From: a virus
DNA length: 30,150 nt
Virus record (IMG/VR): IMGVR_UViG_3300020438_000168
Coordinates: 1 to 30,150 of that record
Direction: 5' to 3' (one strand)
Positions within the stretch are counted from its first letter, which is position 1. Each line of letters opens with the position of its first letter. Below are positions 1 to 30,150 of this stretch, piece after piece. The notes below the pieces were generated by a model. It searched no databases, was not told the origin of the DNA, and was given only the letters and a program-made list of their open reading frames with translations. The translations under genes and the position numbers were made by a program.

Positions 1-4
1 AGAA

Positions 5-229
5 ATGAAGTTAGATGTTGAAATGCGTTGTAGAGAAATTATGGCAAGTGATGATGTTATTGATATAAAAAGGTATTGCACTCATCTCGTAAGACATAAA
101 TTAGAACAGGATATGTTTCTTGCTTCGATGTTAGGAAGGTTAATAGAACTGGAAGCTAATCTTGTTGTAAAAGAATTTAGAAAAGAAAAACCAAGAAATC
201 CTATTAAGAAGTTTTTTCATATTCCTTAA
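5..229 (+). CDS. Small hypothetical protein, 74 aa
   Basis: Unrecognised 74-residue protein. It is rich in charged residues, predicted mostly helical, and ends in a basic tail (KEFRKEKPRNPIKKFF). It lies on the plus strand and converges on the leftward operon, overlapping the 3' end of the 94-aa gene by 26 bases. The ATG is only four bases from the window edge, so a longer upstream start or the ribosome site cannot be judged. The protein-like composition and full-length open frame favour a real gene, but no motif supports a function. Confidence 0.5.
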   Translation: MKLDVEMRCREIMASDDVIDIKRYCTHLVRHKLEQDMFLASMLGRLIELEANLVVKEFRKEKPRNPIKKFFHIP

Positions 230-488
230 CTTCATCATCAGTAAAATCTCTGACTAATAATTTATCTATCTTGTCCACTTCATAATTAAATTTAAGGATT
301 GCAGTTCTTATATGTTCCGCAATCCATTCTCCATCTTTAAAAACTACCTGTGCTTTACCATTCTCTTTAATAAAGACATAGTGGTCTTGTCCTTTTAATT
401 GAACATCCAATAAGTTTTTCTCTAAATTTTTACGTCTTATTTGTTTAAGTTTGCGTAATTTTAAAATAGAATCTTTTGGTTTTTTCAT
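204..488 (-). CDS. Hypothetical protein, 94 aa, last gene of the leftward operon
   Basis: Unrecognised protein with a strongly basic N-terminal third (many Lys/Arg around residues 1-27), a central segment that looks like short beta strands (residues about 35-55) and an acidic C-terminal helix. Its ATG overlaps the stop of the methyltransferase gene by four bases (ATGA), so it is probably translationally coupled to it and may be a partner or simply the operon tail. It converges on the plus-strand gene at 5-229. No catalytic motif is visible. Confidence 0.65.
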   Translation of the reverse strand: MKKPKDSILKLRKLKQIRRKNLEKNLLDVQLKGQDHYVFIKENGKAQVVFKDGEWIAEHIRTAILKFNYEVDKIDKLLVRDFTDDEVKEYEKTS

Positions 489-1219
489 TTGTAATAAAGA
501 TCATGTACACGTTGAAGTGGGATTGCAGCCACAGCTGGAACAATACTATTGCCTAGGGCTTTAGTTCTGTCCACCCGATAGGATAACCCATAACTTCCTC
601 TAGGAAGTATGGGCTTACTGACATATGATCTCCAGTTTGGGTCAAGACGTCCGGTATGTTTCGCTGACCATATTCCTGATTCCATTTTACTGAAGACCTC
701 CCTTTGTAATCCCTTGCTGTTGGGGTCGGCAAGAGTTGCGATACACCACCACCTTGAACGTCTGTGGGAGGCTCCCAATGAACTTGCAGATATAATTGAC
801 CATTCTGCATTGTACCCTGCTTCGGAAAGCTCTCCGAGAACGATGTCCAATCCGTTATTAAGGATCGCTGCCACGTTTTCCATGACAACGAATCTTGGTC
901 GTACCAGGCATATGACTCGCATGAGGGAGTAAAAAAGACCTGATCTGGATTGTTCTGTAATTCCTTCTCTTCTACCGGCCACCGAAATGTCTTGGCAGGG
1001 GAAGCCTCCTGTGATGACATCATATTGTCCAGGGATAGCTGAGAAGGTTTTGATATCGTCATGACAGGGAACTGTAGGAAAATGTTTTTTTAATATTTTT
1101 TGACAAAAAGGATCAATTTCTACAAATTGAGTAGTTTCAAATCCTCCAACTAATTTATGTGCAGCATAAGAGAAACCCCCGATACCCGCAAAGGTATCGA
1201 GCATTTTTAAAGGTTTCAC
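485..1219 (-). CDS. DNA cytosine-5 methyltransferase (Dcm-type)
   Basis: Phage C5-cytosine DNA methyltransferase, transferring a methyl group from S-adenosylmethionine to cytosine, most likely to protect phage DNA from restriction or to mark it. Motif I DTFAGIGGF is at residues 8-16, motif IV GGFPCQDIS with catalytic Cys75 at 71-79, motif VI ENV at 114-116, motif VIII RRSRWW at 153-158 and motif X ALGNSIVPAVA near 221-231. At 244 residues it is short: the target-recognition region between motifs VIII and IX is compressed, but all core motifs are present. The frame starts with GTG immediately after the stop of the preceding gene; an internal ATG at codon 6 is an alternative that would still keep motif I. 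A second open frame covers most of its length (see 553-1023). Confidence 0.93.
   Translation of the reverse strand: MKPLKMLDTFAGIGGFSYAAHKLVGGFETTQFVEIDPFCQKILKKHFPTVPCHDDIKTFSAIPGQYDVITGGFPCQDISVAGRREGITEQSRSGLFYSLMRVICLVRPRFVVMENVAAILNNGLDIVLGELSEAGYNAEWSIISASSLGASHRRSRWWCIATLADPNSKGLQREVFSKMESGIWSAKHTGRLDPNWRSYVSKPILPRGSYGLSYRVDRTKALGNSIVPAVAAIPLQRVHDLYYK
553..1023 (-). CDS. Conserved-looking protein in the +1 frame inside the methyltransferase gene
   Basis: This frame is entirely contained in the C5-methyltransferase gene on the same strand, shifted by +1. The open frame reaches back to an ATG at 1062; I prefer the ATG at 1023, which gives a start MMSSQEASPAKTF and 156 residues. The sequence is not random-looking. 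It has LSWKTWQ, SFPKQGTMQNGQLY, LLPTPTARDYKG and a C-terminal EEVMGYPIGWTELKP. These match a pattern I know from phage proteins associated with, or annotated as, cytosine methyltransferases (SLPKSGxMxxGxLY, LPTPxAxD, WLMGxPIGWTDLKP). DNA for catalytic motif IV of the methyltransferase encodes the SSQEASPAKTF start here, and DNA for RVDRTKALGN encodes GYPIGWTELKP. Function is unknown. It could be a real overprinted gene or a long-conserved by-product of methyltransferase constraint. Confidence 0.55.
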   Translation of the reverse strand: MMSSQEASPAKTFRWPVEEKELQNNPDQVFFTPSCESYAWYDQDSLSWKTWQRSLITDWTSFSESFPKQGTMQNGQLYLQVHWEPPTDVQGGGVSQLLPTPTARDYKGRSSVKWNQEYGQRNIPDVLTQTGDHMSVSPYFLEEVMGYPIGWTELKP

Positions 1220-1528
1220 TTAAAATAAACCTTGCGTATCAGGGGCAGATTCTATTTTCTGTGGATTAATGTTGCCATAAATGCCGTAGTCTCCTTCCAT
1301 CGCTTTAGCGTTGATATATATACATTTAGTTTGTACGTTTTCTTTTTTGTTGAAGTCATAAACTTTTCCATCACTTGTTTTTGTATTAACTAGGTTTTGT
1401 AAGTGCTCCATTAAATGTGTAACAGATTCAACTGGTATACACATGGTTAATTGATTACCAAATTTTCCTTCGTTGATATTCCATTTTATAGGTAAAGGAA
1501 GAGCTGGGTTGAATTGAGAATTAGTCAT
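1220..1528 (-). CDS. Hypothetical protein, 102 aa
   Basis: Unrecognised protein between the 70-aa gene (8-base overlap at its start) and the methyltransferase (adjacent, no gap). The N-terminal part alternates proline-rich and strand-like stretches (PALPLPIKWN, NQLTMCIPVESV), and the C-terminal part ends in an unstructured tail. Its place between a single-strand annealing protein and a DNA methyltransferase suggests a DNA-metabolism accessory role such as a small single-strand-binding protein, but no binding motif is recognisable, so this is only a position-based guess. Confidence 0.7.
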   Translation of the reverse strand: MTNSQFNPALPLPIKWNINEGKFGNQLTMCIPVESVTHLMEHLQNLVNTKTSDGKVYDFNKKENVQTKCIYINAKAMEGDYGIYGNINPQKIESAPDTQGLF

Positions 1529-1733
1529 TGAAATAATTTTGTAAAAGATTTTTTAAGAATTGATTGGGAGGAACATTATTAGCTTTGCAATAAGTTCTGA
1601 TTTGTTCGGCAAGTTGATCATCGGTACGAACAGTGAATATGTTTCTGTTGTAATCCTTATGGCGATCTTGCTTGCGTTCCTGAAGTTGATTTAGAACTTG
1701 TTTCCCTGCAAATTCTGCTTCGTCTGTTGTCAT
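1521..1733 (-). CDS. Small RHH-like protein, 70 aa
   Basis: The C-terminal half reads NIFTVRTDDQLAEQIRTYC followed by a second helix and NQFLKNLLQNYF. This is the beta-strand/helix/helix pattern of ribbon-helix-helix (Arc/CopG-type) DNA-binding proteins. The N-terminal 25 residues are charged and helical. It overlaps the annealing-protein gene by four bases (ATGA), so it is translated from the same message. It could act as a small regulator of the operon. Assignment rests on pattern only. Confidence 0.65.
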   Translation of the reverse strand: MTTDEAEFAGKQVLNQLQERKQDRHKDYNRNIFTVRTDDQLAEQIRTYCKANNVPPNQFLKNLLQNYFND

Positions 1734-2455
1734 AGAGATGAATCAATTTCATTTATGGCGATAGTAAGAAACTGTCCTTGTTCAGCAGTTCTTATATCAG
1801 CAGGGCCAATTTTTTCAGCCTTGATGCCAAACTGCTTTTTGAATTTATTAATGACAGTATCTTTTTTATCAGGGAACTGTTCAGTTAAATTCTTCATTTT
1901 AGAAACAACAGCAGATAAGGCATCAGGACTTATAGGAGTACCATAGTTCTTATCTTTAATTGATTCAACAGCTTCAAGTTGTTGTTTAGGTTTTGTAGGA
2001 GTTCTTGCAATACCTTTTTTAGGTTCAGGTGCAACCTGTTTCGCTTCATCAATTTCAATCTGAGCCCATAATTCATAAGCTAAACCGAAGGCAAAACAAG
2101 CACAGGCACAAAGACATCTACGATGAGAATTTTGAAAATTAACACATGAAACTCTATCCATTGTTATAGGTCTGTTTGCATTGTCAGTAATAGCAAAAGG
2201 GAAAAGAGTAGTCTTAAGACCTGTATCTATGTGTTGAAAATATCCCATAAGAAAACCTGAACCATCGGGAGCTTTGAAAACATATGATGATAATTCATTT
2301 TCAATAGAAGATTGATCTAGACAGAATTGCCAACCTGGAGCGTGTTCTCGAAGTATCTGTGCAGTTTTAGCCCAAGCGACATAATCAAACTTCATCTTTT
2401 TATAGATATCAGTAGTTTTGATTACCCCAGCTAGATTGGGCAGAGTAGTTGTCAT
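1730..2455 (-). CDS. Single-strand annealing protein, DUF1071/Sak-like
   Basis: Probable phage recombinase of the Rad52-like single-strand annealing type, which anneals complementary ssDNA during phage recombination and replication. The N-terminal half follows the DUF1071 pattern: DYVAWAKTAQIL (residues about 24-35), a strand-rich middle, then NSHRRCLCACACFAFGLAYELW, matching the family segment DxNxAxxRCLxKxxAxFGLGLYxY. The C-terminal 110 residues are a charged linker plus a small domain, as in many such proteins. The nearby PD-(D/E)XK nuclease, RusA and GIY-YIG-like genes fit a recombination module. The ATG lies just after a double palindrome (2468-2492) that may carry a local promoter. The family match is by reading and somewhat divergent. 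Confidence 0.7.
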   Translation of the reverse strand: MTTTLPNLAGVIKTTDIYKKMKFDYVAWAKTAQILREHAPGWQFCLDQSSIENELSSYVFKAPDGSGFLMGYFQHIDTGLKTTLFPFAITDNANRPITMDRVSCVNFQNSHRRCLCACACFAFGLAYELWAQIEIDEAKQVAPEPKKGIARTPTKPKQQLEAVESIKDKNYGTPISPDALSAVVSKMKNLTEQFPDKKDTVINKFKKQFGIKAEKIGPADIRTAEQGQFLTIAINEIDSSL

Positions 2456-2467
2456 GTTTAATTAGTA

Positions 2468-2492
2468 ATTAGTATACTATTAGTATACTAAT
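2468..2492. promoter_or_regulatory. Two tandem 11-bp units making palindromes with -10-like cores
   Basis: ATTAGTATACT occurs twice head to tail (2468-2478 and 2479-2489). The second copy continues to a perfect 14-bp palindrome ATTAGTATACTAAT (2479-2492). Each holds TATACT, a close match to the bacterial -10 box, readable on both strands. The unit length is about one helical turn. The element is upstream of the annealing-protein gene and overlaps the end of rusA; the same 14-mer recurs at 7763-7776. It is likely an internal promoter and/or operator. Confidence 0.5.
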
Positions 2493-2940
2493 CGTTAATT
2501 GAGGATATTGCAATATATGCACCAGGCAATTCATCTTTATTGATATATCTTTTTTTTGTATTCAGTTCAACAACTAAGCAGTCATCTTCCAATACACTTC
2601 CTCCCGCACTAACAGACAATCCATCCAAAGTAGATCTTGCAAGCTTATCAATATCCCCATTACCTCTACTGGTACTGTATTTAGGTGCTGAAGCCTTTAA
2701 TACATCTGCATTCTTACCAGTTCCGAAATGAGATTTAGGTCTTGGGAATACAAATTCTATATCTGCCTTTACGGGTAAATTTAATGCCCCACTTGAATAA
2801 CAGTTCAATGCAGCTTCCTTTACATCAGTTCTCCAGGGCTTTACTTTTTTAGATGCTTCGATCATTGCACCATATCTTGTTAAGGTTTTAGATCCTTGAG
2901 GAGCAGGGATTCCCACTACCCTGATTGTGATTTCATTCAT
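2488..2940 (-). CDS. rusA: RusA-family Holliday junction resolvase
   Basis: Endodeoxyribonuclease of the RusA family, expected to resolve Holliday junctions or branched phage DNA before packaging. The N-terminal strand IRVVGIPAPQGSK (residues 6-18) is the usual RusA opening. The metal-binding acidic set is visible as GDIDKLARSTLDGL (Asp96, Asp98, Asp106) and LEDDCLVVEL (Asp119, Asp120), followed by KKRY. Its 150 residues are a little longer than E. coli RusA (about 120). Its ATG overlaps the stop of the 56-aa gene (ATGA). It sits between nuclease genes and the annealing protein, consistent with a recombination operon. Confidence 0.88.
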   Translation of the reverse strand: MNEITIRVVGIPAPQGSKTLTRYGAMIEASKKVKPWRTDVKEAALNCYSSGALNLPVKADIEFVFPRPKSHFGTGKNADVLKASAPKYSTSRGNGDIDKLARSTLDGLSVSAGGSVLEDDCLVVELNTKKRYINKDELPGAYIAISSIND

Positions 2941-3107
2941 CCTTCTAACTCCCTAATACGTTTTTGTAAATCATCAAACTGTACGATATATTCTTTATCT
3001 GTAATCTCCTGTTGAAACCATTGCCATTCCAATCCTGCAATTTTATTATTTAATTCTGTAATTAAATACTTTTTTCTTCGACTAAGTTCTCGATAAAAAC
3101 ATTTCAT
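2937..3107 (-). CDS. Small hypothetical protein, 56 aa
   Basis: Short open frame supported by position: its ATG overlaps the stop of the upstream gene as ATGA (3104-3107) and its own TGA overlaps the rusA ATG as ATGA (2937-2940). The product begins MKCFYRELSRRKKYL and ends DDLQKRIRELEG. It is highly charged, with heptad-like helices suggesting a short coiled coil. Function unknown. Perfect coupling on both sides makes chance unlikely. Confidence 0.7.
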   Translation of the reverse strand: MKCFYRELSRRKKYLITELNNKIAGLEWQWFQQEITDKEYIVQFDDLQKRIRELEG

Positions 3108-3310
3108 TTTCTAGTCCACCATTTTCTTTTGATTTTATTGTTAAGTTGTTGTTTTTTCATTCTTGATATTTTAAAAAAAACATCATCAAGATCATCGATT
3201 ATAGTATCAAATTCTGCCTGATCCGATAGTTCTAATGATCTTTGAAAGTTAACAATGGAAGCTCTTATAAGTTTTAGGTCATTACCTGACACATCAAGTA
3301 TGTATCTCAT
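3104..3310 (-). CDS. Small hypothetical protein, 68 aa
   Basis: Unrecognised protein, predicted helical through most of its length, with an acidic middle (TIIDDLDDVFF) and a basic C-terminal tail (KKQQLNNKIKRKWWTRK) that could contact nucleic acid. Coupled by ATGA overlaps to the 28-aa frame upstream and the 56-aa frame downstream. Confidence 0.7.
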   Translation of the reverse strand: MRYILDVSGNDLKLIRASIVNFQRSLELSDQAEFDTIIDDLDDVFFKISRMKKQQLNNKIKRKWWTRK

Positions 3311-3393
3311 AGTTTTTTAGTCCATTCAGCGATAAGTTTTTTTAGCTCCTCGATACGTTTTTCAGCAGCTTCGATCTTTTGTTCTTTTGTCAT
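3307..3393 (-). CDS. Micro-ORF, 28 aa helical peptide
   Basis: The frame encodes a highly charged amphipathic helix beginning MTKEQKIEAAEKRIEEL and ending AEWTKKL. It has one of the best ribosome-binding sites of the left arm (AGAGGAG five bases before the ATG, inside the end of the GIY-YIG-like gene). It overlaps the stop of that gene and the start of the 68-aa gene by four bases each (ATGA). It is either a real micro-protein or a translational relay for the downstream genes. Confidence 0.55.
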   Translation of the reverse strand: MTKEQKIEAAEKRIEELKKLIAEWTKKL

Positions 3394-3959
3394 TTTTCTC
3401 CTCTGAGTTTTATTTTTACAGCTATTTTATTTCCTAGCAATTTTTTTATCTTGTTAACATCTCTTTCTGTTAAATCATTAAATATTTCATATCTACCCAC
3501 TTGATTTTTAGCAAACATCCTATGTATTTTTTTCTCTAAGTCTTTGTAATCTCCTCTTGCTTCACTAACTGCAAGCACTTCATCAGGTAATTGTTGCCTA
3601 ACTCTATTTTTTATATTGTTTGCACAGGAACAACCTACTTTATGACTTCCAGCACTTTTAAAAAAATAAACGTGACCTAAGTTTTTTTTATGATCCCATA
3701 CTTTTTCTTTTTTACGTTTAAAGAATGTAGCTACTGTTCTTCCATAAATACCTATGTTTCCTTCTGCAACATCAATCGCTAATTGTTGTAATTCAGTTTC
3801 TGAAATCAAATAATGTTTTTCATCTTCTGGTAAATTATCAAAAGCATTGTTATCGTAAACAACACCAGTTGATGTAGGAAACATATTAGTTCCACTTGTT
3901 GAGATAGTTATAGTCCTTGTATTGTAAAAAGGACTCATCTTTGAATATAAATATCCCAT
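3390..3959 (-). CDS. GIY-YIG superfamily nuclease-like protein (T5orf172/MUG113 type)
   Basis: The C-terminal half carries GHVYFFKSAGSHKVGCS (residues about 95-111), an Arg at about 119, then a segment with Glu142 and LEKKIHRMFA (141-150) and GRYEIF. This is the layout of the T5orf172/MUG113 branch of GIY-YIG nucleases (G-x-VY, K-x-G, R, E-x3-H-x2-F). The N-terminal 90 residues are unrecognised. The frame extends upstream to 4043 inside the preceding gene, but the ATG at 3959 lies one base after that gene's stop and is the better start, giving 189 aa. It probably nicks or cuts DNA, as a homing-type or recombination nuclease; activity is unproven. Confidence 0.7.
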   Translation of the reverse strand: MGYLYSKMSPFYNTRTITISTSGTNMFPTSTGVVYDNNAFDNLPEDEKHYLISETELQQLAIDVAEGNIGIYGRTVATFFKRKKEKVWDHKKNLGHVYFFKSAGSHKVGCSCANNIKNRVRQQLPDEVLAVSEARGDYKDLEKKIHRMFAKNQVGRYEIFNDLTERDVNKIKKLLGNKIAVKIKLRGEK

Positions 3960-3960
3960 A

Positions 3961-4617
3961 TCAAAACACTTCCTGTTTAGCTTCAAACTTTTCCCATGCT
4001 TCCTGCCATGCATCAAGACATCTCTGCACAGGTTGATCTTCATTTAACATACATTTGCCTTTATAAGCCCAAAGAGTATTACAGAGATCAGGTTCGATAT
4101 CACAGTTCAACTTAAGCATTTCGATATAACAACCTAATTGTTTATCAGTACTGTAAGGTTCTCTCCAACCTGTCCTTTTCTTGAAATCATATTTAGTACT
4201 TCCTTTAGTTTTAAGATCAATAAGTCTAATCTTCTTAGCTTTTGTGTCATAACCAATAAGATCCAGCTGACCTCCTAAATCCTTTTCAGGATTACTCATC
4301 ATATACTCAACACCCATAGGTTCAAAATGTGTAAACAGTTCATGTTCAAATAATGGGACAGCCCATTCTTCATACTCACCCATATCGATATCATCACTAC
4401 CTAACATTTTCTGTTCCAGGCAGCTATGAACAGTTTCTCCTCTCGGTTGCCAGATATGTCTTAACCTTTCAATGTTTTCTTTCGCTTCTTCTGTCAGATC
4501 ACTACATACAGCAGTAGTTGACCATTTCAACCACTTATCGGATTTCTCACAATAATATTTATGAGTTTCTTCATCTCTGAAGACAGCAGGTTTAGGAAGT
4601 TTTTGAATAGTGTTCAT
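3961..4617 (-). CDS. PD-(D/E)XK nuclease (RecB/Cas4-like phage exonuclease)
   Basis: Probable DNA exonuclease partner of the annealing protein. Active-site layout of the PD-(D/E)XK fold: Glu104 in GVEYMM, Asp119 in GGQLDLIGYD, then Asp134-Leu-Lys136 in IRLIDLKTK, and the RecB-type QLGCY motif at 160-164. Two-gene recombination systems (exonuclease plus annealing protein) process double-strand ends to ssDNA and anneal it. The ATG directly follows the TTTAATTAAAC element also seen before other genes, within the last codons of the 84-aa gene. Length 218 aa is typical. Confidence 0.85.
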   Translation of the reverse strand: MNTIQKLPKPAVFRDEETHKYYCEKSDKWLKWSTTAVCSDLTEEAKENIERLRHIWQPRGETVHSCLEQKMLGSDDIDMGEYEEWAVPLFEHELFTHFEPMGVEYMMSNPEKDLGGQLDLIGYDTKAKKIRLIDLKTKGSTKYDFKKRTGWREPYSTDKQLGCYIEMLKLNCDIEPDLCNTLWAYKGKCMLNEDQPVQRCLDAWQEAWEKFEAKQEVF

Positions 4618-4618
4618 G

Positions 4619-4637
4619 TTTAATTAAAAATAAGTTG
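4619..4637 (-). promoter_or_regulatory. Start-proximal element copy (CAACTTATTTTTAATTAAA)
   Basis: On the minus strand CAACTTATTTTTAATTAAA ends one base before the ATG of the PD-(D/E)XK nuclease. It is the same element, with two extra T residues, as at 8668, 9079, 10131 and 10892. Here it overlaps the final codons and stop of the upstream gene. Confidence 0.4.
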
Positions 4638-4878
4638 GTAAGTCTTTAGGATCAGTAAGTTCTACTTTCTCCTCTACAGGTTTAGGTTCTTTAACCCTGG
4701 CAAGATTTTGGTATTCGACACCTTGATATCCTTGAGGGAAAGCAGGGTTACCTTTGCAGTTGTTAACTACTTCTGTCCAACCTGGGGGAGGTTGATCCAG
4801 ATCTTCGATAGTCCACCTACCTTTTTTAATACCATCTTTCAAAGTTTTGATGACTGAAATATCAAATAGTTTTTGCAT
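4624..4878 (-). CDS. Hypothetical protein, 84 aa
   Basis: Unrecognised. It contains a Trp/Pro/Gly-rich centre (RWTIEDLDQPPPGWTEVV, NPAFPQGYQGVEYQNLAR) and an acidic C-terminal tail with prolines. It lies directly against the RHH gene upstream (no gap) and is seven bases from the nuclease gene downstream, hence in the same operon. No catalytic pattern is seen. Confidence 0.75.
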   Translation of the reverse strand: MQKLFDISVIKTLKDGIKKGRWTIEDLDQPPPGWTEVVNNCKGNPAFPQGYQGVEYQNLARVKEPKPVEEKVELTDPKDLPTYF

Positions 4879-5409
4879 TTAGAAGTCCTCCATAAACTTA
4901 TTAGCATTATTTTCATTCAATTCAGCAAGTGTTGGTGGAAGATCAACATCACTAGCTTTGAATACTTTCTGATTTGGATGATTTTTAGGTTCTTCTGGTT
5001 TGTAACCCTTCTTAAGTGGGAATATATCCTTCCAGCCATTACTGATTGCCTTCTCAAGAGCTTCTTTCCTATCCTGTGATGGAAATGACCTGAGCGTTTT
5101 AAAGATGCGGTTAGCGACCTTTGTAGAGCAAACTCCACCTTTTTGCTTTCTGATAGGCCACCATTCAACTAGAAGATCAGCATATTCTTTCAGATCATCA
5201 GGAATTAAATCAGGTGTAATTGTGTTAAATCCAAAAACATCCATAGGTACGGATATGTTTGGTTTAGCTTTCCTTTGCTTAATTCTCATTTCTTTTCTGA
5301 GAATTGTTCGGATGTACTGAGATTTTTTTAATTCTTCGCCTTTATTCTTTTCCAAGAAGTCATTCAACTCAGGATCGAGATAAACAGCTACTTTAATCTT
5401 ATCGGACAT
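4879..5409 (-). CDS. RHH DNA-binding protein with C-terminal helical domain
   Basis: First gene of the long leftward operon. From the ATG at 5409 the protein opens SDKIKVAVYLDPELNDFLEK, then SQYIRTILRKEM, a ribbon-helix-helix (CopG/Arc-like) unit. The C-terminal part has LLVEWWPIRKQKGG, a helical stretch and ISNGWKDIFPLKKGY, a pattern like the helical domain at the ends of some phage replication or primosome proteins. The frame extends upstream to a GTG at 5436, but that lies inside the inverted repeat and predicted -10, so 5409 (176 aa) is preferred. It may autoregulate through the inverted repeat at 5417-5439. Role: DNA-binding regulator or replication accessory protein. Confidence 0.75.
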   Translation of the reverse strand: MSDKIKVAVYLDPELNDFLEKNKGEELKKSQYIRTILRKEMRIKQRKAKPNISVPMDVFGFNTITPDLIPDDLKEYADLLVEWWPIRKQKGGVCSTKVANRIFKTLRSFPSQDRKEALEKAISNGWKDIFPLKKGYKPEEPKNHPNQKVFKASDVDLPPTLAELNENNANKFMEDF

Positions 5410-5416
5410 TGGATAC

Positions 5417-5461
5417 TTAGTGTATGTTTTAGACACTAAAGGTATATATTTTATTTGTCAA
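5417..5461 (-). promoter_or_regulatory. Promoter with overlapping inverted-repeat operator
   Basis: On the minus strand a perfect -35 TTGACA (5456-5461) is followed 17 bases later by TAGTGT (5433-5438). That hexamer is part of the inverted repeat TTAGTGT-N9-ACACTAA (5417-5439). The repeat would cover the -10 and start region, a typical place for a repressor such as the RHH protein encoded just downstream. The -10 match is weak (3 of 6). Confidence 0.5.
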
Positions 5462-5650
5462 GTATCAATTTAGAAAATTCTTCTCTATATCCTATAAGTT
5501 ATATGTAATTAATAATATATATATATAATATATATATAATATATAATTTATATAATAAATATTTACTTACTATTTATATATTCTTTTTCTTTTGGTTCTT
5601 TTCTTTTTCTTTCAGCATTAAATATTGATATATTAATATGTCATATATAT
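5462..5650. other. Very AT-rich non-coding tract
   Basis: No gene. 5505-5590 is almost pure A/T with repeated ATATATATA runs, followed by a pyrimidine-rich stretch with repeated TTCTTTTTCTTTT units near 5580-5612. It could be a DNA-unwinding element or replication origin, or simply promoter spacer between leftward and rightward transcription. No iterons or DnaA boxes were recognised. Confidence 0.4.
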
Positions 5651-5681
5651 TTACATTCATATCACCAATCTGTTATATACT
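5651..5681 (+). promoter_or_regulatory. Candidate rightward promoter
   Basis: TTACAT (5651-5656) followed after 17 bases by TATATA (5674-5679), or after 19 by TATACT (5676-5681). It would drive the short unit that ends at the terminator at 5869-5899. Such hexamers are common in AT-rich DNA, so the support comes from the matching terminator downstream. Confidence 0.35.
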
Positions 5682-5719
5682 TAAGGTAGTTGCTGCTCCT
5701 TTGATAGAGATTGTTATTG

Positions 5720-5836
5720 ATGACTCTAAATAACCTCGTAATTTCTTTCAAAGATGTAAAAGAGTTCCCATTGAGGATGTCTGGGGAGTCTACGTTTATG
5801 TTTCATGACGTTATTAACCCTTTCATAAGCAATTAG
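5720..5836 (+). CDS. Candidate small protein, 38 aa, or part of a small RNA
   Basis: Open frame of 38 codons starting MTLNNLVISFKDVKEF and ending INPFISN. It sits between a candidate promoter (5651-5681) and a strong terminator (5869-5899). Local composition is less AT-rich than its surroundings. There is no clear Shine-Dalgarno sequence (only AGAG 9-10 bases upstream). The same DNA can form nested pairings (GACTC at 5721 with GAGTC near 5790; CCTC with GAGG inside), so a structured non-coding RNA is an alternative reading. Confidence 0.35.
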   Translation: MTLNNLVISFKDVKEFPLRMSGESTFMFHDVINPFISN

Positions 5837-5868
5837 TTACTTCACACGGGTAACGATCCAAGAAAATC

Positions 5869-5899
5869 GACTATCGAGTTTTCACTTGATAGTCTTTTT
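5869..5899 (+). terminator. Rho-independent terminator
   Basis: GACTATCGAG - loop TTTTCA - CTTGATAGTC (10 pairs, one G-T) followed by TTTTT. It ends the putative short unit at 5651-5836. In the opposite direction the stem is followed by GATTTTCTT, so it may also stop leftward transcription from the 6073-7718 operon. Confidence 0.8.
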
Positions 5900-5936
5900 A
5901 TATTATGATATATATATCTTATATCAACTTATATTC

Positions 5937-6086
5937 ATGCCAAGAACTAAAAACGATTACATCAGGTATATGTGCCAATTTGCACCTGATCAATATGAAG
6001 AATTAAAAAAAAGAAGTGAAGAAGGTATTCCTATGGCTTATCACGTTAGAATTGCACTTAAAGAATACCTGGCTAAGAAAAATTAA
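5937..6086 (+). CDS. Small RHH-type DNA-binding protein, 49 aa
   Basis: The product MPRTKNDYIRYMCQFAPDQ... continues with EELKKRSEEGIPMAYHVRIALKEYLAKK: strand, helix, turn GIP, helix. This is the Arc/CopG ribbon-helix-helix pattern, probably a dimeric transcription repressor. The open frame extends upstream to 5886, but that part lies in the terminator and a hydrophobic AT-rich stretch, so the ATG at 5937 is the likely start. It converges on the 103-aa minus gene, overlapping it by 14 bases. A TATA-rich stretch at 5898-5925 could hold its promoter. Good candidate for an early regulator. Confidence 0.75.
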   Translation: MPRTKNDYIRYMCQFAPDQYEELKKRSEEGIPMAYHVRIALKEYLAKKN

Positions 6087-6384
6087 GTAAATCAATATCA
6101 CCTGGTTCATAATCTTTATAAGGTGATGGATAATCACTATCGATTGATTCAAACCATTCATCGATAATACTTTTATCATTTATCAAGCTATAACCCTCAT
6201 CTGATTCTTTACATATTTCTATGTAATATTCAGAAAAGTCATCAATAAATTCTGGTAACAGATTAAATTCTGAAGCTATTTCTTTAGCTTTATCAATGCA
6301 ATGTTCATTGAATTGATCAGAAATATATAAATCATCATCTTGATTCATAATCTGATCTGGTAATGGGTTGTCAATCATTTTCAA
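6073..6384 (-). CDS. Acidic hypothetical protein, 103 aa
   Basis: Strongly acidic protein with many Asp/Glu/Ser and Tyr residues, ending DYEPGDIDLLNFS. No recognisable fold. Last gene of a six-gene leftward operon, overlapping the upstream gene by 14 bases. Small acidic phage early proteins often bind and inhibit host proteins or mimic DNA, but nothing specific is visible here. Confidence 0.7.
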   Translation of the reverse strand: MKMIDNPLPDQIMNQDDDLYISDQFNEHCIDKAKEIASEFNLLPEFIDDFSEYYIEICKESDEGYSLINDKSIIDEWFESIDSDYPSPYKDYEPGDIDLLNFS

Positions 6385-6688
6385 TGTCCTTTTTTAGTGA
6401 AAGTTCAAGGTTTATTGCCTTTAAATAAATATTCATGCTTTCTAAATCTTCATCACATAATTGATCTACTATTTCATCTATTGTGTGAGTTACTACCTCA
6501 TTTACTGGGTGATCTTCATCTGGATGCATTTGCTGTATCTTTTGTAAAAACAAAATAATGTTAGCTAGCATATTGAATGAGAATTTAAAATTAAATTCTT
6601 TTTTTTCAAGTTCTTCAAAGTTCATAGTTTTCGTTAGCGAATTTTCGTGTATGTTATTTTTTAATAAAGTATTTAAGTCTATCTTCAT
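6371..6688 (-). CDS. Hypothetical protein, 105 aa
   Basis: Unrecognised acidic, helical protein with a hydrophobic helix FSFNMLANIILFLQKI near the middle, then MHPDEDHPVNEVV and an amphipathic C-terminal region. The start overlaps the upstream gene by 35 bases; a shorter start at the Met near residue 22 (TMNFEELEKKEF) would lie beyond that overlap and is a reasonable alternative. Confidence 0.65.
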   Translation of the reverse strand: MKIDLNTLLKNNIHENSLTKTMNFEELEKKEFNFKFSFNMLANIILFLQKIQQMHPDEDHPVNEVVTHTIDEIVDQLCDEDLESMNIYLKAINLELSLKKDIEND

Positions 6689-7025
6689 ATTTTTCGATAT
6701 TGTTTAAAATTTCAGTATCCTGGTTTTCTTCATAATCATCACAATATCTATCGTATTGTTCCATATTACGATTAAACATTCTTTCTAAAAGATCCTGTTT
6801 AACTTGATATTCAGATACTATTTCAAGCTTTCGATCTTCTTCCCAGCTGACTATATCAGGATCATTGATAACCTCATCATACCAACCATAAAAAGTTGAT
6901 TTGTGAACGTCATCAAATTCTCTCATGCATCTTTTAACTACCTGATTCCTATTGAGTTTTTTAACTCGAATAAGCTCTTTCATCCTTTCTCTACAGGATT
7001 CTTTATTAGGATTTTCTTTTACCAT
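6654..7025 (-). CDS. Helix-turn-helix-like protein, 123 aa
   Basis: The N-terminal half contains RMKELIRVKKLNRNQVVKRCMREFDDVHKSTFYGWYDEVI in two helical blocks (residues about 14-53), resembling the HTH of small terminase or resolvase-type DNA-binding proteins (helix, RNQVV, spacer, STFYGWY recognition helix). The C-terminal half is a long charged helix (MEQYDRYCDDYEENQ). It could be a sequence-specific DNA-binding regulator. A separate TerS candidate lies next to terL, so a terminase role is less likely. Confidence 0.7.
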   Translation of the reverse strand: MVKENPNKESCRERMKELIRVKKLNRNQVVKRCMREFDDVHKSTFYGWYDEVINDPDIVSWEEDRKLEIVSEYQVKQDLLERMFNRNMEQYDRYCDDYEENQDTEILNNIEKYEDRLKYFIKK

Positions 7026-7235
7026 TTACCATTCGTCTCCAATATAGTCATAATCATCATCATCACCTTCTTCTTTTAATTCAATTTCACCAATAGGTAA
7101 AGCTTTAATAACTTCAATAATGTCTACAAGTGCATCACTTGAAGTTTCATCAAAGTTAAAGTTTTTATATTTAGTTAGACCTATGTGTTGTTGTATGGCC
7201 TGATCAATAAATTCATAAAGTTTCATTTTAAGCAA
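7026..7235 (-). CDS. Small acidic hypothetical protein, 69 aa
   Basis: Unrecognised. Helical N-terminal part and a very acidic C-terminal tail (EEGDDDDYDYIGDEW). Overlaps the upstream gene by 8 bases and abuts the downstream one. A second Met at codon 4 (MKLYEFIDQ) may be the true start, which would remove part of the overlap. Confidence 0.7.
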   Translation of the reverse strand: MLKMKLYEFIDQAIQQHIGLTKYKNFNFDETSSDALVDIIEVIKALPIGEIELKEEGDDDDYDYIGDEW

Positions 7236-7476
7236 TCCTATAACCTTCAGTTTGCAGTTGTATCGACCAATCTTTTATAGAGTTCCAGGATAAAGTAACT
7301 TCTTCGCCTAGAATACTTTCAGGATCATTTTCCTTAGTCATAACAACAAGAATTTCATGAATATTTTCAATATTCACTTCCCAATGTGAAATACGATATT
7401 CAACACCATTAGGATTAGTAACAATTGAATGATTTAAAGTTTCAAGTCTAATTGCTGAACATTTTTCTAATTTCAT
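7228..7476 (-). CDS. Hypothetical protein, 82 aa
   Basis: Unrecognised; predicted mixed alpha/beta (RISHWEVNIENIHEILVVMT, EVTLSWNSIKDWSIQLQ). Overlaps the stop of the 80-aa gene by one base and the 69-aa gene by eight, showing tight co-translation. No motif. Confidence 0.7.
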   Translation of the reverse strand: MKLEKCSAIRLETLNHSIVTNPNGVEYRISHWEVNIENIHEILVVMTKENDPESILGEEVTLSWNSIKDWSIQLQTEGYRIA

Positions 7477-7718
7477 TAGTTTTCATCCTCATCAGGGCAG
7501 GTTTCTTCGATTATTACAAGCTTTTCAAATCCTTCTATATCATCGATGTAAGGATTTTCTAAACTTATATCTTTAATTCTGTTCATTGCGTGTTGTCTGT
7601 AAGTATGGTTATGTGACGCTAAATGATTGATTAATCTAATAATCGTTACCTGATATTCAGGTAATAGTTCGTTCAATCGATGTTGCATGACGATTAAATG
7701 ACTTTGTGTCTCTCTCAT
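7476..7718 (-). CDS. Hypothetical protein, 80 aa, first gene of the six-gene operon
   Basis: Unrecognised. Helical N-terminal part with several His residues (MQHRLNELL, HLASHNHTYRQHAMNRI) and an acidic C-terminal tail. Preceded by ATTTAATTAAT two bases before the ATG, a variant of the start-proximal element, and about 45 bases further up by the ATTAGTATACTAAT palindrome that is shared with the divergent 7794 gene. Confidence 0.7.
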   Translation of the reverse strand: MRETQSHLIVMQHRLNELLPEYQVTIIRLINHLASHNHTYRQHAMNRIKDISLENPYIDDIEGFEKLVIIEETCPDEDEN

Positions 7719-7762
7719 GATTAATTAAATGATATAAGGTTATGCATTCATGATATCATAGA

Positions 7763-7776
7763 ATTAGTATACTAAT
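7763..7776. promoter_or_regulatory. 14-bp palindrome with symmetric -10 box between divergent genes
   Basis: ATTAGTATACTAAT, identical to the palindrome at 2479-2492. TATACT reads on both strands. Rightward it lies 20 bases before the ATG at 7794. Leftward it lies about 45 bases before the ATG at 7718. It is a likely bidirectional promoter and/or repressor site for the divergent pair. Confidence 0.5.
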
Positions 7777-7793
7777 CAAATTTGGCCTTTAAG

Positions 7794-7952
7794 ATGTCTT
7801 TAATTAAACAATTTATTCATGATCACAACATCACCACTAATGATGAGTTTAAAAACCATTTAACCAGGTTAAATAAACTTTCATCTAATGATAAAAATTT
7901 AGATATCCTGGTTAATTTACTTTTAATTAATTACTTAAAATCTAAGCTATAG
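7794..7952 (+). CDS. Small hypothetical protein, 52 aa
   Basis: Begins MSLIKQFIHDHNITTNDEF and ends LLLINYLKSKL; helical, Asn/Leu/Lys-rich, no recognisable motif. It is the only plus-strand frame in this part. Its start is placed just downstream of the symmetric -10 palindrome and it converges on the GP88-like gene with an 11-base overlap. GGCCTTTAAGATG spans its start; the same GGCCTTTAA word is repeated at 9100-9134. Confidence 0.55.
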   Translation: MSLIKQFIHDHNITTNDEFKNHLTRLNKLSSNDKNLDILVNLLLINYLKSKL

Positions 7953-8664
7953 CTAGTTTCTTTTTACGTTTTATAAGTTTTAAAGCTTCCCCAGCTTCAC
8001 TTCCTTTTTCTTGCAATCCATGAAGTAATAAACCGAAAGGTTTATTTCCAAAGCAAAGAGAGTCATCTTTATCTATTTTTAAATTAAGTTTCTTTGCTTC
8101 TTCTTCACTAAATACAACTTTTGAGTACTTAGTAAAATAACCTTGATTAATCAAGTAATCAAATTTTCCCCCGTAACTGGCTACCATATAAAAATTATCT
8201 GGTAGAAATACTGTCATAAATAAATCTAAGCTTTTACTATAACAATAAAATTTTATATCTTTATTTAATCTGGCTACATTTATAAAAGCTTTTAAATAGA
8301 TAATATTAAAAAAGTCTCCTGATTCATGAATCCTAAACTTTTTAATATTCTTTTTCTTAGCTTGTATTGATTCATTAATTAAATTAGTTAACCCGTTTAT
8401 ATCTTTTTTTACTACATAACTATTAATTAAATTATAGTTATATCTCCTACTTTTAAATACGTTAGGGTAACGTAATTCTTCACTTGCCGCAAAGCAAGTG
8501 AACATACTTTCAGGACCTCTATTTAATACTCTTTTATCATTTTTAACTGTTACCCATGCTTTGCAATTATTGCTACCTGGACAAGTTATACCAGCTGATA
8601 TCGATAGTATCAAAGTATCATTAGATAACTTTGCGTTACCTTTACTTAATTTAAGTAAGTTCAT
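7942..8664 (-). CDS. GP88-like phage protein, 240 aa
   Basis: Resembles the phage 'gene product 88' family (first named in mycobacteriophages, function unknown). Typical features: an opening LKLSKGNAKL, then CPGSNNCKAW (about residues 28-37), a cysteine-containing segment FTCFAASEE, the central RIHESGDFFN, a strand-rich middle with YCYSKS, and a late Cys in DSLCFGNKPFG. The spaced Cys/His residues suggest a metal- or cofactor-binding site. It is a single-gene unit, starting three bases after a copy of the start-proximal element. The C-terminal tail is basic (LIKRKKKLAIA). Confidence 0.75.
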   Translation of the reverse strand: MNLLKLSKGNAKLSNDTLILSISAGITCPGSNNCKAWVTVKNDKRVLNRGPESMFTCFAASEELRYPNVFKSRRYNYNLINSYVVKKDINGLTNLINESIQAKKKNIKKFRIHESGDFFNIIYLKAFINVARLNKDIKFYCYSKSLDLFMTVFLPDNFYMVASYGGKFDYLINQGYFTKYSKVVFSEEEAKKLNLKIDKDDSLCFGNKPFGLLLHGLQEKGSEAGEALKLIKRKKKLAIA

Positions 8665-8667
8665 TTT

Positions 8668-8685
8668 TTTAATTAAATAAGTTTG
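8668..8685 (-). promoter_or_regulatory. Start-proximal element copy (CAAACTTATTTAATTAAA)
   Basis: The minus-strand 18-mer ends three bases before the ATG of the GP88-like gene and contains the palindrome TTTAATTAAA. TTTAAT inside it is a 5-of-6 match to a -10 box, which would place the transcript start almost at the ATG. Confidence 0.5.
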
Positions 8686-8690
8686 AATTT

Positions 8691-8713
8691 AAAAAAGAAG
8701 TTTTTACACTTCT
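8691..8713 (-). terminator. Rho-independent terminator of the 9075-8750 unit
   Basis: On the minus strand AGAAGT - loop of six - ACTTCT is followed by a run of six T residues. It separates the two small genes at 8750-9075 from the GP88-like gene. Confidence 0.7.
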
Positions 8714-8749
8714 AATATTTATTTTAACATATATTGATATATAATAATA

Positions 8750-8914
8750 TCAATTATTGTTTAATCTTGATATCTTACTTTTAATCGAAGAATACATTTT
8801 TCTTTTTTCATTACTCATATTTCTTACATCCAAACTAAACCATGCTTCATATAAAATTTCAGCAAGAAATTTAGTTTCTTCTTCTGTAAGAATTTCTCCT
8901 AGTGCATCAATCAT
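8750..8914 (-). CDS. Small hypothetical protein, 54 aa
   Basis: Begins MIDALGEILTEEETKFLAEI and ends SKISRLNNN. Highly helical with an acidic first half and basic second half. Starts two bases after the stop of the 52-aa gene, so the two form a bicistronic unit closed by the terminator at 8691-8713. No motif recognised. Confidence 0.65.
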   Translation of the reverse strand: MIDALGEILTEEETKFLAEILYEAWFSLDVRNMSNEKRKMYSSIKSKISRLNNN

Positions 8915-8916
8915 TT

Positions 8917-9075
8917 TTAAATATCTCCCATATCTTCTAATTTTCCTAACTTGTATAAAACATAGTTAGCCATCTTTAATTCATCCTTTATTAAATCTGG
9001 TTCGTGATTATTTTCTAAATTTTCAATTCGATTGTTAACTGTAGAAATTAACCATTTAATAATTTCTTGATCCAT
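8917..9075 (-). CDS. Small hypothetical protein, 52 aa
   Basis: Begins MDQEIIKWLISTVNNRIENL and ends GKLEDMGDI. Predicted helical hairpin or short coiled coil. First gene of a two-gene unit; the ATG comes three bases after a copy of the start-proximal element, and three TTAAAGGCC repeats lie just upstream of that. Confidence 0.65.
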   Translation of the reverse strand: MDQEIIKWLISTVNNRIENLENNHEPDLIKDELKMANYVLYKLGKLEDMGDI

Positions 9076-9078
9076 TGT

Positions 9079-9096
9079 TTTAATTAAATAAGTGTT
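9079..9096 (-). promoter_or_regulatory. Start-proximal element copy (AACACTTATTTAATTAAA)
   Basis: Third copy of the element, three bases before the ATG at 9075 on the minus strand. It directly adjoins the TTAAAGGCC repeat cluster. Confidence 0.5.
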
Positions 9097-9099
9097 TAC

Positions 9100-9134
9100 G
9101 GCCTTTAACCTTATTGGCCTTTAACGGCCTTTAA
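9100..9134. repeat. Three GGCCTTTAA repeats
   Basis: GGCCTTTAA at 9100-9108, 9116-9124 and 9126-9134; a fourth copy is at 7784-7792. On the minus strand they read TTAAAGGCC upstream of the 9075 gene. GGCC is rare in this AT-rich left arm, so the clustering is striking; they are possible regulator or replication-protein sites. Confidence 0.6.
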
Positions 9135-9174
9135 GATATCCAGGATATTTGAAACTAAAATAAAATAGCTTCAT

Positions 9175-9197
9175 AAAAGGATATTTAATATCCCTTT
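9175..9197 (-). terminator. Hairpin terminator after the 9210-10127 unit
   Basis: On the minus strand AAAGG(G)ATAT - TAA - ATATCC is followed by TTTTA. The stem has one bulged G. It lies 12 bases after the stop of the 91-aa gene. Confidence 0.55.
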
Positions 9198-9209
9198 GAG
9201 CAACTATTA

Positions 9210-9485
9210 TTATTTTTTATAAATAAAATTAAAAAGTTTTTTAAATGCTATTGGATCTCCATAATATAAATTTCCATAAAAAACAGAATATTTAAAAGGA
9301 TCATTTAATAATTTAAAAATTTCATTTACTCTTATTTGTAATTGTTCAATCTCCAGCTCTGATAATCTGCCTTTAAATATTTCTATAGCTGGAGTATCAA
9401 AATGAAAATCTAAATCATTTATAACTAAATCTTTTATAAACTGTTTAGCTTTTTCAGGTGTTGTTAGTTTTTTATTAAATTTCAT
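9210..9485 (-). CDS. Hypothetical protein, 91 aa
   Basis: Unrecognised. Charged helices (TTPEKAKQFIKDLVI, LSELEIEQLQIRVNEIFKLL) and an aromatic C-terminal end (YSVFYGNLYYGDPIAFKKLF). Third gene of a three-gene leftward unit, overlapping the 98-aa gene by 11 bases. Confidence 0.7.
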   Translation of the reverse strand: MKFNKKLTTPEKAKQFIKDLVINDLDFHFDTPAIEIFKGRLSELEIEQLQIRVNEIFKLLNDPFKYSVFYGNLYYGDPIAFKKLFNFIYKK

Positions 9486-9771
9486 TTATTCCCCAACATA
9501 AACAGAAACTACCGAAATCATAATATTCTTTATTATCTCTAATTACTTTATTTATTTTTTTATCACAGAATTCAATTATTTCTTCAATCATTTCTTCTGT
9601 ATTAGTTTCTTCATTAGTATAATATTCAACTATTTTATTAAACTCTTCTTCTTCAAATTTTGGACACTTCCAACCATTCCATGATTCTGTAATATCATAA
9701 TATCCTTTAAATTTAGGACTATCAGTATCTAACTTGTTACCACATGGTAAATAAAAATAAGCTTGTTTCAT
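9475..9771 (-). CDS. Hypothetical protein, 98 aa
   Basis: Unrecognised. Aromatic and Cys-containing ends (YFYLPCGNKL, WNGWKCPKF and FCLCWGINEI) flank an acidic helical centre (EEEEFNKIVEYY, NTEEMIEEIIEF). The four Cys could bind a metal, but the spacing matches no motif I know. Coupled by ATGA to the upstream gene. Confidence 0.7.
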   Translation of the reverse strand: MKQAYFYLPCGNKLDTDSPKFKGYYDITESWNGWKCPKFEEEEFNKIVEYYTNEETNTEEMIEEIIEFCDKKINKVIRDNKEYYDFGSFCLCWGINEI

Positions 9772-10127
9772 TTTTCTATTACTCCAAAACTTGTTAATTC
9801 TTTTTTATCTACTTCTTCTATATCTATAACTCCCATATCTATTGCCCAATCAAATAACTCTTTTTTCATTGTCTTTATTTCTTCTTCTTCTTTACTCATC
9901 CAATCTTCATTACCTAATATTAAATAATGATTTCCATTCTCCAATATTTCATACCATCCCCCATAATGAAAAACTCTAACAAATTTTGTTTTTCCGTCAC
10001 TTGTTTCTTGACTCCATAAAATAGTTTCAGTTCCCACTCCCATTGATTCCAATAATTTAAAATTTTCTTTTATAAATGGTACATCGTAAAATTTAGACTC
10101 CCATTTTTCATAAGTAATCTTTTTCAT
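9768..10127 (-). CDS. Hypothetical protein, 119 aa
   Basis: Unrecognised. The middle is strand-like (KTKFVRVFHYGGWYEI, NGNHYLILG) and the C-terminal part is an acidic helix ending with a valine/isoleucine-rich tail. First gene of a three-gene unit; its ATG is three bases after a copy of the start-proximal element. Confidence 0.7.
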   Translation of the reverse strand: MKKITYEKWESKFYDVPFIKENFKLLESMGVGTETILWSQETSDGKTKFVRVFHYGGWYEILENGNHYLILGNEDWMSKEEEEIKTMKKELFDWAIDMGVIDIEEVDKKELTSFGVIEK

Positions 10128-10130
10128 TTG

Positions 10131-10149
10131 TTTAATTAAATAAAGTTTG
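10131..10149 (-). promoter_or_regulatory. Start-proximal element copy (CAAACTTTATTTAATTAAA)
   Basis: Fourth copy, with one extra T, three bases before the ATG at 10127. It lies just after the terminator-like hairpins of the preceding unit. Confidence 0.5.
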
Positions 10150-10154
10150 ATAAT

Positions 10155-10207
10155 AAAACTATTTATAAAAATAGTTTTTTATAACTCTCAGTATTTGAAA
10201 GCTATAA
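10155..10207 (-). terminator. Two consecutive hairpins after the 10220-10887 unit
   Basis: The inner stem AAAACTATTT/AAATAGTTTT (10155-10178) and the stem TTATAGCTTTC/GAGAGTTATAA on the minus strand (10179-10207). The second has G-T pairs only as minus-strand RNA, so it is better formed leftward. Likely terminator, though the U-run is interrupted. Confidence 0.5.
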
Positions 10208-10219
10208 GAAACTATTATT

Positions 10220-10570
10220 TTATTTTTCTTCTATTAATAAATTATCTATAAACTTATAAACATCTTCATAACCTACATCTTCAAATATCATTAAAGCTAA
10301 TCCAAATTGTACTCTCTCTCTATGTCCAAATACTTGATCAGCTTCAAATACTTGATGCTTCCATTTGTGAGTACTTATTGAATTTCTTGCTTTATATCTT
10401 TTTTCATAGTCTCTATAATTTTTATTTTCTTTTTCTTCTTCTTTTAAATTTCTATCCGTTGTATATCCTATGAAATCTAGATAGAAATCAAAAGGAGTAC
10501 TTTTAAATGAATTCTTAAAATCAGAATCCATATTATAAAAGTCTTCAATGTGTTTATAATTTTTATTCAT
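10220..10570 (-). CDS. Hypothetical protein, 116 aa
   Basis: Unrecognised. Charged N-terminal half (YNMDSDFKNSFKSTPFDFYLDF, EEEKENKNYRDYEKRYK) and a more hydrophobic C-terminal helix pair (FGLALMIFEDVGYEDVYKFI). Last gene of a three-gene leftward unit with the 45-aa and 56-aa frames; the hairpins at 10155-10207 follow it. Confidence 0.7.
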   Translation of the reverse strand: MNKNYKHIEDFYNMDSDFKNSFKSTPFDFYLDFIGYTTDRNLKEEEKENKNYRDYEKRYKARNSISTHKWKHQVFEADQVFGHRERVQFGLALMIFEDVGYEDVYKFIDNLLIEEK

Positions 10571-10576
10571 AATTTT

Positions 10577-10714
10577 TTAAAATAGTTTTGTGTCTTGTAA
10601 ATGGATAATTCTATTTTTTATTTCTATTTGTTCTTTTAAACTTTTTATTAAAAGATCTTTTTCAATAATTAATTTTTCTTGATCTTGAATTTTGCTATGT
10701 AGAATATTTATCAT
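10577..10714 (-). CDS. Small coiled-coil protein, 45 aa
   Basis: Begins MINILHSKIQDQEKLIIEKD and ends HLQDTKLF. Leu/Ile repeat roughly every seven residues, a short coiled coil. It begins two bases after the stop of the 56-aa gene with GGAG eight bases before its ATG, which supports translation. Confidence 0.6.
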   Translation of the reverse strand: MINILHSKIQDQEKLIIEKDLLIKSLKEQIEIKNRIIHLQDTKLF

Positions 10715-10716
10715 TT

Positions 10717-10887
10717 TTATATCTCCGATAAAATTGTATTTATGATTGTCTCTTTTTCTAATTGCTTACAAGCTAATGAGATATTAGACTCTTCACAATC
10801 AATCTTTGTTGACTTATGCAAACTAGAACTAACTCCAAAATAAAAGAGACTCCCAACCGATAACCATAGAAATAAGTGTTTGATCAT
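10717..10887 (-). CDS. Small membrane-anchored or exported protein, 56 aa
   Basis: The N-terminus is MIKHLFLWLSVGSLFYFGVS: one basic residue followed by a hydrophobic run of about 16 residues, i.e. a signal peptide or single transmembrane helix. The remaining 35 residues are polar with two Cys (DCEESNISLACKQ) that could form a disulphide outside the cytoplasm. An envelope role, for example superinfection exclusion, is possible but speculative. First gene of its unit, four bases after a start-proximal element. Confidence 0.6.
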   Translation of the reverse strand: MIKHLFLWLSVGSLFYFGVSSSLHKSTKIDCEESNISLACKQLEKETIINTILSEI

Positions 10888-10891
10888 TTTT

Positions 10892-10910
10892 TTTAATTAA
10901 ATAGGTTTTG
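10892..10910 (-). promoter_or_regulatory. Start-proximal element copy (CAAAACCTATTTAATTAAA)
   Basis: Fifth clear copy, four bases before the ATG at 10887 on the minus strand. Confidence 0.5.
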
Positions 10911-10920
10911 GATAATTTTA

Positions 10921-10951
10921 TTATTCTTAGTTTTATTAAAGCTAAGAATAA
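10921..10951. promoter_or_regulatory. Long AT-rich hairpin upstream of the 10887 gene
   Basis: TTATTCTTAG (10921-10930) pairs perfectly with CTAAGAATAA (10942-10951), extendable inward through TTT/AAA. It is not followed by a clean T-run on either strand, so an operator or 5' leader structure is more likely than a terminator. The surrounding 10,911-11,126 has no gene. Confidence 0.4.
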
Positions 10952-11045
10952 ATATTCTCTGAAGTAATTAGTTATCAAAAGGTAAGATAATAATTAAGAT
11001 TAGAGAAAATTTAAGAAGTACTATTATAAGTATTCTTATTACTAT

Positions 11046-11067
11046 ATTAACATAAACTTATGTTAAT
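11046..11067. promoter_or_regulatory. Inverted repeat ATTAACATAA-AC-TTATGTTAAT
   Basis: Perfect 10-bp arms with a 2-bp spacer between the leftward early genes and the rightward 11127 gene; a further half-site TTATGTTA lies near 11088. Typical geometry of a dimeric repressor site; the cognate protein is unknown (several RHH/HTH candidates are encoded nearby). Confidence 0.45.
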
Positions 11068-11126
11068 TACTAGCAATATGAATAAAATTATGTTATTATA
11101 AATATAGTTAATAAATTAATTGAACA

Positions 11127-11315
11127 ATGAACAAACAACAATTTAAATATCAAGTTTTATTTATTGGAGATAGCATATCTCAACCTAGAGTAATTGGAGA
11201 ATATGTATCTAGAATGAGAGCTAGTAACAAAGCTAACAAGTTAGATTTAGATTATGGAGCTTACAGACATTCTGTTAAAAGAGTAGAGCTTCAGAGCTTC
11301 GGAGAATATAGGTAA
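11127..11315 (+). CDS. Small basic hypothetical protein, 62 aa
   Basis: Unrecognised. Begins MNKQQFKYQVLFIGD, then polar/basic sequence with MRASNKANKLDLDYGAYR. It is a lone plus-strand gene between the early genes and the minus-strand terS. Upstream AAATTAATTGAACAATG somewhat resembles the start-proximal element of the minus-strand genes. The 70 bases between its stop and the terS stop hold no convincing terminator. Confidence 0.6.
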   Translation: MNKQQFKYQVLFIGDSISQPRVIGEYVSRMRASNKANKLDLDYGAYRHSVKRVELQSFGEYR

Positions 11316-11385
11316 TAGGTTGGGGGAGTAGTTGTAAAAAAATTTATATCTACCTGGGTATACGGGTAACCTAAATATATTCTGG

Positions 11386-11835
11386 TTAATTTTTTGGTTC
11401 TATGCGGATAGCAAGTTCTGGAGCTTGAATGTTAACAGTTTCAACGGATTCGCCTACGACTTTACCTAGGGAGTCTAAGATTTGTGCGGCTGTTTGAAGT
11501 TGACCTTTAGAGATTGCTTTGTTGAAGAGTCTCATACGCATTGCTTGAAGTCTGGGGATCATTTTATCTCTTTCTTTATTCCAATCTTCATCATTCCATT
11601 CTTTAACTTTTTTCCAGTCAGCCCAACCTGTGGGTTCTGAGATGTTTTCTCTTTTAGAATGTTCTATAACGAGTTGTCTTGTAGTTTTACCTTCTAGCTG
11701 ACGAGAGTATAGTCGTTGGCAACGAGCTTCTATGACTGCTCTTGAGTTAGTTCCTCCTGTGTACTTTTGTACTCTGGGTTTACGTTGAGGAGCTGGGAGG
11801 TCATTATTGAAAGTATTAATAAAAGATTCAGTCAC
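11386..11835 (-). CDS. terS: Probable terminase small subunit
   Basis: Candidate DNA-recognition subunit of the packaging motor. 149 residues with an N-terminal helical region (SRAVIEARCQRLYSRQLEGKTTRQLVIEHSKRE in two blocks) compatible with a helix-turn-helix, a Trp-rich centre (TGWADWKKVKEWNDEDW), a helical oligomerisation-type segment (MIPRLQAMRMRLFNKAISKGQLQTAAQILDSLGK in two blocks) and a flexible tail. Start is GTG. It lies directly upstream of terL but on the opposite strand, with a shared 92-base intergenic region; same-strand TerS-TerL is more usual. Assignment rests on size, architecture and position. Confidence 0.7.
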   Translation of the reverse strand: MTESFINTFNNDLPAPQRKPRVQKYTGGTNSRAVIEARCQRLYSRQLEGKTTRQLVIEHSKRENISEPTGWADWKKVKEWNDEDWNKERDKMIPRLQAMRMRLFNKAISKGQLQTAAQILDSLGKVVGESVETVNIQAPELAIRIEPKN

Positions 11836-11927
11836 AATCTGTAGGTGAGGGGGTTAATAATCCGATGATAGCCTTAAAAGTATGAAAAATGCTAGAAAAA
11901 GGGTAATATTGTGAAAAAAAGGGTTTT

Positions 11928-13220
11928 ATGAGCTTGAATGAGGTCAGTTTAAGATATGCACAGGGGGAAGTGTTCAATAGTGAGAAAAGATTTAGGTTAT
12001 TGGTAGCTGGGAGAAGGTTTGGGAAGAGTTATCTTAGTTGTATAGAGCTATTGAGAGGAGCGATAGAGAGGCCTGGGGAGGTATATTTCTATTGTGCCCC
12101 TACTTATAGGATGGCAAAGGATATTGCGTGGAAGGAATTGAAAAAGTTAGTGCCGAAGGTGTGGGTGCAGGCTAAGAATGAGACAGATCTGAGGTTAGAT
12201 TTGATAAATGGATCAAGTATTGAATTAAAGGGAACTGAAAATGCGATGGCATTGAGGGGTAGGAGTTTAGCTGGTGTTGTATTGGATGAGGCTGCATTTA
12301 TGGATCGTGATGTATGGGCTGAAGTTATCAGACCTGCATTGGCTGATAAACAGGGTTGGGCTTTATTTATTAGTACTCCTGCATTGGCTGATAAACAGGG
12401 TTGGGCTTTATTTATTAGTACTCCTGATGGAACTGCGAGTTGGTTTTATGATATGTGGTGTTTTTGTGGTGAGAGGGAATGGGAGGATTGGCAAAGATGG
12501 AGTTTTACTACAGTTGAAGGGGGTAATGTAAAGGAAGAGGAAGTAGAAGCAGCTAGAGGTCAATTAGATGAGAGGACATTCAGACAGGAATTTGAAGCTA
12601 GTTTTGAGAATTTAACTGGACTGGTTGCTGTTAGTTTCGGTGATGACAATATTGATAAGACTGTAGAAGATTTACATATGCTGCCGTTGTTATTGGGTCT
12701 GGATTTTAACGTAGATCCTATGGCGGGGGTCTGTGCTGTTAAACATGATGATACACTATATGTCTTTGATGAGATTATGCTGACAGGAGGTGCTACAACT
12801 TGGGATTTTGCTGAAGAAGTCACGAGAAGATATGGAATTGATCGAAGAATTATTGCCTGTCCTGACCCTACTGGTAACGCAAGAAAGACAAGTGGGTTGG
12901 GAGTTACAGATCATACTATTTTAAGAAGGTCAGGTTTTACTGTTATGAGTCCTAAAGCTCCCTGGAAGATCAGAGATAAGATAACTGCTGTCAATACTGC
13001 CTTATTTGATGCGAATGGTGCGAGGAGGACATTAATACATCCCAGATGTAAAGAATTGATAAAAGCACTCAGAACTTTAACTTATGCACCGAATACAGGA
13101 TTACCTAATAAAAACTTGGGTGTTGATCATGCTTTTGATGCTTTTGGTTATCTTTGTCTACAACAATTTAATTTGGCAAAACCAGAGACACTAGGTCAAA
13201 CTGCGTTTAGAATATACTAA
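11928..13220 (+). CDS. terL: Terminase large subunit (ATPase-nuclease)
   Basis: Packaging motor and headful/cos nuclease. Walker A AGRRFGKS (residues 27-34), Walker B GVVLDEAAF (116-124), a coupling-motif region ALFISTP, then an RNase H-like nuclease with Asp259 in GLDFN, Glu282 in VFDEIM and VDHAFDAFGY with Asp400/Asp404. Residues 136-150 and 151-165 are an exact duplicate (PALADKQGWALFIST), encoded by a 45-bp tandem repeat, and lie between Walker B and the end of the ATPase. Frame is kept. Without the extra copy the protein would be about 415 residues. No obvious Shine-Dalgarno; a TAATAT box 30 bases upstream may be the -10. Confidence 0.95.
   Translation: MSLNEVSLRYAQGEVFNSEKRFRLLVAGRRFGKSYLSCIELLRGAIERPGEVYFYCAPTYRMAKDIAWKELKKLVPKVWVQAKNETDLRLDLINGSSIELKGTENAMALRGRSLAGVVLDEAAFMDRDVWAEVIRPALADKQGWALFISTPALADKQGWALFISTPDGTASWFYDMWCFCGEREWEDWQRWSFTTVEGGNVKEEEVEAARGQLDERTFRQEFEASFENLTGLVAVSFGDDNIDKTVEDLHMLPLLLGLDFNVDPMAGVCAVKHDDTLYVFDEIMLTGGATTWDFAEEVTRRYGIDRRIIACPDPTGNARKTSGLGVTDHTILRRSGFTVMSPKAPWKIRDKITAVNTALFDANGARRTLIHPRCKELIKALRTLTYAPNTGLPNKNLGVDHAFDAFGYLCLQQFNLAKPETLGQTAFRIY
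12333..12426 (+). repeat. Perfect 45-bp tandem duplication inside terL
   Basis: 12333-12377 and 12378-12422 are identical; the next four bases (CCTG) also continue the repeat. It adds 15 residues in frame in the terminase ATPase domain. Zero divergence implies a recent event or an assembly error. Confidence 0.97.
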
Positions 13221-13239
13221 GAACTACCTAATTCTTACT

Positions 13240-13317
13240 ATGTATCATTCAACTACTAAGAAAAAGAAGAAAAAAAAGAAGGGAGGTAAAAAACGTGGCG
13301 AATGTACCTGTAAATAA
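13240..13317 (+). CDS. Possible lysine-rich micro-ORF, 25 aa
   Basis: Short frame encoding MYHSTTKKKKKK then KKGGKKRGECTCK. It overlaps the start of the better-supported 13295 gene and contains that gene's Shine-Dalgarno sequence, so it may be only leader sequence or a coupling ORF. The lysine run matches the composition of the real small proteins that follow. Confidence 0.25.
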   Translation: MYHSTTKKKKKKKKGGKKRGECTCK

Positions 13318-13468
13318 AGCGTTATACTCTAGAGTAAAATCAGAAGCAAAACGTAAGTTTGCTGTTTATCCTTCTGCCTACGCTAATGCTTGGTTAGTCC
13401 GAGAGTATAAAAAGCGTGGTGGTACTTATCGAGTGGAGAAAAAACGTGCCACAAAGAAAAAAAAGTAG
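13295..13468 (+). CDS. Small basic phage protein, 57 aa (marine-virus conserved type)
   Basis: GTG start with a strong ribosome site (GGGAGG eight bases upstream). The product contains VNKALYSRVKSEAKRKF then VYPSAYANAWLVREYKKRG and a C-terminal lysine tail (RATKKKK). I recognise the PSAYANAWLVxEYKKRGG pattern as recurring in small proteins of marine phages and large DNA viruses, function unknown. Strong positive charge suggests DNA binding, perhaps during packaging. It overlaps the next gene by 23 bases. Confidence 0.8.
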   Translation: MANVPVNKALYSRVKSEAKRKFAVYPSAYANAWLVREYKKRGGTYRVEKKRATKKKK

Positions 13469-13736
13469 TACAAGTCCTAGAGCTAAAGGTGGTTTAACAC
13501 GTTGGTTTAAGGAAAACTGGGTTGATGTTAAAACTGGTAAACCTTGTGGTCGTTCAAAAGGTGAAGATAGAGCATATCCTGCCTGTAGACCTAAAAAACG
13601 TGTATCAAGTAAGACACCTAAGACTGTAGGAGAAATGTCAGCAAGTGAAAAAGCTAAATTTAAACGTGAAAAAACTAGTAGTAAAAAAATAAATTATCAA
13701 CATAGACGTAAAACAACGAGGAAAAAGAAAAAATGA
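13446..13736 (+). CDS. Small basic protein, 96 aa (DUF5872-like)
   Basis: Product PQRKKSSTSPRAKGG, then LTRWFKENWVDVKTGKPCGR and GEDRAYPACRPKKRV, then a long basic tail ending RKKKK. The W-x-DVKTGKPCGR...YPxCRP pattern is a small conserved module of marine phages and giant viruses (DUF5872-type as I remember it). The two Cys could bind zinc. The preferred start is GTG at 13446 (GGAG nine bases upstream) rather than the ATG at 13416, which lies deep in the preceding gene. Confidence 0.78.
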   Translation: MPQRKKSSTSPRAKGGLTRWFKENWVDVKTGKPCGRSKGEDRAYPACRPKKRVSSKTPKTVGEMSASEKAKFKREKTSSKKINYQHRRKTTRKKKK

Positions 13737-13831
13737 GTAAATCTGCTGCAATGAGTCGATGTCAAGGTTACATCGCAAGTGTCAAAAAAGGTAAGAAAAA
13801 GAAAACTAAGCCAAAAAAGAAAAAGAAATGA
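13733..13831 (+). CDS. Lysine-tailed micro-protein, 32 aa
   Basis: MSKSAAMSRCQGYIASVKKG followed by KKKKTKPKKKKK. Coupled to the previous gene by ATGA. About half of its residues are Lys/Arg, all towards the C-terminus. Likely nucleic-acid binding; too short for family assignment. Confidence 0.6.
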   Translation: MSKSAAMSRCQGYIASVKKGKKKKTKPKKKKK

Positions 13832-13877
13832 GTGTAAAATCTTTAGTAAAGCGGTAACATAGAGTTATCTAAGTAAA

Positions 13878-14027
13878 ATGAAACTTACTTCTTCTCAAAA
13901 GAACAAACTTAAGGAACATTCTGTTCATCATTCTCAGAAACATATGGAATTTATGAAAAGACGTATGAGAGCAGGAGATTCATTTACTCAAGCCCATAAA
14001 AAGGCACAAGTGAAGGTAGGAAAATAA
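13878..14027 (+). CDS. Small basic protein, 49 aa
   Basis: MKLTSSQKNKLKEHSVHHSQ, then KHMEFMKRRMRAGDSFTQAH and KKAQVKVGK. The pattern LKEHSxHHSxKHMxxMxxxMRxGxSFxxAHxxAxxKVGK is one I recognise from small proteins in marine phages and giant viruses; function unknown. His- and Lys-rich, probably DNA- or metal-binding. Its stop overlaps the next ATG (TAATG). Confidence 0.78.
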   Translation: MKLTSSQKNKLKEHSVHHSQKHMEFMKRRMRAGDSFTQAHKKAQVKVGK

Positions 14028-14296
14028 TGCCACGGAAAAAAGGAGTTAGTTTATCTATAGGAAGAGGCGAAAAGTCTAAGAAAGGTGGACTAACTGCTAA
14101 AGGCCGTAAAAAATATAATGCTGCTACTGGTAGTAATTTAAAAGCACCAGTTACTAAAAAATCAGGATTAACACCAAAAGAAAAAGCAAGAAGGAAATCG
14201 TTTTGTGCGAGAATGAGTGGAATGCCTGGGCCTTTGAAAGATAAAAAAGGCAGACCTACAAGAAAAGCGTTAGCCTTAAAACGATGGAGGTGTTGA
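14027..14296 (+). CDS. Small basic protein, 89 aa (DUF6321-like)
   Basis: MPRKKGVSLSIGRGEKSKKGG, LTAKGRKKYNAATGSNLKAP, then SFCARMSGMPGPLKDKKGRP and a C-terminal RWRC. The combination GGLTxxGRxKYNxxTGSxLKxPV...RKSFCARMxGMPGP is a conserved module of marine phages (DUF6321-type from memory). Strongly basic; likely DNA-binding, perhaps internal head protein. Ends one base before the portal ATG, so co-expressed with structural genes. Confidence 0.8.
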   Translation: MPRKKGVSLSIGRGEKSKKGGLTAKGRKKYNAATGSNLKAPVTKKSGLTPKEKARRKSFCARMSGMPGPLKDKKGRPTRKALALKRWRC

Positions 14297-14297
14297 A

Positions 14298-15740
14298 ATG
14301 ACTTATGCATTACCAGGATTATTAAAAACAAGTATTACTGCCTCATCTTCTGTAGGAGGTGTTGATAGTCCATTTGTTCGTACTAGAGCAGTATTGGACA
14401 TGGTCAAGGGTTGGGAAATAATGAAAGCTGTAAGTGAAGGAACAGAATATCTTAGAGAAAATAGCGAAGCCTTTCTACCTCTAGAACCTAGAGAAGATTA
14501 CGATGCTTATCTTGCAAGAGTAAATAGATCAGTATTTAGTCCTTTCACACAAAGATTAATCAGAGCAGCTACAGGTTTAGTTCTTAGAAAACCAATAACT
14601 TTAAATGGAGATCCTTATTGGACTGAAATGTTCAAGATGGATGTTGATGGTTGCAAATCTGATTTAGATGAATACGCAAGAAGATTATTAATGTGTTCAT
14701 TAACTTATGGTCAAAGTCATATTCTTGTTGATTATCCTGCACCTTCTGGTGCAATGAGTTTAGCTGAAGAACGTCAACAGAATCGTAGACCATATTGGAT
14801 CGAAATAGATCCTACAAATATCTATGGTTGGAGATTAGACAGAGAATCTAATTATGGAAATTTAACTCAGGTAAGAATAGCTGAAAGGGCAGTATTACCC
14901 GATGGTGCTTTTGGTGAAAAGATTTATGAGCAGATGAGAGTTATAGAACCTGGTCGTTATCGTGTTTTTAGAAAGAAAGGAACAATAGAAGATATGTATG
15001 AAGAAGATAGCGGTGCTTATGCTGGAAATATGAATAGTCCTGCTGGAGAAACAGATTTTAAATTAGCAGAATCAGGAGAATTTTCTCTTGGTGAAATACC
15101 ATTAGTTACTGTTTATTCTGGAAAAGTTGAAAATTTAGTAAGTAAACCACCTTTATTAGATATTGCGTATCTTAATCTTGCACATTTTCAAAGACAAGCT
15201 GATTTGATACATAGTTTGCACGTTGCATCTCAACCAATGCTAGTAATGGAAGGATATGATGATCAGACAAAAGATTTAGCTATATCTGTAAACTACGCAA
15301 TGGCAACTCAGCCAGGAAATAAAGTGTATTATGTTGAACCAGCTAGTAGTGCATTTGAAGCACAATCGGCTGAAATAAGAGAATTACAAATGCAAATGGC
15401 TACTCTTGGTATTAGTACATTAAGTCAACAAAAGTTTGTAGCGGAAAGTGCTGACGCTCGAAGATTAGATCGAGTTGATACTAATTCTATGCTTGCAATG
15501 GTATCTATGGAATTAGAACAAAAGTTACAAAAAGCATTTAATTTATCTGCACAGTATGTAGGAATAGAACCACCAGAAGTAAAAATTAGTAGAGATTTTG
15601 ATATTGAAAGACTGATAGGGCAAGATATTACAGCATTAACATCATTATTTGATCAACAAGTCATTGATAGAGAAGAGTTTAGAGATATTTTGGTACAAGG
15701 TGAAGTGTTACCTTCAGCGAATGAGGCTAAATCTGAATAA
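14298..15740 (+). CDS. Portal protein (DUF4055-type)
   Basis: Dodecameric ring protein at the head vertex through which DNA is packaged. The 480-residue product shows DUF4055 features: KGWEIMKAVSEGTEYLREN and LPLEPREDYDAYLARVNRS near residues 38-78, FTQRLIRAATGLVLRKP, DEYARRLLMCSLTYGQSHILVDYP near 120-150, and a C-terminal region with LGISTLSQQKFVAESADARRLDRVDTNSML followed by a long helix. Placement between terminase and scaffold genes is canonical. No protease domain is attached. Confidence 0.88.
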   Translation: MTYALPGLLKTSITASSSVGGVDSPFVRTRAVLDMVKGWEIMKAVSEGTEYLRENSEAFLPLEPREDYDAYLARVNRSVFSPFTQRLIRAATGLVLRKPITLNGDPYWTEMFKMDVDGCKSDLDEYARRLLMCSLTYGQSHILVDYPAPSGAMSLAEERQQNRRPYWIEIDPTNIYGWRLDRESNYGNLTQVRIAERAVLPDGAFGEKIYEQMRVIEPGRYRVFRKKGTIEDMYEEDSGAYAGNMNSPAGETDFKLAESGEFSLGEIPLVTVYSGKVENLVSKPPLLDIAYLNLAHFQRQADLIHSLHVASQPMLVMEGYDDQTKDLAISVNYAMATQPGNKVYYVEPASSAFEAQSAEIRELQMQMATLGISTLSQQKFVAESADARRLDRVDTNSMLAMVSMELEQKLQKAFNLSAQYVGIEPPEVKISRDFDIERLIGQDITALTSLFDQQVIDREEFRDILVQGEVLPSANEAKSE

Positions 15741-15774
15741 TCTGTTACAATGATATACAAGTACATACATTATT

Positions 15775-16059
15775 ATGTCTAAATTTCTGGACTACGTTGA
15801 ACAACCTGATGGAAGTTTCAAGTGGCAAATGGCAGAAATTCCTGCTGTTAAATCTACACAAAATGTAGAACCAGAACCAGTTGTAAAATCTGAACTAAAA
15901 GAAAAACTTTCTGTTCAGAAAGAAACAACTGCTGATTTTGAATCTATGTCTAAAAAACAATTAGAGACTTATGCTCGTACCATAGGAATTGAATTAGATA
16001 GAAGACATAATAAGGCAGAATTAATTGCCGAAATTGAAAAATTTACTTCACCTGATTAA
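15775..16059 (+). CDS. SAP/HeH-like domain protein, 94 aa
   Basis: N-terminal half: FLDYVEQPDGSFKWQMAEIP and a charged linker. C-terminal half: MSKKQLETYARTIGIELDRR followed by HNKAELIAEIEKF, a helix-extended-helix (SAP/HeH/LEM-like) fold known in small phage head-region proteins and nucleic-acid binding proteins. It lies between portal and scaffold, two bases before the scaffold ATG. Possible head completion or DNA-end binding function. Confidence 0.7.
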   Translation: MSKFLDYVEQPDGSFKWQMAEIPAVKSTQNVEPEPVVKSELKEKLSVQKETTADFESMSKKQLETYARTIGIELDRRHNKAELIAEIEKFTSPD

Positions 16060-16061
16060 CT

Positions 16062-16784
16062 ATGATTGAAGAAAAAGTAGTTCAGTCTGAGTCTGTGACT
16101 CCTACTGATCAGTCCGTGACTGAAACTCCTTCACAACCAACAGCCCCAAATTTAGATTCTGTGAAAGCAGAATATGAAAATCAATTATCTGCTCTTAAAA
16201 AACAAGTTGCAGATGAACAAGAAAAATTCAAAGGTGCAAAAAGTAAATTAGACGAAGTTTATAAGAAAAAAGAAGCAGAACGTACCAAAGAATTAGAAGA
16301 TCAAGGACAATGGAAAACATTGTGGGAAGAAGCCAATAAAACTGCACAGGAAAAAGATACACAGATCAATACGTTATCTCAGCAGTTACAGGATATGAAA
16401 ACTTCTAATGAAGTAGCTTCTACAAAAACTACAGCATTAGCAGCTATTAGTAATCAAGGTGCTATAAATGCAGAACAAATGCTTTCACTATTACAGGGAA
16501 AATTACAAAAAAATGCTGAAGGTAAGGTTGTTGTTCTTAATGGTGGGGTTGAACAAGATTTAAATACTTATCTTACAAGTCTTAAAAATCCTGGTAGTGG
16601 TTACGAACATCATTTTAAAGCTAGTAGTTCTGCTGGTATGGGTGCAAAGCCTAGTCCTATATCAAATGTGTCAGGTGGAACAGATAATCCTTGGAAGAGT
16701 GGCAATTTGACTCAACAGCTTATAATGGAGAATGAGAACCCCGAACTCTCAGCCGTGCTGAAGAGGGAGGCTCAAACAAAATAG
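16062..16784 (+). CDS. Capsid scaffolding protein
   Basis: Probable scaffold guiding capsid assembly. Layout typical of scaffolds: acidic disordered N-terminal part (residues 1-30, Thr/Pro-rich), a long coiled coil (about 31-120, e.g. EYENQLSALKKQVADEQEK and QINTLSQQLQDMKT), then a C-terminal region with Gly/Ser/Pro and a short end (LSAVLKREAQTK) likely to contact the coat. Directly upstream of the capsid gene. No protease motif. Confidence 0.82.
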   Translation: MIEEKVVQSESVTPTDQSVTETPSQPTAPNLDSVKAEYENQLSALKKQVADEQEKFKGAKSKLDEVYKKKEAERTKELEDQGQWKTLWEEANKTAQEKDTQINTLSQQLQDMKTSNEVASTKTTALAAISNQGAINAEQMLSLLQGKLQKNAEGKVVVLNGGVEQDLNTYLTSLKNPGSGYEHHFKASSSAGMGAKPSPISNVSGGTDNPWKSGNLTQQLIMENENPELSAVLKREAQTK

Positions 16785-16824
16785 TTAGTTTCTGTGAAAC
16801 TAATGCCCTTATCTGTGATTAGGG
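16785..16824 (+). promoter_or_regulatory. Twin hairpins with identical TGT loops before the capsid gene
   Basis: TTAGTTTC-TGT-GAAACTAA (16785-16803) is a perfect 8-bp stem starting at the base after the scaffold stop. CCCTTATC-TGT-GATTAGGG (16806-16824) is a second stem with one T-T mismatch. Neither is followed by a T-run. They may stabilise or process the capsid mRNA. Confidence 0.55.
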
Positions 16825-16853
16825 TATCGCAAACATAAAAAAGGTAAATCTGA

Positions 16854-17933
16854 ATGGCTGCTCCGTTTCAGAATTATACTGGCGGTGTCCTACTAGCGGA
16901 TGTCGTCAAGAGAAATAATTTTAGTACTTACGTTTCCGAAGCTATCAAGGAACGTAGTGCATTTATCAAATCTGGTGCTGTAGTTCGTAACCCTCTGCTT
17001 GACTCAACAGAAGGTGGAACAAGAATCCAAGTTCCAGAATTTAACCCAATCGCCCCAACAGAAGAAATTCTAACTGGTGCTGCTGGATGGGGAACATCAT
17101 CTGGAGGTTACTTAACACCTCAGAAGATTAGTTCTGCAACACAAGTTGCAACTATTTGTCATAGAGCATTTGCATATGCTGTTGACGATCTTGCTATCTT
17201 GGCTGCTGGTGAAGATCCAATGGGTCACATCAGAAACCAACTTGCAGATGCAATCAACAAATTAAATAACGCTAGATTGTTCTCACATTTAGCTGGTTTA
17301 TTTGGAACTGCATTAGCAGCTAACAAGTTAGACGTAGCAAAAGCTGGTGCTAGTGCTACTGAAGTTAACTTCTTAACAGCTTCAACTATTTCAAGAGCGA
17401 GAAACTTGCTTGGAGAAAGAGGAGAGGATCTTGATCTCCTAATCGTTCACCCAACAGTTGCTTACTACCTCTATCAGGTTGGTATGTTAACTTTCTCTAC
17501 TTCTGCATTATCAACAGGAACTAACCTCACTTGGGGTGGCGGTGGTGTTGGTATCAGCGATAGAGCCGTTGGTGAATTTGCTGGATGTACAGTTGTTGTT
17601 GACTCTGCTGTTAACACAGTTGCACCATCTAGTTCAAGTGGTCATCAAATCGAGTTCTTCTGCTACCTAACATCTTCAGGAACAATCCTCGAAGGTAATC
17701 AGCAAGCACTAAGAATCGAAGCTGAAAGAAACATTCTTTCTAAGCAGGATGTAATGTCAGTTGACTACCATAGTGCTTATCACGTTATGGGTACTAAGTG
17801 GAACGTTGCTGATGACAACCCAACTAATGCGAACTTAGCAACAGCTAACAAGTGGGCATTAACATATGATGCTGACTTAATTCCATTAGTTCAGTTAACT
17901 GTTAACTCACCTCTTGATACTTCAACTTATTAA
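16854..17933 (+). CDS. Major capsid protein
   Basis: The 359-residue product follows scaffold and precedes the adaptor, the usual place of the HK97-type coat. It opens AAPFQNYTGGVLLADVVKRN, has EGGTRIQVPEFNPI, a spine-helix-like AVDDLAILAAGEDPMGHIRNQLADAINKLNNARL in two blocks (about residues 108-145), a Gly-rich loop (TWGGGGVGISD) and an end with QDVMSVDYHSAYHVMGTKWN, matching phage coat proteins of this kind. Codons ending in C (AAC, TTC, TAC) are visibly more frequent than in neighbouring genes, typical of very highly expressed proteins. No N-terminal protease/delta domain. Confidence 0.9.
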   Translation: MAAPFQNYTGGVLLADVVKRNNFSTYVSEAIKERSAFIKSGAVVRNPLLDSTEGGTRIQVPEFNPIAPTEEILTGAAGWGTSSGGYLTPQKISSATQVATICHRAFAYAVDDLAILAAGEDPMGHIRNQLADAINKLNNARLFSHLAGLFGTALAANKLDVAKAGASATEVNFLTASTISRARNLLGERGEDLDLLIVHPTVAYYLYQVGMLTFSTSALSTGTNLTWGGGGVGISDRAVGEFAGCTVVVDSAVNTVAPSSSSGHQIEFFCYLTSSGTILEGNQQALRIEAERNILSKQDVMSVDYHSAYHVMGTKWNVADDNPTNANLATANKWALTYDADLIPLVQLTVNSPLDTSTY

Positions 17934-17969
17934 TCGTATTATTAAGTTGCAAAGCAAAGCAGTAAAGAA

Positions 17970-17996
17970 CCTCATCAATTATTGGTGGGGTTTTTT
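17970..17996 (+). terminator. Rho-independent terminator after the capsid gene
   Basis: CCTCATCAA - TTA - TTGGTGGGG (nine pairs with two G-T) followed by TTTTTT. It lies 37 bases after the capsid stop and would separate the portal-capsid unit from the connector genes. Confidence 0.9.
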
Positions 17997-18033
17997 CTTT
18001 ACGCTACAATAAAACTAAATTACTTTATAGATC

Positions 18034-18564
18034 GTGGCAGCTACTATAGACGCAACATTATCTGGAGCTAATGCTAATAGTTATGTCACATTAGCTGAAG
18101 CAGACGCATACTTTGAAACTGTTCCAAGTTCTACGCAATGGGATAATAAACAAGATGACAAAAAGAATCGAGCATTAATAGCAGCAACCCGATGGATTGA
18201 TAGCTTTGTATTTTTTGGAGATAGATGTGATCATGGACAGGCATTAAAGTTTCCTAGAAATAATTATCAGGTAGATGATGTAGAACTAGCTTGTACTGCA
18301 ATCCCAAATAATATTAAGTATGCACAATATGAATTAGCTAGAGCGTTAGCAAATGATACCGATGCAATGACAGGAAATATAGGAACAAATGGAAATATTG
18401 CAGAAGCAAAGTTAGGAGATTTACAAGTTAAATATAATCTTGCTAGTCAAGGAAATGGTTCTGTTAATAATATTATGGATGTTTACCCTTGGTTACAAAG
18501 TTACTTAGGAGCCTATATGATTGGTGGAGCAGGATCTTTTCAAATGAGAGTAGTAAGAGGATAA
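18034..18564 (+). CDS. Head-tail adaptor protein (DnaT-like fold family)
   Basis: Connector ring protein expected to sit under the portal. GTG start. The N-terminal SYVTLAEADAYFETVPSS, then KNRALIAATRWID and a C-terminal helical part match phage adaptor proteins often annotated as 'DnaT-like ssDNA-binding' in databases (residues about 15-120); despite the name, position directly after the capsid gene indicates an adaptor. 176 aa. A weak TACAAT -10 candidate lies at 18004-18009, just after the terminator. Confidence 0.75.
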   Translation: MAATIDATLSGANANSYVTLAEADAYFETVPSSTQWDNKQDDKKNRALIAATRWIDSFVFFGDRCDHGQALKFPRNNYQVDDVELACTAIPNNIKYAQYELARALANDTDAMTGNIGTNGNIAEAKLGDLQVKYNLASQGNGSVNNIMDVYPWLQSYLGAYMIGGAGSFQMRVVRG

Positions 18565-18565
18565 T

Positions 18566-18943
18566 ATGTCTTTAGTTGATAGTACATTTCAAGGATTACC
18601 AGAACAGTTATTAAATACTTTTGGTATTGATGTGACTTATATTAAAACTGCTACATCTCAGACATATAATACGACTACAGGAGAGGTAAGTGGATCTGAT
18701 ACGAATATTGAGATGAAAGCATTAATTAGTAATGTATCAGGATCTACTTATGAAGGTACAAGTCAGACAAATGATTTAAAAATTATTTTTGGTAATAAAG
18801 AGTTAGGAACATATTATCCAAAAGTTAAAGACAGGATTCAATATGCAGCAGATGGAGTGAATAAAGTTGCAAGAATTATTAGTATTAATACATCGAGGGG
18901 AGATAATCCTATACTTCATACAATTATTGCGAGGCCACAATAA
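18566..18943 (+). CDS. Head closure / stopper protein
   Basis: 125-residue protein with an opening helix (LPEQLLNTFGIDVTYI) and a beta-rich body (TYNTTTGEVSGSDTNIEMKALIS, DRIQYAADGVNKVARIISIN), as in lambda FII / SPP1 gp16-like head completion proteins. One base after the adaptor stop and adjacent to the next gene. Family call is by size, fold pattern and synteny. Confidence 0.65.
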   Translation: MSLVDSTFQGLPEQLLNTFGIDVTYIKTATSQTYNTTTGEVSGSDTNIEMKALISNVSGSTYEGTSQTNDLKIIFGNKELGTYYPKVKDRIQYAADGVNKVARIISINTSRGDNPILHTIIARPQ

Positions 18944-19546
18944 ATGGCAAAGGCAAGAAATGAATTACCAACATTTATAAAAGAACTTGATCGTTGGGCT
19001 GCAAGTGTTGCATATAGTGGCCCATTAAACGCAGCACAAGAAACTGTAGATAAATTGCAAAGAAAAGGGCCGATCTGGACAGGAGAATATGCAAACTCTT
19101 GGCAGATTACAGGTGCTGGTAGAACATCTTCGGGTACAAAACAACCTGGTGCTCCAGCTAAAATTAAAGTTCCAAGATTATCTGGTAGAGCAGTCACACG
19201 ATCTATTCTTGGTAAAAATAGGCTTAGTTTTAATATCACTAATGTTTCAGATCACAAGGACTATGCAGAAGATAAAAAATTAGGAAGATTTAGAAGATTC
19301 ACTCCACAACCAATAGGTGCTGGTAGAAAAGGAAGAAAGTGGGTGCAAACAGATACAGGAAGAAAACCTGGTGAATCATTAAGATATGAAATTGGAGGAG
19401 GTCGTGAAACAAGTGTTTCAAGCAGAACAGCACAACCTGATTGGTTAACAACATTCAAACGAGGAGGTGAATTAGATAAAACTGTTAAAATTGAGATAGA
19501 TAAAGCTATCCAAAAAGTAAAGCAAGGAGCTAAAGGTTTTAAATGA
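18944..19546 (+). CDS. HK97 gp10-like neck / minor tail protein
   Basis: 200-residue basic protein. N-terminal helix LPTFIKELDRWAASVAYSG and WTGEYANSWQI resemble HK97 gp10/lambda Z-type proteins, which take part in tail-head joining. The C-terminal half has many Arg/Lys (RFRRFTPQPIGAGRKGRKW) and a final amphipathic helix. It overlaps the tail-terminator gene by four bases (ATGA). Confidence 0.72.
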   Translation: MAKARNELPTFIKELDRWAASVAYSGPLNAAQETVDKLQRKGPIWTGEYANSWQITGAGRTSSGTKQPGAPAKIKVPRLSGRAVTRSILGKNRLSFNITNVSDHKDYAEDKKLGRFRRFTPQPIGAGRKGRKWVQTDTGRKPGESLRYEIGGGRETSVSSRTAQPDWLTTFKRGGELDKTVKIEIDKAIQKVKQGAKGFK

Positions 19547-19968
19547 ATTATCAAGGAATTAGATCAAAATTTGAAGCACCAATTAAAACAGCTTACGCAG
19601 CATTAAGTCCTGCTGTTCCTGTATTTTTTGATAATTTTGGTGACGTTACTTCTGATGCAGATAGTGAATTTGTTTATGTAAATATTCAATTTGGAGTAAC
19701 AACTGAAATTGGTTTAACTGGTTCTTTAGATAATGTAAGAGGAATTGTTACAGTAAGAGCATTTGCGGAGAAAGATAAAGGGCCAGCTAGAAGCCAAACT
19801 TTGATTAATACTGCATTTACCAGTATCGAAACATTAAACAACACAGGGCAGCCTACAAGTGGGATTCATGTAAGAACTGGAGAAGTTACTGGCCCTACAT
19901 TTGAAGATGATAGACCTTTCTTTGTATCAACAATCGAAACAAATTTTCAAGCTACAGTAATTTCTTGA
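19543..19968 (+). CDS. Tail terminator protein (lambda gpU-like)
   Basis: Caps the tail tube at its head-proximal end. 141 residues: N-terminal helix (GIRSKFEAPIKTAYAALS), beta strands FVYVNIQFGVTTEIG and RGIVTVRAFAEKDKG, a helix RSQTLINTAFTSIETL, then strands to the end (FFVSTIETNFQATVIS). This alpha/beta order and the position before the tube gene are typical of gpU/DUF4128-like tail terminators. Confidence 0.72.
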   Translation: MNYQGIRSKFEAPIKTAYAALSPAVPVFFDNFGDVTSDADSEFVYVNIQFGVTTEIGLTGSLDNVRGIVTVRAFAEKDKGPARSQTLINTAFTSIETLNNTGQPTSGIHVRTGEVTGPTFEDDRPFFVSTIETNFQATVIS

Positions 19969-20004
19969 ATCTTTGCTGTAATTCACGCTATCCTATAGAC
20001 ATAT

Positions 20005-20017
20005 CGGGTAGTACCCG
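20005..20017 (+). promoter_or_regulatory. Palindrome CGGGTA-G-TACCCG upstream of the tail tube gene
   Basis: Perfect 6-bp arms in the 76-base gap before the tail tube ATG. GC-rich for this genome. Short operator or mRNA 5' hairpin; TATCCT and TATAGA just upstream (19989-19998) could serve as -10 boxes. Confidence 0.4.
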
Positions 20018-20044
20018 TATGTTCAAACCTTAGAATTATTTATC

Positions 20045-20794
20045 ATGGCTACAGTTCTATCGGGTACTTCGGGAGCGTTATATTATTCTCCTGCTGGTAC
20101 AAGCGTAACAACTCTCGCAGCTACAGCTTTTCCTTCATCAGGAGGAAACATTACTGTTGGATCTCAGTTGGGTTACAAAGTTAACGATACAGTAACACTT
20201 GCATATCCATCAGGAGCAACATTAACTAACTGTATTGCAGCAGGAGATCATTTTGTAAAAACTTACGATGCTTCAACTGGTGTTATGACACTTTCTGCAA
20301 CAGCAGGAGGAGCAGCATTAACAGCTTCAGCAGCACCTACTTTTACAGCAGGAACTTTTGCAAGCATTACATTTACTACACCATTAGTTGTTGGATCTGT
20401 AAGAGAATGGAGTTTTGAAATAACCAGAGCAGAAATTGACGTAACAAGTATTGGTCAAACTGTTACTCAGACTGCACCATTTAGAACTTTTATCTCAGGT
20501 TTTGCTGATGGTAGTGGTTCTGCTAGTGTTTATTCAACAGATGATGACACACTTCTATCCAGCAGAATGGTTGAAGATGTTATCCAACGTCAACAAGCTG
20601 GTGCAAAGGTTAGATTATACATTGATCGTCAGATGAGTGGTGCTAACGTAGATCAAAACGCAAGTAGATCAATTTTGGCAGACATTATTCTTACTTCTGC
20701 AAGTTTCAACGTAAACCCAGATGATGGACAAGTTGTAGAAATAGCCTTCAGACCTAGTGCTGCTCCTACATTCGACTTATCTAAATCTGCTTAG
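20045..20794 (+). CDS. Major tail tube protein
   Basis: 249-residue beta-rich protein with Ser/Thr/Ala-rich N-terminal part and a C-terminal half typical of siphophage tube proteins: VGSVREWSFEITRAEIDVTS, FRTFISGFADGSGSASV, then IILTSASFNVNPDDGQVVEIAF. It is a single gene between the palindrome at 20005 and the terminator at 20818, which fits an abundant structural protein. Residues 40-110 look like an extra surface domain (VNDTVTLAYPSGATLTN). Confidence 0.85.
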   Translation: MATVLSGTSGALYYSPAGTSVTTLAATAFPSSGGNITVGSQLGYKVNDTVTLAYPSGATLTNCIAAGDHFVKTYDASTGVMTLSATAGGAALTASAAPTFTAGTFASITFTTPLVVGSVREWSFEITRAEIDVTSIGQTVTQTAPFRTFISGFADGSGSASVYSTDDDTLLSSRMVEDVIQRQQAGAKVRLYIDRQMSGANVDQNASRSILADIILTSASFNVNPDDGQVVEIAFRPSAAPTFDLSKSA

Positions 20795-20817
20795 TTAAAT
20801 TAGCATAACTTAACGAA

Positions 20818-20841
20818 CCTCAGATTATCTGGGGTTTTTTT
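20818..20841 (+). terminator. Rho-independent terminator after the tail tube gene
   Basis: CCTCAGA - TTA - TCTGGGG (seven pairs, one G-T) followed by seven T. Its CCTCA...TGGGG design is like the terminator after the capsid gene. Confidence 0.92.
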
Positions 20842-20866
20842 ATGTTTTATATTAGAATAATATAAA

Positions 20867-20872
20867 TATAAT
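20867..20872 (+). promoter_or_regulatory. Consensus -10 box TATAAT before the tail chaperone gene
   Basis: A perfect TATAAT lies 13 bases before the ATG at 20886 and just after the terminator, so a new transcript may start here. The -35 region (TTTTAT-like) is weak. Confidence 0.4.
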
Positions 20873-20885
20873 ATTGTTTTTATTC

Positions 20886-21227
20886 ATGGCAAGCAATCTA
20901 TCAGCACTAGATAGGCTTAGAAAAGCTGCAAATCTTGAACCGACAAAGAAAGAAGTTGAATTATCTGATGGTTCTGTTTTTGAAATGTATGTAAGTCCAT
21001 TAACAATGGCAGAAAGAGAAAGAGCACAAAAACAAGCTAAAAGTAATGATGCAAATGCTTTTGCTTTACAATTACTTATTGCTAAAGCACAAGATGAAAA
21101 TGGTAGAAAATTATTTAGTGCAGGAGAAATAGACGTATTAAAAAATGAAGTTAAAGATAGTGATTTACAAACTTTAATGCTTGCTGTTATTAATTCAGAA
21201 GAGGAAACTCCTGACCCAAAGAGTTAG
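20886..21227 (+). CDS. Tail assembly chaperone (lambda gpG-like)
   Basis: 113-residue soluble chaperone that coats the tape measure protein during tail assembly. The sequence has SALDRLRKAANLEPTKKEV, a strand pair DGSVFEMYVSPLTMAERER and a helical C-terminal half (ALQLLIAKAQDENG, DLQTLMLAVIN). The open frame extends four codons upstream to 20874, but the ATG at 20886 gives the natural start MASNLSAL. The stop is reached four bases after a slippery CCCAAAG, before the T-domain frame. Confidence 0.82.
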   Translation: MASNLSALDRLRKAANLEPTKKEVELSDGSVFEMYVSPLTMAERERAQKQAKSNDANAFALQLLIAKAQDENGRKLFSAGEIDVLKNEVKDSDLQTLMLAVINSEEETPDPKS

Positions 21228-21409
21228 CCGCCCAACTGAAAAAAGACAATCTTATGATGTTACAGTTTGGTGTTGCAAAAGAATTAGGTAAAAGTCTTGT
21301 TGAAGTAAGAAGTATGACAATGGAAGAACTTATAGGTTGGAGTGCATATTTTTTAATTTTAAATGAACAACAAGAAAAAGAATTGGAAAAAGCAAAAAGA
21401 AAGAGATAA
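20886..21409 (+). CDS. Tail chaperone GT fusion made by -1 frameshift
   Basis: A -1 shift at CCCAAAG (21215-21221) joins the G-like protein to a downstream frame: ELAAQLKKDNLMMLQFGVAK, ELGKSLVEVRSMTMEELIG, WSAYFLILNEQQEKELEKAK, ending at TAA 21407-21409. Product 174 aa. The T part has the EVRSMTMEELIGWSAYF pattern of phage T-domains. In lambda the GT form binds the tape measure and recruits tube subunits. The T frame has no own start with a good ribosome site, supporting frameshift expression. Confidence 0.8.
21215..21221 (+). promoter_or_regulatory. Programmed -1 ribosomal slippery site CCCAAAG
   Basis: In the G frame it reads C CCA AAG, an exact X XXY YYZ heptamer (lambda uses GGGAAAG). 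The zero-frame stop follows one codon later. A -1 slip enters the T frame directly as GAG TTA GCC. Confidence 0.8.
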
Positions 21410-21441
21410 GATAGAATAAAGTAACTTTTTAGTGTTTAGTT

Positions 21442-23421
21442 GTGGCAACTAGAGCAGATATCGAAATTGCCGTAAAAGGTATAAGAAAACTCGAAGAAGC
21501 AAAAAAACAAATACGAGATCTTAATAAGGAGATTAATAAATCTAATAAACAGATTACCAAACAAGCTGAGAAAGAAGGTGCTGTCAGAAAAGGAAATAAA
21601 ACCTCTGTCGGTGCTGCTAGTCAAGTTAGAAGTATTAATACATTAAATAAACAACTTTCTACTGCGACTAGAAATTTTAATCGAGTTGCATTAGGTACAG
21701 ATGGTGCAGCTAAAGCAGCAATTCAACTTAAAAAAGCTCAAGATGCTTTAAACCTAGCTTATGCTCAACAAAATGATTTATTAGGCAAAAATGTACAAGC
21801 TCAAGGAGCATTTAGCAGAATATCTGATAAACAATCTAGAAATGCAGCAGGACAAAGAACACGAATGAATAATCCTATAGGTAGAGGAATGGCTAGTTTA
21901 GGAGCAACACAAGGATTTGATACTCAAAGTGCATTAATCAGTGGTGCATTCCCTTTGTTATTCGGTCAAGGGCCAGTAGGAGCAGCAGCAGGAGCTTTGG
22001 GTGGTGGTATTGGTGGAATGTTTGGTGGTATGGGTGGTTTTGCAGGAGGTATTGCAGCTACAGCACTTGTTCAATCAATACAAAGTGCTCTTGATGCTAT
22101 AAGTAAACTTGGACAGGCTATGGGGCCATTCACTCAGAATACCCAAGCTGTAACAGACGCACTAGGTTTACAGGGATCAGCAGAAGAATCTCGTTTAAAA
22201 TTAATAGAACAGACGCAAGGTAAAACAGCAGCCTTTAATGCTTCAATGAGATTAATGGCAACAGAAATAGGACAAAGGGGAGTAGATGCATTGAAACAAT
22301 TTGGAGAAAATACAAGATTATTAACAAGCTCATTTACTTTGGCGATAACAAAATTACAAGCATTTGCAGCAGGAGTAGCAAACTTTGTTGCAAGACTCAC
22401 TGGACTACAGGCTTCATTGGAAGCTGGAGCAGCTACTAGGACAGTTGCAGCAGCAGCAGGGGAAGGAGATGAACAAGCACAAGCTTTAGTTAATAGAAGA
22501 AATGCTGCGGAGTCAATGAAAAGTAGAGGAGGGGAAGGCAGAAGAAAGAAACAGTTACTAGAAGAAATTAGTGCCGAGGAGCAAATATTTGCAATTAGAA
22601 GAAATACATCAATAGAAGCAGATAATCTAACTCAAAAGTTCGATGGTTTAAAAACTAGTATTGAAGCAGAAGCGGAAGAAACAAAAAGAATTGTAGAATT
22701 AAGAAGAGATGGATTAAATCCAGCACTCGCTAAAACTATTGCTGGAATAGAAAAAGAAGGTAGTTTAGCTAAAGATGCTTTACAGGTAGAAATTGATAAA
22801 CTTTTAGAAAAACAAAAATTAGAAGCAATTTTAGGAGAAAAAGATCAAACCAGATTAACAACTTTAGAAGGTATAAAAAATAAAATAGACGAGCAAGTTG
22901 ATAGTTTGTCAGAAGCTGCAACTGCAACAGATAAACTAAACGAATCTACTAAAGATATAAAATCTAATTTTGAAAAAATTGGAGAGTCTATTGCTTCTGG
23001 TGTTAGTGATAATTTAGTTGCTGCAATTCAAGGAACAAAATCTTTAGGTGATGCTGCAAAATCAATATTAAATGATTTATCTTCAAGTCTCATAAGACTC
23101 GGTGTAAATACTATTTTGGGAGGAATACCTGGTTTTGGAGGACTTTTGGGTTTTGCAAGTGGAGGTAATCCACCTGTAGGTAAACCTTCAATAGTAGGAG
23201 AGAAAGGCCCAGAGTTATTCGTACCAAAAAGATCAGGTACAATAATTCCTAATGACAAATTAGGTGGAGGAGGTAGTACAAACATCAGCGTAAATGTAGA
23301 TGCCTCTGGATCGTCTGTTCAAGGTGATGAACAACAAAGTAAAGAACTTGGCAGGGCTATCTCAGCAGCGATACAATCAGAATTATTAAAACAAAGAAGA
23401 CCTGGAGGTTTATTAAGATAA
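21442..23421 (+). CDS. Tail tape measure protein
   Basis: 659-residue protein setting tail length; at roughly 0.15 nm per residue this predicts a tail of about 100 nm. GTG start. N-terminal coiled coil (KGIRKLEEAKKQIRDLNKEI), a Gly-rich hydrophobic segment near residues 170-215 (GGGIGGMFGGMGGFAGGIAA) that may insert in the membrane, long helical regions, and a C-terminal FASGGNPPVGKPSIVGEKGP with ELFVPKRSGTIIPN, a motif common at tape-measure C-termini. Follows the G/GT chaperones and overlaps the next gene by one base. Confidence 0.92.
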   Translation: MATRADIEIAVKGIRKLEEAKKQIRDLNKEINKSNKQITKQAEKEGAVRKGNKTSVGAASQVRSINTLNKQLSTATRNFNRVALGTDGAAKAAIQLKKAQDALNLAYAQQNDLLGKNVQAQGAFSRISDKQSRNAAGQRTRMNNPIGRGMASLGATQGFDTQSALISGAFPLLFGQGPVGAAAGALGGGIGGMFGGMGGFAGGIAATALVQSIQSALDAISKLGQAMGPFTQNTQAVTDALGLQGSAEESRLKLIEQTQGKTAAFNASMRLMATEIGQRGVDALKQFGENTRLLTSSFTLAITKLQAFAAGVANFVARLTGLQASLEAGAATRTVAAAAGEGDEQAQALVNRRNAAESMKSRGGEGRRKKQLLEEISAEEQIFAIRRNTSIEADNLTQKFDGLKTSIEAEAEETKRIVELRRDGLNPALAKTIAGIEKEGSLAKDALQVEIDKLLEKQKLEAILGEKDQTRLTTLEGIKNKIDEQVDSLSEAATATDKLNESTKDIKSNFEKIGESIASGVSDNLVAAIQGTKSLGDAAKSILNDLSSSLIRLGVNTILGGIPGFGGLLGFASGGNPPVGKPSIVGEKGPELFVPKRSGTIIPNDKLGGGGSTNISVNVDASGSSVQGDEQQSKELGRAISAAIQSELLKQRRPGGLLR

Positions 23422-23762
23422 TGGCTACTTTTCCTAGTTATAACCCTGTTTTTTCTGCAAATAAAACTGATATTACTAATACCAGAACAGTTCAGTTTGG
23501 TGATGGCTACCAACAAAGATTTACATTTGGTATAAATCAAAAAGCAAAGCAATGGAGTTTAACATTTAATGAAAATGATGAAGATACGGCTGAAATAGAA
23601 ACATTTCTAGAAGCAAGAAAAGTTGATGGAGCATCTTTTGATTGGTCTCCTCCTGATTCAACTACAACTTTTAAATGGATTTGTCCTTCGTTTACTAAAG
23701 AAATATTTGAATTTAATAGAAATAGAATTAATGCAACATTTACACAAGTATTTGAACCTTAA
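23421..23762 (+). CDS. Minor tail protein (lambda gpM-like)
   Basis: 113 residues: FPSYNPVFSANKTDITNTR, VQFGDGYQQRFTFGINQKAK, then FLEARKVDGASFDWSPPDST and WICPSFTKEIFEFNRNRINA. The FGDGYxQR and F-x-W-x-PP-x(n)-W pattern is that of the phage minor tail protein M family, part of the tail tip. Overlaps the tape measure and the next gene by one base each. Confidence 0.85.
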   Translation: MATFPSYNPVFSANKTDITNTRTVQFGDGYQQRFTFGINQKAKQWSLTFNENDEDTAEIETFLEARKVDGASFDWSPPDSTTTFKWICPSFTKEIFEFNRNRINATFTQVFEP

Positions 23763-24748
23763 TGGCAAATCCTGTATCTGAAACCCAATCCATAAATCCT
23801 GGTTCAGTTATTGAACTATTTGAGCTAACAACAGATGCAGCTTTACATGGATCGGCTACAACTTACCGATTTCATGCTGGTACAAATGAAGTTAATAATG
23901 GAAATATTATTTGGGATGGAAATACTTATATTGCAATACCGATGGAAGCTGAAGGTTTTAAATATGCAAATGGTCAATTACCTCGACCTACTCTGACTAT
24001 CAGTAATGTTACTAATGTAATTACAGCTATTTTGTTAAACGTAAATATATTAACTCCTGGAAATGATCTTACTGGTGCGGTAGTAAAAAGAAGAACAACT
24101 TTAGCAAGATTTTTAGACTCTGCAAATTTTAATCCTGTAGCCACAACAACTACATCAACTTCAACTATTGCTGATCCTTCTGATGTAGAAACTGTGACTT
24201 ACACAGTAACAGTAGTGAATGTAGGTGGTTCTAATTATTTTGCTATTAATGGGGTTACAAATCCAGTTCTTACAATGAAACGTGCATCAACTTATATTTT
24301 TAATCAAGCAGATGCTACAAATGCAAACCATCCACTAAGAATAAAATCTGATGCTGGAGGATCACAAACTACAACTGTTAGCGGGACTCCTGGGCAAGCA
24401 GGGGCAACAGTAACTTATCAGCCAGCATATCCAACCGCACCAAATGATTTGAGATACTATTGCAGCGTTCATGGTAATGGAATGGGAAATACAATTACAA
24501 TGAATAACCCAAATACGATCCAACAACAAACAAGTTCAACTTCTACAAGTCAATCAAACCCTTACGGAACACCTGATCCAACAGCAGAATATCCTCAACA
24601 AATTTACAAAATAGATAGAAAATCAGCAGAAAATAGAGCCGTTGTTCAATTTGAATTAGCTGCTTCTTTTGATCTGGCAAATATAAGAATCCCTTTAAGA
24701 GTATGCACTAAGCAACTATTTCCTTCTATTGGTACGTTTATGCCATGA
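23762..24748 (+). CDS. Minor tail protein (lambda gpL-like) with inserted cupredoxin-like domain
   Basis: 328-residue tail-tip protein. Residues 1-125 and 265-328 follow the gpL pattern (VIELFELTTDA, NTYIAIPMEAEGFKYANGQL, FLDSANF and NPYGTPDPTAEYPQQIY, IDRKSAENRAVVQFELAASF). Between FLDSANF and NPYGTPD sits about 130 extra residues with Ser/Thr-rich linkers. The insert reads TYTVTVVN, MKRASTYIFNQADATNANHP, and RYYCSVHGNGMGN: a cupredoxin (plastocyanin-like) layout with His190, Cys234, His237 and Met241 as candidate copper ligands. Lambda gpL ends in a Fe-S domain with four Cys; here only Cys315 follows and the protein stops at FPSIGTFMP. The stop overlaps the next ATG (ATGA). Confidence 0.82.
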   Translation: MANPVSETQSINPGSVIELFELTTDAALHGSATTYRFHAGTNEVNNGNIIWDGNTYIAIPMEAEGFKYANGQLPRPTLTISNVTNVITAILLNVNILTPGNDLTGAVVKRRTTLARFLDSANFNPVATTTTSTSTIADPSDVETVTYTVTVVNVGGSNYFAINGVTNPVLTMKRASTYIFNQADATNANHPLRIKSDAGGSQTTTVSGTPGQAGATVTYQPAYPTAPNDLRYYCSVHGNGMGNTITMNNPNTIQQQTSSTSTSQSNPYGTPDPTAEYPQQIYKIDRKSAENRAVVQFELAASFDLANIRIPLRVCTKQLFPSIGTFMP

Positions 24749-25449
24749 GTGATTGGAAGGAAGCTGCTCTCAGTCATGCAAAAGTTGAAGATCCGAAAGA
24801 ATCTGTTGGTCTTTTGTTAAATGTAAAAGGTAAAGAAAAATATTATCCCTGTAATAATTTATCTATGACTTCATATCAATGTTTTGTTCTCGATCCAGTT
24901 GATTATGTAAAAGCTGATTCTGTTGGTGAGATTACAGGCATTGTTCATAGTCATCCAGTTACTCCTCCAACTCCGAGTCAGGCAGATTTGATTAGCTGTG
25001 AAGATTCTAATTTACCTTGGCATATTGTTAATCCAAAAACAGAAAAGTGGGGTTACTGCGAACCAAGTGGTTATAAAGCTCCATTACTAGGAAGAGAATG
25101 GGTTTGGGGTATAACAGATTGTTGGTCATTAGTTATTGATTGGTATAAAGAAGAGAAAGGAATTGAATTATTAGACTATAAAAGACCAGCAAAAGTAGAA
25201 GATTTCTTAAATGATCCTGTTTTTGAAAGGTATTTACCTAGCAGGGGTTTTAGATTACTAGATCCAAACGAAGAATTAATAAATGGTGATGTTTTAGCAA
25301 TGAGTATCTTTGGACAAGGATTAAATCATGTGGCTATTTTCTTAGATGGAGATGTTTTACATCATTTAGCAGATAGACTATCTTGTAGAGAGGCATACTC
25401 ACCTTGGTTATTAAAATGTACAGGAGGGCGGTATCGTTATGTTGCGTAA
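24745..25449 (+). CDS. Tail-tip JAMM/MPN plus NlpC/P60 protein (lambda gpK-like)
   Basis: Two-domain tail assembly protein. N-terminal JAB/JAMM metalloprotease-like domain: Glu19 (ESVG), His68-Ser-His70-Pro, Ser78 and Asp81, a complete E...HxH...SxxD zinc site. C-terminal NlpC/P60 peptidase: Cys126 in GITDCWSLVIDWY and His195 in NHVAIFLD. In this family one domain may process tail proteins while the other can cut peptidoglycan cross-bridges at DNA entry. 234 residues is the normal length. Overlaps both neighbours. Confidence 0.9.
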   Translation: MSDWKEAALSHAKVEDPKESVGLLLNVKGKEKYYPCNNLSMTSYQCFVLDPVDYVKADSVGEITGIVHSHPVTPPTPSQADLISCEDSNLPWHIVNPKTEKWGYCEPSGYKAPLLGREWVWGITDCWSLVIDWYKEEKGIELLDYKRPAKVEDFLNDPVFERYLPSRGFRLLDPNEELINGDVLAMSIFGQGLNHVAIFLDGDVLHHLADRLSCREAYSPWLLKCTGGRYRYVA

Positions 25450-26095
25450 ACTAAAATTGTATGGAGAGCTGGCTAAATTTATAGGCCACAAAGAATTTGA
25501 AGTGCAAGTACATAATTTACCTCAAGCTATTAGTTTTTTAGTAAATAATTTTCCAGAAGTTGAAAAGTATATGACTCCTAAACATTATCAAGTAAAAATT
25601 GGGAATTACGAGATTAATGAAGATGAATTAGATTATCCAATAGGACAACAGGATATTCATATCGTTCCAGTAATATCAGGAGCAGGGGGTGGATTTAGAA
25701 ATATCTTATTGGGAGGATTATTAATTGGTGCGTCATTCTTTTTTCCAGGTGCAGGATTATTCGGTACTCAAAGTTTTGGAGGAGCTTTAGCTGCTGGATC
25801 TGCGTCAGCAATACCTTTTGTAGGAGCTACTGGAGTAGCTGGTAGTGTTCTTGGAACAGCTATTGGTACAGGATTAAGTGCGATTGGTGCTGGAATGGTT
25901 TTAAATGGTGTTGGTGAAATGTTATATCCTACCCAACAGGCTTCCTTTGAAGACAATCCACAAATATCATTTAATTTCTCTGGAACGCAAAACACAGCAA
26001 GGGCTGGTACTCCAGTTCCGATTGTTTATGGTGAAATATTTACAGGTTCCGTTGTTATTAGTGGCGATGTAGATACAGAAGCGGTACAGGTATGA
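25439..26095 (+). CDS. Tail assembly protein (lambda gpI-like)
   Basis: 218 residues: an N-terminal ubiquitin-like region (LRKLKLYGELAKFIGHKEFE, ISFLVNNFPEVEKYM, IHIVPVISGAG), a long Gly/Ala-rich hydrophobic middle (about 85-160, NILLGGLLIGASFFFPGAG), and a C-terminal strand segment ending FNFSGTQNTARAGTPVPIVY and GEIFTGSVVISG. This is the gpI layout. The hydrophobic middle may be membrane-active or buried in the tail tip. Coupled by ATGA to J. Confidence 0.88.
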   Translation: MLRKLKLYGELAKFIGHKEFEVQVHNLPQAISFLVNNFPEVEKYMTPKHYQVKIGNYEINEDELDYPIGQQDIHIVPVISGAGGGFRNILLGGLLIGASFFFPGAGLFGTQSFGGALAAGSASAIPFVGATGVAGSVLGTAIGTGLSAIGAGMVLNGVGEMLYPTQQASFEDNPQISFNFSGTQNTARAGTPVPIVYGEIFTGSVVISGDVDTEAVQV

Positions 26096-29000
26096 CGGAT
26101 ACAAATAAGTACATAGCAGGAGGAGGTGGAGGTTGCTTTACTGGTGATACTCCTGTTTCTATACCAGGTGGCACTAAATTAATTAAAGAGATTAGTGTTG
26201 GTGATATTGTTTGTAGTTTCGATGATAAAGGTACTATTTATCATGCCAAAGTTTTAAAAGTACATGAGCATGAAAAAGAATCTGTTACTAGATATAAAAT
26301 ATGGGGCGGTAAAGAATTAGATGCAACACCAAACCATTGGGTTTTAAATCAATTTAATGCGTTTGTCGGTATTGGCACGTTAAAGACTGATGATTGTTTA
26401 GTTGATGAATTTGGTCACTTAAGACCGATTGTTAAACGTACTGAACTTGGAGAACATACTGTCTATAACTTAACTGTTGAAGGGCATCATACTTTTATTG
26501 CTAATACTATTCGTGTTCATAATGCTGGATTAGGGCCAAGTATTGCTGGTGCTGGTGGAGGAGGAAGAAAAGGTGGAGGTGGAAGTCCTCCTACTATTAC
26601 TCCAGATAATTTACACAGTAAACAGTTTGCTACTTTACTTGATCTTATTTCTGAAGGTGAGATAGAAGGTTTTTCAAGTCCTTCAAAAGAAGGAAGAACT
26701 AAAGGCACTACTGCTTATTTCAATGCTGCAAAGAAAGATATTTTCCTAGACGATACTCCTATTTTAGCTTCTACTGCTGATTCAACTAATCCACAGAATG
26801 TTGAATTTAATCATCAAAATATAGACTTTGATGTTCGTTTTGGAACGAGTTCTCAAACTAAAATGTCTAAAGTTTCGGGAAGTTCTTCTGTCTTTAATGT
26901 GGGAGTAGAAGTACCAAATGGTAATCCTGTAACTAGACAACTTACTAATAATACTGATTTAGATGCTGTAAAAGTTACTGTTACTGTACCTACATTGCAA
27001 ATTTTAGAAGAGGATGGAGATATAAATGGTTCCCAAGTTACTTTTAATATTCAAATTCAATATAACGGAGGAGGTTTTACTACAGTTCTCTCCGACACTA
27101 TAAGAGGAAGAACAGCAGATGCTTATAACAGAGAATATAGAATTGCTCTTACTGGTGCTCATCCTGTAGATGTGCGTGTTACAAAAACCTCTGAAAATAG
27201 TACCGATAGAATAGCAAGAGATTTAATCTGGCAATCTTTTTCAGAATTAGAAGATGATTCAAGTACTTATCCTGACTGTGCTTACACAAGGTTGCGTTTA
27301 GATTCAGAATTTTTTACTAGGATTCCTGCTAGAAAGTTTAGAGTTAGAGGAGTAAAAGTAAGAATCCCAGGTGCAGGAGCTAACTCATCAGGAACTCCAA
27401 CTGTAGATTTACAAACTGGCAGAATAGTTTATCCAACTGGATATATTTTTAATGGAGTAATGGGTGCTGCTCAATGGACAACTTGCCCTGCTTTAATACT
27501 TTTAGATTTAATTACTAATACAAGGTATGGATTAGGTAATCATATTATTGATAGTAATTTAGATTTATTTTCATTTGTAACTGCAAGTAAGTTTTCTAAC
27601 GAACTTGTTGATGATGGATTTAATGGACAGGAAGCTAGATTTGCTTGCAATATAAATATTCAATCAAGTGTAGAAGCTTTTGATGTCATAAATACTTTAT
27701 CGGGAATAATGAGATGTATGCCTATTTGGTCTGAAGGGGCATTACTTCTTACTCAAGATAGTCCTAAAGATCCTAGTTACTTATTTACTTTGTCTAATGT
27801 TGGCCCCGAAGGATTCAGCTATACAGGTAGCAGCTTAAAAACTAGAAGCACAGTAGTTGCAGTTTCCTACTTTAATATGGAAACTAGAGATTTAGATTAT
27901 GAAGAAGTAGAAGCAGAGTCAGCTTATAGAAATAAATATGGATTACACGTTAAAAGAGTAAAAGCATTAGGTTGCACAAGTCGAGGTCAAGCTAGAAGAT
28001 TTGCAAAAGCAATATTATTTACAGAACAAAGAGAAACAGAAGTAGTAACTTTTTCTGCTTCAATGGAATCAGGAATTGTTGTTAGACCTGGAACGATTGT
28101 CAGCATTGCCGATCCAGGGAGATCAGGAGTAAGAAGAGGAGGAAGAATTAATACTGCTACGACTACTCAAATAACTGTAGATGATTCAGATTCAACTGAT
28201 TTATCTGCTGAAAACAACCCTAAATTAAGTGTAATACTACCAAATGGAACAGTTGAAACTAAAAATGTAACTGCAATATCAGGCAAGATAATTACTTTAG
28301 ATAGTGCTTTAAGTCAGACACCAAATTCTAATAGTGTTTGGTTACTTGAAAACGATACTATTTCTGCTCAGTCTTTCCGAGTTATATCTGTCGAAGAAGT
28401 CGATGGTATTAATTATGGAATAACAGCACTAGCTTATGTAAACGAAAAATATGCGTTTATTGAAGATAATCAGCCAATTCCAGTTCAAAAAATTACAACT
28501 TTAAATCTTCTTAAGCCTCCTCCTAGTGGATTATCAGCTAATGAAGTGATAGTTCTTATTAATAACCAGCCTGTATCTAAATTAATCGTTAGATGGCAGC
28601 CTGTAACTGGTGTTTCAAATTATTTAGTTAACTATAGATTTAAAGATAATAATATTGTTTCAGTTACAACAAGTAGTCCTGATTTTGAAATTATCAACTC
28701 ACAGGTTGGAGCTTATGAAGTATCTGTTCGTAGTTTAAATGCTGCTCTAGAACCTAGTGCTACAGATTCAAGTGATACTTTTACTGCCGTTGGTAAAACT
28801 GCTGTTCCTGCTGATGTAACAGGACTAACGGGAGAACCAATAAATGAAAAACTTGTAAGATTACGTTGGAATTTAGCAACAGATTTAGATGTTACTCATG
28901 GTGGTCGTGTTTATGTAAGACACTCTTCAAAAGTTGATGGAACGGGATCTTTTTCTAACGCTACTGACCTTATTGAAGCATTAGCTGGTAATACAACACA

Positions 29001-29940
29001 AGCAGAAGTTCCTTATTTAGAAGGAGAATACATTCTAAAGTTTCAAGATGATGGTGGAAGATTTAGTGCTGGAGAATCAAGCGTAATTTTAGATTTACCT
29101 GATAATATAGATGCGAAAATAGTACAAACAAGAAGAGAAGATTCAGATGTTCCAAAATTTCAAGGAACAAAAACTAATGTTGCTTTTGACGCTACAACAA
29201 ATTCTCTCAACCTAACTGGTGTAGGACAGTTTGATAGTATTACTGATTTCGATTTAGTTTCATCTCTTGATGATGTAGGAGGTATTTCACCACTAGGTAC
29301 TTATGAATTTGGTGGAACGGCTGGAGGTACAACTTTAGATTTAGGAGATGTATTCAGTCTTGATCTCAAACGTCACTTCTTAACAGAAGCGTTTTATCCT
29401 AGTGATCTAATTGACTCAATACCAGACTTCGATCTTCGAGGAGATTTTGAAGGGCTAACTGCAACTAAAGTAAACGCAACTATGTTGGTTCGTGTGACCC
29501 AAGATGATCCTAGTAGTGGATCTCCTACTTATAGTGGGTTTCAAACCTTTGCTAATGGAACATACAAAGGAAGAGGTTTTCAATTTAAAGTGAATTTAAC
29601 AAGTGATGATCCAGCACAGGATATTAGAGTTTTCCAACTAGGATATACAGCTTCTTTACAAAGAAGAACAGAACAAAGTGCTGCGACTATAGCAAGTGGA
29701 GCAGCAGCAAAAGCAGTCACGTTCCAACATCCGTTCTTTTCTGGTACGGCTGGGCTTGGTGGTGCGAATACTAGTTTACCTTCTGTTGGTATTACTGCAT
29801 ATAATATGGCTTCGGGAGACTTCTTTGAAGTTTCTAGCGTTAGTAGAACTGGGTTTAGTGTTCACTTTAAAAACTCATCAAATGCTTCAGTTGATAGAAA
29901 TTTCACCTATCAGGCTGTCGGATTTGGTAAAGCAAGTTAG
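26092..29940 (+). CDS. Tail tip host-specificity protein (lambda gpJ-like) carrying a Hint domain
   Basis: 1282-residue central tip protein. After a 14-residue Gly-rich start, residues 15-144 form an intein-like Hint domain (see separate entry). The J homology then begins with Gly-rich linker and LHSKQFATLLDLISEGEIEG (about 174-193), and continues through TRIPARKFRVRGVKVRIPG, LILLDLITNTRYGLGNHIID, FDVINTLSGIMRCMPIWSEG and KRVKALGCTSRGQARRFAKA, all lambda-J landmarks. Two fibronectin-III-like repeats lie at about 807-903 and 904-1003. The C-terminal region (after 1010) has tail-fibre-like beta sequence and probably contacts the receptor. Confidence 0.93.
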   Translation: MTDTNKYIAGGGGGCFTGDTPVSIPGGTKLIKEISVGDIVCSFDDKGTIYHAKVLKVHEHEKESVTRYKIWGGKELDATPNHWVLNQFNAFVGIGTLKTDDCLVDEFGHLRPIVKRTELGEHTVYNLTVEGHHTFIANTIRVHNAGLGPSIAGAGGGGRKGGGGSPPTITPDNLHSKQFATLLDLISEGEIEGFSSPSKEGRTKGTTAYFNAAKKDIFLDDTPILASTADSTNPQNVEFNHQNIDFDVRFGTSSQTKMSKVSGSSSVFNVGVEVPNGNPVTRQLTNNTDLDAVKVTVTVPTLQILEEDGDINGSQVTFNIQIQYNGGGFTTVLSDTIRGRTADAYNREYRIALTGAHPVDVRVTKTSENSTDRIARDLIWQSFSELEDDSSTYPDCAYTRLRLDSEFFTRIPARKFRVRGVKVRIPGAGANSSGTPTVDLQTGRIVYPTGYIFNGVMGAAQWTTCPALILLDLITNTRYGLGNHIIDSNLDLFSFVTASKFSNELVDDGFNGQEARFACNINIQSSVEAFDVINTLSGIMRCMPIWSEGALLLTQDSPKDPSYLFTLSNVGPEGFSYTGSSLKTRSTVVAVSYFNMETRDLDYEEVEAESAYRNKYGLHVKRVKALGCTSRGQARRFAKAILFTEQRETEVVTFSASMESGIVVRPGTIVSIADPGRSGVRRGGRINTATTTQITVDDSDSTDLSAENNPKLSVILPNGTVETKNVTAISGKIITLDSALSQTPNSNSVWLLENDTISAQSFRVISVEEVDGINYGITALAYVNEKYAFIEDNQPIPVQKITTLNLLKPPPSGLSANEVIVLINNQPVSKLIVRWQPVTGVSNYLVNYRFKDNNIVSVTTSSPDFEIINSQVGAYEVSVRSLNAALEPSATDSSDTFTAVGKTAVPADVTGLTGEPINEKLVRLRWNLATDLDVTHGGRVYVRHSSKVDGTGSFSNATDLIEALAGNTTQAEVPYLEGEYILKFQDDGGRFSAGESSVILDLPDNIDAKIVQTRREDSDVPKFQGTKTNVAFDATTNSLNLTGVGQFDSITDFDLVSSLDDVGGISPLGTYEFGGTAGGTTLDLGDVFSLDLKRHFLTEAFYPSDLIDSIPDFDLRGDFEGLTATKVNATMLVRVTQDDPSSGSPTYSGFQTFANGTYKGRGFQFKVNLTSDDPAQDIRVFQLGYTASLQRRTEQSAATIASGAAAKAVTFQHPFFSGTAGLGGANTSLPSVGITAYNMASGDFFEVSSVSRTGFSVHFKNSSNASVDRNFTYQAVGFGKAS
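26134..26523 (+). other. Hint (mini-intein / bacterial intein-like) domain within J
   Basis: 130 residues from Cys15 to Asn144. Block A is CFTGDTPVSIPGG (15-27), block B contains ATPNHWVL with the TxxH His82, block F is HTVYNLTVEGHHTFIAN, and it ends VHN. No homing endonuclease is inserted. The residue after Asn144 is Ala, not Cys/Ser/Thr, so standard intein splicing lacks its nucleophile. The flanks are Gly-rich on both sides (AGGGGG before, AGLGPSIAGAGGGG after). This matches A-type bacterial intein-like domains, which cleave and can splice at low level. Confidence 0.85.
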
Positions 29941-29965
29941 AATAAGATCAATATTTGTTTTTTAG

Positions 29966-30150
29966 ATGGCTAGACCAGGTTCGACCACCAGCGAAACGGG
30001 TAATAATTACAATACCGCCAATGGAACGGGTGCGGCAGTTCGTACAAAATTAAATGAAATATTTACAGCATTAAGAACATTAAGTTCTGGAAGTAGCGAT
30101 CCATCAGGTGCGGCAAGCATAGCTCAATATCAACCTCATATAAATACATC
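29966..30150 (+). CDS. Tail fibre or tail accessory protein, 5' part only
   Basis: The ATG at 29966 opens a frame with no stop to the window end: MARPGSTTSETGNNYNTANG, TGAAVRTKLNEIFTALRTLS, then Gly/Ser-rich sequence. Ser/Thr/Gly/Asn richness and location directly after J suggest a tail fibre or fibre-attachment protein. At least 61 residues; the rest lies beyond the window. Confidence 0.6.
   Translation, partial: MARPGSTTSETGNNYNTANGTGAAVRTKLNEIFTALRTLSSGSSDPSGAASIAQYQPHINT

Follow-up and report, generated by a model that had tools for sequence, protein, structure and literature searches.

A predicted cupredoxin domain with a conserved copper-type ligand set in the gpL-type tail-tip protein of marine lambda-like phages

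The gpL-type tail-tip protein encoded in IMG/VR virus record IMGVR_UViG_3300020438_000168 (positions 1 to 30,150; this whole stretch of 30,150 nucleotides is referred to as the window) carries a large internal insertion and lacks the cysteines that would hold an iron-sulfur (Fe-S) cluster. The locus raises the question of what this insertion is, how its gain relates to the loss of the Fe-S cysteines, and what purpose it may serve at the host-contacting end of the tail. An earlier note on the same DNA had proposed a cupredoxin-like copper-site domain, possibly gained in exchange for the Fe-S cluster.

The gene is located in a tail gene cluster in the order M-L-K-I-J (23421-29940), as in the lambda gpL family:

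23421-23762, + strand: gpM-type neighbour (Phage_min_tail; Pfam 1.1e-22)
23762-24748, + strand: gpL-type tail-tip (hub HDI) protein, 328 aa (PF05100, PHROG 18, Foldseek)
24745-25449, + strand: gpK-type neighbour (JAB and NlpC/P60; Pfam 6.9e-11 and 1.2e-10)
25439-26095, + strand: gpI-type neighbour (PHROG 32, 5.2e-40)
26092-29940, + strand: gpJ-type central fibre/hub protein (PHROG 31, 1.4e-170)

The gpL protein matches the Phage_tail_L profile (PF05100) at 1.1e-25 (90.6 bits, cutoff 25) and PHROG 18 at 1.2e-43, and Foldseek with its full-length model returned lambda gpL (8iyk_L, E 1.7e-7) as top match, followed by rusticyanins in the next three places. The best match among viral structure predictions, the deposited 329-aa protein K7XRW7, is 92% identical, so that this gpL is already represented in UniProt; the same protein is encoded at 70% identity in AG-345-A17, a single-cell marine virus record.

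A separate observation concerns the neighbouring gpJ-type protein, the Gly-rich start of which harbours a Hint/intein-like domain (26134-26529, about aa 15-146; motif CFTGDTPV ... VHN-AGLG; Pfam Hint 9e-7, Intein_splicing 1e-5) with Ala rather than Cys, Ser or Thr following HN. Present in 22 and absent from 37 of the 59 insert-gpL loci spanning the site, it represents a polymorphic insertion; in those gpJ proteins without it that were read, the Gly-rich stretch is unbroken.

Comparison with insert-less homologues, including the 190-aa gpL of Prochlorococcus phage MED4-184, delimited the insertion from just past DSANF (aa 124) to just ahead of NPYGTP (aa 265) and yielded the following parts:

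23762-24130, + strand: N-terminal part of the gpL core (aa 1-123), alignable with 8iyk_L and F2-pyocin 25vf_7 as far as the FLD-xNF motif
24131-24556, + strand: insertion (aa 124-265, 142 aa), absent from MED4-184-type and S-H1-type gpL
24134-24172, + strand: Thr/Ser-rich strand 1 of a predicted beta-ribbon stalk (aa 125-137; DSSP of the model)
24182-24505, + strand: cupredoxin-like domain (aa 141-248, 108 residues; domain model, Foldseek)
24329-24331, + strand: codon of His190, first predicted copper ligand (His in 82/82)
24461-24463, + strand: codon of Cys234, predicted copper thiolate ligand (Cys in 82/82)
24470-24472, + strand: codon of His237, predicted copper ligand (His in 82/82)
24482-24484, + strand: codon of Met241, predicted axial copper ligand (Met in 82/82)
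24515-24553, + strand: Thr/Ser-rich strand 2 of the predicted stalk (aa 252-264; DSSP of the model)
24557-24745, + strand: C-terminal part of the gpL core (aa 266-328) with one Cys (315)

The insertion announced in the earlier note as about 130 residues does exist, but measures 142 aa against the insert-less homologues. The domain, placed there at 24191-24510, was recovered as a folded unit closely nearby (24182-24505), and His190, Cys234, His237 and Met241 with their C-x2-H-x3-M spacing occupy the positions named. Equally, the protein does possess only two Cys (234 and 315) and ends 13 residues past the second one.

Structure prediction of the insert region, suggested in the earlier note, was carried out with aa 141-248 and 36 relatives and resulted in a confident fold (pLDDT 96.0, pTM 0.89), the best PDB matches of which are copper proteins. 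Foldseek retrieved the copper nitrite reductase of Hyphomicrobium (2dv6_A, 4.9e-5), rusticyanin (1rcy, 2.0e-4) and, likewise among the top matches, two-domain laccases, with a probability of about 1.00 for the leading copper proteins; no Ig structures were present among the best 50 PDB fold matches listed. These matches are remote ones (TM about 0.5-0.7 by query length, rmsd about 4-6 A). A model of the whole gpL with 47 relatives (mean pLDDT 78; five models ranging 51-78) is less sure outside the insert, which itself scores about 89-95. On the sequence level, a 12-member profile reached copper nitrite reductase (1.3e-3) and plastocyanin 2plt (0.013), and the amicyanin model TIGR02657 matched 4 of 12 family members (best 8.1e-5). 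Pfam cupredoxin models matched single family members weakly (0.02-0.05), and neither single-sequence search nor a five-sequence profile detected a cupredoxin in PDB at a useful E-value.

In the profile alignment, His, Cys, His and Met pair with the copper ligands of cyanobacterial plastocyanin, and the domain displays the type-1 sequence pattern of a His followed in order by Cys-x2-4-His-x2-4-Met near the C-terminus. By its model, the domain is a Greek-key beta-barrel of cupredoxin type. Model confidence, fold matches and ligand alignment jointly support the proposal of a cupredoxin-like domain with a full H/C/H/M set, and we consider it very probable from model and sequence that the insert represents a cupredoxin domain in which the type-1-like ligand set is intact. 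It shares predicted fold and His...Cys-x2-His-xn-Met ligand order with plastocyanin, amicyanin, rusticyanin and copper nitrite reductase domains, but differs from blue copper proteins in being embedded in a virion protein and remote in sequence; whereas plastocyanin is a stand-alone soluble electron carrier, the gpL domain lies within a tail-tip protein. The spacing between the last two ligands is x2 in amicyanin and x4 in plastocyanin, with the C-x2-H-x3-M of the gpL domain falling in between.

All four residues are invariant in 82 of 82 insert-bearing gpL rows (80 relatives from a viral-contig scan, AG-345-A17 and the window), comprising distinct inserts in at least 60; homologues that keep the insert and lose ligand residues were looked for and not found in this set. 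Codon use among the 82 varies synonymously (H190, 52 CAT/30 CAC; C234, 49 TGC/33 TGT; H237, 72 CAT/10 CAC).

The domain is also encountered outside gpL. A search with the domain alone matched 147 of 50,697 annotated phage records, all of them marine or seawater phages by name, among them Synechococcus and Prochlorococcus phages, cyanophages, Pelagibacter and Methylophilales phages and a seawater phage. In the records opened, the carriers are annotated as baseplate wedge-fibre connector (gp9), tail fibre, virion structural protein or hypothetical protein, and in one case as PetE. The domain set matched twelve PHROG families, and nine carry the class tail or head. Across these marine-phage proteins (19-54% identity to the reference), H, C, H and M make up four of nine invariant columns. 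Scans of viral contigs yielded 80 fibre-type and 80 gp9-type loci with all four ligands kept in 80/80 of each, the seeding peptides partly including the ligand region. A profile run without such seeding, applied to 15,022 ORFs of 413 loci, detected 279 distinct domain hits, of which 227 have the complete H/C/H/M set; in the 228-229 hits covering them, the C, H and M columns show 100% conservation. The 227 sequences derive mostly from marine-phage structural proteins. A chance motif is ruled out by the 82 gpL rows together with these 227 distinct domains, and recent ancestry as cause of the invariance by the synonymous codons and the low identity across proteins: ligand invariance is not just a matter of recent copying. 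Many of the loci L193-L236 were in addition observed to encode an ORF family of ~230-315 aa with the cupredoxin domain at the extreme C-terminus.

The PetE annotation and a ligand set matching that of electron-transfer cupredoxins might be taken to indicate a redox function, with a blue-copper site passing electrons or scavenging reactive oxygen at the envelope as the phage enters. This we regard as very improbable, given that gpL possesses neither a partner domain nor a second redox centre, its Fe-S cysteines being absent, and that the carriers are structural proteins in fibre or baseplate contexts. Capture of a cellular electron carrier was likewise rejected, as no close cellular relative was detected in 84,980 species genomes by a scan that reaches close relatives only; a distant cellular source of the domain is possible. 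The only relative confirmed in that scan lies on a short contig binned to Neomarinimicrobiota (L414:3-974), the other ORFs of which appear phage-like. Outside gpL, its protein is the closest relative of the domain (59%) and has the same C-x2-H-x3-M spacing. Most likely, marine phages shuffle the domain among baseplate, fibre and tip proteins.

About 48 of the domain hits lack the first His, most of them being the domain copy in a baseplate protein of ~830 aa from cyanomyoviruses. In the six copies read through (L342, L340, L359, L390, L398, L399), all four ligands are replaced and the C-terminal motif has become e.g. VFGYQTSGLG, while the strand sequence persists. Intact copies occur within the same ~830-aa protein, and the like-sized protein of phage S-ShM2 contains a copy that retains GHGILF...YYFCYNHANM. 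Since the decayed baseplate copy kept the fold yet lost all four ligands at once, retention of the ligands is not dictated by the fold alone; that the ligands are either kept all four or lost together argues for selection on the predicted metal site in the gpL clade.

These copies bear on the possibility that the domain is a sturdy beta-sandwich decoration of the Ig-like sort, in which metal, if bound, adds stability and has no specific job. The ligand-less cyanomyovirus copies speak for it in that the fold alone can be useful, and phage tail proteins frequently contain Ig-like domains, as cited in PMC10721106. We nevertheless judge it rather unlikely: the full set of four ligands is maintained in 227 distinct domains, the degenerate lineage has lost all four at once, and a structural role would not obviously need Cys and Met besides two His.

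The gpL-derived domain sequences group in a single clade (98/98, 100% of bootstrap trees), the protein of the Neomarinimicrobiota-binned contig being their nearest neighbour; by this phylogeny the domain in gpL is of single origin. In a tree of the gpL core, the insert-bearing clade is sister to the MED4-184 type (99/97), the S-H1 type branching outside. MED4-184-type gpL (59 distinct sequences) has 0-1 Cys and no insert, and S-H1-type gpL (57 distinct) has four or five Cys in the C-terminal part, also without insert. Relative to lambda gpL, the present protein agrees in core fold, in gene order and in matching sequence to either side of the insert, and differs by the 142-aa cupredoxin insertion after FLD-ANF and by lacking the C-terminal Fe-S domain with its four Cys. 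Cys315 is the sole Cys of its C-terminal part, where four that bind a [4Fe-4S] cluster are typical of the family without being universal, and the protein ends as MED4-184 gpL does, at the point where homologues begin the Fe-S domain. Cluster-less gpL homologues are known, among them the truncated gpL of phage Jersey (PMC13243795), and the missing Fe-S cysteines are therefore no bar to gpL family membership.

The earlier note had raised the idea that the tip swapped one metal centre for the other, i.e. that the copper domain replaced the Fe-S cluster. The survey of gpL homologues that it called for could lend this some credit, since no gpL with both insert and four-Cys tail was found in the insert-bearing, MED4-184-type and S-H1-type sets. 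The MED4-184-type sister clade, however, lost the Fe-S cysteines without gaining the domain, the loss being most simply the earlier event, and the two sites differ in position, the insert residing in HDI and the cluster at the C-terminus. Loss of the four-Cys tail is thus independent of the insert. Core tree and survey together speak against a metal-centre swap, which we regard as unsupported and highly improbable. Most simply, as read from the sequence phylogeny, loss of the Fe-S tail would have preceded gain of the copper domain, which would have taken place in a single branch; that the MED4-184 type lost the domain secondarily is possible.

As a side observation, the gpL proteins of cyanophages S-2L (L416) and S-CBS4 (L415) harbour a long insertion inside the Fe-S domain, past the second Cys (in S-2L between Cys220 and Cys402), marking this domain as another insertion hot spot.

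Ser/Thr-rich linkers flank the domain, as had been noticed before, and are predicted as two long strands. Their lengths are fixed (N 19, C 18 residues) while their letters vary in 34/34 distinct pairs fitting the pattern, the divergent L060-L082 group, which does not fit it, having been inspected by eye and left out of the count. The DSSP strand assignment suggests that the linkers form a two-stranded stalk holding the domain off the hub. Most likely the domain points outward from the tail tip, since a domain of such size should not fit in the ring or between stacked rings. It is dispensable for a working tail tip, because the insert-less sister clade infects Prochlorococcus.

Most likely, the domain serves marine phages as a metal-binding module of the virion surface and is shuffled among proteins that contact the host. 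Our overall best explanation, which we hold to be moderately probable, is a blue-copper-type cupredoxin gained once and serving as a stalked surface module that aids host contact. Accordingly worded as a sequence of events, a lineage of marine lambda-like siphophages would have acquired the domain once, inserted into HDI of gpL and carried by a stalk of two Thr/Ser-rich strands; as lambda gpL is trimeric, about three copies would be displayed around the tail tip. Because phage assembly takes place in a cytoplasm poor in free copper, loading after release is likely: the metal ion, most likely copper, would be taken up in seawater. Once bound, it may lock the binding loops of the domain, which would help the tip to contact or hold the host surface, as a metal-dependent counterpart of the Ig-like domains decorating phage tails. 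We infer copper as the metal, the surface position and the adsorption role; the latter, proposed from location and analogy, is put forward tentatively, as about an even prospect at best.

Alternatively, the copper-loaded domain could act as bait recognised by a host metal-uptake receptor, a copper version of the Trojan-horse idea advanced for tail-fibre iron. Copper is often toxic to picocyanobacteria and so a poor bait, we know of no receptor for such a bait, and the domain is found also in proteins classed as head/packaging; we consider the proposal improbable, even though among annotated records the domain is limited to marine phages, it occurs in host-contacting proteins, and iron bound at HxH sites in T4 and marine tail fibres provides a published parallel (PMC11705849).

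Among phage proteins, the closest counterparts are the homologous domains with the same four ligands in cyanomyovirus gp9 baseplate connectors, tail fibres and the fibres of pelagiphages and Methylophilales phages. Those have C-x2-H-x2-M spacing and reside in other proteins and positions, whereas the gpL copies form a clade of their own; a description of the gp9 and fibre domains as copper domains was not found in the literature searched. Ig-like and FNIII domains of phage tails resemble the gpL domain as mobile beta-sandwich modules on tail surfaces and, to our knowledge, contain no conserved metal site, while the best fold matches of the gpL domain are copper proteins. Of published ideas, the binding of iron by HxH motifs in T4 gp37 and marine tail fibres comes closest (PMC11705849). 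The common trait is a metal in a host-contacting tail protein, in the gpL domain a predicted one; HxH sites, however, are octahedral His-only iron sites in trimeric fibres, as opposed to a single-domain H/C/H/M site. A cupredoxin, plastocyanin or blue-copper domain in virions was not encountered in the open literature searched, and as far as this literature reaches, a class of virion copper metalloproteins has not been described.

As to the host, the capsid and tail proteins have their closest matches in AG-345-A17, followed by cyanophages (S-2L, KBS-S-2A, S-H1, MED4-184), the terminase is nearest to Vibrio phages, and DNA GC is 25-37%; a picocyanobacterial host is plausible.

Taken together, the results suggest that marine phages carry predicted copper-binding sites on their host-contacting end. 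That marine tailed phages at large bear working blue-copper centres there, as a shuffled module with copper used in adsorption or entry, is a possibility that we would voice only with reserve. The finding bears on the purpose of gpL metal centres, with lineages having an Fe-S cluster, others none, and one a predicted copper site in another part of the protein. Should the sites bind copper, the tails of many ocean phages would bear copper proteins, phage adsorption would be tied to trace-metal chemistry, and tail-tip function would become accessible by a visible (blue) and easily mutated handle. Copper would then join the debate on phages as metal ligands, which has hitherto been about iron.
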